Below, in pieces: positions 1 to 64,000 of a stretch of 64,000 nucleotides of DNA (position 1 is the first letter of the stretch; each line of letters begins with the position of its first letter). Origin of the DNA: an uncultured Cytophagales bacterium (lineage in GTDB: Bacteria; Bacteroidota; Bacteroidia; Cytophagales; UBA9547); contig CAMFLX010000005.1 of assembly GCA_945957555.1 (NCBI GenBank), positions 1 through 64,000 on the forward strand. Reading direction: 5' to 3'. The translations under genes were made by a program, and so were the position numbers. Below the pieces are notes generated by a model. It made no database searches. It was given only the letters and a program-made list of their open reading frames with translations, and was not told the DNA's origin.

Positions 1-299
1 GTCAGATCCATAACATAGACAAAGTAAACGGCGAAACTTTTAATGTTGGCGGTAGTAATGAAGTTAGCGTATCACTTTTAGAACTTACAAACCTTTGTGA
101 AAACATTACTAGGAATAAAATTCAAATAGATCGGATTTCAGAAACAAGAGCCGCAGATATTAAACTTTATGTGACGGACAATACAAAGGTATCAAAATTG
201 ACAGGTTGGCAACCAGAGATAACCCCTCAAGTTATCATGTCAGAAATACATGAATGGATCCATAAAAACGAAAAATCTTTAGAGGCTATTTTGAAATAA
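1..299 (+). CDS. NAD-dependent epimerase, C-terminal part (CDP-paratose 2-epimerase-like)
   Basis: Only the last 98 codons are in the window, read from base 3 to the TAA at 297-299; the start lies to the left. The fragment has the C-terminal substrate-binding pattern of extended short-chain dehydrogenases: FNVGG, then SLLEL, then ETRAADIKLYVTD and GWQP, ending in an EIHEWI helix. From memory the order and spacing match the C-terminus of Salmonella RfbE (CDP-tyvelose epimerase). The Rossmann nucleotide-binding domain is not visible, so the substrate is inferred. A second, complete member of the same broad family lies at 2524-3585, which fits a locus making dideoxy or related nucleotide sugars. 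The gene converges with the membrane protein at 339-2231. A short inverted repeat (AAGTGAA at 320-326 against TTCACTT at 338-344) lies between the two stops and may weakly terminate both. Confidence 0.8.
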   Translation, partial: QIHNIDKVNGETFNVGGSNEVSVSLLELTNLCENITRNKIQIDRISETRAADIKLYVTDNTKVSKLTGWQPEITPQVIMSEIHEWIHKNEKSLEAILK

Positions 300-338
300 A
301 TTTTATAAAACTCAATATTAAGTGAATTTTTATTGCTT

Positions 339-2231
339 TCACTTATTCAAGTATTTAACAAACCTACAACGTATTTTTTCATCAAAACCAAATTCCCCTA
401 AAATCCTAAATTTTCTAATTTGTCTGAGTTTACTATGTTTCCCACTATAAAAATTGTACACATCTCTGTTTGACATAATTAATTTATTTATCAAAACCCC
501 TGTGCTAAGAATTTTGGAAATACACCTAAACTTCTCTACAGTACCATCTTGACTTGAAAATTCAACCTCAAGTATTGGAGCATGAAACAATAATCTCATA
601 AGCTTTCCGCTCAATGAATATTTCACATCAACATATAAGTAGATGTTATCCATGTCTTTTGGAACGTCGATCCAATTATTAATCTTATCTAAGAATTTGG
701 AAAGCTGGATTTCTTCTGTATTAACCAAACCATCTCTTTTTTCGAATAATAAATAAGAGCTATCAGGGTTTAAACTCGATTCTATGAGTTCGTACTTCTC
801 TGATATACCACGCTTTGTTATGCTCTCATCCCAAAAGGGCATTCTTTTATCTATACTTTCATTTAAAAACAATAAAAAATGTGGAGCTTCTGAACTGATG
901 TATTTTTTATAATTTAATGAATCTAAACCTAGACTATATGCTGCATATGACTGAATTACAGGCCTAGGAGCATAATTCAACTTGTTTCTATATAGTAAAC
1001 CAATATTCATAGGAAGGATATCCACACTATTATTAGCAATACGTGACAACTGAGAAACATCAAGTTTAATTTGTTCATTATTCTTGTCATCAAAACTACC
1101 TTTATATTTTAAATCCCCGATTAGATCCATTCCATAATTCCAAAAAAACACCTTCTCTTTGAAGTGCTTAACATGAAATATAGAATTTTCATGAAAATAG
1201 AAAAAGTTTAAAAAGCCTAGTACTAAACTAGTAAAACCAAGAGCCATTGTTACAAAAGTACTCGTCCAGAAATATTTCAAATCTTTGTTCCAAATATATA
1301 AAAGCAGATAAAAAATTAGAGTATTAAAAATAAAAACAAAAATATGTGTATCTATTCTAACAAAACCATTTTTAAACAGAAGAAAATAATAAAAACAATA
1401 GATGATCGAAACTAAAATATTCTCTTTTTTAAGAAAGAATTTTATATTCACGAGTATTAGAAAACAGAAAATGCATAAAATAAAAACACCAACCCAATCC
1501 ACTGGATCAGAAATACTAAAGGGTAACATCATTGCGTCATTATAGTCATCAATAAACCTTATACCACTCAACAAATACCCCCTCATATCCACTCTTAAAA
1601 GAATAGAAAGAACAAAAACGGATACAAAATAACAGAAGGTTAAAAAAAGGATAATAGGTGTTTTTTTGTAATCAATGATACTGACGGACACAAACACCAT
1701 AAACATGATCAGAAAATTGACAAATCCATAATTTATTTTTACAAAAAAGGTTAAGACAGAAATCAACAGTATAAAATATAAATACTTATAATTTTTAAGC
1801 ACAAGTACTTGATAAACTGCAAATAAGAATATTAACAGCAAATAATACTCACATGACACATCTGAGATTAGAAAACAAAAAACTAATAAAAACAACCACT
1901 TTAAGCGGTGGCTTTCTCTTTGAGAAACTTGTGATATAATATAAACAACAAGACCTATCGTTACAAATTCGAATGTTGCAATAATCCACTTATAAGAATA
2001 AAGTACACCTACTTTTGTAATCAAAAAATGTAAGGGACCGTAAGTAAAAACTATATCACGGCCAAAAACAAGTCCATTTAGGTTTGCTAAGCCTAAAGCT
2101 ATTTTCCATGATGGATCTATACCTATTCTTACTTGTTCAACAAGTACAGGAGGGAGCAAGATTACAAACAACAACAGGAGAAAGTAGTTGTTACATATTT
2201 TTAAAAAAAAACCTTTGAGTGAAGTTAACAT
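339..2231 (-). CDS. Large polytopic membrane protein, possible GT-C-like enzyme of polysaccharide synthesis
   Basis: A 630-residue protein with roughly eleven hydrophobic segments in the first two thirds and a soluble C-terminal part of about 250 residues. Near the N-terminus, after the first membrane segment, is the signature GIDPSW followed by GLVFGRDIVFTYGPL. I recall the pattern DPSW...FGRDIVFTYGPL from uncharacterised polytopic proteins in several phyla. Its position in the first extracytoplasmic loop resembles the acidic-loop arrangement of GT-C glycosyltransferases, but no function is established and I do not assign one. It stands alone on the minus strand between sugar epimerase genes, so a role in surface glycan assembly is inferred from context only. 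A good minus-strand promoter lies just upstream (2261-2289). Many rare-looking A/T-rich codons give it a low-GC look compared with the flanking genes, which is common in polysaccharide loci. Confidence 0.75.
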   Translation of the reverse strand: MLTSLKGFFLKICNNYFLLLLFVILLPPVLVEQVRIGIDPSWKIALGLANLNGLVFGRDIVFTYGPLHFLITKVGVLYSYKWIIATFEFVTIGLVVYIISQVSQRESHRLKWLFLLVFCFLISDVSCEYYLLLIFLFAVYQVLVLKNYKYLYFILLISVLTFFVKINYGFVNFLIMFMVFVSVSIIDYKKTPIILFLTFCYFVSVFVLSILLRVDMRGYLLSGIRFIDDYNDAMMLPFSISDPVDWVGVFILCIFCFLILVNIKFFLKKENILVSIIYCFYYFLLFKNGFVRIDTHIFVFIFNTLIFYLLLYIWNKDLKYFWTSTFVTMALGFTSLVLGFLNFFYFHENSIFHVKHFKEKVFFWNYGMDLIGDLKYKGSFDDKNNEQIKLDVSQLSRIANNSVDILPMNIGLLYRNKLNYAPRPVIQSYAAYSLGLDSLNYKKYISSEAPHFLLFLNESIDKRMPFWDESITKRGISEKYELIESSLNPDSSYLLFEKRDGLVNTEEIQLSKFLDKINNWIDVPKDMDNIYLYVDVKYSLSGKLMRLLFHAPILEVEFSSQDGTVEKFRCISKILSTGVLINKLIMSNRDVYNFYSGKHSKLRQIRKFRILGEFGFDEKIRCRFVKYLNK

Positions 2232-2260
2232 TCTAACGAAGCTATAGTGTTACCATCCTA

Positions 2261-2289
2261 CAAAGATAATGTGAAAACAAATCACACAA
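2261..2289 (-). promoter_or_regulatory. Promoter of the 630-residue membrane protein gene
   Basis: Read on the minus strand: TTG (complement of 2287-2289), 18 bases, then TATCTTTG (complement of 2261-2268). This fits the Bacteroidota primary promoter (-33 TTG, -7 TAnnTTTG). The predicted transcript start is about 20 bases before the ATG at 2231. Confidence 0.6.
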
Positions 2290-2389
2290 GCTAAGTACAT
2301 TCACAAATTAAATCAAAATAGGGACTGTCCGATTACTAAATGAATAGGAATTCCTCAATATTATAATTTTTTTTATTAATTCAATTCAC

Positions 2390-2398
2390 TAATTTTGC
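2390..2398 (+). promoter_or_regulatory. Possible -7 box for the epimerase-FkbM-GT2 operon
   Basis: TAATTTTGC matches TAnnTTTG plus the favoured following pyrimidine. There is no clear -33 element, and the leader to the ATG at 2524 would be about 120 bases, so this is tentative. Confidence 0.35.
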
Positions 2399-2523
2399 CC
2401 GCTTAAATTCGTTAAATCAACATTAGGTCAACTGTATTTAAACCAAAACATTGTCTTTAAAACAACAAGGTTATATGTGAGGTTGCAAATACTTAATTTT
2501 ATAAATTCAAATCGATACTATAA

Positions 2524-3585
2524 ATGAAAATTGCAATCATCACTGGTTCTGCTGGGCTTATAGGAAGTGAATCAGTGAGTTTTTTTTCGGACAAATTTGA
2601 CCTAGTCGTGGGCATTGACAATAATCTTAGAGAGTATTTTTTCGGAAAAGATGGCTCAACGATATGGAACAACGATAGACTTGTTGAGAAATATCCAAAT
2701 TACAAACCTTATTCTGTAGATATTAGAGATGTGGAAGGGCTCGAAAGAATATTTCTGGAGTATAAAGCTGACATAAAACTTATTGTACATACTGCGGCAC
2801 AACCAAGTCATGACTGGGCGGCAAAAGAACCCTTTACTGATTTTTCGGTGAATGCAAACGGAACCTTGAACATGTTGGAACTAACACGTTTACACTGTCC
2901 TGAGGCCGTTTTCATTTTTACTTCTACAAACAAAGTATATGGTGACAACCCAAACTATCTTCCATTGGTAGAACTTGAAACCAGATGGGAAATAAGCTCA
3001 AAGCATAACTATTTTACAGATGGTATTGACGAAAAGATGAGTATTGATCATACCAAACACTCACTTTTTGGTGCATCAAAAGTAGCGGCTGATATATTAG
3101 TTCAGGAATACGGAAGATACTTCAATATGAAAACAGGTATTTTCAGAGGAGGATGTCTAACTGGTCCAAATCATTCTGGCGCAAAGCTGCACGGATTCTT
3201 ATCTTATTTAATGAAATGCGCCGTTACGGGAGAGCAATACACTGTGTTTGGCTACAAGGGCAAGCAGGTGCGTGATAATATACATAGTTGGGATCTTGTG
3301 AACATGTTTTGGCATTTTTATCAAAACCCCCGAATAGCGGAAGTATATAATGCTGGAGGGGGAAGACACTCCAATTGTTCCATGGCTGAAGCGATTGCCC
3401 TTTCGGAGAAAATTACGGGAAAAAAAATGAACTATACCTATACTGAAACTAATAGAATAGGAGATCATATCTGGTGGATTAGCGACCTCAGAAAATTTAA
3501 AGAGCACTATCCAAACTGGAGTTGGAAATATGATATTAATGACATTTTGAGTCAGATTTACACCTCCACTACCTCAAGAAGTTAA
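2524..3585 (+). CDS. CDP-paratose 2-epimerase-like sugar-nucleotide epimerase
   Basis: A 353-residue extended short-chain dehydrogenase. GSAGLIGS at residues 8-15 is the NAD-binding glycine motif, D32 would contact the adenosine ribose, and [12 protein letters not shown] (89-100) is the strand-4 signature of the CDP-paratose/CDP-tyvelose 2-epimerase group. [11 protein letters not shown] (133-143) supplies the catalytic Ser/Thr region. The catalytic YxxxK motif appears as F182-G-A-S-K186: the usual tyrosine is phenylalanine. I recall close homologues sharing this HSLFGASK segment, so it looks like a subfamily trait. The reaction is probably C-2 epimerisation (or a related step) on a nucleotide-linked sugar in the cytoplasm, feeding a surface glycan. 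It is followed after 4 bases by the FkbM methyltransferase and then a GT2 enzyme, forming one operon. Confidence 0.8.
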
Positions 3586-3589
3586 TACA

Positions 3590-4327
3590 ATGTTTCGGCA
3601 CTTAAGGACTTCGATTATTCAAAAGCTTATTGGAATCAATGAAAGAATTGTATTTTACCCAGAGCTAAAAAGAGTTTATAAGAGTCTGTTTAATTCGAAT
3701 ACATTAATAACCATCATAGATATTGGCTCTAACAAAGGCCAAAGCATCGATTTTTTCAGATCGATTTCGTCAAATACTAAGATTTACGGTTTCGAGCCCA
3801 ATCCCACATTATTTAGAAGTCTCGAAAAAAAATACAAAAACTGTACAAATGTACATCTTAGCAATCAAGGTGTAAGTAATATAAATGGAAAACTGATTTT
3901 CCAAGAAAACCTTTTAAATGAAACTTCGACATTCGAAGAGTTGAACTATGAATCAACCTATCTTAAACAAAAGTCAAAAATTTTGGGGGTTAAACCAGAG
4001 GCCATTATTGTAAAAAAGTATGAAGTAGAGGTTTGCAGGATTTCAGATTTTATAGCGAAAAACAACTTGCAAAATATTGATATCATTAAAATTGATGTTG
4101 AAGGGCACGAATTACAATGCTTAAAAGGATTATTTGAGAGCAACGACACATTAACTATTAAATATATACAATTGGAAAGCCATTCCGATGATATGTATAT
4201 TAACAAAGGAAATCATGTTGAAATTAATGAGATCTTGAAATCTAACGGGTTTAACGAATTTAAGAAAATCAAACACGGATTTGGCGACTTTCACGAAATC
4301 CTATATAAAAATGTAAACATCAAATGA
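3590..4327 (+). CDS. FkbM family methyltransferase
   Basis: A 245-residue SAM-dependent methyltransferase. Motif I is IDIGSNKGQS near residue 43, followed by the acidic post-I strand YGFEPNP and, near residue 165, the family hallmark IDIIKIDVEGHE. FkbM-type enzymes O-methylate sugars or small molecules, and in glycan loci they usually cap or decorate sugars. The start ATG is 4 bases after the epimerase stop, and the stop codon overlaps the ATG of the next glycosyltransferase (ATGA at 4324), so the three genes are almost certainly co-transcribed and translationally coupled. The methylated substrate cannot be read from the sequence. Confidence 0.85.
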   Translation: MFRHLRTSIIQKLIGINERIVFYPELKRVYKSLFNSNTLITIIDIGSNKGQSIDFFRSISSNTKIYGFEPNPTLFRSLEKKYKNCTNVHLSNQGVSNINGKLIFQENLLNETSTFEELNYESTYLKQKSKILGVKPEAIIVKKYEVEVCRISDFIAKNNLQNIDIIKIDVEGHELQCLKGLFESNDTLTIKYIQLESHSDDMYINKGNHVEINEILKSNGFNEFKKIKHGFGDFHEILYKNVNIK

Positions 4328-5064
4328 AACTCTCTGTAGTCATTCCAGCATACAACGAGGAAGGTTCAATTGCTGAAACTTTGCAAACACTGTATGATAA
4401 GTTAGTTTCAGAAGGGATCGATCATGAAATTTTCGTGACCAACGACAATTCTAAAGACAATACAGTAGAAATATTAACTAATTTACAGCCTATCATACCA
4501 ACTCTTAAATTTGAAACCAACAAAGGCCCCAATGGTTTTGGATTTGCGGTGAGGTATGGCCTAGAGCGTTTTTCAGGTGATTGTGTTGCTATTATGATGG
4601 CCGATCTTTCTGATAGTCCCGATGATCTCGTTAAATTTTATAGAACAATGGTAGAAGGTAATTGGGATTGCGTGTTTGGGAACAGATGGACAAAAGGTGG
4701 GGAAGTGTATGATTACCCACAGACAAAAAAAATAATAAACCGAATTGCAAACTTCATTGTCTCTATGACGATTGGTGTAAAATATACAGATTGCACGAAT
4801 GCATTCAAGCTATACAAACGAGAAACCATGCAGGGCCTTAAGCCATTTCTTTCCCCTCATTTCAACCTCACACTCGAACTTCCTCTCAAGGCTATCGTGA
4901 GAGGCTATTCATATACGATTGTCCCTAATTCTTGGAGAAACAGAAAAGCAGGGGAGTCAAAACTCAAAATCAAGGAAATGGGAAGCAGGTATTTTTTTAT
5001 TTTATTATACTGTATTATAGAAAAATTTTTCTCAAGAGGCGATTTTCAGAAAAAATGGGATTGA
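4324..5064 (+). CDS. GT2 glycosyltransferase, dolichyl-phosphate mannose synthase-like
   Basis: A 246-residue GT-A fold enzyme. VVIPAYNEEGSI at residues 5-16 is the N-terminal nucleotide-sugar strand, ND-N-SKDNT is the next loop, and MADLSDSP (about residue 97) carries the metal-binding aspartates in place of the usual ADLQ(H)P. DCTNAFKLYKR (about 156) and the W-R-N-R-K-AGESK-L-K-IKEMG segment are typical of dolichyl-phosphate mannosyltransferase-like proteins. There is no C-terminal membrane pair, so it is a short, peripheral type. It probably transfers a sugar to a lipid carrier such as undecaprenyl phosphate. It overlaps the FkbM gene by 4 bases and is the last gene of this operon. Confidence 0.85.
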   Translation: MKLSVVIPAYNEEGSIAETLQTLYDKLVSEGIDHEIFVTNDNSKDNTVEILTNLQPIIPTLKFETNKGPNGFGFAVRYGLERFSGDCVAIMMADLSDSPDDLVKFYRTMVEGNWDCVFGNRWTKGGEVYDYPQTKKIINRIANFIVSMTIGVKYTDCTNAFKLYKRETMQGLKPFLSPHFNLTLELPLKAIVRGYSYTIVPNSWRNRKAGESKLKIKEMGSRYFFILLYCIIEKFFSRGDFQKKWD

Positions 5065-5112
5065 TTTTGATATTAAATGAAATGGCTCATTCATAAAATC
5101 AAGGCAAATGAT

Positions 5113-5121
5113 TACCTTTGC
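5113..5121 (+). promoter_or_regulatory. -7 box of gcvP
   Basis: TACCTTTGC is a perfect TAnnTTTG(C) box 20 bases before the ATG at 5142. It leaves a very short leader and supports that start over the upstream in-frame TTG at 5133. No TTG at -33 is seen. Confidence 0.6.
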
Positions 5122-5141
5122 AGTCTTGATTTTTGGATGAT

Positions 5142-8009
5142 ATGAATATAAGTGCAGAGAAGTTTCAAGGTCGCCACATTGGTCCAAGTGCCTCAGAAAC
5201 AAACAAAATGCTCCAGGCCATTGGACTGGATTCTTTGAATGATCTAATTACAAAAACGATTCCTAAGGGAATCAGATTAGAAACACCCCTACAGCTTTTA
5301 ACTGCGCAATCTGAGACAGATTTCTTGTCAAGACTTAGAGATATTGCTAAGCAAAACAAGATTTATAGATCCTATATTGGTATGGGATACTACAATACCT
5401 ACACGCCAAATGTAATCCTAAGGAATATCCTTGAAAACCCAGGATGGTATACCGCATACACTCCATATCAAGCAGAAATTGCTCAAGGTAGGCTAGAAAT
5501 GTTGATCAATTTTCAGACGATGATCACAGAGCTTACTGGAATGCAAATTGCCAATGCATCACTTTTGGACGAAGGTACAGCAGCAGCTGAAGCTATGACC
5601 ATGTTATACGCTGTTAAGGATAGATCTAAAATCAATGCTCATAAAATCTTCATATCAAAAAATCTACATCCACAGACTATAGACGTACTGGTTACCAGAT
5701 CTCAACCCATTGGTATTGATTTGGTCATTGACGACGAACACAAGTTTGATTTCGACGAAAGTTACTATGCTGTATTTTTGTCTTATCCAGACACATATGG
5801 CTCTATCATTGATTATACCTCATTTATAGGAAAAGCACATGAAAGCAAAATTTTAGTCGGATTTGTGGCTGATCTATTGAGTCTTACACTACTAAAGTCT
5901 CCAGGAGAAATGGGGGCTGATGTTGTGGTCGGATCCGCACAAAGATTTGGTGTTCCTATGGGATACGGTGGCCCGCATGCTGGTTTTTTTGCCACCAAAG
6001 ACGAATACAAGAGAAGTATCCCTGGTAGAATTATTGGAGTTTCTGTTGATGCACAAGGCAACAAAGCCTACAGAATGTCATTACAAACTAGGGAGCAACA
6101 TATCAGGAGAGAAAAAGCGACATCTAACATTTGTACTGCACAGGTTTTACTTTCTGTAATGGCTGCTTCATATGCAATTTACCATGGCCCAGAAGGTCTC
6201 AAAAAAATAGCTGAAAGGGTGAATGCTCTTACCAGTTATCTTTCGCATCAACTACAAAGTCATGATTATGAGCTTGTCAACAAATCTTGGTTTGATACCC
6301 TCACGGTGAAAGTCGCCAATGCCGATAAAATATTAGAGCTTGGTGTTCAAAAAGAAATCAATTTCAGAAAAGTTGATGACAGAACTGTGGGTATTTCACT
6401 TGACGAAACTACTAAAACGGAAGATGTTAGGGATATTATTGAAATATTTACAAGCCTTTCAGGCAATAAACTGGATTCTGAAGAATATTCCAATGCTTCT
6501 TATGCATCCTTTATTCCTGTGGAACTCAAACGCACCAGTAGATTTTTAGAATATTCAGTCTTCAATGAATATCACTCTGAACATGAGATGTTAAGGTATC
6601 TGAAAAAACTGGAGAATAAGGATTTGTCTATGGTGCATTCAATGATTTCGTTGGGCTCATGCACCATGAAATTAAATGCAACCTCAGAAATGATTCCAGT
6701 GACATGGCCAGAATTTGGAGCACTTCACCCCTTTGCGCCTAAAGAACAGGCCAAAGGCTATGATATCATATTTAAGGATCTGGAAAGTTGGCTGTCACAA
6801 ATTACCGGTTTTCATGCAGTTTCGCTACAACCCAACTCTGGGGCACAGGGTGAATATGCAGGGCTAATGGTGATCAGGGCGTACCACCAAGATAGAGGTA
6901 ATTCCAATAGAAATGTAGCACTCATACCATCTTCTGCACATGGCACAAACCCTGCAAGTGCTGTAATGGTAGGAATGAAAGTCGTAGTGGTAAAATGTGA
7001 TGAAAACGGCAATATTGATCTTGAAGATTTAAAACAACAGGCAATCGCCCATAAAGATGATCTTGCATGTTTAATGATCACTTACCCCTCAACACATGGT
7101 GTTTTTGAAGAACACATTAAAGACATTATTCAAATTATTCATGATTTCGGTGGTTTGGTATATATGGATGGCGCCAATATGAATGCTCAGGTTGGCCTCA
7201 CAAGCCCAGGCACCATAGGGGCTGATGTATGTCATTTGAATTTACACAAAACATTTTGTATTCCACACGGCGGTGGTGGCCCAGGTATGGGGCCAATCGG
7301 AGTAGCCAAGCATTTGGCTCCTTATCTACCTGGTCATGCTGTTGTTAAAACAGGAGGCGAAAAAGCTATATCAGCAGTTTCGGCAGCACCTTATGGAAGT
7401 GCAAGTATCTTATTGATTTCATACGCCTATATCTCCATGATGGGAGGAGAAGGTCTGACAGAAGCCACAAAATATGCGATTTTGAATGCCAATTACATCA
7501 AAGCCAGATTAGAATCTTATTATCCAGTACTTTATACAGGTGTAAATGGTTTCTGTGCGCACGAAATGATTTTAGATTGTAGAGGGTTTAAACATACTGT
7601 AAACGTGGAGGTTGAAGATATCGCCAAACGCCTTATGGACTACGGCTACCATGCTCCCACGGTATCATTCCCAGTTGCTGGTACCCTCATGATCGAACCC
7701 ACAGAATCTGAAAGCAAAGCGGAACTTGATAAATTTTGCGAGGCTATGATTGCCATCAGACAAGAAATAGCTGAAATCGAGAATGGTACATCAGACAAGT
7801 TTAACAATGTCCTCAAAAATGCTCCCCATACCGCTGCTGTACTCACGGCAGATGTTTGGGAGAAGCCTTATACAAGACAAAAGGCTGCATTCCCGCTCAG
7901 TTGGATCAAAGACGCTAAATTCTGGCCTTCAGTGGGACGTATAGACAATGCGTATGGAGATAGAAATCTGGTATGTACGTGTGCACCTATAGAGGAATAC
8001 GCTCAATAA
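5142..8009 (+). CDS. gcvP: Glycine dehydrogenase (aminomethyl-transferring), P protein of the glycine cleavage system
   Basis: A 955-residue PLP enzyme that decarboxylates glycine and passes the aminomethyl group to lipoyl-GcvH. The N-terminal FQGRHIGPS is the family's opening motif. The pseudo-symmetric N- and C-halves are fused in one chain, as in the homodimeric type. The PLP lysine is in [21 protein letters not shown] (K703), with the glycine-rich loop directly after it. The C-terminal half opens with [17 protein letters not shown] chose ATG 5142 rather than the TTG at 5133 because the family starts close to this point and a -7 box ends at 5121. gcvT and gcvH are not nearby. A strong hairpin terminator follows the stop, so the gene is transcribed alone. 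Confidence 0.97.
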
Positions 8010-8034
8010 TTGCAATGCTTCAAAACTTAAAAGG

Positions 8035-8069
8035 AAAGGGCTACGGATTCTGAAATCTGTAGCCCTTTT
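8035..8069 (+). terminator. Terminator of gcvP
   Basis: A 15-bp stem (AAAGGGCTACGGATT against AATCTGTAGCCCTTT, one G-T pair) with a short loop, followed by a T-rich stretch, lies 26 bases after the gcvP stop. It also sits at the 3' side of the convergent glycogen synthase gene. Confidence 0.85.
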
Positions 8070-8094
8070 ATTTGTCTATGAATACTCCATCACA

Positions 8095-9912
8095 TCAATC
8101 ATATTTACGCTCTACAGCCATGTCATAGGCTTTATCATAGTAATTCGCAAGATTGCTCCAATCAAAATGTTCAGAAACACTTTCAACTCTATTTCTCTGA
8201 TCTATTCGCTCTCTTCTGCCTTGTTGCACAAATGAAAACATCAAATTAGCCAACTCTTCGGCAGCCTCACTAAACGACTTACGGTATCGCTTAACGACAT
8301 AAACTCCTTTCTCTTCTGGATTAGGAATATGCTGTAATACATAATCACCAAAGCCTGCCAAATCAGAGGTAATGGCCGGAACACCACTTGCCATGGCCTC
8401 TAAAGGTGTATAACCCCATGGTTCATAATAGCTCGGGAATACCCCCAAGTGACAGCCCCTTACAAATTGCCCATATTCCATTCCGAATAGTGGATTGGAA
8501 GGTGTAATAAAGTCTGGATGGTAAACCACCTTAACCTTATCCCAAGAGTTGTTGATCAGGTGGGTTGTTTTTAAGTAATTTAATATATCATCCTTTTCAG
8601 GATTCCATAAGTTGTGGGTTACTATTTTAGGAAGCGTACCATTTTTCCAGCTTTGCAAGGTACGTCTCAATCTTAACCTCCAATATTCGTCAACAAATTG
8701 GTTCAAATCCGGCATGCGCAAGTCACTACTGGCTGCAGCCGCCTCAAACAGCTTCTCGCCTACCTGTTCCTGGATTTCATTACAAGTCTGCCGAATCTCT
8801 TCTAGGGTGGCTCTGGTCTGAAGTACTTCCGGATTGATCGACTGGAAGTCACGCTTGGTGATGAAGAACATAACCACTGTTGTGTTCATTCCTATCGACT
8901 TCATTTTGTGGTTTAGCCTTGCTAAAGCTTCTATAGTTAAGTCAAAACCTTTATTTTTATATTCATATCTGCCTGATGTGAAAAAATACAAAGTATTGTC
9001 CAAATCAAACGAATAGCTTTGAAAAAAATGACCCACCACAAATTTATGGATCTTATCCTTGTACAATTTATGTAAATTCTGATGCTCGTGTAACGCTGCA
9101 AATCGCTGAATATTAAGACCATTCGGTAGATTTACATCAGTTCTTCTTCCTAAAAGAGCTTCACATTCCTTGCCAGTTACATCACTTACAGTTGTAAAAA
9201 CTTCCGCACCATGAGCAGCAGCTCTTTCTATTTTTACTGGACATTCTATATTAAAATGTCTCGCTTCATTGGACCAATAATAATGATATAGGTTATCATA
9301 GAAGTTTCCATCATTCATCGCTAGATACCTTCCCAAAAGCGTAGCATGAGTAGTAAAAACCGTTGTTACTGGTATGTTTTCATATCTGATATCTGGTATA
9401 GCGGTAGCCACCATCCACTCGTGGAAGTGCCCAACAAATCTATGCTCCTTGGCTTCTTCAACATTGGTTAATATTTTGAGATATTCCTTTACCAAATATC
9501 CAAAGGCAATCACTTGTGTTTGCAGTTCGTCTGCATGTTCACAAGGAATATCGTGTCTATTCCAAAGGTCGTATTTGATTTCACCCAACTTATAGTATAC
9601 ATAAAAGGGGTTGATAAGGATCACTTTTGGTTTTCCAGAAACCAGCCAGCGCCCATACTGTACCTCAAAACCCATTTCACGCATTTTTAAAACCGCCTGA
9701 CCAAATATGTCAGTATAATCATCTATAGGTTCAAATTCAGAAATAGCTTTATGATGAAAATAAGGGCCAATCAAACAATAATTGTTTCCCCATCGCTCTT
9801 TGATGGCGGGCACCTTGGATCTAATAACCGTGTAAATACCACCCACTTGATTACATACTTCCCAAGCTACTTCGATTAAAAACTTCTCCGATTCAGATTT
9901 GATTTGAGCCAT
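8095..9912 (-). CDS. Glycogen synthase, GT3 (eukaryote-type) family
   Basis: A 605-residue glycosyltransferase of the GT3 family, which elongates glycogen from UDP-glucose, unlike the ADP-glucose GlgA (GT5). The N-terminus carries EVAWEVCNQVGGIYTVIRSK (residues 13-32), the donor-binding glycine motif of yeast and animal Gsy. RHFNIECPVKIERAAAHGAEVFTTVSDVT and NGLNIQRF follow, and the C-terminal half has YYEPWGYTPLEAMASGVP with the catalytic glutamates. The length is shorter than eukaryotic Gsy because the phosphorylated C-terminal tail is missing. GT3 synthases are common in Bacteroidota. No glycogen-branching or phosphorylase gene is adjacent. The ATG at 9912 precedes the conserved region closely. 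Confidence 0.93.
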   Translation of the reverse strand: MAQIKSESEKFLIEVAWEVCNQVGGIYTVIRSKVPAIKERWGNNYCLIGPYFHHKAISEFEPIDDYTDIFGQAVLKMREMGFEVQYGRWLVSGKPKVILINPFYVYYKLGEIKYDLWNRHDIPCEHADELQTQVIAFGYLVKEYLKILTNVEEAKEHRFVGHFHEWMVATAIPDIRYENIPVTTVFTTHATLLGRYLAMNDGNFYDNLYHYYWSNEARHFNIECPVKIERAAAHGAEVFTTVSDVTGKECEALLGRRTDVNLPNGLNIQRFAALHEHQNLHKLYKDKIHKFVVGHFFQSYSFDLDNTLYFFTSGRYEYKNKGFDLTIEALARLNHKMKSIGMNTTVVMFFITKRDFQSINPEVLQTRATLEEIRQTCNEIQEQVGEKLFEAAAASSDLRMPDLNQFVDEYWRLRLRRTLQSWKNGTLPKIVTHNLWNPEKDDILNYLKTTHLINNSWDKVKVVYHPDFITPSNPLFGMEYGQFVRGCHLGVFPSYYEPWGYTPLEAMASGVPAITSDLAGFGDYVLQHIPNPEEKGVYVVKRYRKSFSEAAEELANLMFSFVQQGRRERIDQRNRVESVSEHFDWSNLANYYDKAYDMAVERKYD

Positions 9913-10033
9913 TTTAGAGTAAAAAATAATTAAAAAATGTTAGTTTTTATACGGAAAATACAAGGTAAAGTTTAGAAAATGCTCTGATTTGAAGAAATTG
10001 TTTTGTCTACTGACGTTTCAGTTATTTATTTAT

Positions 10034-10041
10034 TACTTTTG
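10034..10041 (+). promoter_or_regulatory. -7 box for the 10.07-11.82 kb gene pair
   Basis: TACTTTTG fits TAnnTTTG and lies 33 bases before the ATG at 10074. Upstream TTG triplets (9998, 10003) are at a less favourable spacing. Confidence 0.45.
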
Positions 10042-10073
10042 AACTAAAATACGGTCCATATCATTGCTATCAT

Positions 10074-10571
10074 ATGCATGTTCCATTTGAAAATATAGAT
10101 CATAATTCTAGACTTTGGGTATTTCAGGCAGACAGATTTTTTTCTGATTCAGAAATAGAGTATCTCAACCTTATACTTAAAAACTTTACCCAAGAGTGGA
10201 CGAGCCATAATCATGTTTTGGAATCTTCGTTTTTGATTGAAAGCCAAAGATTTATCATACTTGCAGTAAATGAATCCTTAAATGACGCAAGCGGCTGTTC
10301 TATAGACAAAAGCGTCAAAATTATCAAAACTATAGAAGAAGAGCTACACATTAACTTGTTAGACAAAACCTCAGTGGCATTCTTCGTAGAAGAACAAATC
10401 AAAACCCTGAAGCTTTCTGATCTTAAGGCGGAGATTACAAAAGGCTCTATTACTGAAAATACTTTAGTATTTAATACACTAGTATCAAACAAAGCAGAAT
10501 ATCTTGAGTATTTTAAGTGTCCAGCTAGACAAACTTGGCTCAAAAGGTATTTTGTAAAATCAGCTATATAA
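10074..10571 (+). CDS. Conserved Bacteroidota protein, often mislabelled 'ABC transporter ATPase'
   Basis: A 165-residue soluble protein with no Walker motifs, so the database name 'ABC transporter ATPase', which I recall for its relatives, is not supported. Visible conserved features are VPFE near the start, a W-x-F/Y-Q-x-x-R (WVFQADR) element, and NDASGCSIDKSVKII in the middle, a motif I recognise from homologues across the phylum. A cysteine-serine pair in ASGCSIDKS is the most likely functional site, but no activity is known. There is no signal peptide. The next gene, a GT4 glycosyltransferase, starts 5 bases after the stop, so the two are co-transcribed. Confidence 0.8.
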   Translation: MHVPFENIDHNSRLWVFQADRFFSDSEIEYLNLILKNFTQEWTSHNHVLESSFLIESQRFIILAVNESLNDASGCSIDKSVKIIKTIEEELHINLLDKTSVAFFVEEQIKTLKLSDLKAEITKGSITENTLVFNTLVSNKAEYLEYFKCPARQTWLKRYFVKSAI

Positions 10572-10576
10572 TTTTA

Positions 10577-11818
10577 ATGAAAATTTTACTCATACACCAA
10601 TATTTCCTTGACGAAGGGGATGGTGGTGGTTCTCGATTCAACGAACTTACTAAGATTTGGAAAGAAAAAGGAGCCGATATTACCGTGATCGCTGGAATGG
10701 TCCACTACACTACTGGACTCAAAAAGGATAAATATAAAGGCAAATATTTTCTTCAAGAGACCAATCAAGACGGGATCCACATTTGGCGTTGCCATGTTTC
10801 TGAATCTTATAATACTAGCTTTTTAGGGAGGCTATGGGCCTACTTTTCTTTCGTTTTTTCCAGTATTTGGGCAGGACTTTTCAAAGTAAAAGGCAAGTAC
10901 GATCTCATCTTGGTCACCTCCCCACCTCTTTTTGTGGGTATTACAGCCCTGTTGCTCTCCAAACTAAAGAGATTGCCTTTAGTGTTTGAAATCAGGGACT
11001 TATGGCCAGAATCTGCTATAGACACAGGTGTGTTGACAAACAAATGGATCATTAAGTTCGCTTATTGGTTTGAAAAAACCATTTATAAAAACGCTACTTT
11101 GATCAATACCTTAACGCCTGCCTTTCAGAAAAAACTCGTTGAAAACAAAAATGTACCTTCTAGCAAAGTGATCATGATCCCCAATGCCTCAGACTTTTCC
11201 CTGTCTGAGAAGTTGTTGAACACTATGGACATCGCGACAACCAGAAAAGAATTGGGTTGGGAGGGCAAATTGGTGATTACCTACGTAGGTGCCCACGGTG
11301 TAGCCAACCACTTGATACAGGTTTTAGATACCGCTGAACGCCTTAAAGGCACCAAAGCACACTTTGTACTTATTGGTGCTGGTATGCAGCGCGACGAACT
11401 CATCAAAGATGCCCAAGATCGGGGCTTAGACAATGTGGAGTTTATTGGGCCCGTTTCAAAAGTAGAAGTGTTTAAGTACATACTTGCCTCAGACATTGGC
11501 ACATCGGTGTTAAAGAAAGTAGATACCTTTAAAACGGTATATTCTAATAAAACCTTTGACTACATGTCTTGTAAGAAGCCCATCATCATGGTGATAGATG
11601 GTGTTTCTCGAGAATTGGTAGAGGCTGCCCAGTGTGGGGTGTATGTGGAACCAGAAAATCCTGATGACTTTGCACAGAAAACGAGACTGTATCTTGATCA
11701 ACCTGAAAGGATAAAGATAGAGGGTGAAAATGGCTACGAGTATGCTTTGAAACACTTTGACAGACAGGTTTTAGGGGAGAAGTATTTGGAACATTTAAAA
11801 CGATTGGTTCACAAATAA
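10577..11818 (+). CDS. GT4 family glycosyltransferase (WcaI/Cap-like)
   Basis: A 413-residue GT-B enzyme. The N-terminus MKILLIHQYF followed by the GDGGGSRF loop is the acceptor domain start, LVTSPPLFVG and FEIRDLWPES are typical of WcaI-like GT4 enzymes, and VITYVGAHGVANHL begins the donor domain. The C-terminal FDYMSCKKPIIMVIDG and the GVYVEPENP segment bind the nucleotide sugar. I chose ATG 10577 over earlier in-frame codons because the conserved protein begins there and only 5 bases separate it from the preceding gene. It probably adds a sugar in exopolysaccharide or lipid-linked oligosaccharide assembly at the inner face of the cytoplasmic membrane. Confidence 0.9.
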   Translation: MKILLIHQYFLDEGDGGGSRFNELTKIWKEKGADITVIAGMVHYTTGLKKDKYKGKYFLQETNQDGIHIWRCHVSESYNTSFLGRLWAYFSFVFSSIWAGLFKVKGKYDLILVTSPPLFVGITALLLSKLKRLPLVFEIRDLWPESAIDTGVLTNKWIIKFAYWFEKTIYKNATLINTLTPAFQKKLVENKNVPSSKVIMIPNASDFSLSEKLLNTMDIATTRKELGWEGKLVITYVGAHGVANHLIQVLDTAERLKGTKAHFVLIGAGMQRDELIKDAQDRGLDNVEFIGPVSKVEVFKYILASDIGTSVLKKVDTFKTVYSNKTFDYMSCKKPIIMVIDGVSRELVEAAQCGVYVEPENPDDFAQKTRLYLDQPERIKIEGENGYEYALKHFDRQVLGEKYLEHLKRLVHK

Positions 11819-11886
11819 AGAATAACATTGCTAGGCATTTAGAGTCACAAAGGCGGTATCAACTAGGCTTTTATGAATTCCTAGTC

Positions 11887-11895
11887 TATATTTGC
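11887..11895 (+). promoter_or_regulatory. -7 box of the small membrane protein/channel operon
   Basis: TATATTTGC fits TAnnTTTG(C) perfectly, 24 bases before the ATG at 11919. A TTG inside the box (11892) is in frame with the gene but cannot be the start if this promoter is used. Confidence 0.6.
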
Positions 11896-11918
11896 AAAAC
11901 ATTTTTAATGAATTTTTT

Positions 11919-12119
11919 ATGAAAGTAGTCGGTTGGATTTTCGTTGCTATGGCTGCAGCCTTTTTAGGCATGATCTTATACTTTGCCGCCTTATTTCTGT
12001 TCCGTTCTTCTTTCAGTACAGAAGCCAAAGTTCTTTCCTGCTTTTTAGCACTGCTGGCACTCGGTACTACTATTGGTCGATTGGTATTTGTGTTTAAGGA
12101 TCTCAAAAGAAAAGATTGA
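11919..12119 (+). CDS. Small two-helix membrane protein upstream of a potassium channel
   Basis: A 66-residue protein with two predicted membrane helices: VVGWIFVAMAAAFLGMILYF and, after a short polar turn (RSSFSTEAK), VLSCFLALLALGTTIGRLVFVF, ending in a basic tail KDLKRKD. No family is recognised. The ATG at 11919 is chosen because a -7 box lies at 11887-11895. The next gene, a KirBac-like channel, starts 2 bases after this stop, so the pair is tightly linked. A helper or regulatory subunit of the channel is possible but is only inferred from spacing. Confidence 0.7.
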   Translation: MKVVGWIFVAMAAAFLGMILYFAALFLFRSSFSTEAKVLSCFLALLALGTTIGRLVFVFKDLKRKD

Positions 12120-12121
12120 AC

Positions 12122-13060
12122 ATGAGCAAAATTCAAGAAAACCTAGAAAAGGTCAATACTGGATTTTCCAACCTGAGCAACCAAAATAATACACGCCTTA
12201 TTACTAGCGATGGGCGTAACAATATACGTAAACTTGGCCTTTCGTTTTTTGATAGATTTAGTTTATATAGAACGCTTATTGTTACCACATGGACTAAGTT
12301 TTTTCTGGTTGTCATAGGGGTTTTCATTGTTGCCAATCTTATTTTTGGACTCATCTATTTTTCAATTGGGGTAGAACATCTTGGAGGAACTCAATATACC
12401 TCCGATTTGGAAGCCTTTTTGGAAGTTTTGTTCTTCAGCGCACAAACATTTACCACGGTGGGTTATGGGCGCATTAGTCCCACGGGTTTGGGTGTGAATA
12501 TTGTCGCTTCCTTAGAATCACTCATTGGTGTATTGATCTTTGCCATGTTTGCAGGTGTACTTTATGGAAGGTTTTCAAGACCTGTTGTCAAAATTATCAA
12601 AAGCAAAAATGCACTCATCAGTGATTATCAAGGTATCAAAGCACTTATGTTTAGGATTGCCAATGCAAAAAGCAGCACCGTAACCGATGCTGAGGTCGAA
12701 TTGCGTTTATCCATCTTGAAAAAAGATAATGGAGTTACTAAAAGGCTTTTCTATGAACTTAAAACGGAAATTTCCAAGATCAACTTTTTAACGTTATCTT
12801 GGACAGTCGTGCATCCGATCAATTCGGACAGTCCTCTTTGGGGATTGAGTGAGCAGGAAGTCTCAAATTTAGATGCGGAAGTCATTGTGTTATTCAGAGG
12901 TTTTGAGGATACATTTTCTCAAACGGTGCACTCTTGGATCTCTTACACGCATGATGAGATCGTATGGAATGCCAAGTTCAAATCTATTATAGCATACGAT
13001 ACTGATGGATTGGTTTCTGTGGATTTGTCGAGACTTAATGACCATGAGTTGATAGATTAA
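12122..13060 (+). CDS. Inward-rectifier (KirBac-like) potassium channel
   Basis: A 312-residue channel subunit. An amphipathic slide helix (about residues 43-56) leads into the outer helix (about 57-80). The pore helix and filter read FFSAQTFTTVGYGRISP, with the potassium selectivity filter TVGYG at 112-116. The inner helix (about 124-146) contains the hinge region, and residues 150-312 form an immunoglobulin-like cytoplasmic assembly domain, seen in ALMFRIANAKSSTVTDAEVEL and HPINSDSPLWGLSEQE, both hallmarks of Kir/KirBac. Four subunits form a potassium channel in the inner membrane. A TTG at 12116 overlaps the preceding stop; ATG 12122 is preferred. Eukaryotic Kir channels are gated by PIP2 and the bacterial ones are blocked by it, but regulation here is unknown. 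Confidence 0.93.
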   Translation: MSKIQENLEKVNTGFSNLSNQNNTRLITSDGRNNIRKLGLSFFDRFSLYRTLIVTTWTKFFLVVIGVFIVANLIFGLIYFSIGVEHLGGTQYTSDLEAFLEVLFFSAQTFTTVGYGRISPTGLGVNIVASLESLIGVLIFAMFAGVLYGRFSRPVVKIIKSKNALISDYQGIKALMFRIANAKSSTVTDAEVELRLSILKKDNGVTKRLFYELKTEISKINFLTLSWTVVHPINSDSPLWGLSEQEVSNLDAEVIVLFRGFEDTFSQTVHSWISYTHDEIVWNAKFKSIIAYDTDGLVSVDLSRLNDHELID

Positions 13061-13182
13061 CCCAAAAGATCTATACAAAAGGCAATGTCTATTAAGTGGC
13101 TGAACAGGGGAATATCAAGAATAAAAGTTACTTTTTCTACATTAAACTGTATATATCATTATATTTACTCAAAAATCTCGAT

Positions 13183-14181
13183 ATGAAAAAAACTTTTACG
13201 TTTCTATTCGCACTTTTAGCTGCATATACTTCCCAATCACAAACTTGCACAGGTAGCCAAGTGGTGATTGTTGCTTCAAAGGACACTTCAAATGGTACAG
13301 ACATTGTTCATACTAAACTATTGTATGATATTAACGGCAACCCTGTGCAGCGTAACAATTATGTTCCTGCTAATCCATCCTTCCAAACTTTAAAGTTTAT
13401 AGAGGTTTATTACTACAACGGTACGAAATTAGATAGTATTATTGGGTTTACTGATGAATCAAAAACCACCAAAAACGATGTTTACAAGAGATTTACTTAC
13501 GATGTTAATGGCAATTTGATCAAAGTTGTTAATAAACCAGAAGGAACAACCGAAGAGGTTTCTACCTTTACCTATGCTAGCAACAAATTGTCTTCCATCA
13601 CATCGTCTTCTTTCACTGTTAGCGGTATTACTTTTAATGGAAGTAACAATTTGAGCACTGCCAAAGTAGTAATTAGTGGTTTTACGGTAACTGGTAATTT
13701 TGCATCAGACACTAAAATCAATCCTTTTTCTGGAAAGTTAGGTCTTAATGATGATGTGCTTTCGTATTTTAACGTGAATAACGTTCTTACTTTCGGGGCT
13801 TCTGGTGTTACTGCTGTAAATATCAATTACGTATATGACAGCAACAACAGACCCACTCACTTGGATAGGTCTGAAAGTGTTACAGGATCTAATACTTTAA
13901 AGAGTGAAATCACCTATGGTTGTCTTTCCGATGCACTACTCACCTCAACCAGAGATGAGAAGATTTCAGTAACCAGCAACATCTCTCCAAACCCATCTCC
14001 GGACGGTATCTTTAACATTGCAGAGAACATAGAGTCAGTAACAGTGAGAAACCTTTCTGGTAGTGTTGTACTGGAGTCTACAAACAACAAGATTGATCTT
14101 TCTGCTCAGAAATCAGGCATCTACATCCTCGAAATCAAAACTAAGGATGGCTTGAAAATGGCTAAAGTGGTAAAAGAATAA
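13183..14181 (+). CDS. Secreted protein with T9SS type A sorting domain
   Basis: A 332-residue exported protein. MKKTFTFLFALLAAYTSQSQ is a Sec signal peptide cleaved near residue 20, followed by TCTGSQ. The middle part contains repeated YDVNGNLI-type strands (YDINGNPVQ, YDVNGNLIK, YDSNNRPTH), reminiscent of short YD/RHS-like beta repeats. The last 80 residues are a T9SS type A C-terminal domain: ISPNPSPDGIFNI, then LSGSVV, then IDLSAQKSGIYILEIKTKDGLKMAKVVKE. The protein therefore crosses the outer membrane by the type IX system and is probably anchored or released after PorU processing. I placed the start at 13183 because only this ATG gives a normal signal peptide. A variant -7 box (TATATTTAC, 13161-13169) lies 14 bases upstream. 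A strong terminator follows. Confidence 0.85.
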   Translation: MKKTFTFLFALLAAYTSQSQTCTGSQVVIVASKDTSNGTDIVHTKLLYDINGNPVQRNNYVPANPSFQTLKFIEVYYYNGTKLDSIIGFTDESKTTKNDVYKRFTYDVNGNLIKVVNKPEGTTEEVSTFTYASNKLSSITSSSFTVSGITFNGSNNLSTAKVVISGFTVTGNFASDTKINPFSGKLGLNDDVLSYFNVNNVLTFGASGVTAVNINYVYDSNNRPTHLDRSESVTGSNTLKSEITYGCLSDALLTSTRDEKISVTSNISPNPSPDGIFNIAENIESVTVRNLSGSVVLESTNNKIDLSAQKSGIYILEIKTKDGLKMAKVVKE

Positions 14182-14203
14182 TTATAAGACATATAAATAG
14201 ACA

Positions 14204-14243
14204 AAAGAGAAAAGCCCCGCAAATTGCGGGGCTTTTCTCTTTA
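14204..14243. terminator. Terminator with a 17-bp perfect stem
   Basis: AAAGAGAAAAGCCCCGC (14204-14220) pairs perfectly with 14226-14242 around a 5-base loop. It follows the T9SS cargo gene by 22 bases and, being A-rich on one side and T-rich on the other, can act on both strands. It would also end the minus-strand small-gene cluster. Confidence 0.9.
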
Positions 14244-14292
14244 TAAAGTATCTTTGAAAGTCTTCTCTTTCAACAAATTAGTATTCACTATC

Positions 14293-14547
14293 CTAACCTA
14301 TATATTCCTCAAAAGCATCCTTGCCCTTATGGTAGACTACATACAAGCTTTTAGAATCCATTACATCAATAATTGTTCTAGATTTCTCATCTTGGTATAC
14401 TCTCAAATATACGCTATCTTCAACTGGTTCTGTTTCAATGACCACTTCCTCTTTTATAGGCAGCTCAAACTCAAAACACTCTGGCTCATGGACGATGGTC
14501 ATAGGATGGTCTGATTAATTGCTAATTGTAAAAGACGTTTTTTTCAT
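14293..14547 (-). pseudogene. Small paralogue of the 85-residue protein, interrupted by an in-frame stop
   Basis: Reading from the ATG at 14547 gives MKKTSFTISN, then TAA (14515-14517), then SDHP followed by MTIVHEPECFEFELP and a full C-terminal part ending ...YHKGKDAFEEYIG. This matches the intact neighbour at 14962-15219 (MNKEKASFTINNDTNLP then MTIVHEPECFEFEVP) along the whole length, so the TAA sits inside a conserved N-terminal segment. The MTIVHEPECFEF segment is almost identical at DNA level in the two copies. A 69-residue product could still be made from the internal ATG at 14502, so the gene may be broken or may have a shortened start. The function is unknown. Confidence 0.65.
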
Positions 14548-14568
14548 AATATCAATGCCTTGACGAAT

Positions 14569-14913
14569 TTACTCTAACAAATCATCCTTTAAATCCTCAT
14601 AAAACATAGTCTCAGAGTAATTAGTCTTAAAAGTACCAATTTTACAAAAGATGGTTTCAGTGTAACCTTCTTCTATTATTTTTGATATAGCTTTTCTCAA
14701 CGTTTCCTTCCCTAGATCTTTCACAATTACCATATCGGTTGCCCAGAAATATTCTTTAAACTCATCTTTTTGCATCAAGTCTTGAATATTAATAATCGTA
14801 AAAAATGTCGCGAAGAAAATTCGTTCATCTGGTAAAATGATATTGACATCAATGTTGTCATTGTACATATCTTCAACAGTATAACCTCCAGGACAAATGA
14901 CCTTAAAACTCAT
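14569..14913 (-). CDS. Small acidic soluble protein of unknown function
   Basis: A 114-residue protein starting MSFKVICPGGYTVEDMYND, with NIILPDERIFFATFFTIINIQDLMQ in the middle and a YFWATDMVIVKDLGKETLRKAISKIIEEGY helix pair towards the C-terminus. I recall similar small proteins (motifs NDNIDVN, FFATFFT and W-A-x-D-MVIVKDL) from Bacteroidota, frequently in clusters of unknown genes, and no function is established. The protein is acidic and lacks a signal peptide. A TTG at 14931 is in frame but ATG 14913 is preferred. It lies 48 bases after the 85-residue gene and 21 bases before the broken paralogue, giving an A-B-A' layout that suggests one transcription unit and an old duplication. Such small acidic arrays sometimes hold immunity proteins, but no toxin is visible here. 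Confidence 0.6.
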   Translation of the reverse strand: MSFKVICPGGYTVEDMYNDNIDVNIILPDERIFFATFFTIINIQDLMQKDEFKEYFWATDMVIVKDLGKETLRKAISKIIEEGYTETIFCKIGTFKTNYSETMFYEDLKDDLLE

Positions 14914-14961
14914 AGATATAAATAAAAACAACTCTTACTTACAATAATTTCCCCTTAAGAT

Positions 14962-15219
14962 TCAATCAAAATATTTCTCAAAAACATCATTTCCATTGTA
15001 GTAAACAGAATACATACTTCTATGTGGCCAAATAGAAACAACTGTCTTACCCTCAATCACATCTATCTTTAAATTAATACTGTCATTTACAGGGTCTGTC
15101 TTTACAACAATCTCATTTGAAATGGGAACCTCAAATTCAAAACACTCCGGCTCATGGACGATGGTCATAGGTAAGTTTGTATCATTATTTATTGTAAAAG
15201 AAGCTTTTTCTTTATTCAT
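14962..15219 (-). CDS. Small protein of unknown function, intact paralogue of 14293-14547
   Basis: An 85-residue soluble protein, MNKEKASFTINNDTNLP then MTIVHEPECFEFEVPISNE, then a strand-rich middle (IVVKTDPVNDSINLKIDV) and the end VYYNGNDVFEKYFD. The pattern of short beta strands around an EPECFEF(E/L)P core followed by a YxVYYNGxDxFE tail is shared with the interrupted copy downstream, so this is a small two-member family in the window. There is no signal peptide or membrane segment. It lies 62 bases after the amidase stop on the same strand and may be read through from it. The function is not known. Confidence 0.65.
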   Translation of the reverse strand: MNKEKASFTINNDTNLPMTIVHEPECFEFEVPISNEIVVKTDPVNDSINLKIDVIEGKTVVSIWPHRSMYSVYYNGNDVFEKYFD

Positions 15220-15281
15220 AATATTGATCCAAAGTCTATTAAAGAAAAATCACTTTCTATTTATTATGAAGAAAATATCAT

Positions 15282-16073
15282 TTACTTCTTCACATTCTCT
15301 ATGTCTTCCTTATAGGTTTCAAAGCCTTCAAAAATACCCTCGGCGATCTTCTTTTGGCCTTCTGCAGTGCCAATAATTTTTTCATCCGCGGAGTTGGTCA
15401 AGAAACCGATCTCTACTAGGGCGCTGGGCATGGTGGTTTTCCAAAGCACCAAGAATCCTGCCTGACGTACGCCCCTGGATTTCATGCCCGTCTTCTCGCT
15501 CATATATTTTTCTGCTTTGTCGGCAAACTTCACGCTGTTTTCCATGAAGGCGTTTTGGTAATTCATAAATAGGATATGTGCCAGTGGCGAATTAGGGTCG
15601 AAGCCTTCGTATTTCTCTAAGTAATTGTCTTCTTGCAGCACTACCGAGTTTTCTCGCTTGGCAACCTCTAGGTTGCCCTCGGTTTTGTGCATACCCATGG
15701 TATAGGTTTCTGTTCCTGTGATGGCGCTACTGGGATTTGCGTTACAATGAATGGAAATAAAAAAGTCGGCATTGTTTTTGTTTGCTATAGTAGCGCGGTC
15801 GTGAAGCTCCACAAATTTGTTGACTTTTCGGGTATAAATCACTTTTACTTCTGGCAGATGCAGATTAATGAGTTTACCTAACTCCATCGCCACTTTAAGT
15901 GTTATCTCGGACTCCTTGTGAGATTTACCGTGACAACCAGGATCTTTGCCTCCGTGACCTGCATCAATTACTACAGTCTTAACTTTATAGTTTAGTACTT
16001 CTTGTAATCCGGTGCTCTTGGGGATTAATAAAAAGGTAAAACCTAACAAAGTGACTGTAATAAGATTTTTCAT
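15282..16073 (-). CDS. N-acetylmuramoyl-L-alanine amidase (Amidase_3)
   Basis: A 263-residue zinc amidase that cuts the bond between MurNAc and the peptide stem of peptidoglycan. MKNLITVTLLGFTFLLIP is a signal peptide or membrane anchor. The Amidase_3 domain begins with VVIDAGHGGKDPG (zinc His40), then ESEITLKVAMELGKLI, then FFISIHCNANP (second zinc His), and ends with PSALVEIGFLTN (catalytic Glu). The segment of about 60 residues between the second histidine and the end (TGTETYTMGMHKTEGNL ... NSPLAHILFMNYQ) is the family's usual insertion in Bacteroidota. An upstream in-frame ATG at 16148 would put 25 unlikely residues before the signal peptide. The chosen ATG abuts the lptD start on the other strand (CATATG). 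It acts in the periplasm in cell-wall turnover. Confidence 0.93.
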   Translation of the reverse strand: MKNLITVTLLGFTFLLIPKSTGLQEVLNYKVKTVVIDAGHGGKDPGCHGKSHKESEITLKVAMELGKLINLHLPEVKVIYTRKVNKFVELHDRATIANKNNADFFISIHCNANPSSAITGTETYTMGMHKTEGNLEVAKRENSVVLQEDNYLEKYEGFDPNSPLAHILFMNYQNAFMENSVKFADKAEKYMSEKTGMKSRGVRQAGFLVLWKTTMPSALVEIGFLTNSADEKIIGTAEGQKKIAEGIFEGFETYKEDIENVKK

Positions 16074-18878
16074 ATGAATAATACCGATTTTGTAAATAAA
16101 GCAATAAATTCGCGTTGTAAAATTTCTAATTGTTTGAAAATCATTCAAAACATCGTCATCAAAACACTTGTATTGACAACCATTTTGCTTTTAAATTGCA
16201 ATTTAGCAATTGCCCAAGAGCAAAGCAAACCCGATACTACATCTCGTAACACATTTGATGCCAAAAATGACAGCTCTTATACCGTTAATGGTAAAAAAAT
16301 CGTAGAGGGTAAGGGCATAGAAACCACTGTAAAATACGAATCGAAAGACTCCATTGTATATGATATGGAGAACAAACTCATCCATCTCTATGGTGATGCC
16401 AAGGTCGACTATGGTACGAGGGCACTTAATTCTGACAAAATCATCATTGACTATACCAAAAACACAGTAACTTCTATTGGGGGCACAGATAGTATTGGCA
16501 AAACCAAAGGAAGGCCAGTATTCAAAGAAGGAAGCGAAACTTATGTGGCCGACAAAATCGTGTTCAACTTCGAAACAAAGAAAGGGGTTGTATATGGTGC
16601 AGAAACTCAACAAGGTGAAGGTTTTATCAGTGGAGAGGCCATTAAAAAAAATGGAGATGATGAGCTTTTTGTAAAAGGAGCTACCTATACCACCTGCGAC
16701 AGGAAACATCCGCACTTTGGTTTTAAGGCACACAAAATCAAAATCATTACCAACAAAAAGATCCTTTCTGGACCAGGTCAGTTAGAGGTGGGTGGTACTC
16801 CACTTCCCATCTTCATTCCTTTTGGTTTTTTCCCTTACCCAAAGAGGCGCTCTTCAGGGCTTTTAATGCCTAGCTTGGCCGGAGCTTCTAATAGTGGTAA
16901 TTACCTGAGAGGCTTGGGGGTGTATTTGGCTATTAACGATTACTTGGGTCTTAAAGTACTCGGTGATATTTTCTTCAATGGAGGCTACAGGGCGAGTACC
17001 GATTTGGACTATAGGGTAAACTACAGGTTTTCGGGCAATTTCTCTTATTCACGCAACTCATTGGTGAGTGGCTTCGGAGAAACGAAACTTCAGCAACCCA
17101 TTACCAATAACGTTACTTGGAACCATAACCAGTTGGCAAAAAGGAGAGGCCGATTTAGTGCGAGGGTGAATATCAGTTCTAGTGAATACAATAGGCAAAA
17201 TGCCTCACAAATTACCCAATACGCTCAACAAGATTTTAACTCTTCTATCAACTACAGTAGGAGTTTTCCTAAAACGGGGATTAGCCTGAACCTTACCTCA
17301 TCATATACCAATAACTCCGTACAAAAAACGGCTCAAGCGCAACTCCCAACAGTAAACTTTGGCTTACCCAATGGTAAACCTTTTAAAAATGTAGGCAAAA
17401 GTGGCAAACTGCCTCTTTTACAAAACATCAATGTTAGCCCTTCATTCGAATTTAAGAATGTGATTTATAATAAAATCAGCAATTACGATACAACCATTAC
17501 CAATGGCGAATACTACAGGTATAACTTTGCCAATGTCCACAGAAGTATAGATTCTATTAAACTCAATAAAGATCTCAACTTTCAAGATCTAGCAAGGCAT
17601 TCATCGTACGGTGCTCGCTGGGCGGTAAGTATCTTTACTGATGCCAAGGTTCTAAAATACATCAATCTCAGGCCAAATTTTAATATTACGGGCAATGTAT
17701 ATGACAAATCACTGGTTTTTGCAGAGCCGTATCGCGATTCACTCTATTATCAAATCCAAAAGGGCTTGTATACGCCTTTTTCTTACAACTTTGGCGTTAC
17801 AGCTTCTACCATGATCTACGGTATGATGCGCCCTAAGATCTGGGGCTTGAAAGCCATCCGTCATGTGATGACACCAAGTGTCTCTTATTCTTTACAGCCT
17901 AAGGTAAACAAGGGGTCTGCTTATTATAACTATATGTTTCAAGAAAACCCCCTTAATACTAAAGCAGATCTGCCTAGAGCGGGTGGTATGAACAATGAAT
18001 TCATCTATGGAGCGCCTAGTGTATCAGCGTATTCTGAGGTCATTAGCTTCTCTATACTCAGTTCTATTGAGGCGAAGGTACGCGATCGGAAAGACAGCTC
18101 TGATACCGGAAAGGATAAAAAAATAAAACTGATAGAGAACCTTACTTTTAACGGAAACTATAACTTGTCCGCCGATTCTTTTAAGCTTAGCAATATCAAC
18201 GTTTCAGCGGTTACGAGGTTGTTCAATAAGATCAGTATTAATGGTAATGTGACGCTAGATCCTTATAAATATTACATTCTTGAAAAGGATGGAGTAATTT
18301 CTTATAAAAGAATCGATAGTTATCTATTCAATGATTTATTTAACGGCGGTAAGGATCCCGCTCTAGATGCAATGCCTTATAATGTAGATTCGTATTCTAT
18401 TAAAAACAACAACTATCTAGCAGATATCAGAGCTGTTTCCTTTAACATGAGTACGTCAATCAACCCTAATTGGAAGATGAAGAATAGCTATACGCCACAA
18501 GAAGAAGCGCTGTTCAGAATCTATCCTTACCTGCGCTACGTGGATTTCTCGTTACCTTGGAACGCGAGTATCAGCTATCAGTTCAACGATAGTAGGCCAG
18601 TTTGGGGCCCTGCCACCACTTCGAAAACAGTAAACGTTTCGGGAAACTTAACGATTCTAGATTCTTGGAAAGTTAATTATTCTACCTCCTACGACTTGAA
18701 AACATTCAAGTGGGGGGGGCATCAACTCGGGATTATCAAAGATCTACATTGCTGGCAAATTTTGTTCAACTGGACACCGTCGAATGCCTATGCGACTTAC
18801 ACCTTTAAGTTGTCTGCTAAAGCAAGTACTTTGAAAGGTTTCGAGCCCATCCAAAAGAATGGTACTTCGGCGTTTTAA
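16074..18878 (+). CDS. lptD: LPS-assembly outer membrane protein LptD, Bacteroidota type
   Basis: A 934-residue protein that inserts lipopolysaccharide into the outer leaflet. A hydrophobic segment (about residues 30-47, LVLTTILLLNCNLAIAQ) is the signal peptide. An LptA/OstA-like periplasmic domain follows (YDMENKLIHLYGDAKVDYG, ADKIVFNFETKKGVVYG, FISGEAIKK), then YTTCDRKHPHFGFKAHKIKI, the segment corresponding to the conserved cysteine region before the barrel, and IPFGFFPYPKRRSSGLLMPS, the barrel entry. The rest is a 26-strand-type beta barrel. The ATG at 16074 gives 20 residues before the signal core; a TTG at 16134 would give a textbook signal peptide and a 60-base gap to the amidase, so the start is uncertain. 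A run of eight G bases (18712-18719) lies near the 3' end. Confidence 0.88.
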   Translation: MNNTDFVNKAINSRCKISNCLKIIQNIVIKTLVLTTILLLNCNLAIAQEQSKPDTTSRNTFDAKNDSSYTVNGKKIVEGKGIETTVKYESKDSIVYDMENKLIHLYGDAKVDYGTRALNSDKIIIDYTKNTVTSIGGTDSIGKTKGRPVFKEGSETYVADKIVFNFETKKGVVYGAETQQGEGFISGEAIKKNGDDELFVKGATYTTCDRKHPHFGFKAHKIKIITNKKILSGPGQLEVGGTPLPIFIPFGFFPYPKRRSSGLLMPSLAGASNSGNYLRGLGVYLAINDYLGLKVLGDIFFNGGYRASTDLDYRVNYRFSGNFSYSRNSLVSGFGETKLQQPITNNVTWNHNQLAKRRGRFSARVNISSSEYNRQNASQITQYAQQDFNSSINYSRSFPKTGISLNLTSSYTNNSVQKTAQAQLPTVNFGLPNGKPFKNVGKSGKLPLLQNINVSPSFEFKNVIYNKISNYDTTITNGEYYRYNFANVHRSIDSIKLNKDLNFQDLARHSSYGARWAVSIFTDAKVLKYINLRPNFNITGNVYDKSLVFAEPYRDSLYYQIQKGLYTPFSYNFGVTASTMIYGMMRPKIWGLKAIRHVMTPSVSYSLQPKVNKGSAYYNYMFQENPLNTKADLPRAGGMNNEFIYGAPSVSAYSEVISFSILSSIEAKVRDRKDSSDTGKDKKIKLIENLTFNGNYNLSADSFKLSNINVSAVTRLFNKISINGNVTLDPYKYYILEKDGVISYKRIDSYLFNDLFNGGKDPALDAMPYNVDSYSIKNNNYLADIRAVSFNMSTSINPNWKMKNSYTPQEEALFRIYPYLRYVDFSLPWNASISYQFNDSRPVWGPATTSKTVNVSGNLTILDSWKVNYSTSYDLKTFKWGGHQLGIIKDLHCWQILFNWTPSNAYATYTFKLSAKASTLKGFEPIQKNGTSAF

Positions 18879-18991
18879 GGATCTTTCATAAAAAAACCAA
18901 TGACGTAAATTTGATCTTAAAGTTTCTGACAATTGGCCATAATCGTGGCCCAAATATAGCACAGGGCTTCATCATGCATGAGTGAAAGGAC

Positions 18992-19477
18992 ATAGTCGTC
19001 ACGCATGGCAGAATAACAGTTAATCATAAGCTCCTAACGGCCGAACATTGACACATAATAGACGAACATAACCTGATAACAGTCAAACATAGGTATATAA
19101 CAGTTAATCATAGCTTCATAACAGCCGATCATGGGCGACTAACAGGCAAACATAGGCACATAACGGTCAATCATGGACACATAACAGACAAAAATAGGTG
19201 CATAACAGTCAAACATAGCTTCATAACAGCCGAACATGGGCGACTAACAGGCAATCATAGCCTCATAACAATTAAACATAGGCTCATAACAGTCAAACAT
19301 GGCTTCATAACAGGCGATCATGGGCGACTAACAGGCGATCATGGGCAGCTAACGGGCAAGCATAGCCTCATAACAGGCGAACTTAAGCTCCTAATGGGCA
19401 AACATAGCTTCATAACAGCCGATCATGGGTAGCTAAGGGACAATCAAAATGGTGATAAAAGGCGAATCTGCCCATAG
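18992..19477. repeat. Tandem array of a 21-bp repeat, about 22 units
   Basis: This 605-base gap between two convergent genes is filled mostly by a degenerate tandem repeat. Units start exactly 21 bases apart from 19013 through 19433 (19013, 19034, 19055 and so on, 21 units), preceded by a weaker unit at 18992 and followed by a decayed one at 19455. The consensus is [A/C]TAACAG-N-CRAWCAT-RG-N4. A higher-order pattern is visible: an AGCTTC-ending unit, then ATAACAGCCGATCATGGGCGA, then a CTAACAGGC unit recur at 19097, 19202, 19286 and 19391, that is every 4 to 5 units. The array is not CRISPR (no spacers). Bases 18879-18991 between the lptD stop and the array show no feature. The period equals two turns of B-DNA. 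Confidence 0.92.
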
Positions 19478-19483
19478 AAAATC

Positions 19484-22400
19484 TTATTGCTCCGATCTGC
19501 CTTCGATCATGATAAAAGCACCCCAGGCGAGAGGTGCGTTGTATTTTTGCTTGATGGTTCTTTTGGCTTCGTTGAATGCAGTACGTTTGTCTTTACTATT
19601 GATCCAGTTTTCATAAAAGGTCAGCATGAGATCGTGCGTTACTTCATCATTTACCTTAAATAGTGAAATAACTACGCAGTTGGCGCCTGCGACTAAGAAT
19701 GAACGTTGCAGACCCATTACCCCTTCCCCTACTTGCACTTTACCTTTTCCTGTTTCACAGGCACTCAGTACTACCATTTCAGTATGGTCTAGGTCCATAT
19801 CCATGGCTTCGTAAGCGGTAAGAATTCCTTTAGTAGAGGTGCTTGCACTGGTATGTGCCAATAAATCACCAGCGCCTGCTAGTAAAATACCCGAATTGAA
19901 CAGTGGATTGGCCTCCTTGTTGGCAGGATCGTCTTGATTTACCTCCTTAAAAAAACCATGAGTAGCTATGTGTAACACAAGAGGCTTCTTGAGTGCCAAC
20001 ACGGTGTCTTCAGTAACGTCGTGAGACAGCAATACATTGGACTGTTTATTGTGTTTGGCTATGAGTTCTCCAATATCCACGGCCTCGCGCTCTGCACCAG
20101 TTAGGGTGCTGATGTTTTGTACTTTAGCAGTTGTGGCATCACTATAGAACTTAGGATTGCCACAGACCACAAACTTCTGATTAGCGACAGCAATTTTACT
20201 ATTTTTTGTATGGGACCTAGACTTCACATAAGGGATGATATCCTTGGTGTTTGTTAGATAAACGATTTCATTATTGTCGATTACATATTGGTCTACATCA
20301 GGATACTTGAGCATCTCAAGGTTGATCTGATTAAAAATACCTTCTGACGAAATATACACCAATGCTGAATCAGGTATTTTGGCTTTGAGTGCTTTCCAGT
20401 AGGTATTGTAGGAGTATTTATCAGGGTAATTGTTCATTACGGCATTCACATAGTATCGATAGTTGCGATTTTCCATGTTTTTGGCATTTTCATAGACAAC
20501 CAATTCTGGGCCATCGGTACTTTGCTTACTCAAGACCAATGCAGCATAGATTACCGAATCTTTGAACTCCTTATCAAAAAACCTATATCGCACAATCTCT
20601 ACGGCATATTGTTTGTCGTGCAACTGCGCCTGCACTTCTTTCCATGTTGGGCTATGAGTCTCATTGTTCTTCTTGAACAGCTCTGACCTTTCGCCCATCT
20701 CCTTTTCCAGTTGTTCCAAGCGAGCCTCTTCTTTGTTAAAGTTGAAACCCTGTTCCTGAATTTGTTCTTTGGTCATGGAAAGTAACGAGTTGTACAGTTC
20801 CTTTTGAATCAACCATTCATTGAATATTCTGATCAGCGTAGTGTCGTTAGAAGCCATGATTTGTTTCCTAAGCTTGATGTCGGAAGAAAGCAAAAGTGCT
20901 TTGGTCGAGATCACGTTATTGTACACGTTGCCCAACAAGCCAGATGTGGGTTTACCTGCGGCACTTAAAATGAGGAAATTATAGAACTCGAATTCATCTT
21001 TCATACTCGCCCAGAACTTACTCTTTTCTTGAAAACTGAGCGAAGGAAAATACTTGTTTACATAGTCCAAGTATTTGGGCATGCACTCTTCCATGAGCGT
21101 CAAACTTAGTGTTTGGTTATGCAACATATAAGCTACTTTGGCTAGCTTGGCTAGGGCAAGTGTATAGGAGGGATGACGCGTGCTAAAGATACTCCCATAT
21201 ATATTTTTTGCTTGCGTATAGTGCGTCTCCGCCTCATTATATAGAGATTTCTGATAGGCGATCTTCCCCTTGATCATGGTAAGATCTGCAAGATGCACAC
21301 TTTTGGTACCATATCTTGAAACCCAAAACTTCTCTGCTTCAATCAATATATCAGAGGCTTGGTCATACTTCTTGTTGGAGATATACAGATCGGCAAGTAC
21401 CTGAAGATAATTGGCATACAAATGGTTCTCTTTGCCTATTGAAGCTTCCATAATGTGCCCAGCCTTGGTGAGTAGGTTTTCAATATTAGCATAGTCGCTG
21501 GCGTGGAGGATCAAATTCAAATGCGATAAATCGATATAAGTGGCCGATAGGCGGTGTTGTTTCAGCCCCAAAAGCTTTTCTTGAATACCTTGAGCATTGA
21601 CGATCATTTCTTTAGCTTTGTCGTAATCACCAATGGCTGAATATAGCTTACTCCAAAGAGTGAGACCTTCACTGGCCACAAAAGAATTCTCGCCAAAAGA
21701 CTGATGAGCAATGGTGGAGTACTGTGTCAAACTATTCTCTACTTTGGCATAGTTACCCACTACGATATAAAGATCGGCCAAGTGTATATAGGTGCTCAGC
21801 AAAGCGGTATGATGTATGCCAAGTTTAGCCTTCTTCTCCTCCAAAACTTGAAGTAAAAGCTTTTCAGCCATGTTGATGTTGTTGTATTCAATATAACTCT
21901 GAGCCGTTTTCTCCTTAATATTTTGGTTTTCAATGGCACTATGATGAGCCTGGCTTGAAAACAACTTGACCGCTTTAGAAATATACCTTTTCTGTTGTTC
22001 TATATCTCCAAACAACTCAGCCAATTCAGCTGCTTTCTCACAATAATCCAAATAGTGATATTGGTTTTTGCCCAAAACCATTTGTTTTTCTACGCTTTTA
22101 AAATGTACATAATGATCTATGGCATCCACATAATCACTAGCAAATACACAGGATTTAATAAATGACCACTCTATGGCTAAATGCTCCCAAGACTCGGAAC
22201 CATATAACTTAGCAGACATGGCTACAGCCTGTGCTGAGATAAGCTTAGCTTCTGCGAATCTATCTGCTGAGAAATACAAATCGGAAAGTGTTTGCAAATA
22301 CTTCAAGTGTACACTACTACATGTATCATTTTGATCCAAAATATACTTTTTCTGTTGGGCACGCACCCAGTCTATGGTTGAGGCCAGCTGCTGAGGTGAA

Positions 22401-23641
22401 TGTGTTTGATGGATCACTTGTGCTAATCTGCATCTTAAATAAGCAGGTCCATCACCTACATATTTGAGAGAAAGCTTCGCTAGAGTATCTAAGATCGTCC
22501 CGGTTACGTCTTGGGAATCATTTTCAGCATTAATATTTTGAACAAGGGTCAAAAAATCGTATTTGAAGCCGTGGTTTTCTGGGATTTGCGCATAGCGGTC
22601 CGTGAGCTTCTTCAAACGCTTTTCGGCCAGATCATATTCTCCTTTGGCATAGTAGGTATATACTTGTGCAAAAGCATGTGCCAGTTGATAACCATTGTAT
22701 CTGTTGATGTTACGATCGGCATACATTTGCAAATGCCTGATGTATTGGTCGTAAGTGTTATGATCTTCTAAAAAACTACTGAGGTTGGTGATCTTGAGGC
22801 ATAACCTGATTTTCTGTTTTTGGTATTCAGAGGTGTTCAATACAAAGTAGGCATCCCTCAGCATTTTTAGCGCTTTGTTGTAATCCTTTTTTTGTTGATA
22901 AAGTGCTGCTTTGTATTCCAAAAAAGAACTGTGTTCGAGTGGTTGTCCTCGTAAAATTGCAATGGGCAACACCATTTGCTCCGCTTGCATATAGCGACCA
23001 CTATGAAGCAACAAACTTAAACGGAGCACTGTCGCTTTTGCCTTGAATTGTTGCAGCTGTGACCTTAAATGGAGCAGGGAATCTGTAAATCCTGGAGTAA
23101 TTTTAGTATGTGCAAATAATGTATCCAACTGGTCAAAAGCATTCTGGGCCTTTGCAAAATGTTCCTGCTCTGTCAGAAATTTTATTTGCTCCAATTGATA
23201 AGCATGTGCAAGCAATGCCTCAGTTTTAGAAGCTAAGACCGAACACTTTGCATGACTTTGAGCCGCTAGTAAAAAAGAGCCCGTTTCATTATAATATTCG
23301 GTAAGATACAAGTTACATAAGGCCCTATCTTGTTCATTATGCAGGGTGTCTATTTCAGACAAAACTTCTGGAAGTAGTTTGTTCACTTCGCGAAAGGAAA
23401 GCACCGAATAGTAGGACTTGAGTAATAGAACCTTAGCCTTAATGGTTAAGACACTGGGTACTGGGGCATGCCTCTTGAGTGAACTGATGAAGGTGCCATC
23501 GTCTGCGATGGCTTCTGCATACTTGCCATCCATATATAGCCGCTCTATCTCGACAAATTTATTTTCCAATATCTGCTGGCTGCTCACTGCTTGGGCAGTA
23601 ACCATGGCAAACAAATATATATGGCACATTATTTTTTTCAT
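19484..23641 (-). CDS. Exported TPR-CHAT protein (caspase-like protease domain)
   Basis: A 1385-residue protein. MKKIMCHIYLFAMVTAQAVSS is a signal peptide. Residues from about 30 to 900 are repeating helical pairs of tetratricopeptide type (SYIEYNNINMAEKLLLQVLEEKKAKLG, YAKVENSLTQY and YDKAKEMIVNAQGIQEKLLG are clear examples). A helical linker with charged coiled coil (about 960-1010) leads to a C-terminal CHAT domain, a caspase-like cysteine peptidase of clan CD, with the dyad His1228 in HIATHG and Cys1295 in LSACETG, and the GEGVMGLQRSFLVAGA and LFKVND segments typical of the family. Both catalytic residues are present. It is the last gene of an operon, 33 bases after the PorP/SprF gene. Location after export (periplasm or surface) and substrate are unknown. 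Confidence 0.9.
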   Translation of the reverse strand: MKKIMCHIYLFAMVTAQAVSSQQILENKFVEIERLYMDGKYAEAIADDGTFISSLKRHAPVPSVLTIKAKVLLLKSYYSVLSFREVNKLLPEVLSEIDTLHNEQDRALCNLYLTEYYNETGSFLLAAQSHAKCSVLASKTEALLAHAYQLEQIKFLTEQEHFAKAQNAFDQLDTLFAHTKITPGFTDSLLHLRSQLQQFKAKATVLRLSLLLHSGRYMQAEQMVLPIAILRGQPLEHSSFLEYKAALYQQKKDYNKALKMLRDAYFVLNTSEYQKQKIRLCLKITNLSSFLEDHNTYDQYIRHLQMYADRNINRYNGYQLAHAFAQVYTYYAKGEYDLAEKRLKKLTDRYAQIPENHGFKYDFLTLVQNINAENDSQDVTGTILDTLAKLSLKYVGDGPAYLRCRLAQVIHQTHSPQQLASTIDWVRAQQKKYILDQNDTCSSVHLKYLQTLSDLYFSADRFAEAKLISAQAVAMSAKLYGSESWEHLAIEWSFIKSCVFASDYVDAIDHYVHFKSVEKQMVLGKNQYHYLDYCEKAAELAELFGDIEQQKRYISKAVKLFSSQAHHSAIENQNIKEKTAQSYIEYNNINMAEKLLLQVLEEKKAKLGIHHTALLSTYIHLADLYIVVGNYAKVENSLTQYSTIAHQSFGENSFVASEGLTLWSKLYSAIGDYDKAKEMIVNAQGIQEKLLGLKQHRLSATYIDLSHLNLILHASDYANIENLLTKAGHIMEASIGKENHLYANYLQVLADLYISNKKYDQASDILIEAEKFWVSRYGTKSVHLADLTMIKGKIAYQKSLYNEAETHYTQAKNIYGSIFSTRHPSYTLALAKLAKVAYMLHNQTLSLTLMEECMPKYLDYVNKYFPSLSFQEKSKFWASMKDEFEFYNFLILSAAGKPTSGLLGNVYNNVISTKALLLSSDIKLRKQIMASNDTTLIRIFNEWLIQKELYNSLLSMTKEQIQEQGFNFNKEEARLEQLEKEMGERSELFKKNNETHSPTWKEVQAQLHDKQYAVEIVRYRFFDKEFKDSVIYAALVLSKQSTDGPELVVYENAKNMENRNYRYYVNAVMNNYPDKYSYNTYWKALKAKIPDSALVYISSEGIFNQINLEMLKYPDVDQYVIDNNEIVYLTNTKDIIPYVKSRSHTKNSKIAVANQKFVVCGNPKFYSDATTAKVQNISTLTGAEREAVDIGELIAKHNKQSNVLLSHDVTEDTVLALKKPLVLHIATHGFFKEVNQDDPANKEANPLFNSGILLAGAGDLLAHTSASTSTKGILTAYEAMDMDLDHTEMVVLSACETGKGKVQVGEGVMGLQRSFLVAGANCVVISLFKVNDEVTHDLMLTFYENWINSKDKRTAFNEAKRTIKQKYNAPLAWGAFIMIEGRSEQ

Positions 23642-23674
23642 GAGGACAACGAAAAGGGCAAAAGACCTTATGTA

Positions 23675-24592
23675 TTACTTTTTGAAAGCATCTAAGTTCA
23701 ACAACAAACAGATTTCGTGTGTGAAGAATCGTGCAGGAATCTTGGATCCCAAACCAAACTGAAAAGCATAGGTAGCCTTTAGTGAAGAACTGATATGCGT
23801 ACCAACCATTAAGCTGTGGTAGTTTGAGCTTGAATAGGTAGCTCCAGCCCAGAAATAATCCCTGATCTCAAAAGAAGCATTCAAGTCTAACTTGGCAGTC
23901 TTACTTGGCACATAGTACAACATGGCGTTGCTGTTCAAGGCGTAGGCGTCTGTGAGTTGGATTTTATAGCCTGACACCGCTACATAATTCCTTTTTTTCG
24001 CAAAGAACGACTTTCCCTGATTATGGTAAATATCGCTCTTATCAATCGAGATCAAATCTGGGGCGGAAAGACCTGCGTAAAACTTTTTCCCGGAGATCCG
24101 AAAACCTGTTCCTGCTTGTGGAATAGTGGTAGAAGCTACGGGTGCTGTCTCAAACGGATCGTTGGCATCCCAAATTCTATCTGTTGGTAAATCGTTGACT
24201 TTGACCATGCTCATACCCAATCTGAGCCCCATCGAAAATTTAAGGTTTTTACTTAATCGCAATGTGTAAGAGTAATTACCTACCAAATCTGTCGTTTTCG
24301 TAACCCCATAAGACTGATTATTTACGTTGAGCCCTACTGCAGATTTATGATCTGCCAAGCGGTAATCGCCCCAGAGTAGGTAGCTCAAGGGAGCACCCTT
24401 GATACCCGACCACTGCAAACGCGATAGAAAGCTCGCATTGATCTCTGTCTCCATCATACCTGCCGCTGAGGGGTTGTAAACCAACTGATTGTTTGCAAAA
24501 TTGGCAATGGGGGGCAATTGTTGTGCACTGGTAACCAGGCAAGTGCAAACTCCCAAAGTGAATATACTACTAAATATATTGTTTAAAAACAT
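23675..24592 (-). CDS. PorP/SprF family type IX secretion membrane protein
   Basis: A 305-residue outer membrane beta-barrel protein. The signal peptide ends near SAQQLPP, followed by FANNQLVYNPSAAGM, the NPxxAG motif conserved at the start of PorP/SprF barrels, then alternating strands such as INASFLSRLQWSGIKGAP and LKFSMGLRLGMSMVKVND. It ends with a strand-like FFTHEICLLLNLDAFKK. PorP/SprF proteins bind T9SS cargo carrying type B (CHU_C) sorting domains and help attach them at the surface. The gene directly follows the giant CHU_C protein by 24 bases, the usual arrangement of a cargo with its own PorP/SprF partner, and precedes the TPR-CHAT gene by 33 bases. Confidence 0.93.
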   Translation of the reverse strand: MFLNNIFSSIFTLGVCTCLVTSAQQLPPIANFANNQLVYNPSAAGMMETEINASFLSRLQWSGIKGAPLSYLLWGDYRLADHKSAVGLNVNNQSYGVTKTTDLVGNYSYTLRLSKNLKFSMGLRLGMSMVKVNDLPTDRIWDANDPFETAPVASTTIPQAGTGFRISGKKFYAGLSAPDLISIDKSDIYHNQGKSFFAKKRNYVAVSGYKIQLTDAYALNSNAMLYYVPSKTAKLDLNASFEIRDYFWAGATYSSSNYHSLMVGTHISSSLKATYAFQFGLGSKIPARFFTHEICLLLNLDAFKK

Positions 24593-24616
24593 CTTACTTC
24601 TCTTAGAAATGAACTG

Positions 24617-27600
24617 TTAATACCTGATTTCAAAAAATCCTTTGATTATGTTTTGTCCGTTGACATAATGATAGTAATAAGTGTCCTTTGGCAAAAGCTT
24701 CCCATTGTTATCAGTCCCTCCCCAAGTATTGTCATAGGCATCTTGAGTATACAACACCGTTCCTAAGCGATCTAGGATGGTGAGCTTATTGGCTTCACCA
24801 TTGGCATTAATCCCTTTGATCACAAAGAAGTCGTTTTTACCGTCATCGTTTGGCGTAAGCAAGACTGGTGCTTCTAGATGGTCAGGAATCATAAGAATGA
24901 CTTTATAGTCTTCAGTTTCACCACTTTCGTTGTAGGAAACACAGCTTTCGTTTCTTACCAATGCCGTAGACCGTACCCTAATGCGCAAGCGGCGCTCTCC
25001 GGCATACTCCACATTTGTACTGATCACCATGTTTTTGAGGTTGATTACGCTGTCTTCGCTGAAATCAGAAAGCAGGAATTCGCCTGCATCGTCAAAGGAA
25101 CCATTGTTGTTGTAATCCAGCCAAATGCCTACATAATTCTTTTGGTTTTGAGAAACACCATTGTTGCCAATATGCAAGCTGGCATTTATAGCAGTACCCA
25201 AATACAATGAGGCCACCTGTTTTGATTTGGTGTAATCTTCATAGCCACCATCGCTACAGCCAGAGTTAGTGTTTTGGATCGTTTGTAATTGTACACCATT
25301 AAGGTAATTACCAGAACAAGCCTTTGTATTACTAATTACAGTATCGCAATTTACCTTAGTAATCACATCGCCTGGGTGATACACCACGATCTCTTTGCTC
25401 ACGACGATGGGTGCTGATTTATACAATGGATTGGTAATGGTACAAATGAGGTTACCGTCTGTAGCAGTTTTTTTGAAGAGTACATTCAAGGAATTACTCA
25501 AAGTACCTTTTTCAAGTTCAACATCTACCCCGCTGTAGGTCCAAGTGTAGCTCAATCCAGACACTATTGGGGAAAGCTCATAGGCTTCATTGGTAAGTTC
25601 TGTTACGAATTTCTTTCCTATGATCGCAAATGGCGGCACGCTTACTTTTATGGTTTGTGTTGATTTGACCTTACCCTTGTTTATACTCGCTGTAATGGTC
25701 ACTGTGCCATCCTTTAAAGGAATTACTTTATTGCCATCCACGATTTTGGCAATAGTAGTGTCGCTTACGGTATAGGTAACTACCGAGGTCACGTTTGTAT
25801 CGGCTTTTAATTTCAACGGATCTTCTCCATAAGTAAGTATAGTTGGCGTAGTAAAGACGATTTTGGGCAATACATTAAAGCCTAAAAGATATTCCCTTCT
25901 TTGAAAATCACCCACGGCAGTAATCGTCTTTTTAGACAGATCCAAAAAGGTGCTGTCAGCCACCTTAAAGGAACCTGAGGCGTTATCCATTCTTTCTAAG
26001 AAGTTGAGTAGAGTATCCTTTTTGCCTACTTTAGCATTGGTGGCATAGTTATAGGCAAAATCCAGTTTGGTATTTTTGCCATCCACCACAAAGCTTCCAA
26101 AATATCTGCTGGTGTCTAATGAGTCTATATCTGTTAAAGGTTTTGTAACATTGTTTGGAGCTGTTCGCACTTTGTAAAGATGTAAACCTTTTGAAGAACC
26201 TGTTTTCAGCACCAGTGCCGCCTGATCTTTTTGTGTATTGCTCAAATCTTTAAATACAAGACTATTAGCTGTGTAAGTACTGCTTGAGGTATCGCCCAAT
26301 GCCGCTCCTGAATTCTGCCAAACTGGCCCATTGACCATTAAGCCATCTATTGAACTTAGAGACGCCTTGTTCTCAGCCATAGTGCCCAAGCCTTCATCGA
26401 GCCGGAAGTAACCAATCAGACCAGATTCGTCACCCCTTAGCTTTTGACACATGTGTGCTTGAATCTGCTCTTGACGCCTTGCAGTGTTCCAAACCCTGAG
26501 TTCATCTACACTACCAAAGCTATTGCTGAAGCCATCACCTCCCAATCTATTCAATGGATTACTTCTGAATCTGGAAACGCTACTCCTATTGATACCATCG
26601 ACATACAATAAACTTTTTCCATCACTTTGGCTTGCTACTATTGCCAAATGATGCCAACCAGCGGTTAAAGAGTCAGTTCTAAAGCCGAATGATGATTTAA
26701 AAGTTAAGCCATCACCATATTCAAACATTGTAATGGTATCCCCAACGGCTCCAAAGGCACAACTATAACCCTCAAACAAAATCTTTTCCGAGTCATGTGT
26801 AAGAGGTGCCTTGAACCAAGCCTCATAAGTATAAGAAGTATCATTATACCCACCAATAGGATTCACCAGTTCTATATATCCTGTGTCTTTCATAAACAAT
26901 CCCATACCGCTACCTGGAGGCAAGATCGTCGAGGTCATTTTCACATTTGATGGCTCGCTGGTATCGCCCCTTATGGCAGAAACTCTATAAAAGTAAACCG
27001 TATTGGTATTCAGACCATTTACGGCAACTAATGTATCAGTTATGCTGAGCTGCTTTACAAGTGGTACAAAGGAGGTATCCTTAGCCAACTCAAAGTAGTA
27101 GGATCTGGCCCCTAGAACTTTTTTCCAATGGGCTACGAAGCTGCTATTGCTCACCTGGGTGGCCGCAAATGCAATCGGAGGCTCTATGCAATATCTTGCT
27201 GAACTATCACGAGAAAGCATGCCAACTTGCCCAGCACTATCTAAGCCCACTATTTTGTAATAATAAGTATTGCAGGATAATACAGTGGTGTCCTTATATG
27301 TAGTATCTGCTGAAGAATAAGGGATAGTCCTTAGCAATAAGCCTGAGGTATCGATAATGGCAGTATTATTCCTGTAAATCTTGATGGATTTCACATCCAA
27401 GGCTATATTTTTTGACCATGTCAGCTCAATACCCTCATCAACAACGCTTGACACAAAGTTGCTAGGCTGGTAGGGCATCATGGCTTTGGAAACGACACTG
27501 CTTGGAGTATTTACCCAAATCCCATCGTTTCCATAAGGACTACCATCATATACCTTACTTCCTTTGGATTCATCAAAATGATACAAACCTATCATGCCTG

Positions 27601-30600
27601 GCTCATCACCTCTTATATTCTTATCCTTTATCTTTTGCAATTGGTCTACACTCAATGCTTTGTTCCAGAAAGACACCTCATCAATTTCTCCATCAAATGG
27701 ATAGTTGTTTTCCCTAGCCATTCCAATGGCTGCAAATAGGGTAGTGTAAGACACTTTAACATTAGAAAAAGTCTCTACTTTATCATTTATGATTAAATTA
27801 ACCAGACCGTTATTAAAACTAGCCGCAACAAATGTCCACTCGTTTAAAGGTATTGTTGTATTGGTAATTCTTGGATCCCAACCTAAACCATTGTTTGGAT
27901 TTAGCATTAATTTGCCATCAGCCGTTACCGCAAAATGAAATAAAAGAGCAGGATTGCCTTCGCTATAAATGGATCCGCTCGTTTTTCTCTTTACCCAAGC
28001 AGTTATCGTATAGGTAGTTTTATTTTGCACTAATGGTTTTACTTGAACCTGTGTATTGGTGGTAAAAACTCTTGCCTTACCACTCTCTACTACTGGCACA
28101 GCTGCATCGAAACGGGAGGTATCACCACCCGCAGAAACGGCAAAGAAATATAAAGAATCGTTTTGCAACCCTGATACTACAGCTACTGTATCAATAACTT
28201 TTACAGTTTGAAGTACACCTGTGCTGTCTTTGCCATAGTACACTGTGTACTCCCCAACCCCGTTTATAGGTTTCCAGTGTACCGTAGCCTGTTTGTTCCC
28301 AGAGGTAGCGTACACTTGCTTAGGCGTACAGTTATTGCCAACAGCTATCTCATGCACAATGATGGTAGAATCACAAGGACTATTTATGTTTTTAACCACC
28401 ATGAAGTACTGCGTACCTGCAACATGCGGCCCTGCTATGCTATTCACTTTGATTATATTATGATTCTTGTCCATCCAGTAGGAGGTATAGCCAGCCACAG
28501 GATAAGGAGATAAAGCAAATACAGAGTTTTTACAAAGCGTATCGACTTGGTAATCGTGCAAAAGACCGACATCTTCTGGGCCAAGGGCTCTGTTATAGAT
28601 TCGGATATCATCAAGTTTCCCTTTGAACATTTGAAGTGATCCAAAAATACCCGCTCCAGGGCTGCCATTGCCAATCAACAGTGGGCCACCATTTAGAATA
28701 TTATTTGGACTCGCCTGTATTGGATTAGAAGTAATTTTTAATATACCATTCTCATACTGGCGTAACACATGCGCTGTTGCATCGTAACTAACTACCAAAT
28801 GCCTCCAGTCAGGTACAAAAGTATTCTTATACTTGCTATTAAATACACCACCTGTACCCCCATTGTACCAGTTCGCAAATTGTGTACTGGTACTATCTAT
28901 TCCCAAGAAATATTCATAGCCATTAGTGGAATAGGTCTTGCCCAGCAGAACCTGATTTTTCTGGTACTTAGTTTTCACGCTTTGCTGCACCCACAGCGAC
29001 ATGGTGAATGACTTGTCATAAGTCCATGATAAGCTTTGGTTGGTATTGATATAACCGTTTACTCCATCAAACAAATAAGCCTGCCCAGCTTTGCCAAAAC
29101 GATCCGTAGTAGTGCTTACTCCGGTTAAAACCACACCCTTGATACCACTTATTTGATCCGTTGCATTACCGTTAAATGGATAATAGGCGACCAAAGCACT
29201 GTCAATAGAGCTTACCGCAGGCAATACCCACATACTATCAGACAAGGCTCCCTTTTGTCCAGAACTGTCTATACCATATACCTTTACCAGAAATGAATCG
29301 CAGGCACTAAGACTCACGTAACTAATTACGGTATCCGATTTGCTGACATACAGCTGTGTAGCCACAGAATCCCATTGAACACTTACTTTGTTGTACCTCA
29401 GGAGTGTATGACTTGCTATTTCTGGGGCTTGATTGGTATTTACATATACTTGGGTTGTGTTTGCTTTGCGAATTATCTTTGCTATTTTGGGCTTGTATTG
29501 CGTCTTGGTCACTGCCACTGAAAACGCCGAAGTTCCATTGGCGGCATCAGTGGCAGTGACGGTTATTCTATCTCCTATCACAAAGCTTCCTTTGTATACC
29601 CAAGTGGTACCAGTGGTACTTGCTCTGCCCAGATACTTTCTACCTTGGTTGGTGGTACCACTTTGTGGACTGTCGTTGTAAACCTCAACAGTGTCGCCCA
29701 CAGCACAGGTTCCAGAGACGGATGACTTTGTGATCGACGTTATCTGTGCTGCAGCTTTCAAATTATTACCCCCATTGGTCAATGAAATACCCCAAGATGT
29801 GTTTTCATAAATATTATTTCCTGAAATCTTATTTTTTATGGTTGTTGCGCCATCAACCTGAACGCCTATAGTATTATTGGCAATATAATTTGTCTCACCA
29901 GCATCCGTACCTCCTATCTTATTATTGGTACCACTCTCCACATACACACCCACAGAATTGGGAACAGCAGTGGTAGTATCCGCCCCCACACCCAACAGGT
30001 TACCTTGAACAGTAACATTACTGGCCATAATTCTGATGGCTCTGTCCCCACATTTACCCATCACATTATTTTTGATTACACTGCCATTGCCAGATGTTAA
30101 TATACCCCATTGCCCAATATTAGCTCCCGATTTCCCATCAGTCCCTAACCCGAAGTAATTCCCTTGTGCTACAAAATTCGTAGAACCAGAATTGTTAACC
30201 CCTTGATATTGACAATTTGCAATGATATTTGCTGCTGAAACATCAGGCTTGTTGCCCGAATACCCTAAAATATTGCCATCTCCACCTATGAAATAAACAC
30301 CGTTCATGTTGGTTCCAGCAGTTCCATCTGCCCTTACTCCAAACCAACAGCCTGAAACTCTATTATTTTTGCCATTGTTAAAGCTCATACTCTGATGGCC
30401 TTTGCCATTATAAGGCAATCCAAAGAAGCTTAACCCCCTCACTATGGAATTGTCAACATTGATAAATTGTACGGGTGTTACATCAGGAGTAGAAGATGAA
30501 AATGAACTTAAATCTAAACCTAATTTTAAATTGGTATTTAGCCCTTTATCTAAAGTATTAGTGTTTACCGATGAACCATAAGCAGAATAACCATCCAAGA

Positions 30601-33600
30601 TCACAGGCTTGGTGATGATGAACTCGGTAGCGGGCTTTATGACCGACACCGTGCCGTCTTGCTGGATACTGAAATCTATGTAGTCGGTATCTGTATCTTT
30701 TTCGGCCTCGGTAAGGGCCCAACGCAACGACCCTACCGTGGTGGCCACATCGGAGGTGTTGGTCACTTGATAAGCCCAAAGGGGATCGATGGCTTCCGCC
30801 GAACCATCAGTACCTAACTTTCCATTATGAGTTCCTGTTACATCTAGTGCGGCTTGGCCTAAACTTTCGTCCAGTTTCCAATAGGCCACAGCACCATCAG
30901 CCGTAGTTGATGCCATATCTTTGAGCACATCTACATCTTTATGGAATACATTAAAGATCTTGACTTCATCCATTTCACCCTCAAAGGCTGAGTTATTATA
31001 ATAACCTACTTTGCCTATAAACCAATCTGTATTTGGTGCGGTGGCTGTTAGGTAAGCATTGCCAGTACCGCTACTACCGGTTACCACAAGGTTATCCTGA
31101 TTGACTCCATTGATATAAATACTTTTGACGCCTGTGCCGTCGCTGGCTACTGCAATATGTGTCCATGTTTTATAAGGTATCTTTGCAACCGTGCTATGCA
31201 CCGTCCAACCCCCATTAGAAAACTTGTCATTTGCAAAAGATATCCTTCCATCGTTTTCTACAAATACTGCAATTGCATGACTCCCTGTGACGGTGATATC
31301 GCTTGGTTGGAAAAAAATATTCTTAGGCCTTCCATTATCAGGTACTTTGACCCAAGCCTCAAGCGTATAAACAGAGTTCCCGGCAAACTTGAATCCTGGA
31401 TTGAAAGCAACTTGGTCATCAGCACCATCAAAATACAAACCTTGGTTGCTTTTAGGTCGTGACACTACCGCAGCACCCACTATGCTCGCCTTAGCAAAAG
31501 CAGAGGTTCCGTTGGTACCATCGCTGGCGGTTGCGGTGATCTTTTGGCCGTTTACAAATGCTCCCGTGTAGGTCCAAATCGTGCTCGTAGCCACCACCCT
31601 GCCCACATAATACTTGCCTTGATCCGGCGCCGTCCCACAAGTGGTGTCTCTAAAGATCTCTATGGTATCGCCCACAGCACAAGTACCTACTATGGTGGTA
31701 GTGCTGGCCGTAGTGATCACTGGTGTGGCTTTGCTATTGTTGCCTGAGGCGTTTAAGTTAATTGCACTCTGCGTATTGCAGTAGATCTTGTTTTGAGAGA
31801 AGATCGTACCATAAAACCCATTACCAACAATGATACCAGTAAGACCGTTTGCTACAGTGTTATTCACTATCCTAGTCTTGGTACTTGCATTGGCAACATT
31901 GATGCCATTACCTATGGTAAATGGCGCAGAACCATTGGCTCCGACCCCTATGTAGTTGTTTTTGATCGTGGTATTGCTGGAGGCTGTACCAGTAATGCGC
32001 ACCGCACTACTGGTGGCATTCGCTGCAATTACATTGTTTTCTATACTTACACCCGTATTGGTATTTTCAAGCGCAATGCCATCACTCCCACTCGATATCA
32101 CAACTCCTGAGCTTTTGGTATTGATATAGTTATACCTTACCGTAGCACCCGTTGCTGTCAAAGAAATGGCCCTGCTGCTACCAGCTATAACGTTCAAGTC
32201 TGCCATATTGCTTGGTGCCACTAGTGTTCCTACAGTGTTAGAAACACCAGCTACTATAAGGCCCGCATAGGCAGAACCAGCCGCTGTGTTACCATCTGTA
32301 TCAAGACCAATAAAGTTACCCGCTATCTGGTTATTGTTTCCAGTCATGTTGATGGCAGAATAGCCTTTGGTAAAAGAGAGACCTCTTATTATGCTGTTGT
32401 TGGCACCGAGGGTTAAAATATGATTGGGGCTTTTAGTGTCAAACCCCTCTAATCGTATTCTTATTTGTGCATTGCTACCTGCAGAAAAAGCATTGATATT
32501 CCTGCTTGAGCCATAAGCTGAGTAGCCATCCAGTACCACAGGCTGCGAAATGTCTGGGAATAGCGATGTTTGTATAATGCTCGAAGTCCCAGCCCCAACA
32601 CTTGCGTCTGTTTGCTGAATACTAAAATCGATGTAATCCGTATCAGTGTCTTTGTTAGCTTCGGCAATAGCCCATCGCAGCGTACCTGTAGACGATTTGT
32701 CAGTATCTGTAGTATTGGTAACACGCAATGCCCAGAGACAGTCAGTACCTACGGTGGCATCATTTGTGTTCACAGTCACATCTGTGGCCACTGTTCCACT
32801 GCTCTCCTCAAAATTCCAATACACCAACAAACCCGATGTGATAGTTGACCCATCTTTCATATCGCCCTGAATATCAGTTTGAGAACGGACAACATTAAAT
32901 ATCTTTACTTCATCAATCTCACCAGTAAACTTTGATGCACCATTTGTGAATAGCTGTCCTACACGCATTAGATTGGTCGCATTAACAGCAGCACCACCTG
33001 TACTAGAATTTTCCAAGACACCATTCAGATAAAGCTTAGCTCCACTGTTATCATAAGTACAAGCCACATGATACCATTTGTTTTTCTCTAAAGAAGTTAC
33101 TCCATTTAGAAAAGTTCGACTACCATTGTTGCCAATCGTCATTTGTACTTTTCCAGCAGTAGTCACTACTAACCCTATACCTCTCTCCCCAGAGTTCTGA
33201 TTTGCTGCATTCGACACTACAGCTTGTTCTAAACCAATTGCTTCCGTTTTGAACCATGCCATCATGGTAATCTGTGATGCATTTATAGATGGCCCTGAAA
33301 CATTACTATTGGCTTTACCACTAAAATAAATACCACGATTTCCTAGAGGCATGCCTGCCTGCCCCACATTTGCAGCAAGATTGATCACATAAGTACTGTT
33401 TGAAGGATCATTGTTTGCGAAAGTTAGTTTGCCAGTGATAGCACCAGTAGTTTGAGCATCCATTACCAGAGTAATGTTAGTACTGGCATTAGGCGCTAAA
33501 CTATTTGCATAAGTGCCTGTGATACTGAAGTTGGGCGTCAAAGTAGGATTACATAAAACCAGTGTCCCTGTACCTTTATTAGTAATGGTAATGACCTTTG

Positions 33601-35086
33601 ACACACTTGCCCCAAAAGCAGTAGACCCAAAATCGAGTGGAGCAGTAGCACCATTGGAAAGTACAGTGGCTCCATTGGCCACATTCACGGTAGCAAGCGC
33701 GGTAGAAGCATTCTCTGCCACACCCATATCCACAAAAGTATTTTGGACTCTTGTATTGCCATAGATGTCCTTAGTTTCAGTAACTACTGATTTGTCTCCT
33801 GTATTAATGCCTGGAGAACCTGCTGAAAGACGGAAGTTACTGTTGGCAGCGTCTACAAACAATGGATCAGTGCCATATAATACACCACAATTACAAGTGG
33901 CACCAGAGGGACATGCCGCACTTTGTAAGATGCTATTGTAATAAGCTGGAGCCTGTGTTGCATTGGCGTTTTCTGCGCCTGTATTGTTATAAAAAATAGA
34001 ATTGTACACTTGAGGCCTTACGGTATTGGTGCCAGAAACATAAATCAAACTTGACGCATGGTTATAGAAAACACAATTGTAGAAGTTCGCCACAGATTGC
34101 CATAGATTAGCCACAGAACCCTGATTTGCCACATTGCTAGAAAACACACAGTTGTCAAATCTTGCTGATGCCTGATTTCCAGATGAAACTACATATACCG
34201 CAGCCCCTTGTTGATTGGTACCCGTACAGGTATTGTTTTTGAAAAGGCAAGCATAAAACTCTGGACTACTTGTGTTTTGTACCAAAATAGCACCACCAGA
34301 GCCACTCGTGCCTGTACCAGTGGGTGTAGCAGTATTGTTCAGAAATTGACAAGCCCTTAAAATTGGCTTGGCACTTGACGAGCATTTTATGGCACCTCCA
34401 CCATTGGAAGAAGCGTTGGTAACGTTTTTAATAAAGGTACAAGAATCAAACTGAGCCTTAGTATCGTAACCTGCCTCTACAGCCCCTCCTCCAAAGTTGG
34501 AAGTATTATGCTTAAACATACAATTGCGTATGTTGGGATTACAGCCATTAGCCCCGAATAATAAGCCCCCACCAGTCAGACCTGTAGTGGTTTGTTTATC
34601 TGCATTGCCCGCCATGATGGTAAATCCATCTAATATAGTCGTGACAGCAATGGCGGTTGTACACTTAACCACATTGACAGAGTTGTCAAACCGTGTTGTA
34701 TTTGCAATATTGATATTTGTGGTGTCATCATTACCCAATAAATCTCCACTCAGTATAGTCACATTTAGTTTCACGTTGCGTTGTGAAAAGCCTGTTTCAT
34801 TACCTGAAAAGCCTCCATATATAGAAACATCGCTTTTTAAAACAAATGAGGCATCGATATTAGAAGCCGAAGGCTTATAAGTACCTTTCGCTACCCATAT
34901 CTGATCACCCGTGGCCGCAGCCGCGAGTGCTAACTGGAGATCTTTATAAGGTGTAGCCCAACTGCCACCATTACAAGTGGTACAATTTGAATTTGCATTT
35001 ACAAAAAAGATGGCCGAATAGCCAGAGAGAGAGATTAATGACAATAATAGGTATACAATCTTAACTCTAAATAAAGAATTCATCAT
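24617..35086 (-). CDS. Giant T9SS surface protein with LamG, beta-helix, FN3, GEVED and CHU_C domains
   Basis: About 3,490 residues. The ATG at 35086 gives a clear signal peptide (MMNSLFRVKIVYLLLSLISL...); an in-frame ATG at 35191 adds 35 residues and cannot be excluded. Order by window position: parallel beta-helix (about 35000-33850), choice-of-anchor D/HYDIN-like (33700-33370), LamG (33350-32850), beta-helix (32730-31730), LamG (31450-30900), beta-helix (30780-29740), FN3-like (29480-29200), LamG (29200-28560), FN3 (28350-28080), LamG (28080-27500), FN3 pair (27480-26930), LamG (26900-26400), Ig-like (25880-25400), GEVED domain (25370-24890), and the type B gliding-motility C-terminal domain (LLTPNDDGKNDFFVI ... 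WGGTDNNGKLLPKDTYYYHY). It is probably a surface adhesin or glycan-binding protein exported by T9SS with its neighbouring PorP/SprF. Confidence 0.92.
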   Translation of the reverse strand: MMNSLFRVKIVYLLLSLISLSGYSAIFFVNANSNCTTCNGGSWATPYKDLQLALAAAATGDQIWVAKGTYKPSASNIDASFVLKSDVSIYGGFSGNETGFSQRNVKLNVTILSGDLLGNDDTTNINIANTTRFDNSVNVVKCTTAIAVTTILDGFTIMAGNADKQTTTGLTGGGLLFGANGCNPNIRNCMFKHNTSNFGGGAVEAGYDTKAQFDSCTFIKNVTNASSNGGGAIKCSSSAKPILRACQFLNNTATPTGTGTSGSGGAILVQNTSSPEFYACLFKNNTCTGTNQQGAAVYVVSSGNQASARFDNCVFSSNVANQGSVANLWQSVANFYNCVFYNHASSLIYVSGTNTVRPQVYNSIFYNNTGAENANATQAPAYYNSILQSAACPSGATCNCGVLYGTDPLFVDAANSNFRLSAGSPGINTGDKSVVTETKDIYGNTRVQNTFVDMGVAENASTALATVNVANGATVLSNGATAPLDFGSTAFGASVSKVITITNKGTGTLVLCNPTLTPNFSITGTYANSLAPNASTNITLVMDAQTTGAITGKLTFANNDPSNSTYVINLAANVGQAGMPLGNRGIYFSGKANSNVSGPSINASQITMMAWFKTEAIGLEQAVVSNAANQNSGERGIGLVVTTAGKVQMTIGNNGSRTFLNGVTSLEKNKWYHVACTYDNSGAKLYLNGVLENSSTGGAAVNATNLMRVGQLFTNGASKFTGEIDEVKIFNVVRSQTDIQGDMKDGSTITSGLLVYWNFEESSGTVATDVTVNTNDATVGTDCLWALRVTNTTDTDKSSTGTLRWAIAEANKDTDTDYIDFSIQQTDASVGAGTSSIIQTSLFPDISQPVVLDGYSAYGSSRNINAFSAGSNAQIRIRLEGFDTKSPNHILTLGANNSIIRGLSFTKGYSAINMTGNNNQIAGNFIGLDTDGNTAAGSAYAGLIVAGVSNTVGTLVAPSNMADLNVIAGSSRAISLTATGATVRYNYINTKSSGVVISSGSDGIALENTNTGVSIENNVIAANATSSAVRITGTASSNTTIKNNYIGVGANGSAPFTIGNGINVANASTKTRIVNNTVANGLTGIIVGNGFYGTIFSQNKIYCNTQSAINLNASGNNSKATPVITTASTTTIVGTCAVGDTIEIFRDTTCGTAPDQGKYYVGRVVATSTIWTYTGAFVNGQKITATASDGTNGTSAFAKASIVGAAVVSRPKSNQGLYFDGADDQVAFNPGFKFAGNSVYTLEAWVKVPDNGRPKNIFFQPSDITVTGSHAIAVFVENDGRISFANDKFSNGGWTVHSTVAKIPYKTWTHIAVASDGTGVKSIYINGVNQDNLVVTGSSGTGNAYLTATAPNTDWFIGKVGYYNNSAFEGEMDEVKIFNVFHKDVDVLKDMASTTADGAVAYWKLDESLGQAALDVTGTHNGKLGTDGSAEAIDPLWAYQVTNTSDVATTVGSLRWALTEAEKDTDTDYIDFSIQQDGTVSVIKPATEFIITKPVILDGYSAYGSSVNTNTLDKGLNTNLKLGLDLSSFSSSTPDVTPVQFINVDNSIVRGLSFFGLPYNGKGHQSMSFNNGKNNRVSGCWFGVRADGTAGTNMNGVYFIGGDGNILGYSGNKPDVSAANIIANCQYQGVNNSGSTNFVAQGNYFGLGTDGKSGANIGQWGILTSGNGSVIKNNVMGKCGDRAIRIMASNVTVQGNLLGVGADTTTAVPNSVGVYVESGTNNKIGGTDAGETNYIANNTIGVQVDGATTIKNKISGNNIYENTSWGISLTNGGNNLKAAAQITSITKSSVSGTCAVGDTVEVYNDSPQSGTTNQGRKYLGRASTTGTTWVYKGSFVIGDRITVTATDAANGTSAFSVAVTKTQYKPKIAKIIRKANTTQVYVNTNQAPEIASHTLLRYNKVSVQWDSVATQLYVSKSDTVISYVSLSACDSFLVKVYGIDSSGQKGALSDSMWVLPAVSSIDSALVAYYPFNGNATDQISGIKGVVLTGVSTTTDRFGKAGQAYLFDGVNGYINTNQSLSWTYDKSFTMSLWVQQSVKTKYQKNQVLLGKTYSTNGYEYFLGIDSTSTQFANWYNGGTGGVFNSKYKNTFVPDWRHLVVSYDATAHVLRQYENGILKITSNPIQASPNNILNGGPLLIGNGSPGAGIFGSLQMFKGKLDDIRIYNRALGPEDVGLLHDYQVDTLCKNSVFALSPYPVAGYTSYWMDKNHNIIKVNSIAGPHVAGTQYFMVVKNINSPCDSTIIVHEIAVGNNCTPKQVYATSGNKQATVHWKPINGVGEYTVYYGKDSTGVLQTVKVIDTVAVVSGLQNDSLYFFAVSAGGDTSRFDAAVPVVESGKARVFTTNTQVQVKPLVQNKTTYTITAWVKRKTSGSIYSEGNPALLFHFAVTADGKLMLNPNNGLGWDPRITNTTIPLNEWTFVAASFNNGLVNLIINDKVETFSNVKVSYTTLFAAIGMARENNYPFDGEIDEVSFWNKALSVDQLQKIKDKNIRGDEPGMIGLYHFDESKGSKVYDGSPYGNDGIWVNTPSSVVSKAMMPYQPSNFVSSVVDEGIELTWSKNIALDVKSIKIYRNNTAIIDTSGLLLRTIPYSSADTTYKDTTVLSCNTYYYKIVGLDSAGQVGMLSRDSSARYCIEPPIAFAATQVSNSSFVAHWKKVLGARSYYFELAKDTSFVPLVKQLSITDTLVAVNGLNTNTVYFYRVSAIRGDTSEPSNVKMTSTILPPGSGMGLFMKDTGYIELVNPIGGYNDTSYTYEAWFKAPLTHDSEKILFEGYSCAFGAVGDTITMFEYGDGLTFKSSFGFRTDSLTAGWHHLAIVASQSDGKSLLYVDGINRSSVSRFRSNPLNRLGGDGFSNSFGSVDELRVWNTARRQEQIQAHMCQKLRGDESGLIGYFRLDEGLGTMAENKASLSSIDGLMVNGPVWQNSGAALGDTSSSTYTANSLVFKDLSNTQKDQAALVLKTGSSKGLHLYKVRTAPNNVTKPLTDIDSLDTSRYFGSFVVDGKNTKLDFAYNYATNAKVGKKDTLLNFLERMDNASGSFKVADSTFLDLSKKTITAVGDFQRREYLLGFNVLPKIVFTTPTILTYGEDPLKLKADTNVTSVVTYTVSDTTIAKIVDGNKVIPLKDGTVTITASINKGKVKSTQTIKVSVPPFAIIGKKFVTELTNEAYELSPIVSGLSYTWTYSGVDVELEKGTLSNSLNVLFKKTATDGNLICTITNPLYKSAPIVVSKEIVVYHPGDVITKVNCDTVISNTKACSGNYLNGVQLQTIQNTNSGCSDGGYEDYTKSKQVASLYLGTAINASLHIGNNGVSQNQKNYVGIWLDYNNNGSFDDAGEFLLSDFSEDSVINLKNMVISTNVEYAGERRLRIRVRSTALVRNESCVSYNESGETEDYKVILMIPDHLEAPVLLTPNDDGKNDFFVIKGINANGEANKLTILDRLGTVLYTQDAYDNTWGGTDNNGKLLPKDTYYYHYVNGQNIIKGFFEIRY

Positions 35087-35233
35087 AGATCTTTTATTTG
35101 AACCCAGCCTATAAAGCGCTTTGTGGGAATTTAACATCTTCAAAAGCATTTTATAATTTGGGTATATCAATGTTGTTTTAAAGGCAATCACAATTTATCC
35201 AAAATCCTAAGACAAACTGTATATTCATAACCA

Positions 35234-35264
35234 CAAATCTAAAACTTTGAGCCTATAAAACAAA
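35234..35264 (-). promoter_or_regulatory. Promoter of the giant adhesin-PorP-CHAT operon
   Basis: Read on the minus strand: TTTG (complement of 35261-35264), 19 bases, then TAGATTTG (complement of 35234-35241). This is among the best matches in the window to the -33/-7 promoter. The start of transcription would be near 35228, leaving about 140 bases of leader to ATG 35086. Confidence 0.65.
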
Positions 35265-35655
35265 GAATGAGCTCTTTAAAAATCAAAAACAGAGCTAATT
35301 ACAGAATTTAAATATCGAACATATATTAATTCATAAAGATCAATCACAAGCAGGACATGACCGATGGCAATACATATATAAACGGCAAAGAGTTTGAATT
35401 TCATTTTCATGTACAATCAAAATACCTTTTATACGATTTGACGGAGGGCCTCAACTCACTACCATTTCCCACCAACTGAGAGTTAAAGTCCACCAACTCA
35501 CAACCATTTCTTGGTTGTTGAATGGCAAGTGCTCTGCAATTTTTAAAAATACGATTGTAGTCATGTTACTATTTTGTTTTATCCAGCGTAATTATGCCCT
35601 AGGTATACTTAAATCTTATATAAGCCGCAATACTGGTGTAATTCACTTTTTATGC
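35265..35655. other. Intergenic stretch with a 17-bp direct repeat and a 40-codon open frame
   Basis: No established gene. CAACTCACTACCATTTC (35452-35468) recurs at 35494-35510 with one mismatch, 42 bases apart, and CCACCAACT is also found in both flanks. A plus-strand open frame 35357-35479 encodes MTDGNTYINGKEFEFHFHVQ and 20 more residues; it has no recognised relative or convincing promoter and may be a remnant. Nothing else is seen. Confidence 0.4.
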
Positions 35656-35695
35656 GATATTTGTAAATATAAATAGTGTGAATTTAACAGAATAT

Positions 35696-36289
35696 ATGAC
35701 TATGAAAACTAAACTGGAATTGGCTTTTGAAAGGTATGATGCTTACAACCAAAAAGATCCACATACATTTACTTGGCAAGGCAAAACATATCCACAAGAA
35801 TATTTCTTTGCGTTACAACTATATAACTGGGTCCTAAAACTCAACCCGAAAGCAAGCGAGGCATTACTACTGGCTTCTAGAAGCCAGCACATAGGTCGTT
35901 GGGAAAGCCCTAGAGAGAACTATCCCCCAGATAGGGTGGGTTACCTCAATTGGAGAAAGGAGCTAGGGCAGATGCATGCTCAAAAAGCTACCCAAATCAT
36001 GCAAGAGCTAGGTTATGGTATCGACGAAATAGCCAAAGTAGAACATATCATTCTCAAGAAAGGAATCAAAAGCAATGCAGACGTACAAACCATTGAAAAT
36101 GCCTTGTGTTTGGTCTTTTTACAGTTTCAATACGAAGACTTCCATCAAAAACACGAACCTGAAAAAGTAATTAATATCTTGAAGAAATCGCTCATGAAAA
36201 TGGATACCCAAGGCCATGAGCACGCACTTACACTCAACTATTCTGACCAAGGGTTACACTACATTCAGCAGGCATTATTAAAGCTTTAA
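35696..36289 (+). CDS. DUF4202 family protein
   Basis: A soluble protein of 197 residues matching the DUF4202 family by several characteristic segments: ERYDAYNQKDPHTFTWQGKTYPQEYFFA at the start, LNPKASEALLLASRSQHIGRWESPRENYP, then DRVGYLNWRKELGQMHAQKA, and later VQTIENALCLVFLQFQYEDF. The clustered histidine, arginine and acidic residues (ASRSQHIGRW, WRKELGQMHA, ENALCLVFL) resemble an HD-domain-like metal site, which is an inference. The biochemical role of the family is not known to me. Possible starts are GTG 35678, ATG 35696 and ATG 35702. I give 35696 because a near -7 box (GATATTTG, 35656-35663) would leave a leader of ordinary length. The gene converges with mqo. Confidence 0.82.
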   Translation: MTMKTKLELAFERYDAYNQKDPHTFTWQGKTYPQEYFFALQLYNWVLKLNPKASEALLLASRSQHIGRWESPRENYPPDRVGYLNWRKELGQMHAQKATQIMQELGYGIDEIAKVEHIILKKGIKSNADVQTIENALCLVFLQFQYEDFHQKHEPEKVINILKKSLMKMDTQGHEHALTLNYSDQGLHYIQQALLKL

Positions 36290-36314
36290 ACCGAATTCTT
36301 TCTTACTAAAGACT

Positions 36315-37811
36315 TCAATCCAACAAATGCAACACTTGGGCAGAGAACATTCTGGTCTCTTTGCACAAGGTTTCGTTCGCCACAAGATCCTCCCCATAGC
36401 AGGGAATCATCTGTTTCAGTTTTTGCTGCCAAGCGGCAGAAGCCATATTTTCGGGAAAACACTTCTTCAATACATCAATCATTGAAGAAACCGAAGTAGA
36501 TGCACCTGGGGAGGCGCCTAGAAGCGCCGCAATACTTCCATCAGCCGCGCTTACGATCTCAGTACCAAATTCCAAAACCCCACCCTTGTTTTTATCTTTT
36601 TTAATAACCTGTACTCTCTGCCCAGCAGTACATAGCTCCCAATCTTGTAACTGGGCCGAAGGCAAATATTCTTTGAGTGCTTCCAATCGATCTTCTGGAG
36701 ATAGAGAAACCTGGTGGATCAGGTATTTAGTCAAAGACCAGTTGTCGAGACCAACGCTGATCATAGGCATAAAATTGTCAAGTTCAATGGAAAAAGGCAA
36801 GTCAAAATAAGAACCGTTTTTCAAAAACTTGGTAGAAAAGCCCGCAAAGGGACCAAAAAGTAGTGTTTTCTTTCCATCTATCAAGCGTGTATCAAGGTGC
36901 GGCACTGACATCGGTGGTGCACCCACGGAAGCCTTGCCATACACCTTTGCATGATGTTGTGCCACCAGTGCTTCATTGTTGCAGACCAGAAACTGCCCAC
37001 TGATCGGAAAGCCACCATAACCCCTACCCTCTTCTATATCAGACTTGTCCAACAACGATAACGAGCCACCGCCAGCACCTAAAAACACAAAATCCGCCTT
37101 CATTTTGAAGGTTTCATCAGCCTCCAAATCCTTATATTTTATCTCCCAAGATCCATCCCTTTCCTTTTCTAGATCCCGTACTTCGTGAGAAAGCTTTATT
37201 TGCACACCTTCTAGCGTAGCCAAATGGTCAATCAACACTTGTGTCAAGTTGCCAAAGTTTACATCCGTTCCTAGATCAAGTTTGGTAGCAGCTATTTTTT
37301 GGCCTTTATCGCGCTCCTGAATCACTAGGGGCATCCAAGAACTAAGTTCTTCCAGATCTTCCGAATACTGTATACCTTCAAAAAGCGCATATTTGCGCAG
37401 CGCCTCATAGCGTTTCTTCAAAAAGTTGACATTGTCCTCTCCCCATACAAAACTAATGTGGGGTATATTATTAATAAACAATTCTGGTGCTTTGAAATAA
37501 TCCTCATTCACCAAGTAGGCCCAGAACGCCTTAGACATCTCATAAGCTGATGCAATCTTTATTGCCTTCTTTACCTCTATAGTACCATCTTCCAGTTCTG
37601 GGGTATAGTTCAGTTCACAGTAGGCCGCATGTCCTGTACCTGCATTATTCCATGCGTTGGAACTTTCGCCTGCCACTACGTCAAGTCGTTCAAAAATCGT
37701 AATCTTGATAGAAGGCTCCAGTTCTTTGAGCAAGATCCCCAATGTGGCACTCATGATACCTGCTCCTATAAGCACCACTTGAGACGAATGTGTTACTTTG
37801 ATAGAATTCAT
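36315..37811 (-). CDS. mqo: Malate:quinone oxidoreductase
   Basis: A 498-residue FAD enzyme of the inner face of the cytoplasmic membrane that oxidises malate to oxaloacetate and reduces quinone, replacing or backing up NAD-malate dehydrogenase in the citric acid cycle. VVLIGAGIMSATLG near residue 13 is the dinucleotide-binding fold and FERLDVVAGESSNAWNNAGTGHAAYCELNYTP is the family signature around the FAD. Later motifs are PHISFVWGEDNVNFLKKRYEAL, VFLGAGGGSLSLLDKSDI and RVQVIKKD, with GASPGASTSVSSMIDVL at the C-terminal FAD contact. The length is normal. It is transcribed alone on the minus strand. Confidence 0.96.
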   Translation of the reverse strand: MNSIKVTHSSQVVLIGAGIMSATLGILLKELEPSIKITIFERLDVVAGESSNAWNNAGTGHAAYCELNYTPELEDGTIEVKKAIKIASAYEMSKAFWAYLVNEDYFKAPELFINNIPHISFVWGEDNVNFLKKRYEALRKYALFEGIQYSEDLEELSSWMPLVIQERDKGQKIAATKLDLGTDVNFGNLTQVLIDHLATLEGVQIKLSHEVRDLEKERDGSWEIKYKDLEADETFKMKADFVFLGAGGGSLSLLDKSDIEEGRGYGGFPISGQFLVCNNEALVAQHHAKVYGKASVGAPPMSVPHLDTRLIDGKKTLLFGPFAGFSTKFLKNGSYFDLPFSIELDNFMPMISVGLDNWSLTKYLIHQVSLSPEDRLEALKEYLPSAQLQDWELCTAGQRVQVIKKDKNKGGVLEFGTEIVSAADGSIAALLGASPGASTSVSSMIDVLKKCFPENMASAAWQQKLKQMIPCYGEDLVANETLCKETRMFSAQVLHLLD

Positions 37812-37999
37812 TTGTTTTTTACCTATTGAGGTACAAATTAAAAGTTAAATCACTAGTAACAAAATCAATGTGCGATTAATATAAAAGTGCTACAAATTTT
37901 AAAATATACACTCGATCTTATAGGCTTTATTTTGAAAATATTTTAAGATGCCTTCCAACAAAAAATCACAAATCACTTACCAATCTTGGCATAAAGATA

Positions 38000-38008
38000 T
38001 ATTTTTGC
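38000..38008 (+). promoter_or_regulatory. -7 box of the arginyl-transferase-like gene
   Basis: TATTTTTGC fits TAnnTTTG(C) 39 bases before the ATG at 38047. No well-spaced -33 TTG is seen. Confidence 0.5.
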
Positions 38009-38046
38009 AAACAGATCATTCATGACAAATTAATCCCACTATCTAA

Positions 38047-39120
38047 ATGTTCGTCGATGTAAAATATCCACAATACCTTTATGCTAATGAACTGGATGAA
38101 TTCTTAGCAGAAGGCTGGTTTAGGATGGGGCAGAGTATTTTCACAACAAATTTCTTACGCTTTCACGACAAGTACTATAGCGCCCTGTGGCTCAGAATAC
38201 CCCTTAGCGACTTTGTGGCTGATAAAAGTCAAGAACGATTACGCAAGCTCAATGCTCGGTTTAACTTCGAAATAAAGACCTTAGAAATAAATGAAGAAAA
38301 GGAAGCGCTCTTTAGCAAATACAAAGAGCCTCTAGAATTCGAAGCAGCAAGCTCGCTGGAATATCTCCTTTTTCATGACGGCGAAAACGATATTTACAAT
38401 ACCTATGAGGTAAATGTATACGACGGACCAAAGCTCATCGCAAGTGGCTTCTTTGATTTAGGGGAGAAAAGCGCTGCAGGTATCACTTGCTTTTACGATC
38501 CTGAATATAAAAAACATAGTTTGGGCAAGTACCTCATGCTCCTGAAAATGGAGTATTGCAAAGCTTATGACATGGAATATTTCTACCCTGGCTATTTTGT
38601 GCCCGGATACCCATTGTTCGACTATAAGCTGACACTCGCCAAAAAAACATTGGAGTATTATGATGTCGTCAGCCAAACATGGTTGCATATTCACAACTTC
38701 TCAATGACCCAGCATCCGCTCTATCTCATGGAACAACGGCTCAAAGAGCTTTGTGTCGTTCTTGACAAAGAAGAAATCCCCTATAAATTTTATTACTACG
38801 ACCTGTTTGATGCCAATATGATGCATGAGCTCAATGGGCACGAACTCTTCGATTTCCCGGTTTTTTTGTTTTGCTTTCAATCAACAGGGGATCTGATCAG
38901 TCCATTGGTCGTTTATGATGTAAGAACACAAAATTATCAACTCTTAGATTGTAGAAGTGTATTTAAGGCTCATATAGACGATAGTACAGCAAATCAATAC
39001 CGTGCTCATTTACTCAAAGTATATAATGAATTATTGGTTTCCGAATCTGCCGAGGTACTGGCTGGTATGATGGTTGCATTTCTGGAGGAACTTCTTAGTC
39101 AGAGAAAGCCGCCTTTGTAG
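38047..39120 (+). CDS. Arginyl-tRNA:protein transferase-like (ATE/GNAT-fold) protein
   Basis: A 357-residue protein related to arginyl- or leucyl-tRNA protein transferases, which add an amino acid to N-termini. ELDEFLAEGWFRMGQSIFTTNFL at the start and YYSALWLRIPLSDF, followed by a lysine-rich LRKLNARFNFEI, correspond to the N-terminal half. The GNAT-fold C-terminal half has ASGFFDLG, AGITCFYDPEYKKHSLGKYLMLLKMEY and YFYPGYFVPGYPLFDYKL, matching the ATE pattern YDP...SLG...YxGYYI...YK. The cysteine cluster that binds iron-sulfur in eukaryotic and many bacterial ATE1 proteins is not seen near the N-terminus. The C-terminal 100 residues are specific to this group. Whether the substrate is a protein N-terminus is inferred from fold only. 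Confidence 0.75.
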   Translation: MFVDVKYPQYLYANELDEFLAEGWFRMGQSIFTTNFLRFHDKYYSALWLRIPLSDFVADKSQERLRKLNARFNFEIKTLEINEEKEALFSKYKEPLEFEAASSLEYLLFHDGENDIYNTYEVNVYDGPKLIASGFFDLGEKSAAGITCFYDPEYKKHSLGKYLMLLKMEYCKAYDMEYFYPGYFVPGYPLFDYKLTLAKKTLEYYDVVSQTWLHIHNFSMTQHPLYLMEQRLKELCVVLDKEEIPYKFYYYDLFDANMMHELNGHELFDFPVFLFCFQSTGDLISPLVVYDVRTQNYQLLDCRSVFKAHIDDSTANQYRAHLLKVYNELLVSESAEVLAGMMVAFLEELLSQRKPPL

Positions 39121-39139
39121 TTTTAGTACTCTAATGGAC

Positions 39140-39352
39140 CTACTCTGCTATCTTCTCAAACCTTTGCTTCGCCTGCCCATCTATAACTATAGTTTCCGTA
39201 AACATAGTTAGGGGCCTTACCCATAGTGAGTGATCTCCATAAAGCTTTTGATACACGACTAGCTCTTCTTCAGTTTCAGAGTGCCTTGCTACGCCTATCA
39301 CCAGATATTCTGGCCCTTTGTAGTGTCTGTATTTTCCGAGTGCTAAGGTCAT
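39140..39352 (-). CDS. DUF1653 family protein
   Basis: A 70-residue single-domain protein. The pattern LGKYRHYKGPEYLVIGVARHSETEEELVVYQKLYGDHSLWVRPLTMF is the DUF1653 signature, a small beta-barrel-like fold known from many bacteria with no assigned activity. The conserved W-V-R-P-x-x-MF is intact. It lies 33 bases downstream of the ppiD-like gene on the same strand, but the ppiD terminator's T-run ends directly at this gene's ATG, so expression probably depends on terminator read-through or an unseen promoter. It converges with the arginyl-transferase-like gene. Confidence 0.85.
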   Translation of the reverse strand: MTLALGKYRHYKGPEYLVIGVARHSETEEELVVYQKLYGDHSLWVRPLTMFTETIVIDGQAKQRFEKIAE

Positions 39353-39379
39353 AAAAAAAGGGAGCTTTTAGGCTCCCTT
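39353..39379 (-). terminator. Terminator of the ppiD-like gene, abutting the DUF1653 start
   Basis: On the minus strand AAGGGAGC, a 6-base loop and GCTCCCTT form an 8-bp stem followed by a T-run complementary to 39353-39359. The last T is immediately followed by the DUF1653 ATG (complement of 39350-39352). Confidence 0.8.
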
Positions 39380-39385
39380 CGTTTT

Positions 39386-41524
39386 CTAGTAGAATATGTA
39401 TCTGTTGTCTTCGACTTTCAAAACTTCATTGAGTGCATTGCTAATCCCTCCCATGTTTTTGTAAGTAAGGTTTTGTTTAGCACTTTGCTTCAATGCAGTA
39501 TAGTCAGCAAGTGGTTGTGCAGGTATATCCAAAGACTTTTCGGCAATCACAACACCGTTTTCAGCCTTATAGGCATCAGATTTCTTGCCCACTTTTAATG
39601 CGGCCACTTTACCCATTGCTTGTTGGTCAAAATTATTACCTAAGCTAGATGCTAGAGTAATGGTGTCGTTAGCTTTGTATGAGGCTTGTGCTCCATAGGA
39701 GTTAGCCAACTCCTCCAAAGTTTTAGCATTCAATTGTTTCACCTTCGCTACAATGATATCTCCTTTAGCTACATTTTTGGCAAGTGGTGTTACGTCATCT
39801 TTAACATCTTCAAAATTAGCGTCACCCTTTTTCTTGATCTTAGTAAGTACCGCTACTACATTACTATTAGACAATCTAAAGTCATTGATGTCGTTGATAT
39901 CTGTTTCTGGATTGTAAGCCCAACGTACTATAGCCTCAGCATTTGCCAAACCACCTACATAGTTAGACGTTTTTTGCAACTGCGCATTAGGCATCTTGGT
40001 ATATCCTGCAAACTCAGGTTTCTTCAAAAGTTCATCAATCGTTGAATTCTTCAATTGATCTTTGAATGTTCTAGACAAGTTTACTATTTTGTCCATAGTT
40101 TGTGAACTTGGCTTTATAGCCTTTTCTATAGTGTACAAAACTTGCTTTTTGTACTTCACCTTAGGCTCAGTAACTTTAATGATATGGTAACCAAATTGAG
40201 TTTTTACCAAATCGTTCAACAGCCCTGGTGTTCCTTTCTTAAATACCGCATCGTTAAACTCAGGTACCATTTGTTTCTCTTGAAACACACCTAAGTCGCC
40301 ACCTTGATTTTTAGTGCCATCAGTACCAAATTCTCTGGCAAGCATTTCAAAACTCTCACCTTTCTTGATTCTGTTCAACACATCAGTTGCTCTTTGTTTC
40401 GCATCCGCTAGTCCGGCAGCAGTAGTATCGTTTGGCTTGAAAAGAATGTGGCTCGCTTTGATAGAGTACAAATCGTCTTCCTTAAGTGCACCAAGCTTAT
40501 AGATCTTATAACTTGCAAAATCACTGAAAGGACCATACACTTTGCCAGCCTCTGGATTTGGAACATTGCTTGTCAAAGGATATGGGAGTTCAGTTGGCTT
40601 CACCAAACTGATGTTGTTGGTACCAGTAGAGTTTGTATTTACAAATGAAGTGTCGTTGGTAGTGGTTGCAAACTTTTCAACCAAGTTGTCTATATCACTT
40701 TTAGCTTTAGCAGTGTCTTCTTTAGAAGCTCTAAAAGGAAACTCCACATAATCAATATTAGCCACATCTTCCTGAACTTTAAACCTAGACTTATTCGCAT
40801 CAAAATATTGTTTTATTTGATCATCTGTAAGTTTCACCGTTGAATCTACCACAGATGAGTAAGGAATGTACACATAGCTTACTACCGATTTTGAATTAGC
40901 AGCATTGTGGTTTTTCTCCAACTCGGCTTTAGTTACATAAATAGACTTGGTAAACAATTCAGTATATTTTTCCTGAAGTCTGTAGTCAGGTAAAGAACTT
41001 TCAAAGTTTTGCCACATGGCCTTCATGTTCATCAACTGCTGATAGTTCGGATCCTTTTCGTTTGGATTGTCGATGCTTTTCAAATATTTGATGACCATGT
41101 CTTTGCTAAACTGACCAGTATTAGGGTCTGTAAAGTTTTTCTTGAGATCCTCAAGGATATTTCTACCTTGTACCATATCAACCAATTCGGCCTCAGTAAC
41201 TTTTAAACCTATTTTTTTTGCTTCAGCAAGAATCGTGTTTTCGTTTACGAACTGTTGCCACACCCTATCTCTTATTTGTTTGATTTCATAGTCTTGCAAT
41301 TGCTCACCATTCTTCTGAGCCCTTGCTTGACTTATCTCTTGTTCAAATTTCTGGTTGAATTTCACATACTCAATATCAGTACCATTGACAGTGCCAACGA
41401 ACTGTTTCTGAGGCTGACCGCCACCTAAGAAAAGTTTATCACTCAAGATAAAAAGAACCAAAGCTGCCAATATGATCACCACCACAAGCCAGCTCTTCTT
41501 CCTAATTTTGCCTATTAAAGCCAT
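39386..41524 (-). CDS. PpiD/SurA-like peptidyl-prolyl isomerase, membrane-anchored
   Basis: A 712-residue periplasmic foldase. A cytoplasmic start (MALIGKIRKKS) is followed by one membrane helix, WLVVVIILAALVLFILSDKLF. The N-terminal SurA-like chaperone domain has EFNQKFEQ-type helices (VKFNQKFEQEISQARAQ, IRDRVWQQFVNENTILAEAKKIGL). The rotamase (PPIC) domain lies at about residues 350-460: IKASHILFKPNDTTAAG, LAREFGTDGTKNQGGDLGVF, MVPEFNDAVF and FGYHIIKV. It assists folding of envelope and outer membrane proteins, and is likely to support the many barrels and T9SS cargo in this window. A near -7 box with one mismatch precedes it. A terminator follows 7 bases after the stop. Confidence 0.92.
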   Translation of the reverse strand: MALIGKIRKKSWLVVVIILAALVLFILSDKLFLGGGQPQKQFVGTVNGTDIEYVKFNQKFEQEISQARAQKNGEQLQDYEIKQIRDRVWQQFVNENTILAEAKKIGLKVTEAELVDMVQGRNILEDLKKNFTDPNTGQFSKDMVIKYLKSIDNPNEKDPNYQQLMNMKAMWQNFESSLPDYRLQEKYTELFTKSIYVTKAELEKNHNAANSKSVVSYVYIPYSSVVDSTVKLTDDQIKQYFDANKSRFKVQEDVANIDYVEFPFRASKEDTAKAKSDIDNLVEKFATTTNDTSFVNTNSTGTNNISLVKPTELPYPLTSNVPNPEAGKVYGPFSDFASYKIYKLGALKEDDLYSIKASHILFKPNDTTAAGLADAKQRATDVLNRIKKGESFEMLAREFGTDGTKNQGGDLGVFQEKQMVPEFNDAVFKKGTPGLLNDLVKTQFGYHIIKVTEPKVKYKKQVLYTIEKAIKPSSQTMDKIVNLSRTFKDQLKNSTIDELLKKPEFAGYTKMPNAQLQKTSNYVGGLANAEAIVRWAYNPETDINDINDFRLSNSNVVAVLTKIKKKGDANFEDVKDDVTPLAKNVAKGDIIVAKVKQLNAKTLEELANSYGAQASYKANDTITLASSLGNNFDQQAMGKVAALKVGKKSDAYKAENGVVIAEKSLDIPAQPLADYTALKQSAKQNLTYKNMGGISNALNEVLKVEDNRYIFY

Positions 41525-41639
41525 TTTACTAAGTTATTTTTAATTTTGAACCCGCAAAGTAAATTTTAATTCCAACAAAATCAAAATTATTTGTTGGATT
41601 AATCCAGATTTACATAGACCAATAAATAAACAAGCCTGA

Positions 41640-42542
41640 TTAGAGTATAGATTTTCCCCTAGGTAGATTATTAATTGGAATCACATCTACCTCAACTTTA
41701 AGTTTTTGAATGTTTGAGCTAAATACAATACCTTTTAATGGCGTTATGTCAGCATAGTCACGACCCCAAGCCACTGTAATGTGCCTCTCAGAGGGAGAGA
41801 TATTATTGGTAGGGTCAAAATCATACCAACCAAAATCGGGAATAAACACAGAAACCCAAGCATGAGAAGCATCAGAACCTTGAAGCTTAGGCTTACCTGG
41901 AGGTGGCATAGTCTCTAAGTAACCACTCACATATCGCGCCGCAAGCCCCATACTTCTGAAGCAGGCAATGGCCAGATGCGAAAAGTCTTGACAAACCCCT
42001 CTCTTTTCTTTTAAAATGGTCCTAATAGGCGTATTTACGGTCGTATGGTTAGGATCAAATTTAAACTCGGTAAAGATTCTCCTACATAATGCCTCAACAC
42101 AAGCATACATGGGTTGTTTAGGATCAAAACTACTGGACGCAAAGGCTTTGATGTCATCATCCCATGCTACAAAATCACTCGGCAGCATGTACTGAAGCAA
42201 TTCACTTCTAAGCTCAAAATTGTTTTGAAAAAGATGTGTGGTCTTTTCATAAGTAATTCGGTTATTGAGTGAATGTTGAAAATCCCTTCTGAATACCTCG
42301 ACCAAACTTTCGGAAACAACCTTTAATGTCTTGTGGGGAGATTGTATGGAAAAATAAGTCAAAGTGTTTCCAAAAAAATCTTCCCTTGACACCATATCTG
42401 ATTGAACAGGATCAATAACAAGCTTGAATTCGATGCAATTTTGATACGAAAGATTCTTGGGCTTGAGGCAAGCCAAACTATGACAAATACTCACGTATTC
42501 TCCATAGTTATACATAGTCTTATGAGATATTTTATATTTCAT
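41640..42542 (-). CDS. Transglutaminase-like family protein
   Basis: A 300-residue cysteine peptidase or transglutaminase-fold protein. The N-terminal bacterial transglutaminase-associated region (MKYKISHKTMYNYGEYVSICHSLACLKP) is followed by the papain-like core with Cys184 in KRGVCQDFSHL, His227 in DASHAWVSVF and Asp243 in WYDFDPTNN, the full triad. There is no signal peptide. Its ATG overlaps the last 11 bases of the ATP-grasp/alpha-E gene, so the two are coupled in translation. Genes of this type occur next to circularly permuted ATP-grasp and alpha-E proteins in many bacteria, where they are proposed to make, trim or attach a peptide; the product has not been established. Confidence 0.9.
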   Translation of the reverse strand: MKYKISHKTMYNYGEYVSICHSLACLKPKNLSYQNCIEFKLVIDPVQSDMVSREDFFGNTLTYFSIQSPHKTLKVVSESLVEVFRRDFQHSLNNRITYEKTTHLFQNNFELRSELLQYMLPSDFVAWDDDIKAFASSSFDPKQPMYACVEALCRRIFTEFKFDPNHTTVNTPIRTILKEKRGVCQDFSHLAIACFRSMGLAARYVSGYLETMPPPGKPKLQGSDASHAWVSVFIPDFGWYDFDPTNNISPSERHITVAWGRDYADITPLKGIVFSSNIQKLKVEVDVIPINNLPRGKSIL

Positions 42543-45096
42543 TTAAAGGATTTTCGTCAGAATTTCCAGAGAGTGAATTCATGCTTTTGGCATGAGAAAA
42601 ATACATAATACTGATGGACGCAGAAACTTCTATAATGTTATCACATACCTTAGCAAGTAAATTTTCAAGTGCTTCACGCTCCCCTGATTTAGGATCGTGA
42701 GCACTTAATTCGGCAACATCCGATAGTTTTGTGAGGGCAACAGCCTCTAATATTGCCTTTTGAGCGTCATTGAGTCTATTGCTCAGAGAATTTTGTGGCA
42801 ATGAATCGAGACATTCAGAGAGGCGATCAAGTAAGTTTACCAAAGAATGAGGCAGCTTACTTTCAAAAATAATCATATCTAAGAATGATTCGATCTTTAC
42901 TTGAGATTTATACTTAGACCTATAGCTGATCAATGAATGGTTGTTGTACAATACTGATTCCAATATCTCATGTTCCACCCCTTCATCATACTTGAAGCAA
43001 GCACACGACCTGATCTGGCTCACAAGGGCTAAACTTCTTTCGACCAATTTACCTGCCTCGAAAAGCAACATGCCATTGTCTCTCGTCATGGTTTCATTGA
43101 CGATCCCATAGAAAGTAAAAAGTCTCGTATTCAGTTTTTCTAGCAACTTCTGCTCGTCCGCTATATTGCCCTTTTGAGCCTTTAACTTAGTTTGAACATT
43201 TTCTATAAGATCTATGATTCTCCAAGTTCCTATCGTCCATCTTTCTCTAACAGATATCACCGCCCTAAGAAAACAATTCACATTGAATACAACACTCCCA
43301 GAACGGGTAATTTGATTGATCAAACTTGAAAGTTCTTTGTATCTTGTCTTTTTGTCAATGCAATTTTTTTCCTCGAGAAAACCAGGATAAGTAAGTGTGA
43401 GATGTGTAAGCGACTTAAGTAGGATTTCTATATGATCTTCTTTGGGCAAACCACCAAAATTGTGTTGTACGTTAAGACTATTGATGAGATTATTAATAAC
43501 TCTTGAAACAATAAGGCTTCGCTCCGCATACCTACCTGTCCAATATAGGTTTTCAGCACTCCTACTAGGTAGCACTGTATTTCTTTTTTGAAGTAGATCA
43601 TTGTTTACGACCACTTTATCTTGATTGTCTTCTGGCTTATCTGAGACAATCCAAGTATCTTTTGACACACCACCATATTGGCCAGAGATCACAAACTTGT
43701 CTTTCTCCGCAGAACTTCGGGTAAGACCCCCTTTCATCACATAGTAACCTTCACCATCCGATACCAAGAAACTTCTTAATGCAGCGAATCTGGGCTCTAT
43801 GCCTACTCCAGTAAAGGAGGGTACCGTAGAAAGACTCACTTCTTCCTGAGCTACAAATTCATGCGGCGACTGCCTGATCTTTAATTTAAGTTCTTCTCGT
43901 TCATTTATACTAAGTAGTCTCCCAAAAACAGACCTGTATTTCTGCTTTCTATTCGCTTTTTTTATAATCAACTTTTCCAGATTATTAAGCACAAAATCTA
44001 GCTCTTTTGCTTGACCACACCACCAAGTGGCTACAGAAGGCAATATTAAATCTTGACCAATAAGATATTTAGAAGCATTGTTGATAAAAGCCATCAATGC
44101 GTTGTTTTCCAACAAACTAGTACCGGGTGGATTTATTACCGATACATTGCCATTTCTAATGACTTGTAAAAGTCCTGGAATCCCAAGCTTAGAGTCCACC
44201 CTAAATTCTAATGGATCAATAAATTCATCATCAACTCTCCTAATAATTATATCTACCCTTTGCAGACCCTCTATTGATTTGAGCCAAACGAAACCATCCC
44301 TTACCAAAAGATCATCACCTTGCACTAAAGCACAACCCAGATATGACGCCAGGTAACTATGTTCAAAATAAGTCTCATTATGTGGACCAGGCGTTAGATA
44401 TACGACATAAGGCTCATCTTTCTGGTTTGACGACAATTTAAAGATCGATTTTTGAAGATTAAAAAAATAGGGCGAGAGCCTATTCACGTACATTTCTTGT
44501 GCCAATTCAGGTAGTATCCTACTTAACACACTTCTGTTTTCCAAAGCATAGCCACTACCAGACGGCGCTTGGGTTCGATTATCCAAAACCCACATACGCC
44601 CATCAGGTCCTCGAGCTATATCAGCAGCATATACTAAAAGTTGGTGTTTGGACTTAAACTTGATGTCACAACATTGTCTAAAAAAACCGGTATTCCCATA
44701 AACCAATTCTGGAGGTATGATCCTGTCCTTAATTAGATTGCGAGGTCCATATAAATCCTTAAGCATTAGATCCAAAACAGTTGCTCGCTGAATCAAACCC
44801 TTCTCTATATCATTCCATTCTGTTTGGGTGATCAGAAAAGGGATAGGATCCAACAACCATTGCCTGTTCAGTCCACCTGAAGAATCATAAACATTATAAG
44901 TAACCCCATTCTCTCTTAACTTCCTGGCAATCTCCTCTCCCCTGGTAGCCAGTTCGTTAACACCTATTTTCTCTAATATCTCAAATAAACTATTCCAATG
45001 TGGCTTAACCTTCCCTTGACCATCAAGCACCTCATCGTAGGAGCTTATTCCACTCTGATACTGACTGAGTAAATTTGTGTGTTTTTTTGTAAGCAT
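42532..45096 (-). CDS. Circularly permuted ATP-grasp and alpha-E domain fusion protein
   Basis: An 854-residue two-domain protein. The N-terminal part (about 1-480) is the circularly permuted type 2 ATP-grasp domain, with KPHWNSLFEIL, GVTYNVYDSSGG, WLLDPIPFLI, YAADIARGPDGRMWVLDNRTQAPSGSGYALENR and TPGPHNETYFEHSYLASYLG as characteristic segments, and VINPPGTSLLENNALMAF near the nucleotide site. The C-terminal part (about 500-850) is the alpha-E helical domain, starting SRSAENLYWTGRYAERS. These are often two separate genes; here they are fused. ATP-grasp enzymes ligate carboxylates to amines, so a peptide or amide product is likely. I chose ATG 45096 because a -7 box lies 11 bases upstream, inside the longer open frame. 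Confidence 0.9.
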   Translation of the reverse strand: MLTKKHTNLLSQYQSGISSYDEVLDGQGKVKPHWNSLFEILEKIGVNELATRGEEIARKLRENGVTYNVYDSSGGLNRQWLLDPIPFLITQTEWNDIEKGLIQRATVLDLMLKDLYGPRNLIKDRIIPPELVYGNTGFFRQCCDIKFKSKHQLLVYAADIARGPDGRMWVLDNRTQAPSGSGYALENRSVLSRILPELAQEMYVNRLSPYFFNLQKSIFKLSSNQKDEPYVVYLTPGPHNETYFEHSYLASYLGCALVQGDDLLVRDGFVWLKSIEGLQRVDIIIRRVDDEFIDPLEFRVDSKLGIPGLLQVIRNGNVSVINPPGTSLLENNALMAFINNASKYLIGQDLILPSVATWWCGQAKELDFVLNNLEKLIIKKANRKQKYRSVFGRLLSINEREELKLKIRQSPHEFVAQEEVSLSTVPSFTGVGIEPRFAALRSFLVSDGEGYYVMKGGLTRSSAEKDKFVISGQYGGVSKDTWIVSDKPEDNQDKVVVNNDLLQKRNTVLPSRSAENLYWTGRYAERSLIVSRVINNLINSLNVQHNFGGLPKEDHIEILLKSLTHLTLTYPGFLEEKNCIDKKTRYKELSSLINQITRSGSVVFNVNCFLRAVISVRERWTIGTWRIIDLIENVQTKLKAQKGNIADEQKLLEKLNTRLFTFYGIVNETMTRDNGMLLFEAGKLVERSLALVSQIRSCACFKYDEGVEHEILESVLYNNHSLISYRSKYKSQVKIESFLDMIIFESKLPHSLVNLLDRLSECLDSLPQNSLSNRLNDAQKAILEAVALTKLSDVAELSAHDPKSGEREALENLLAKVCDNIIEVSASISIMYFSHAKSMNSLSGNSDENPLNEI

Positions 45097-45107
45097 ATTC
45101 GTGACTA

Positions 45108-45115
45108 CAAATGTA
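45108..45115 (-). promoter_or_regulatory. -7 box of the ATP-grasp/alpha-E and transglutaminase operon
   Basis: On the minus strand TACATTTG (complement of 45108-45115) lies 11 bases before the ATG at 45096, implying a nearly leaderless transcript and excluding the in-frame ATG at 45186 as the start. Confidence 0.5.
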
Positions 45116-45314
45116 AAACAAATTTTGCTAAAAACTGTCCATCTGCAAGTTATAAAGCGTTTACACTCAATAAATTTATATAGCACAATATGAACATAAC
45201 ACTGATATTTTTTGTTTAATTATAACTATTTAAATATTTAATAAAAAAATATTAAGCTTTACACAATAATTTAGTTGAAAAACACGTTATTTTGAAAACA
45301 TATTAAGCGCGATT

Positions 45315-48300
45315 ATGAAACAGTATTTAGCAGCCCTCACCTTCATCATATTTGGATGGGCACAAGCAGACACATATACTATCATGTGGAATGCACCCAA
45401 AATTAACATCTGCACGACAGGGGAATCTATAAAAACCCTGAGTTTTGAGGGGGAATCAGCGGTATCTTCCACACTCAAAGTTGGTCAATTGCGACTCGTT
45501 TTTGATGGCAGGATACAAAATATAAACTTCTCGAATCTATCATATATAATGTGTAGTGCGGACGAAGACAGTATTTTAGATAAAAATCTGTTTAACAATA
45601 CTGTCAGTTATGATATTAAAAGTACCACTTCAAGATTTGAAATTCATTCATTTGTAAATATCACCCCTATCATTAAGGGGAAAGATGGAAAACTTTATAA
45701 AATAAAGAGCTTTGATCTCTCCATTCAAAAAAACAATCTTAGAACACAACTAACAGCAAACATATCAAGTATTAAAAGCTCTGTTTTAAGTAAAGGGGAC
45801 TGGTACAAAGTAGCTGTGAGTAGAAACGGAGTCTTTAAGCTAGATTATACCTACCTAAAAAACATTGGGATGGCAGTTGATGCGATCAACCCCAATACTA
45901 TTCAGCTATTTGGGTTTGGAGGAATGCTTGCCGAAGAAAACTCGGATTTCAGATATGAAGATCTTCCAGAAGTGCCCACTAAGTTTGTAGGCAATGGCGA
46001 TTCTAAACTTGATGCCAACGAATACTTTCTGGTTTATTTACAAGGCCCAGACAAACTATCTTTAGGTAATAACTATACTTTCACAAAAAACATTTATTCT
46101 GATAAGGCATACTATTTCATTACGCACTCACAAGCCAATCGCAAAAGCATTGAAAGCGCGCCACAATTAACCACCTTTGATGCAGAATATAATACCTATG
46201 ATTTCTTTTACAGACATGAAGTAGATGCCGCTAATTTTATGCCATCAGGAAGGTTATGGGTGGGTGAATCCTTGGTTAAGAACCCAAATTTAAGTTTCAA
46301 TATTTCCGTACCAGAACTGGCCGAAAACACTACATTAGTACTTAAGGGGAACGTGGCAGGGTCTAATAGACAAACCACATCATGCATTATTAACTACAAC
46401 GGAAAATCTTCCAACAGCTATAGTTTAGCGGTAAAGCCAGCCGGAGGAAGTAACTACACCGAGGTGACTTTCTTCGACTTTGGGAATACCATGCCCTCCA
46501 GTTCGGTAAATGGCAATTATTCACTCAGTTTTCAATATACCAAGGGAGGAAGCGAAAACTTAACTTATCTGGATTACTTTCAGATAGAAGCAATCGCAAA
46601 ACTCAAGTTTACCGACAATTATTTGTTATTCTCAAACAAAGCCACTCAATTTGACTCCTATTCTAAATTTAACCTCAGCACAAGTAAAGGTAACATAGAA
46701 GTCTGGAATGTAAACAAAATTGATCGGATCACTAACATGCCCTTATCAAACGATCTAGGAACTTTTTCTTTCATAGACTCAGCTACTATCACAGGCAATT
46801 ACGTGGCTATTGATTTAAATGCAACTTTTGAAAATCCATCGTTTGTAGAAAAAACATCAAATCAAAACCTTCATGCAGAATCGAGCCCAGATCTCTTGAT
46901 CATTACACATTCAAGCCTTAGAAATGCGGCTGACCGATTAGCCAACTTTAGACGAAGTCATGATGGCTACAATGTTCTTGTTGTAAATGTGGACAAAATC
47001 TATAACGAATTTTCCTCAGGAGCACAGGATCTTTCTGCATTGAGAGACTATGTTAAATATCTGTATAATAACGACAAATCTAAGTTGAAATGGGTAATGC
47101 TCTTTGGTGCATGTTCATACGACTATAAAGACAGGATCGCCAACAACACGAATTTTGTGCCCATTTTTGAGACTATTAATTCAGAAAACACCGTCAATAG
47201 CTATTCGTCCGACGACTACGTTGGGCTTCTGGATCCAGAAGAAGGTGGAGATATCTTTGGTGGCATGGATGTAGGTGTAGGCAGGATTCCAGCAAGAAGT
47301 GCTGACGAAGCAGAAGCTCTCGTCGACAAATTAATTTATTATTCAACTTCTCATCTTTCATATGACAAATGGAAAAACAATCTTTCATTTGTCTGCGATG
47401 ATGGTGACAGCAACACACACATGGATGCTTCAGAAGAACTCATTACTGAAGTTTTGAAATATACTGGGTCAGTCAAGGTTAATAAACTTTACTTGAACCT
47501 GTTTCCAGAAATTTCTTCACCCATTGGTCAAACCTGCCCAACCTTGGTTCAAAAAATTGTTGATGAAGTAGAAAAGGGTACTTTTATGATGAATTACTCT
47601 GGTCATGGAAGAGAAATAGGTTGGGCTGGAGAAAACATCCTAACCCTCGACATGATACGAAATTTCAAAAATAAGGACAAACTTTTTCTCTTAACCGCAG
47701 GCACCTGTGAATTTGGACGTTACGATGCCCCTGAGATCATCTCCGGAGTCTTAGAGTCCATTTATAATCAAAACGGAGGAGCCATTGCAACCATAGCAGC
47801 AACCAGGCCTGTATATGCCTCTGGAAACAAAGCCCTAAACAAATACCTTATGAGATTTATGTTTGAAAAAGCAAACGGAACCCACCTCTCTCTCGGTGAG
47901 ATTTTAAGAAAAAGCAAAGGGTTTTTCCCCAATGATGCCAACTCAAAAAGCTATGCACTCTTAGGAGACCCATCACTTGTACTTAAATACCCTAACTACA
48001 ATATAACGATTGACGAAATCATGGATGAGAACAACAATCCAAAAGATACGATGAAAGCGCTTTCCAAAGTCACTATAAAAGGTTCCATAAAAAACAACAA
48101 CACTTTGGTTTCCGACTTTAAAGGAGAGTTAACGCTCACGCTTTTCGATAAAGAATTCAATAAATTGTCAAAATATGACCCAGAGAGTGACGGGTCAGCT
48201 AATCCTTTATCCATTGAAAAAAACATCAAACTAAGAGAAAGCATTATATATCAAGGCAAAGCATTAGTCTCAGGTGGGAAATTCAGTGTATCTTTCATAG

Positions 48301-49112
48301 TACCAAAGGATATCTCATATCTTATCGGTAACGGATTGGTTCTTACTTATGCCAAAAATGACAGTAGTGATTTAGATGCTTCTGGCGGCTTTATTAACTT
48401 TTTCATTGGAGATTCTGACGACAATGTACCAACTGATAATAATCCTCCTAAGATCAATCTATACATCAACGATACAACCTTTAAAGATGGTGGCTTGACA
48501 GGTAATAACGTCACTCTTTTAGCAAAAATTACCGACGAGAGTGGTATCAATCTTTCTAGAACTTCCGTAGGTCACGAAATATCATTGATTATCGATGAAG
48601 AAAGTCAAAATAGTATTACTATTAACGACTACTATATCGCTGAACAAAACAGTTTCACAAACGGTAGCATCAACTATCCCTTATTCAACTTGTCTGAAGG
48701 TGATCATACTCTTACTGTAAGAGTTTGGGATATCTTTAACAATTCAAGTACTGCCACCATACATTTTGTGGTTAAAACTAGGGAAGGGCTCTCCATAGGG
48801 GAGCTATCATCTATACCTGCTCCAAACGAAGATTTTTTGAATTTCCAATTTAGTCACAATAGGGCAGGAGAAACATTGAGTGCAGAATTACAAATATTTG
48901 ATATGCAAGGAAATAGAGTAAGAGATCTTAGCGCAACAATTCCTAATGCTAATTCGGTAGTTTCGGAAGTATATTGGCAAACAAGTACTGGTGATACACC
49001 CAACAAAACAACATCTTCATCGAGCTTATACGTCTATAAATTGTTTTTGAAATCCGAGTATGACGGCTCAGCTGACAAAAAAATACAGAAGCTAGTATTT
49101 CAAAAATACTGA
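45315..49112 (+). CDS. porU: Type IX secretion system sortase PorU (peptidase C25 family)
   Basis: A 1265-residue surface peptidase that removes the C-terminal sorting domain of T9SS cargo and attaches it to the surface lipopolysaccharide. MKQYLAALTFIIFGWAQA is the signal peptide. A long N-terminal beta-rich region includes SKGDWYKVAVSRNGVFKLDYTYL, a marker of PorU. The gingipain-type C25 catalytic domain contains SPDLLIITHSSLRNAADRLANFR, His764 in NYSGHGREIGW and Cys798 in TAGTCEFGRYDAP, the catalytic dyad. It ends with a T9SS-like sorting domain (FDMQGNRVRDLS ... SSLYVYKLFLKSEYDG). It lies between the two transglutaminase-family transcription units on the opposite strand. A perfect palindromic terminator follows. 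Confidence 0.93.
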   Translation: MKQYLAALTFIIFGWAQADTYTIMWNAPKINICTTGESIKTLSFEGESAVSSTLKVGQLRLVFDGRIQNINFSNLSYIMCSADEDSILDKNLFNNTVSYDIKSTTSRFEIHSFVNITPIIKGKDGKLYKIKSFDLSIQKNNLRTQLTANISSIKSSVLSKGDWYKVAVSRNGVFKLDYTYLKNIGMAVDAINPNTIQLFGFGGMLAEENSDFRYEDLPEVPTKFVGNGDSKLDANEYFLVYLQGPDKLSLGNNYTFTKNIYSDKAYYFITHSQANRKSIESAPQLTTFDAEYNTYDFFYRHEVDAANFMPSGRLWVGESLVKNPNLSFNISVPELAENTTLVLKGNVAGSNRQTTSCIINYNGKSSNSYSLAVKPAGGSNYTEVTFFDFGNTMPSSSVNGNYSLSFQYTKGGSENLTYLDYFQIEAIAKLKFTDNYLLFSNKATQFDSYSKFNLSTSKGNIEVWNVNKIDRITNMPLSNDLGTFSFIDSATITGNYVAIDLNATFENPSFVEKTSNQNLHAESSPDLLIITHSSLRNAADRLANFRRSHDGYNVLVVNVDKIYNEFSSGAQDLSALRDYVKYLYNNDKSKLKWVMLFGACSYDYKDRIANNTNFVPIFETINSENTVNSYSSDDYVGLLDPEEGGDIFGGMDVGVGRIPARSADEAEALVDKLIYYSTSHLSYDKWKNNLSFVCDDGDSNTHMDASEELITEVLKYTGSVKVNKLYLNLFPEISSPIGQTCPTLVQKIVDEVEKGTFMMNYSGHGREIGWAGENILTLDMIRNFKNKDKLFLLTAGTCEFGRYDAPEIISGVLESIYNQNGGAIATIAATRPVYASGNKALNKYLMRFMFEKANGTHLSLGEILRKSKGFFPNDANSKSYALLGDPSLVLKYPNYNITIDEIMDENNNPKDTMKALSKVTIKGSIKNNNTLVSDFKGELTLTLFDKEFNKLSKYDPESDGSANPLSIEKNIKLRESIIYQGKALVSGGKFSVSFIVPKDISYLIGNGLVLTYAKNDSSDLDASGGFINFFIGDSDDNVPTDNNPPKINLYINDTTFKDGGLTGNNVTLLAKITDESGINLSRTSVGHEISLIIDEESQNSITINDYYIAEQNSFTNGSINYPLFNLSEGDHTLTVRVWDIFNNSSTATIHFVVKTREGLSIGELSSIPAPNEDFLNFQFSHNRAGETLSAELQIFDMQGNRVRDLSATIPNANSVVSEVYWQTSTGDTPNKTTSSSSLYVYKLFLKSEYDGSADKKIQKLVFQKY

Positions 49113-49135
49113 TCAATAGTAGATTGTGGATACAT

Positions 49136-49177
49136 AAAAAGAGCGGACCAGCTTTTAAAAGCTGGTCCGCTCTTTTT
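49136..49177. terminator. Bidirectional terminator, 42-base perfect palindrome
   Basis: A 21-base arm (49136-49156) and its perfect inverse (49157-49177) with GC-rich core GAGCGGACCAGC, flanked by an A-run and a T-run. It lies between the convergent porU and transglutaminase-DUF2126 genes and serves both. Confidence 0.93.
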
Positions 49178-49179
49178 TA

Positions 49180-52100
49180 TTATGAATTTTTGACTTTCCA
49201 AAACTTTCTCAAATCCAGCGTATTGGGATATTCTGGATTGATAAGCTCAATCGGAGCATCTATTTTCAAGTCTTTTTTATTCTCTGCCACAAACCGTGTC
49301 ACATTCGATACAACCTGTACGGGTACTGCTGGCATCTCACTTGCGTTTGGTGTATGTCCAAAATCCCAGAACCTACTGATGCGCCTCGATTCTGCTTCAT
49401 TACTATTCACAGGATAAGTCTCATAACTCCTACCTCCTGGGTGTGCTACAAAATAAGTGCAGCCTGCAATGACTTTATCATTCCAAGTATCGACAATATC
49501 AAGTACCAATGGTGCATCAACACCTACAGTTGGATGTAACGCCGAAGGTGGATTCCAAGCCTTATACCTGATCCCAGCTACATATTCTCCTTTTGTTCCT
49601 GTATTTCTCAAAGGCACACGACACCCATTACAAACCAAAATATGTCTGTTCTCCACAAAGCCACTTAACTTAACTTGTAAGCGCTCTAGAGAAGAGTCTA
49701 CAAATCTAGCAGTTCCAGTATTAGAAAGCTCTTCACCCAATACGTGCCAAGGTTCTATGCCTAACCTAAGTTCCAATTGGATATTATCAACGGTCAAGCC
49801 CCCATGATGAGGGAATCTGAATTCAAAAAATGGGTCGAACCAGGAAATATCAAAAGCATAGCCAGCATCCTTAAGATCATTGACCACGTCTATCATATCA
49901 AGATATGCAAAATGTGGCAACAAAAATCTATCGTGTAGTTCTGTTCCCCAATGCACTAGCTTCTTTTTATAGGGCTTCTTCCAAAACATGGCAATGAGTG
50001 CCCTTACCAAAAGTGACTGAACCAAACTCATGTGTTTGTGCGGCGGCATGTCAAAAGCCCTAAACTCTAAAATACCCAGCCTTCCCGTAGAAGAATCAGG
50101 AGAATACAGCTTGTCAATACAAAATTCCGTCCTATGGGTATTACCTGTTACATCCACAAGAAGATTTCTGAATATCCTATCCACCAACCAAAACGGAACA
50201 TCACCCCCTTCGGGAATCTGATCAAAAGCAATTTCCAGTTCATAAAGGCGTTCATCACGACCTTCGTCTATGCGTGGTGCCTGACTAGTAGGTCCCACAA
50301 AAGCACCAGCAAATAAGTAACTCAATACGGGATGATGTTGCCAATAGGTAAGTAAACTCCTAAGCAAATCTGGTCTCCTAAGTACCGGACTATCAGCGGG
50401 TTTTGCGCCTCCAATCGTAACATGATTACCGCCACCTGTACCTGTATGTCGCCCATCTACCATAAACTTCTCTGTACTTAATCTTGACAGAAACGCCTCT
50501 TCATAAAGTGCAGTATAACTATCCACCAGTTCTTTCCAGGATTTGGCAGGATGGACATTTACCTCAATAACTCCTGGATCTGGTGAAACTACCAGTTTCT
50601 CAACTCTATAGTCTGATGGAGGTGTATAACCCTCAATTCTAACAGGTTTGTCTAATTTCTGCGCAGTATGCTCTACCGATGCTATCAAATCCAGGTATTG
50701 CTCAAAACGATCAACTGGCGGCAAAAACACATAAATGATGCCCTCTCTTACCTCTACAGATAATGCAGTCCTGATCGTATCAACGTCAAAGAGTGGTTTT
50801 TTTTCTTTGTCCTCAATCCTCTCTATTGTTTTGGACACTTTGGTACCCTCCTCTGCTTTCCCTGAAAGAACAGCTACTTCAGGCGCTTTGTAAACAACGG
50901 ACTCTTTACCATATCTTTGAGCTACTTGGCTATGAAAATCCTCAAAGGCTGGCAAATCTTCAAAAGGACTTCTCTCTAAAGGCACCTCTCTCCTATTTTT
51001 AGCAACATGAGGAAGTGAATCCAACGGCAGTCTGAGACCTAGAGGCGAATTTCCAGGAAACAAAAAACAATATTTTCTTCTAAACTTCCACTCACAACTT
51101 ATCCAAGAATTATCAGGTAGACTCCATAAAAGTGGTAGTACAAAACCTACCGGATTATTCATACCGCGCTCCAAGTGTTCAGCTAAGGTCCTTCTTTCTA
51201 TGGGATCCTTAAGGTTTACGTCCAAAGGGTCTAAATTAATGGGAACCTTTCCTTCCTCTAATGCCCAATAAATAGGGTCTTCGTAGGTTGGGGTTATATT
51301 TTTCACATCTATACCCAAGTACTTAGTAAGTTCAACTATAAATTCTTCAGCATCTTTAGTTGAATATTTATTATCGGACTCCCGAGCCATATAATTCTCG
51401 TTTTTCCAAATAGGTAGACCGTCCTTCCTCCAATACAAAGCATATTGCCAACGCGGAAATGGCTCACCAGGATACCATTTACCCTGTCCAAAGTGTATGA
51501 ATCCTCCATGTGCAAATCTATTCTTGAGTCGAATTGCAAGATCGTATGCCAGCTTACGTTTTAAGGGGCCATCTGCCGTAGAATTCCATTCGGGAGACTC
51601 CATATCATCAATAGAAACAAAGGTTGGCTCTCCCCCCATTGTGAGCCTTACATCTCCATCAACAAGATCTTTCTCCACCACATTGCCTACTTCCATGATC
51701 TTCTCCCATTGCTCTTCAGAGTACGGCTTGGTTACTCTTGGATCTTCGTGAATACGAAATACCTCATTACTAAACTCAAAAGTTGATTCACAGAAGTCTC
51801 TTGCGCCGGTAATCGGAGCAGCACTTTCATAACTTGGAGTACAACAAAGTGGTATATGGCCTTCACCTGCGAGTAAACCAGAAGTTCCGTCCAGTCCTAT
51901 CCACCCGGCACCAGGAATGTAGGCTTCCACCCATGCATGCAAATCTGTAATATCATGTGTAGGGCCAGAAGGTCCGTCCAAGGACTTAATATCTGGGCTT
52001 AGTTGTACCGAATAGCCCGAAACAAATCTTGAGGCAATTCCAAAGTGTCGTAAGGTTTGTACCATTAACCATGCAAAATCCCTGCAAGACCCTCTCTTGA

Positions 52101-52626
52101 GGCTTAATGTTTCCTCACAGTTCTGTACGCCAGTCTCCAAGCGGATATTATAGGCAATTTCTTTATTTATTTTTGTATTGAGCCTTACCAAAAAATCAAC
52201 AATCCGCATCTCCCCAGCTATTTTACTTTCCTCAACCCACTGCTGAAGTTTTTCGCCAGATTCCACAATTTCTAAATAAGCTGAAAGCTCTTTTTTTAGT
52301 TGTTGATCATACTGAAATGGGTAATTCTCTGCATATTCCTCAACAAAAAAATCAAAAGGGTTGATCACTTCCATTTTGGCAATAACTTCTACGTCTATGC
52401 TCAAAAAATTGGTTTTGTCAGGAAATACCACTCGAGCCAAGTAGTTGCCAAATGGATCTTGTTGCCAATTTATAAAATGATTTTCTGGCAATATTTTGAA
52501 TGAATAACCCTCTATAGGGGTTCTGGAATGAGGCGCCGGCCTTAATCTAAATACATGAGGAGATAAGTTAACCTGTCTGTCAAAGTTATACTTAGTCTTA
52601 TGAGAAATTGCAATTTTTATAGACAT
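49180..52626 (-). CDS. Transglutaminase domain plus DUF2126 (putative amidoligase) protein
   Basis: A 1148-residue fusion. The N-terminal 290 residues are a transglutaminase-like unit: SHKTKYNFDRQVNLSPHVFRLRPAPH start, Cys181 in LKRGSCRDFAW, His230 in DLHAWVEAYIPG and Asp246 in WIGLDGTSG. The remainder is DUF2126: TMGGEPTFVSIDD, WYPGEPFPRWQYALYWRKDG, DGRHTGTGGGNHVTIGG, HRTEFCIDKLYSPDSSTGRLGILEFRAFDMPPH. DUF2126 has been proposed to be an amidoligase related to the glutamine-synthetase fold. Together with the ATP-grasp/alpha-E and transglutaminase genes 4 kb to the left it belongs to a well-known conserved gene set thought to make or attach peptides, but the product is unknown. There is no signal peptide. 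Confidence 0.93.
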   Translation of the reverse strand: MSIKIAISHKTKYNFDRQVNLSPHVFRLRPAPHSRTPIEGYSFKILPENHFINWQQDPFGNYLARVVFPDKTNFLSIDVEVIAKMEVINPFDFFVEEYAENYPFQYDQQLKKELSAYLEIVESGEKLQQWVEESKIAGEMRIVDFLVRLNTKINKEIAYNIRLETGVQNCEETLSLKRGSCRDFAWLMVQTLRHFGIASRFVSGYSVQLSPDIKSLDGPSGPTHDITDLHAWVEAYIPGAGWIGLDGTSGLLAGEGHIPLCCTPSYESAAPITGARDFCESTFEFSNEVFRIHEDPRVTKPYSEEQWEKIMEVGNVVEKDLVDGDVRLTMGGEPTFVSIDDMESPEWNSTADGPLKRKLAYDLAIRLKNRFAHGGFIHFGQGKWYPGEPFPRWQYALYWRKDGLPIWKNENYMARESDNKYSTKDAEEFIVELTKYLGIDVKNITPTYEDPIYWALEEGKVPINLDPLDVNLKDPIERRTLAEHLERGMNNPVGFVLPLLWSLPDNSWISCEWKFRRKYCFLFPGNSPLGLRLPLDSLPHVAKNRREVPLERSPFEDLPAFEDFHSQVAQRYGKESVVYKAPEVAVLSGKAEEGTKVSKTIERIEDKEKKPLFDVDTIRTALSVEVREGIIYVFLPPVDRFEQYLDLIASVEHTAQKLDKPVRIEGYTPPSDYRVEKLVVSPDPGVIEVNVHPAKSWKELVDSYTALYEEAFLSRLSTEKFMVDGRHTGTGGGNHVTIGGAKPADSPVLRRPDLLRSLLTYWQHHPVLSYLFAGAFVGPTSQAPRIDEGRDERLYELEIAFDQIPEGGDVPFWLVDRIFRNLLVDVTGNTHRTEFCIDKLYSPDSSTGRLGILEFRAFDMPPHKHMSLVQSLLVRALIAMFWKKPYKKKLVHWGTELHDRFLLPHFAYLDMIDVVNDLKDAGYAFDISWFDPFFEFRFPHHGGLTVDNIQLELRLGIEPWHVLGEELSNTGTARFVDSSLERLQVKLSGFVENRHILVCNGCRVPLRNTGTKGEYVAGIRYKAWNPPSALHPTVGVDAPLVLDIVDTWNDKVIAGCTYFVAHPGGRSYETYPVNSNEAESRRISRFWDFGHTPNASEMPAVPVQVVSNVTRFVAENKKDLKIDAPIELINPEYPNTLDLRKFWKVKNS

Positions 52627-52771
52627 AAGGTATGATTTAAATACTCAAATTAAAAAATATTCATACAATTTAAGTATTTAAAGGTTAAAAAAGAAAGTTG
52701 TTTGTGAAAATAGATCATATTTTTGACTAACTATCAAAATGTTTCAATACCTTCTGGTAATTGTTCAAAAA

Positions 52772-53122
52772 CTAGCCCAGATCACCAAATACTTCCTCAA
52801 AATATTCTATTGCCTGGATTTTCATCAGCTGTTCCTGTTCCTTAAGATCAAGAGCTGGAAGGTTATTCAAATTCTTATAGTGTGGCCAACCATCATTATC
52901 GTGTCCCTCTAGCTCATAATAGCCTAAGGGTTCAAGTAACTTACAGGTGGCAATATGCATCAAGTCTTGTTTTTCCTCTTTTGAAAATTCCCTAAAACCC
53001 TTTCCTAGCTCCTGAATACCAACCAAAAACAATACAGCATTAAGATCTGGGCGTTTACCAAAACCATCAGACAGCTTCTTTTGAAGATTCTGCCATTTCA
53101 TTAAAAGAATCGGATCTCGCAT
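52772..53122 (-). CDS. Conserved small protein of unknown function
   Basis: A 116-residue soluble protein, mainly helical and acidic. Visible segments are KRPDLNAVLFLVGIQELGKG, EEKQDLMHIATCKLLEPLGYYELEGHDNDGWPHY and a C-terminal LKEQEQLMKIQAIEYFEEVF. I believe similar proteins occur widely in Bacteroidota, but I know of no function. An alternative start is the ATG at 53101 (MKWQNLQKKLSDGFG). There is no signal peptide. It is preceded by the divergent 54-residue gene at 53276, and downstream lies the transglutaminase-DUF2126 gene on the same strand, 145 bases away. Confidence 0.75.
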   Translation of the reverse strand: MRDPILLMKWQNLQKKLSDGFGKRPDLNAVLFLVGIQELGKGFREFSKEEKQDLMHIATCKLLEPLGYYELEGHDNDGWPHYKNLNNLPALDLKEQEQLMKIQAIEYFEEVFGDLG

Positions 53123-53236
53123 AATTTTTACTTTACCTATATATGCACTAACTGGATTTTAAAGTACAAAAAGGTAAGGGTACAAAAATATTTTTAAAAA
53201 TCAGTTAAATGTTAAAATATTAATTAAATTTTTTTA

Positions 53237-53244
53237 TAATTTTG
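53237..53244 (+). promoter_or_regulatory. -7 box of the small exported protein gene
   Basis: TAATTTTG fits TAnnTTTG 32 bases before the ATG at 53276. No TTG is found at the expected -33 position. Confidence 0.45.
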
Positions 53245-53275
53245 AGGCCAATAATCATAAAATAAGTTTCAAGTA

Positions 53276-53440
53276 ATGAAGAACGATCACATTACCAAAT
53301 CACTATATGTAGTGCTATTTTTGTTAGTGTCAGCTTTTATGGCTACACAATGTGGTAAAAAATACAATACTACCAAGTACAAAGACCCAGCGCGTGATAA
53401 AGAATGGGTATATGGTAAGGATTCGACCTCTGGACATTAA
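53276..53440 (+). CDS. Small exported protein or lipoprotein of 54 residues
   Basis: Read from ATG 53276 to TAA 53438-53440. The product starts MKNDHITKSLYVVLFLLVSA, then FMATQCGKKYNTTKYKDPARDKEWVYGKDSTSGH. The N-terminus is a signal sequence with a cysteine at residue 26 after MATQ, an imperfect lipobox; the mature part would be a highly charged 28-residue peptide. It has its own -7 box and is followed 18 bases later by a strong terminator, so it is a single-gene unit. No family is recognised. The conserved-looking tail (YKDPARDKEWVYGKD) suggests a real product rather than chance. Confidence 0.6.
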   Translation: MKNDHITKSLYVVLFLLVSAFMATQCGKKYNTTKYKDPARDKEWVYGKDSTSGH

Positions 53441-53457
53441 ATAATAAAAAAAATAAA

Positions 53458-53490
53458 AAAAATTAAGCCACCTCGGGTGGCTTAATTTTT
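53458..53490 (+). terminator. Terminator after the 54-residue gene
   Basis: A 15-bp perfect stem (AAAAATTAAGCCACC, loop TCG, GGTGGCTTAATTTTT) ending in a T-run. The Na/Pi cotransporter gene begins 15 bases further on. Confidence 0.88.
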
Positions 53491-53504
53491 GTAATGTATG
53501 ACCA

Positions 53505-54602
53505 ATGAACCATACCAACAGTAGAAGAGAGTTTTATATTAAGGCACTACTTTTTCTGGTATTGTTAATATCTTTCACTATATTTCTAGACTTGCTTGTT
53601 CAAAGCATAGAGTTCAATCCTGAAGATTATAAGAAATACCTAAAAAAAACCAATCATCTCTTTTTCCTTGCCTTCTTTTTTGGCATTATAGCAACAGCAA
53701 TCGTTCAAAGTAGTTCAGCCATTACTACACTAGCAGTTGCCATGGTAGCTAAAGGCGACCTTGAACTAGGACATGCCATACCAATAGTCATTGGTAGTAA
53801 CATAGGCACCACGATCACACCCTTTATATTCAGCTTTGTACATTCAGAGAAGCGAGGCCAATTTAAAAGGGCTTTGGCAGTAGCTTTTTCGCATAATATT
53901 TTTAATGTTCTTACGGCCATACTACTCATATTCTTTGAATTTCAATTTGGCTTCTTGAGCCATATAAGTACATGGCTAGGGCATATCACTTATACTTCTA
54001 TGGGTAATAATAGCTTGTTACCCTTTTTCAAAGATGGCTTTCTTAAACCCATATCGGTATATATCATTAGGCTTATAGGCATTTCTTGGATTACAGCAAT
54101 CATAGGGTTTACGGGTATGTATCTAAGTATCAAAGGATTTGTCAAGTTTTTCACCAGTAAGAACCTTGATCAAGACAGCACTATTGTAAACAAATACATT
54201 TTTGCACAAGGGTATAAAACGTTTTTTACAGGGCTCATAAGTACCGCAGTTGTTCATTCATCATCTGCCACAATATCTATATTGCAATCTTTTATCAGTT
54301 CTTATAAAATAAACACTAGAAAAGCTTTTTATTTTATAGTAGGAGCCAACATAGGTACTACCTTTACAGCATTGCTTGCTGGACTTTTCAATAAAGAAAC
54401 AGCACTATGTTTAGCCTTTGCTCATTTTCTATTTAACCTTATCGGTGCACTCACCTTTGGCCTTATACCTTGGCTGCGGAACATAAACATTATCGTTGCA
54501 GAATTTCTAGCTGAATATTTTGAAAAATTCAGGCCATACCTTATTATTTACATAAGTTTTTTGTTTTTCATCATTCCATTGTTACTTATTTGTTTTTTCT
54601 GA
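53505..54602 (+). CDS. Na/Pi cotransporter family protein (no PhoU domain)
   Basis: A 365-residue polytopic membrane protein of the Na/Pi-II type. The family's inverted repeat is visible twice: ATAIVQSSSAITTLAVAMVAKG with SNIGTTITPFIF in the first half, and TAVVHSSSATISILQSFISS with GANIGTTFTALLAGLF in the second. The QSSSA and SSSAT loops form the substrate site. Many bacterial members carry a C-terminal PhoU-like domain; here the protein ends after the last helix. It would import phosphate, or possibly another anion, with sodium across the inner membrane. The gene begins just after a terminator and its own promoter is not obvious. Confidence 0.9.
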   Translation: MNHTNSRREFYIKALLFLVLLISFTIFLDLLVQSIEFNPEDYKKYLKKTNHLFFLAFFFGIIATAIVQSSSAITTLAVAMVAKGDLELGHAIPIVIGSNIGTTITPFIFSFVHSEKRGQFKRALAVAFSHNIFNVLTAILLIFFEFQFGFLSHISTWLGHITYTSMGNNSLLPFFKDGFLKPISVYIIRLIGISWITAIIGFTGMYLSIKGFVKFFTSKNLDQDSTIVNKYIFAQGYKTFFTGLISTAVVHSSSATISILQSFISSYKINTRKAFYFIVGANIGTTFTALLAGLFNKETALCLAFAHFLFNLIGALTFGLIPWLRNINIIVAEFLAEYFEKFRPYLIIYISFLFFIIPLLLICFF

Positions 54603-54667
54603 TATTAAACAATGGCACGATGTCTTATTAAAAAATACGTCCTATAGTGAATTCAGTATCTGCTCAA

Positions 54668-55483
54668 ATGATGTTCAAAAATATTCTTTGTCTTATCATC
54701 GCACCTTGGTGTCTTTTAGCTCAAACTAAAGTTGAGAGTCTTAACCCAGAAATCAATTCCTCCTTTGCACTGAGGTTTCTCGGCAAAAAAGCCAATGTAT
54801 CTGCGAGTATTTCTCAACGATTTTTTACTACTGATGAAACGCAATATTTTACAGGCCTCACCCAAGACGCATATACATCATCCAATCTTGTGTATAGCAG
54901 AATGGCTTTATCTGCATTAAAAAAATTCAACAAACACTGGTTTGGAACTGCAAACTTACAAACGCAATTAGGCCGTTATCATTTCTACAATTATAACAGA
55001 TCGTTTTCTACCATCGGCGCCTCATTGGGACATAAGGGCAAAATTGATGAGATTACCTTTTATAAAGAATTGGGCGCTACTACTAACAACCAAAAGCCTA
55101 AATCTATAAAAGATTTGTATTTCAATGTAAAATTTGAATATGTGATCAAGTCCAATCAAAAAAATATTGCAATAGCCTCCTTATCAGGCAAAATAGATTG
55201 GCTTGGTACGAGTTTTAAAAGTGCTGACAATGATATCTTTGTACTCAGGTCTAAAGACGAATCCTTCTTAAAAAAAGTGGATCAATCTTTCCTCATTCTT
55301 AATTTCGACTTTCTACTTTCTCCCAAGAACACAATTTCTTTAAATACGTGTTATTTTACGGAATACTATCCTTCGGCAGACCAAGGTTATGACAAACGGA
55401 ATGTTAAACATTATATATTTGGTATTGTTTGGGGGTATCAATTTTTCAGAGAAAGTCTTGACGTTGTAAATCACATGTATTAA
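54668..55483 (+). CDS. Probable outer membrane beta-barrel protein of unknown function
   Basis: A protein of about 271 residues. The start with ATG at 54668 gives MMFKNILCLIIAPWCLLAQ, a normal signal peptide; a GTG at 54647 is the upper limit of the open frame. The mature part consists of alternating hydrophobic strands such as FALRFLGKKANVSASISQRFF, LVYSRMALSALKKF and WFGTANLQTQLGRYHFY, and it ends in a strand with aromatic residues (YIFGIVWGYQFF). The pattern resembles DUF2490-like barrels but no family is certain. It lies 65 bases after the Na/Pi cotransporter on the same strand. Its stop codon abuts the stop of the convergent SnoaL-like gene with no bases between. Confidence 0.7.
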   Translation: MMFKNILCLIIAPWCLLAQTKVESLNPEINSSFALRFLGKKANVSASISQRFFTTDETQYFTGLTQDAYTSSNLVYSRMALSALKKFNKHWFGTANLQTQLGRYHFYNYNRSFSTIGASLGHKGKIDEITFYKELGATTNNQKPKSIKDLYFNVKFEYVIKSNQKNIAIASLSGKIDWLGTSFKSADNDIFVLRSKDESFLKKVDQSFLILNFDFLLSPKNTISLNTCYFTEYYPSADQGYDKRNVKHYIFGIVWGYQFFRESLDVVNHMY

Positions 55484-55888
55484 CTAGCCTAAAAGATGCT
55501 GAAAATCTTTATAATAAAATCTTTGATATAAGATCTTGCCGTCTTTCCATTTTTGAACAAATGCTTCTTCGAGCAGCATTTTCCCAAGTCTCTTGCTCGT
55601 AAACTCAATATACATTTCACCCATTACCAGGCCATCCTTTTCGTTTACTGCATAACTAAGAACTTTACAATTAACTTGAGCAATACGATCCAAGTTATCA
55701 AGTTCTATCTGACGCAAGCGCTCCTTCCCTACTATTGGTGGGTCATAATTCTCGATTTGGGTTATATCAGGATCGTAATATAAATCTATTACCTCTGCAA
55801 AATGCCCCTTAGCCAGCAGTTTGATATAAGCATCTACATGATGCTTTAATTTTTTCATGATTGGTTTAATAACGGTTTGATTATTCAT
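55484..55888 (-). CDS. SnoaL-like (NTF2 fold) protein
   Basis: A small soluble protein of 134 residues with an NTF2/SnoaL-like fold: HVDAYIKLLAKGHFAEVIDLYYDPDITQIENYDPPIVGKERLRQIE opens the cone, and the sheet follows with LDRIAQVNCKVLSYAV, GLVMGEMYIEFTSKRL and EEAFVQKWKDGKILYQRFYYKDF. SnoaL-like proteins range from cyclases to uncharacterised stress proteins, so no activity is assigned. The start may be ATG 55888 or 55858; I give 55888, which leaves a 10-residue lead before the first helix. There is no terminator between it and the convergent neighbour. Confidence 0.78.
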   Translation of the reverse strand: MNNQTVIKPIMKKLKHHVDAYIKLLAKGHFAEVIDLYYDPDITQIENYDPPIVGKERLRQIELDNLDRIAQVNCKVLSYAVNEKDGLVMGEMYIEFTSKRLGKMLLEEAFVQKWKDGKILYQRFYYKDFQHLLG

Positions 55889-56066
55889 AACATTGAAAAT
55901 TATTATTAATATGACGCTCCAGCGATCAAAACAAATAGAAGCTGAACTAGTCCCCAATTATTAAGGTTATTCTCCCAATAATTTAAACGGCTTCATCTTA
56001 AGTCCAAAAGACACCCTAATATTTATCCCATAACTTTGGCAAAAGGTAACTTATCGATCACAAAAT

Positions 56067-56615
56067 TCATCTCTTGTTGAAACTGAAACCAAATATGCTA
56101 CCAATGATCCCACCCAGAATGTGCGCAAACTGTGAGATATTGTCGCTCTCAAAGCTACTGTAAGCTTCCTGGCCAATGAAGATCAAAAAAACCAGAATAA
56201 AAGTAAGAGGGATTTCACCACTTTTAAAGGTGGTGAATGAAGCCAAAAGAATAAACAAAAAAACGATGCCGCTAGCCCCTAACAGACCCGTATTGAAAAA
56301 CAAAGTATTTAATACTGCCGTGATAAAAGCTGTGAAAAGGATCAAACCAATGAGAACTTGGCTGCCGTACTTTTCTTCCAAGATGGGGCCTATCAATAAA
56401 ATAAAAGTAAAATTGCCCATTAAATGATTCAGGTCTTGATGACCCAGCACATGACTAAACAGCCTAAAATAATCTAATGGTCTGGTAAAACTAAAACTAG
56501 GAAGTGTAACAAAGGCACCTTGAAGTGAGGTCGATAAAAAATGGGTAAGTACAAATACAGCTAGCGCTAAAAAAGTAAAACTCAAAACTACAGGGGAATT
56601 ATAAGATATGCGCAT
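56067..56615 (-). CDS. Rhomboid family intramembrane serine protease
   Basis: A 182-residue six-helix rhomboid. The catalytic serine is Ser115 in GASGIV and the catalytic histidine is His165 in QFAHILGGIIGS. HVLGHQDLNHLMGNF supplies the helix-2 histidine and asparagine that form the oxyanion hole. It cleaves membrane-anchored proteins within the bilayer. The chain is short and lacks extra cytosolic domains. A -7 box 20 bases upstream (56635-56642) gives a short leader, and the downstream gene is the convergent-spaced SnoaL protein about 180 bases on. Confidence 0.93.
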   Translation of the reverse strand: MRISYNSPVVLSFTFLALAVFVLTHFLSTSLQGAFVTLPSFSFTRPLDYFRLFSHVLGHQDLNHLMGNFTFILLIGPILEEKYGSQVLIGLILFTAFITAVLNTLFFNTGLLGASGIVFLFILLASFTTFKSGEIPLTFILVFLIFIGQEAYSSFESDNISQFAHILGGIIGSIFGFSFNKR

Positions 56616-56634
56616 ATTTTAAATAGTTCAATCA

Positions 56635-56642
56635 CAAAGTTA
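56635..56642 (-). promoter_or_regulatory. -7 box of the rhomboid gene
   Basis: On the minus strand TAACTTTG lies 20 bases before the ATG at 56615, the usual distance. No TTG at -33. Confidence 0.5.
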
Positions 56643-56660
56643 GGATTTAGATTGAAAACT

Positions 56661-56691
56661 AAAAAAGCTGAATTTTGTTAAACTCAGCTTT
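56661..56691 (-). terminator. Terminator of the cold-shock operon
   Basis: On the minus strand an 11-bp stem (AAGCTGAGTTT against AAATTCAGCTT, one G-T pair) ends in a run of six Ts, about 25 bases after the cspA-like stop. Confidence 0.85.
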
Positions 56692-56716
56692 GGGGTTGGC
56701 CTTAAGTGTATAACGA

Positions 56717-56911
56717 TTAAGCGATAACTCTCACGTTTACTGCATTTAATCCTTTTTTACCTCTTTCAACTTCGAATTCAACCGCATCGTTTTCACGGAT
56801 TTCATCAACAAGACCACTTTGATGTACAAAGATGTCCTCTCCTGTACCTTCTTGTTGAATAAATCCAAAACCTTTGGTTCTGTTGAAGAATTTTACTGTC
56901 CCTTTTTTCAT
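56717..56911 (-). CDS. Cold-shock protein (CspA family)
   Basis: A 64-residue single cold-shock domain, with RNP1 KGFGFIQ and RNP2 DIFVHQSG, which binds single-stranded RNA and DNA and acts as an RNA chaperone. MKKGTVKFFNRTKGFGFI and the ending KKGLNAVNVRVIA are typical of Bacteroidota CspA proteins. It follows a small lysine-rich gene by 34 bases, and both lie behind a long, structured leader (57156-57394), which is the usual place for cold-dependent control. A terminator follows. Confidence 0.95.
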   Translation of the reverse strand: MKKGTVKFFNRTKGFGFIQQEGTGEDIFVHQSGLVDEIRENDAVEFEVERGKKGLNAVNVRVIA

Positions 56912-56945
56912 GCTTATTGTGATTATTGATTTTACTTTATTGATT

Positions 56946-57155
56946 TTAAAGCTTTTCAGATTTGGGCTTAGCAGGAGGCAACGGAGGTGTAGAACTTATA
57001 TTACCAAACTCATCCACATAAGCCATCATGTTTTCCAAATCACCACCTACCGAGTTCTCTTTTCTTTCCTTTTTGCGTTGTTCTTTTTCTTCCTTCTTCT
57101 TCCTTTTTTCTCTTTCCTTTTGTTGCTTCATGAAGCTATTTTGTGAACTCGCCAT
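56946..57155 (-). CDS. Small lysine/glutamate-rich protein upstream of cspA
   Basis: A 69-residue protein starting MASSQNSFMKQQKEREKRKK, with a highly charged helical stretch (KEREKRKKKEEKEQRKKERKE is the most charged part) and a conserved tail GGDLENMMAYVDEFGNISSTPP. I recall this small gene next to cspA in many Bacteroidota; the tail GGxLEDMxAYVDExGNIxxTPP is its hallmark. I chose the ATG at 57155 rather than 57182 on that basis. The function is not known, though its charge suggests RNA binding or ribosome contact. It shares a transcript with cspA. Confidence 0.8.
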   Translation of the reverse strand: MASSQNSFMKQQKEREKRKKKEEKEQRKKERKENSVGGDLENMMAYVDEFGNISSTPPLPPAKPKSEKL

Positions 57156-57394
57156 ATCTGTTTTAAAATAATGTGATTGCATTGCGTCAAAGACCGAAGG
57201 CCTTTTGTTCTGACTTCTTTGTTACTACGTACTCATTTCTCAACGGGTAGGAGCCTCTAAATCAGTCGATCGCAGAATATAAATTCCGTTAAAGTTTGAC
57301 CAAAAAGGTCGAACTAGCTTGCTTATTAAAGGCTAGAGGCTTGATCAAATAAAAAAAGATGCAATTTTTAAAGGAGGAGACCAATACTTTTAAT
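57156..57394 (-). promoter_or_regulatory. Long structured leader of the small-protein/cspA operon
   Basis: The gap between this ATG and the opposite-strand gene at 57529 is over 370 bases. A -7 box at 57401-57408 puts a transcript start near 57394, leaving about 240 bases of leader. In it GAGCCTCTA (57251-57259) can pair with TAGAGGCTT (57334-57342), enclosing an inner hairpin GTTTGACC (57294-57301) with GGTCGAAC (57307-57314). An alternative hairpin CTAGCTT (57315-57321) with AAGGCTAG (57329-57336) would compete with the outer pair. This is the form expected of a cold-responsive leader; the switching is inferred. Confidence 0.5.
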
Positions 57395-57400
57395 AAGCTA

Positions 57401-57408
57401 CAAAGTTA
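57401..57408 (-). promoter_or_regulatory. -7 box of the cspA operon
   Basis: On the minus strand TAACTTTG fits TAnnTTTG. No clear -33 TTG is present. It would define the long leader downstream. Confidence 0.45.
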
Positions 57409-57503
57409 CACATTATCTAATATAATTCCTATACGGCTATATTAGTAATTTGGTTTTGTAAATACCTACTAATGGGAAAGCATATTTTATGAAAGCAAAA
57501 CAG

Positions 57504-57511
57504 TATTTTTG
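57504..57511 (+). promoter_or_regulatory. -7 box of the 101-residue membrane protein gene
   Basis: TATTTTTG fits TAnnTTTG, 18 bases before the ATG at 57529, and diverges from the cspA promoter. Confidence 0.5.
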
Positions 57512-57528
57512 TTATAAATCCAAAATTT

Positions 57529-57834
57529 ATGTCATCATTTTCTGCAAAAAATGAATTGAGCGCTTTTGTGAGAGCTGTCAAAAACAGTAAATTCAAAGGT
57601 ATCACCTGGGAACAAGTATGTACTGAACTGATTATTAATGGGATATCTGCTATAATAGCACTTCTTGTTTCAAGCCTGTTAGGTAAATTTTTTGCGGTGA
57701 GGAACCTTAGAAACCTATGGGGCTTGGCGGCACGCAAAAAAAGTAAAATACTCATAGACAAGGACACCTATGAGTGGCTCAACATCATTATCATATTTAT
57801 AATTGGGCTTTTCGTATTCTCCATTGTTGAATAA
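57529..57834 (+). CDS. Small membrane protein with two helices, unknown function
   Basis: A 101-residue protein. A soluble start (MSSFSAKNELSAFVRAVKNSKFKGITWEQ) precedes a first membrane helix (LIINGISAIIALLVSSLLGKFF), a basic loop rich in arginine and lysine (RNLRNLWGLAARKKSKILIDKD) and a second helix (WLNIIIIFIIGLFVFSIVE) ending the protein. The positive-inside rule puts the loop in the cytoplasm. No family is recognised. It has a -7 box at a good distance and diverges from the cspA operon. A hairpin (57893-57940) lies between it and the convergent metG gene. Confidence 0.65.
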   Translation: MSSFSAKNELSAFVRAVKNSKFKGITWEQVCTELIINGISAIIALLVSSLLGKFFAVRNLRNLWGLAARKKSKILIDKDTYEWLNIIIIFIIGLFVFSIVE

Positions 57835-57892
57835 ATCTTGAGTAAGTATCTGGAAGAGCGCAAAAAGAGCACTCCTGATCCCGAATAAATAT

Positions 57893-57940
57893 ATCTCTCA
57901 GTTACAAAACTACTATCGTTTTGGTCTGTAACCGAGAGAT
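57893..57940. other. Hairpin between the small membrane protein and metG genes
   Basis: CTCTCAGTTACA (57895-57906) pairs with TGTAACCGAGAG (57928-57939) with one mismatch, enclosing a second pairing AAAAC/GTTTT. It lacks a T-run on either strand, so it may be an RNA 3'-end structure rather than an intrinsic terminator. Confidence 0.45.
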
Positions 57941-57949
57941 GAGCGTTTC

Positions 57950-60124
57950 TTAGGCAACTATGGAGCCTGCAGATTTTGCATCAATGGGAGACACAAAGCA
58001 AAGTTTGCCATCTTTATCTTCCGCCATCAAGATCATACCTTGTGAAGTAATCCCTTTGATATCCCGAGGCGCTAGATTGGCCAACAAACACACTTGGCGA
58101 CCTACTACTTCTTCAGGTTTATAGTATTCTGCAATACCACTCACCACTGTACGTTTGTCCAGACCTGTATCTACCATCAATTTGAGCAACTTGGAAGTCT
58201 TTGGTACTTTTTCCGCTTCCAAGATTGTAGCGATGCGAATATCCATTTTAGTGAAATCGTCAAAACTCACTGCTGGTTTTGCCTCCTTTACAGTAAGGTT
58301 TTCCAAGGCATTTTGAGCCTTGCTTTCTTCTAATTTAGCGATCTGTCTCGCGATTTGCTCATCTTCAATTTTCTCAAACAAAAGCTCAGGCGTACCGAGT
58401 TGATGGCCATTCTCTAAAACAAAACCATTTGATATAGTAGTTATATCCAAACTGCCTATATTAATAGGTTCAAGATTCAACATTTTAAATAATTTATTAG
58501 AAGAAAATGGCATAAAAGGTTCCATGTAAACAGCAAGCTGTACGACTATCTCAAGAGAAAATCTTATTATATCCTTTACCGCTTCTGGATCTCTATCAAT
58601 GATTTTCCAAGGTTCTTTCCTCTGAAGAAACCCATTTCCCTCCCGAGCGATATCGATTAAATCTGCTATTGCGTTTCTAAACTGAAAATTTTCAATATGA
58701 TATTTTATAGTTTGTTTTCTAGTATTGATCGTATGCCATAAAAAGTTATACTCTGAATTTAAATCACCTTGACTAAAGTTTGGAACTTTCCCACTATAAT
58801 ATTTCTGTGTTAACTGTAATGCTCTATTTACAAAATTACCCAATATGTCAGAAAGTTCGCTTTTATATCTAGTCTGGAAATCCTTCCAAGTAAAGTCGTT
58901 ATCTTTCGTCTCTGGCGCATTGGCACAAAGTACATACCGCAAAGCATCCTGTTTTCCAGGGAAATCCACCAAATATTCGTGCAACCAAACTGCCCAATTG
59001 CGTGAAGTGGATATTTTATCTCCTTCCAAATTCATGAACTCATTAGCAGGTACGTTGTCTGGCATGATGTACGAACCCTCAGCCTGCATCATTCCTGGAA
59101 AGATGATACAGTGAAACACAATATTGTCCTTTCCTATGAAGTGTACTAGCTTAGTATCAGGCGCTTTCCAATAGTCCTCCCAATTGGAGAAGTTTTGAGC
59201 TTTGGGTTTTGAGCTTTGACCCGTGGCCAAATCTTGGTAAGCTGTTCCTGCCTGCGTTGGATAAGCACCACACAGCTCTTTTGTAAAGGTAATGTAACCT
59301 ATGGGCGCATCGAACCAAACGTAGAGCACTTTCCCTTCAGCTTCTGGCACAGGTACTTTGATCCCCCAATCCAAGTCGCGCGTCATTGCACGAGGATGTA
59401 AGCCCTGCTTCAACCACGATTGACATTGACCCATAACATTAGTTTTCCATACATCATAATCTTTTCCTATAGTTGACTCAGAGCTATCTATGGGATTATG
59501 TCTATTCACAAAAGCCTCAATCTCTGGCTGCATAGTATCCAGTGGCAAGTACCAGTTTTTGGTCTTTTTCATCACTGGCTTTGCCCCTGATAGGGCCGAC
59601 CTTGGATTGATCAAATCTGTAGCGTTGAGTGTAGAACCACATTTCTCACACTGATCTCCGTAGGCATTCTCGTTGGCGCAGTGTGGGCATGTACCTACAA
59701 TGTATCTATCGGCTAAAAATTGCTGCGCGGTTTCGTCAAAGTATTGTTCGCTTTCTTGAACAGTAAATTTGTTATTGTTGTACAAATTCAAGAAAAACTC
59801 TTGCGATTCTTTATGATGATTTTGCCCAGAAGTCCTTGAATATATGTCAAATGAAACCCCAAACTGTTCAAAACTCTCTTTGATGATTTTATAATATTTA
59901 TCGACCACTCCCTGAGGCGTAGTGTTCTCCTTTTTGGCTTTTATGGTAATGGGCACACCATGTTCATCAGTGCCGCTTACAAATACCACATCTTTGCCCA
60001 TCGAGCGCAGATAGCGCACATAAATATCAGCAGGAAGGTAACATCCTGCCAAGTGACCTATATGTATTGGCCCATTGGCATAAATCAAAGCAGCAGTAAC
60101 GGTATATCTTTTTGGATCTTGCAT
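57950..60124 (-). CDS. metG: Methionyl-tRNA synthetase
   Basis: A 724-residue class I synthetase that charges tRNA-Met. [16 protein letters not shown] carries the HIGH motif (His21-His24), [18 protein letters not shown] is the zinc-binding knuckle, and KISTS in [13 protein letters not shown] is the KMSKS equivalent. [16 protein letters not shown] and [14 protein letters not shown] are typical of the catalytic domain. The anticodon-binding helical domain follows, and the C-terminal 110 residues form a tRNA-binding EMAP-II-like domain ([45 protein letters not shown]). An apparent insertion near residue 290 ([19 protein letters not shown]) contains a short tandem repeat. It has its own promoter. 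Confidence 0.97.
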
Positions 60125-60142
60125 GTTCTATAAACTAATTCG

Positions 60143-60150
60143 CAAAGATA
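60143..60150 (-). promoter_or_regulatory. -7 box of metG
   Basis: On the minus strand TATCTTTG, followed by C, fits TAnnTTTG(C) 18 bases before the ATG at 60124. Confidence 0.55.
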
Positions 60151-60232
60151 AAAGGAATAGATTTAAAGTTGTTTGACTTAATGATATGTTTTTGATCTCA
60201 TAATTGTTATTTTTACCCTAAACATTAAAATC

Positions 60233-61144
60233 ATGTCAGGTTTATTCATTTTTCTAGGAATTCTCGTACTCATCGTTTCTTTTTTAGCACCCAAACTTTC
60301 TCCCAAATTCCAAGCTGCTGGCATTTTGAGAGTGTTAGGTATTTTCCTGTTGGCACTAGGTGCATTATTAGGCTCTTTTGTAATGATTGATGCTGGGGAA
60401 GTAGGCGTAAAGAAGCTTTTTGGAAAAGTGGAAAACGATGTGCTAGAGAGCGGTATCCACATGACCAATCCCTTGGTGGATGTGATCAAGTTTGACGTTC
60501 GTACCCAAAACTATACCATGTCTGGCACCCACGATGAAGGTGATAAATCTGGTGACGATGCCATCAGGGCACTCACAGCGGATGGTCTTGAAGTAGTGAT
60601 GGATGTGACTATCCTCTATAGTGTATTACCCAATAAGGCACCTTCCATTCTTAAAAACATTGGTGACGATTACAGAAATGTAATCGTCAGACCCATCACA
60701 CGTACCAAGATGAGAGACAATGCGGTTTTTTATGATGCTGTTTCTCTCTACTCGGTTAAAAGAGATGAGTTTCAAAATCGTATTTTCAAGGGCATTGAAG
60801 CAGACTTCAAAACCAGGGGCCTAGTGCTTGAGCAACTTCTGGTGCGCAATATTACCCTTCCTGTTTCGGTTAAAAACTCCATCGAATCCAAAATCAATGC
60901 TGAGCAAGATGCTCAGAAGATGGAATTTGTACTTCAAAAAGAAAAACAAGAGGCAGAACGTAAGCGCGTAGAAGCACAAGGTATCGCAGATTATCACAAA
61001 ATCATCAGCTCAGGACTCACAGACAAACAATTGCAATACGAATCCATCAAGATGCAAAAAGAATTAGCTACATCTCCCAATTCTAAACTGATCATTATGG
61101 GCAATGGTGGTAAAAATACTCCTTTAATCTTGAATGGTAATTAG
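60233..61144 (+). CDS. Prohibitin-like SPFH/Band 7 family protein
   Basis: A 303-residue membrane protein. Two N-terminal hydrophobic segments (LFIFLGILVLIVSFLA and ILRVLGIFLLALGALLGSFVMI) are followed by a Band 7 domain opening IDAGEVGVKKLFGKV, with ESGIHMTNPLVDVIKFDVRTQNYTM, then ALTADGLEVVMDVTILYSV, and a helical region rich in charged residues (NAEQDAQKMEFVLQKEKQEAERKRVEAQGIADYHKII) that forms the oligomerising coiled coil. It ends in LIIMGNGGKNTPLIL. SPFH proteins form ring-like scaffolds that affect membrane proteases. No adjacent NfeD or FtsH gene is seen. Confidence 0.92.
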   Translation: MSGLFIFLGILVLIVSFLAPKLSPKFQAAGILRVLGIFLLALGALLGSFVMIDAGEVGVKKLFGKVENDVLESGIHMTNPLVDVIKFDVRTQNYTMSGTHDEGDKSGDDAIRALTADGLEVVMDVTILYSVLPNKAPSILKNIGDDYRNVIVRPITRTKMRDNAVFYDAVSLYSVKRDEFQNRIFKGIEADFKTRGLVLEQLLVRNITLPVSVKNSIESKINAEQDAQKMEFVLQKEKQEAERKRVEAQGIADYHKIISSGLTDKQLQYESIKMQKELATSPNSKLIIMGNGGKNTPLILNGN

Positions 61145-61430
61145 ACCCTAAGTCAAACACATTTTTGAAAATCATCCTTTGATTGTAGATGATTATATAC
61201 AGATATGGAAGCATCCGTATCTACATGTAATCTTGCGTGGCTAGGTATTTTTGGTGTTCCAGCCTTAAGAACACACCCTATTTATTCTTCCTTTTCTAAA
61301 TAAACCAGCTTATACGATAAATCAAGGAAAAACCTACTTGGTAAACCCAAATGTTACATTCATATACTACTACCTTAAAGATTGGCAGCTCCTATCTATT
61401 TTGCCGACTTAAATATTCAAAAATCATTAT

Positions 61431-63605
61431 ATGAAACACAAAAGTTTTACAATTGCTGCCTTGCTTGGACTAGGCACTCTTGGCTTGTCGGCCCAAACCA
61501 AGGCCACAACAATTTATCCCTCCAATGCTCCCTTCCAGAAAGAGTTTGGTGTAAGTATGGCTATGGCTGGTAACAACAATATGGTCATTGGTTCAGAATT
61601 TGAACTTAACAATGGTGCAGTGTATCTGTACCAAGGTGCTACTTTTAAGAACAAAATCAACGGTAAAGATGTGGATCCTAACTGTAGCAATTTTGGTTTA
61701 GGTACGGCTCTAGACCAAACTTGGCTGGTAGCAGGTGCGCCTACATCTTCTTCCGTAAGTAAAGGCAAGGTATTCCTTTTTAAGGACAACAGTAGTAACT
61801 ACAACTTTGGGACTACTCCAGTACAGGTATTAACTGGTGGCACACTAGGCGGCCGCTTCGGAAACGCTGTAGCCATAGAAGGCGACTGGTTGGCAGTAGG
61901 TGCTAGGATCACCGGTAAAGTGTATATCTACAAAAGAACGGGTACTGGGGCTACTTCATGGACCTTGAAAGATTCTTTAACGAAAGTAGGTAATTTTGGT
62001 AACGCTGTAGCGATGAATGGCAATAGATTGGTCGTAGGTGCTGATAATCCTAGTGGTACTGGCAACGTGTACATTTATGAAAGAAATGCTTCCGAAAAAT
62101 ATGTACTTACTTACGACAGAAGCCTTAATGGTAGACCTTCATGGGCTACGAGCTCTTACGGTATTGACGTAGACATTACTTCTTCGGCCATTATTGTAGG
62201 TGATAGATTGGCATTAAAGGCGGAGATCTTGACTGGTGGCGGAAGCTCTTGGACACAAAACTCTGTATTGAACAGCCCTGTGGGTACGCATGGAGAGTTT
62301 GGCTACGCTGTAGCGATCCAATACAACCGTGCAGTAGTAGGTGCGCCTTTTGAGTTTGGAAAAGGTAACGTTTACTTGTACACCCAACTCAACAATGTAT
62401 ACACACTTCAAAATCCATTGATTATTGATGAAACTAATCTTAGAATCCACAAATTTGGTGGTGCTGTGGACATTTCTTTTGACGACTATGTGGGTGCGAC
62501 AGCAAGTAATTCCGGCTACGCAAACATGAGTGGCGACGACAAAGGTGTGGCATTTAACGTGAACTTCTCTAACGGCATTCAGTCTTGTGGCAACACTTAT
62601 GAGTCTAACAACTCTACAGCCACTGCCACTACTATGGCTTTGAACTCTGCTGTGGAAGCTTGTATCAACTCTAGTACCGACAAAGATTACTACAAACTCG
62701 TATTGCCAACGGCTGACAACATCTCCGTAACGCTTGAAAACTTGGTGGTAGACTATAACTTCCAAATCTTGAACAGCTCTGGTACCATCTTGTACCAAAC
62801 TACGACTACTGGAAGTGCTACTGAAATCGTACCTTCAGCTGCTTTGGCTGCAGGTACTTACTATATCTACGTGTATGGACAAGGTGGTGCCAACAGTGGT
62901 ACCAGATATAAGCTTACGGCTAAAAGCAACATCTGTAACGATGCGATTTTTGAGCCTAACAATACCAGCGCTACCGCTAAGTTGATACCAAACATGGGAC
63001 AAAACAATAGCCGCAACTACTATGGTGGTATAGTGACCACTGGCGACGAGGATTGGTACAGTTTCGATACTTTTACCTCTGGCACTTATGTGTATAACAA
63101 CATCAAAATTGGTTTGTCTGAGTTGACGAACGACTTTGACGTAAAGTTGTACAACAGTAGCTTGGTAGAGATTGGTTCTTCTACATTTGGAGGCTCAACT
63201 AGTGAACAAATCATTAGTAATGGTACCGCTATTGGCAGACATTATGTAAAAGTCTATGGTTGGGCTGGTGCAACCAGTACCCAGTGCTATAACTTGAAAA
63301 TTGATCTAGATTATGCACCACTAGCTCGTATAGAAACTGCTGCTGCTACAGACAAAGCTGCAGAAGTTACTAGTCTTATGGTATTCCCAAGTCCTGCTAT
63401 TGCGGGTTCATCAGTGCAAATCAACGTAGCGCAAGGCTTAGAAGTAGCTAAAGTACGCGTGATGAATTTGAACGGTACCGTAGTTTCTGAACAAACACTT
63501 AAGGTTTCTAATCAATCTGCTACGTTGGATCTTTCTACAGTACAACCAGGTATGTACCTGATAGATGCTGCCGAAGCAGGTAAAACAAAGTTGGTAGTAG
63601 AATAA
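61431..63605 (+). CDS. Secreted FG-GAP/PPC protein with T9SS type A sorting domain
   Basis: A 724-residue exported protein. MKHKSFTIAALLGLGTLGLSAQ is the signal peptide. Residues 30-375 carry FG-GAP-like beta-propeller repeats with the recurrent form FGxAVAI...LVVGAxxxxGxVYxY, for example FGYAVAIQYNRAVVGAPFEFGKGNVYLYTQ, seen at least five times. Two pre-peptidase C-terminal (PPC) domains follow: YESNNSTATATTM with DKDYYKLVLP, and FEPNNTSATAKLIPN with GDEDWYSF, each ending YYIYVYG or HYVKVYG. The last 90 residues are a T9SS type A domain (VFPSPAIAGSSVQIN, MNLNGTVVSEQTL, VQPGMYLIDAAEAGKTKLVVE). Its role is surface display or secretion; the ligand is unknown. A strong terminator follows. Confidence 0.9.
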   Translation: MKHKSFTIAALLGLGTLGLSAQTKATTIYPSNAPFQKEFGVSMAMAGNNNMVIGSEFELNNGAVYLYQGATFKNKINGKDVDPNCSNFGLGTALDQTWLVAGAPTSSSVSKGKVFLFKDNSSNYNFGTTPVQVLTGGTLGGRFGNAVAIEGDWLAVGARITGKVYIYKRTGTGATSWTLKDSLTKVGNFGNAVAMNGNRLVVGADNPSGTGNVYIYERNASEKYVLTYDRSLNGRPSWATSSYGIDVDITSSAIIVGDRLALKAEILTGGGSSWTQNSVLNSPVGTHGEFGYAVAIQYNRAVVGAPFEFGKGNVYLYTQLNNVYTLQNPLIIDETNLRIHKFGGAVDISFDDYVGATASNSGYANMSGDDKGVAFNVNFSNGIQSCGNTYESNNSTATATTMALNSAVEACINSSTDKDYYKLVLPTADNISVTLENLVVDYNFQILNSSGTILYQTTTTGSATEIVPSAALAAGTYYIYVYGQGGANSGTRYKLTAKSNICNDAIFEPNNTSATAKLIPNMGQNNSRNYYGGIVTTGDEDWYSFDTFTSGTYVYNNIKIGLSELTNDFDVKLYNSSLVEIGSSTFGGSTSEQIISNGTAIGRHYVKVYGWAGATSTQCYNLKIDLDYAPLARIETAAATDKAAEVTSLMVFPSPAIAGSSVQINVAQGLEVAKVRVMNLNGTVVSEQTLKVSNQSATLDLSTVQPGMYLIDAAEAGKTKLVVE

Positions 63606-63629
63606 TAGTTTGCACCTTCATATCAATAC

Positions 63630-63660
63630 AAAAAGGGCCTCCAGTTTGGGGGCCTTTTTT
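63630..63660 (+). terminator. Terminator after the FG-GAP protein gene
   Basis: A 14-bp stem with two G-T pairs (AAAAAGGGCCTCCA against TGGGGGCCTTTTTT) and a 3-base loop, ending in a T-run, 24 bases after the stop. Confidence 0.85.
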
Positions 63661-63716
63661 GTGAAGCCGCAGAAGAGCAACTGGGAACTTGGAGAGATTT
63701 ACTAAATTTACAATCT

Positions 63717-64000
63717 ATGAAAGCCGTTTTCACCGTCATTACTATCTGCTGCATCATTGCCAATTTTTCAACGAGCTGTGTCCACAGAAACTGGATAGGT
63801 AGCGATTGGAAGGAATATTCTCGTGAACAAAAACAAATCGAGAGGATTCTGTATTTGAAAAGACCCACTAGGCACCAATTCCCTAAAATGACCATAGTAA
63901 ATGGCCAAAGTTATTTTATGAATCCTAAAAGTAGCGGAATCTTCATTGGTGGTTTTTATGCTTCTCAAACCGAAATCACCAACGAGCAGTTTTGCTTTTT
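63717..64000 (+). CDS. Lipoprotein with formylglycine-generating-enzyme-like domain, partial
   Basis: The first 94 codons of a gene running off the window, in frame from ATG 63717. MKAVFTVITICCIIANFSTS precedes Cys21, a lipoprotein signal with a plausible lipobox (STSC). After a charged linker (SDWKEYSREQKQIERILYLK) the segment GIFIGGFYASQTEITNEQF is the start of an FGE-sulfatase (SUMF1) domain, in which FYxxxxEVTNxQF is the usual opening. Proteins such as GldJ and GldK of the gliding/T9SS apparatus have this layout, but the fragment is too short to decide between them and other FGE-like lipoproteins. Confidence 0.75.
   Translation, partial: MKAVFTVITICCIIANFSTSCVHRNWIGSDWKEYSREQKQIERILYLKRPTRHQFPKMTIVNGQSYFMNPKSSGIFIGGFYASQTEITNEQFCF

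Follow-up and report, generated by a model that had tools for sequence, protein, structure and literature searches.

The window analysed here, 64,000 nucleotides from an uncultured Cytophagales bacterium, carries between two convergent genes a tandem array of 21 bp units, the sequence of which has diverged widely while their length has not. The question which this locus raises is whether the spacing, rather than the sequence, is what is being kept, and where the value of 21 bp comes from. The original prediction, made from the letters of the window, had noted that 21 bp makes two turns of B-DNA and had supposed that selection on the spacing places a protein-binding core, AACAG...CAT, on one face of the helix.

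The array is made of 22 successive 21-mers, starting at 18992, 19013 and so on up to 19433 (Table 1), and the consensus of its core units is ATAACAGTCAAACATAGGCTC. At a lag of 21 bp, 284 positions out of 441 are identical, versus 120 +/- 9 in shuffled sequences (maximum 151 over 2000 shuffles). The number of units and the exact period were thus correctly predicted for these 22 units, in which there is no indel, but the decayed 23rd unit, ATAAAAGGCGAATCT, starts at 19455 and not at 19454. This means that the phase is lost at the 3' edge of the array. Joining the 22 units in a minimum spanning tree takes about 77 substitutions and not a single indel. Absence of slippage had also been claimed; this is true of single bases but not of whole units. 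Indeed, the similarity between units reaches 0.71, 0.73 and 0.74 at separations of 4, 5 and 9 units, versus about 0.65 elsewhere, and TRF, which recovers the array, finds higher-order periods of 63, 84 and 105 bp. From these peaks and from the blocks of 84 and 105 bp, we concluded that the array grew by duplications of several whole units at once. It has the head-to-tail noncoding units of 10-60 bp of a bacterial intergenic minisatellite of the VNTR type (22 x 21 bp, in a gap of 605 bp), as well as the whole-unit length changes of that type, seen as blocks of four and five units here and as 21 bp gaps between homologous arrays elsewhere. Considered alone, the array is an ordinary old minisatellite, the phase of which is well kept.

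Table 1. Features of the array and of its two neighbouring genes (positions in the window).
Feature	Coordinates	Strand	Description
LptD-type LPS assembly protein, upstream convergent neighbour	16074..18878	+	Pfam LptD_2, E 9.5e-116
Decayed unit 1	18992..19012	.	in phase; 11/21 vs consensus
Core of the array, 20 units, each exactly 21 bp	19013..19432	.	14-19/21 vs consensus, 0 indels
Higher-order blocks, 5-unit (105 bp) and 4-unit (84 bp)	19076..19375	.	TRF 105-bp period, 81% matches; identity peaks at unit separations 4, 5, 9
Decayed unit 22	19433..19453	.	in phase; 10/21 vs consensus
Unit-23 remnant	19455..19466	.	+1 base out of register; wraparound alignment reaches 19466 with one insertion
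TPR + CHAT domain protein, downstream convergent neighbour	19484..23641	-	Pfam CHAT 1.2e-52, TPR_12 5.4e-16

Some columns of the array (TAA, A and T) are invariant and look like a core. We counted for every column only the number of distinct bases, a measure of mutation which recombination between units cannot inflate; its variance to mean ratio is 0.57, which is not over-dispersed, and therefore the invariant columns are not evidence of selection. The genome-wide search which had been suggested for further copies of the core motif, TAACAGNCRAWCAT, gave one match outside the array in 6.25 Mb, on contig C163. The reversed control pattern also gave one match, and by our own estimate a single match is about what chance would produce in a genome of this size. 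The consensus displays no dyad symmetry and no substructure of 7 bp or of 10-11 bp (10.5 bp). With a chance-level match, no dyad and columns that are not over-dispersed, the protein-binding core finds no support. The assembly of the same genome holds no second copy of the array; its RNA fold, on either strand, is no better than that of shuffled sequences (z -0.3 and +1.4); Rfam has no family in the window; no promoter or terminator was found within the array and no inverted repeat near it. There is no evidence for a sequence-specific function of this array.

Known kinds of repeats were also compared to it. It is not a CRISPR, as its units abut and there are no unique spacers between them, and it is not a BrickBuilt-like MITE, as it has neither terminal inverted repeats nor a second genomic copy. 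Plasmid iterons are direct repeats of 18-22 bp, bound by Rep proteins and set in phase at about two helical turns. The array was rejected as such, its neighbours coding for LptD, TPR/CHAT and PorP/SprF proteins with no adjacent replication initiator gene; it differs from iterons also by its 22 units, versus a few, and by the many unrelated arrays found on many contigs of the same genome. Its DNA has no match among 72,556 plasmids, nor among phages.

The convergent arrangement of the flanking genes was confirmed, and beyond them lie the PorP/SprF protein, a C25 peptidase and a giant protein bearing CHU_C, neighbours which identify the host as a member of the Bacteroidota. The TPR/CHAT protein belongs to a family which is expanded in this genome, with eleven matches (contigs C5, C109, C63, C136, C93, C2 and C266), some of them at contig ends. 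The position between two 3' ends had been taken as an argument against promoter control. This argument is not general, for the arrays described below occur in convergent, tandem and divergent gaps alike. Convergent gaps are enriched nevertheless, accounting for 7 of the 18 gaps bearing an array versus 53 of 359 gaps of at least 100 bp (p = 0.009). This placement fits with a tolerance of arrays at the 3' ends of genes, and the enrichment alone is no proof that arrays act as terminators.

We then considered 1.26 Mb of the same genome, window included, that is about 20% of its 6.25 Mb. A scan of lags from 8 to 63 bp in this sample detected 26 arrays, versus none in shuffled sequence. Their lags are 21 bp (five arrays), 42 bp (ten), 63 bp (two), 40, 41 or 43 bp (five), 22 bp (one), and 12, 14 and 36 bp (one each, two of these three being coding). 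When the period was determined by wraparound alignment, 21 bp was the best one for 21 of 24 arrays. In noncoding DNA, obtained by masking every ORF of at least 60 aa, the lags 42, 21 and 63 are the first three of 65 (z 9.5, 8.7 and 7.5), the next one being lag 8 with a z of 3.5. Once the arrays are masked, a weak excess persists at 21, 42 and 63 bp (z 2.8, 2.2 and 2.4), which means that further decayed arrays are probably present. No excess was seen at three helical turns (31-32 bp). By extrapolation, the whole genome would contain about 100 such arrays, an estimate and not a count, biased slightly upwards in density because one contig of the sample, C75, was chosen for its known arrays: it had been read after a weak match led there, and it held two 21 bp arrays of other sequence.

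Between loci, the unit consensuses are similar at chance level only, with the exception of those shared by contigs C75 and C8, by C13 and C14, possibly by C4 and C8, and of a dispersed 41 bp family. Conservation of the unit length and not of the sequence, which had been remarked on for the window, therefore holds in some 20 further arrays of this 20% sample, and it seems that spacing rather than sequence is kept across arrays of mostly unrelated units. Arrays with periods of 20, 22 and 40-43 bp are also present, so that 21 bp is a strong preference and a soft rule, not an absolute one. The common register is statistically well supported in the sample. Two-copy repeats outside the arrays have no peak at 21 bp (1 of 17). 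Although the number is small, this favours a preference acting on the maintenance of arrays over one acting on their birth.

The homologous arrays of C75/C8 and of C13/C14, whose copies share sequence extending beyond the array, made it possible to follow length changes directly. All their internal length differences (three gaps out of three) are of exactly 21 bp. Inside these paired arrays we counted no gap other than whole units for 86 substitutions, versus 4 small gaps for 39 substitutions in the homologous flanks (Fisher p = 0.011, a figure resting on two array pairs). With a wider definition of the flanks, part of which is possibly not homologous, p becomes 8e-5. Over 23 arrays of best period 21, two of which come from relatives, wraparound alignment gave 48 gap steps versus 1260 mismatches: small indels within arrays are rare, though present.

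On C75 (L012, 700-1041), two neighbouring 21 bp arrays have distinct units, GCATTGTAGTAAAGGAACCAT and TGGGCACCAGCCTTCGGTGCT, and this couple is repeated on C8 (L145, 7662-8084). Homologous 21 bp arrays at L158 (3241-3572) and L160 (11236-11550) lie on opposite strands, with two alternating types of units forming a 42 bp super-repeat and with a terminal inverted half unit. The dispersed tandem-repeat family of about 41 bp is found at L105 (3193-3473), L152 (14701-14939) and L125 (9635-9763), and its unit size is like that of PgRS/MITE464 of Porphyromonas gingivalis. A separate dispersed intergenic repeat of about 90-190 bp occurs in both orientations (L160, 10679-11040; L113, 2617-2805; L121, 9994-11098).

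In relatives the preference may be less marked. Of two genomes from the same family, one (G004) has one clear 21 bp array of noncoding length in 378 kb, with a codon signature, and the other (G003) has arrays of mixed periods. The G004 array (L164, 1434-1801) has 17 units repeating the heptapeptide LSDTRER, with a codon signature at p = 0.001, unlike the array of the window. In a pooled sample of the family, lag 21 heads the noncoding profile (z 5.6, 33 kb), partly because of 7 bp repeats; in a wider sample of the order it is weakly raised (2.7). Such arrays and any excess at lag 21 are absent from 150 kb of E. coli K-12, and no array was found in 100 kb of a Flammeovirga megaplasmid. The DNA of the window array has only short matches in relatives, almost all in the E range 0.01-1 (best 0.0018, over about 40 bp), and a scan of named genomes for relatives gave only a distant Omnitrophota locus. 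Comparison of the orthologous gap for the presence and phase of the array is uninformative on selection, since the nearest LptD among the relatives' genomes, none of them congeneric, is only 37-39% identical. The strong 21 bp preference is thus a trait of this genome, possibly with a weaker form in its kin.

We consider, with a probability of roughly 0.55, that the array of the window belongs to a genome-wide set of phase-locked intergenic minisatellites which have in common a 21 bp register but mostly not a sequence, which change in length by whole units, and the register of which is a constraint specific to this lineage. Arrays would gain and lose whole 21 bp units, and blocks of them, presumably by slippage or unequal recombination; these whole-unit changes were observed in two homologous pairs of arrays, and the genome-wide set in the 20% sample. 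The units would then drift by substitution, those falling out of register being lost or left uncopied, which may be what locks the phase. Arrays would be tolerated chiefly downstream of genes, where the damage they cause is smallest. As far as a small sample can indicate, a constraint peculiar to this lineage most likely underlies the value of 21 bp, and two helical turns would be its simplest candidate; this constraint probably acts when arrays expand or persist and not at the birth of two-copy duplications. Nothing supports the helical-turn reading directly, and there is no sub-period of 10-11 bp within the units. Three readings of the 21 bp remain: a register constraint at expansion or maintenance, descent from one spreading minisatellite, and a phased nucleoprotein.

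Descent supposes that one ancestral 21 bp minisatellite spread through the genome, perhaps on a mobile element, after which turnover erased its sequence while the unit length was inherited. Three dispersed families (C75/C8, C13/C14 and the 41 bp family of L105, L152 and L125), seen in the 20% sample, speak for it; the first two share sequence beyond the array. On the other hand, most units resemble each other at chance level, the dispersed copies do not end in terminal inverted repeats, and nothing else in the genome is related to the window array. We regard this history as possible, although we would not expect it to be the right one. A bolder reading, in which a structure bound to DNA or a copying machine, indifferent to sequence and advancing by a fixed step of 21 bp, makes or maintains the extrapolated 100 or so arrays, so that the register itself is an inherited trait and the arrays a bacterial counterpart of satellite DNA, seems to us rather unlikely.

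Helically phased binding, in which a putative nucleoid protein with a weak sequence preference occupies one face of the DNA in each unit and selection retains the 21 bp and not the sequence, would account for a phase held across about 77 substitutions in the window and for a register common to unrelated sequences. It is at odds with the lack of a dyad, of a conserved core, of a 10-11 bp modulation and of a genome-wide motif, and with the persistence of arrays of 20, 22, 41 and 43 bp; we find it doubtful. That the array is simply a decaying minisatellite with a period of 21 bp by coincidence is more improbable still: bacterial intergenic minisatellites are common and whole-unit duplication explains the growth of this one, but the genome-wide excess at 21, 42 and 63 bp contradicts coincidence, unless the 20% sample is unrepresentative. 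Finally, a relic of a gene for heptapeptide repeats (seven codons making 21 bp), to which the multiples of 3 (21, 42, 63), the ITVKHRL-like repeats of frame 1 (the sole nearly open frame, with two internal stops) and the true codon signature of the G004 array might point, is largely refuted for the window array and very improbable, since variation is equal at the three codon positions (p = 0.95), the synonymous fraction stays at 0.15-0.19 whichever of the six frames is read, the two stops interrupt frame 1, the ORF list has no ORF of at least 60 aa inside the array, the other arrays of the genome have no significant codon signature, and arrays of 20, 22, 41 and 43 bp exist.

The closest known systems are the 23 bp BrickBuilt and the 41 bp PgRS/MITE464 minisatellites of Porphyromonas gingivalis, another member of the Bacteroidota, both of which lie inside MITEs with IS5-type inverted ends; this species has further repeats of 22 bp (PMC4596501). 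BrickBuilt resembles our arrays in being intergenic, in having tandem units which abut without spacers and measure 23 bp, about two helical turns, and in its many copies per genome (PMC4596501). It differs from them by a single unit sequence, a leader, a tail and terminal inverted repeats, whereas our arrays are mostly of unrelated 21 bp units, and a search for terminal inverted repeats gave none. PgRS/MITE464 is a second and unrelated minisatellite of P. gingivalis (PMC4596501), just as this genome has its dispersed 41 bp family beside the 21 bp arrays; it is bounded by IS5-type inverted repeats, whereas none were seen at those of our arrays that were tested.

Eukaryotic satellite DNA has a unit length steadier than its sequence, gains and loses whole units, and forms local libraries of variants. 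Our arrays likewise keep their unit length while the sequence turns over; they differ in being short, in lying in bacterial intergenic gaps and in having no indication of a centromeric role. In open-access papers, we found no report of a period common to bacterial arrays of unrelated sequence, as the 21 bp are here. A unit length common to many unrelated arrays in one bacterium is hard to reconcile with ordinary slippage, which is expected to produce units of varied length. If it is borne out in a closed genome, this bacterium would offer a natural system in which to find what determines how long the units of minisatellites are, be it the helical pitch of DNA, a bound protein or descent.
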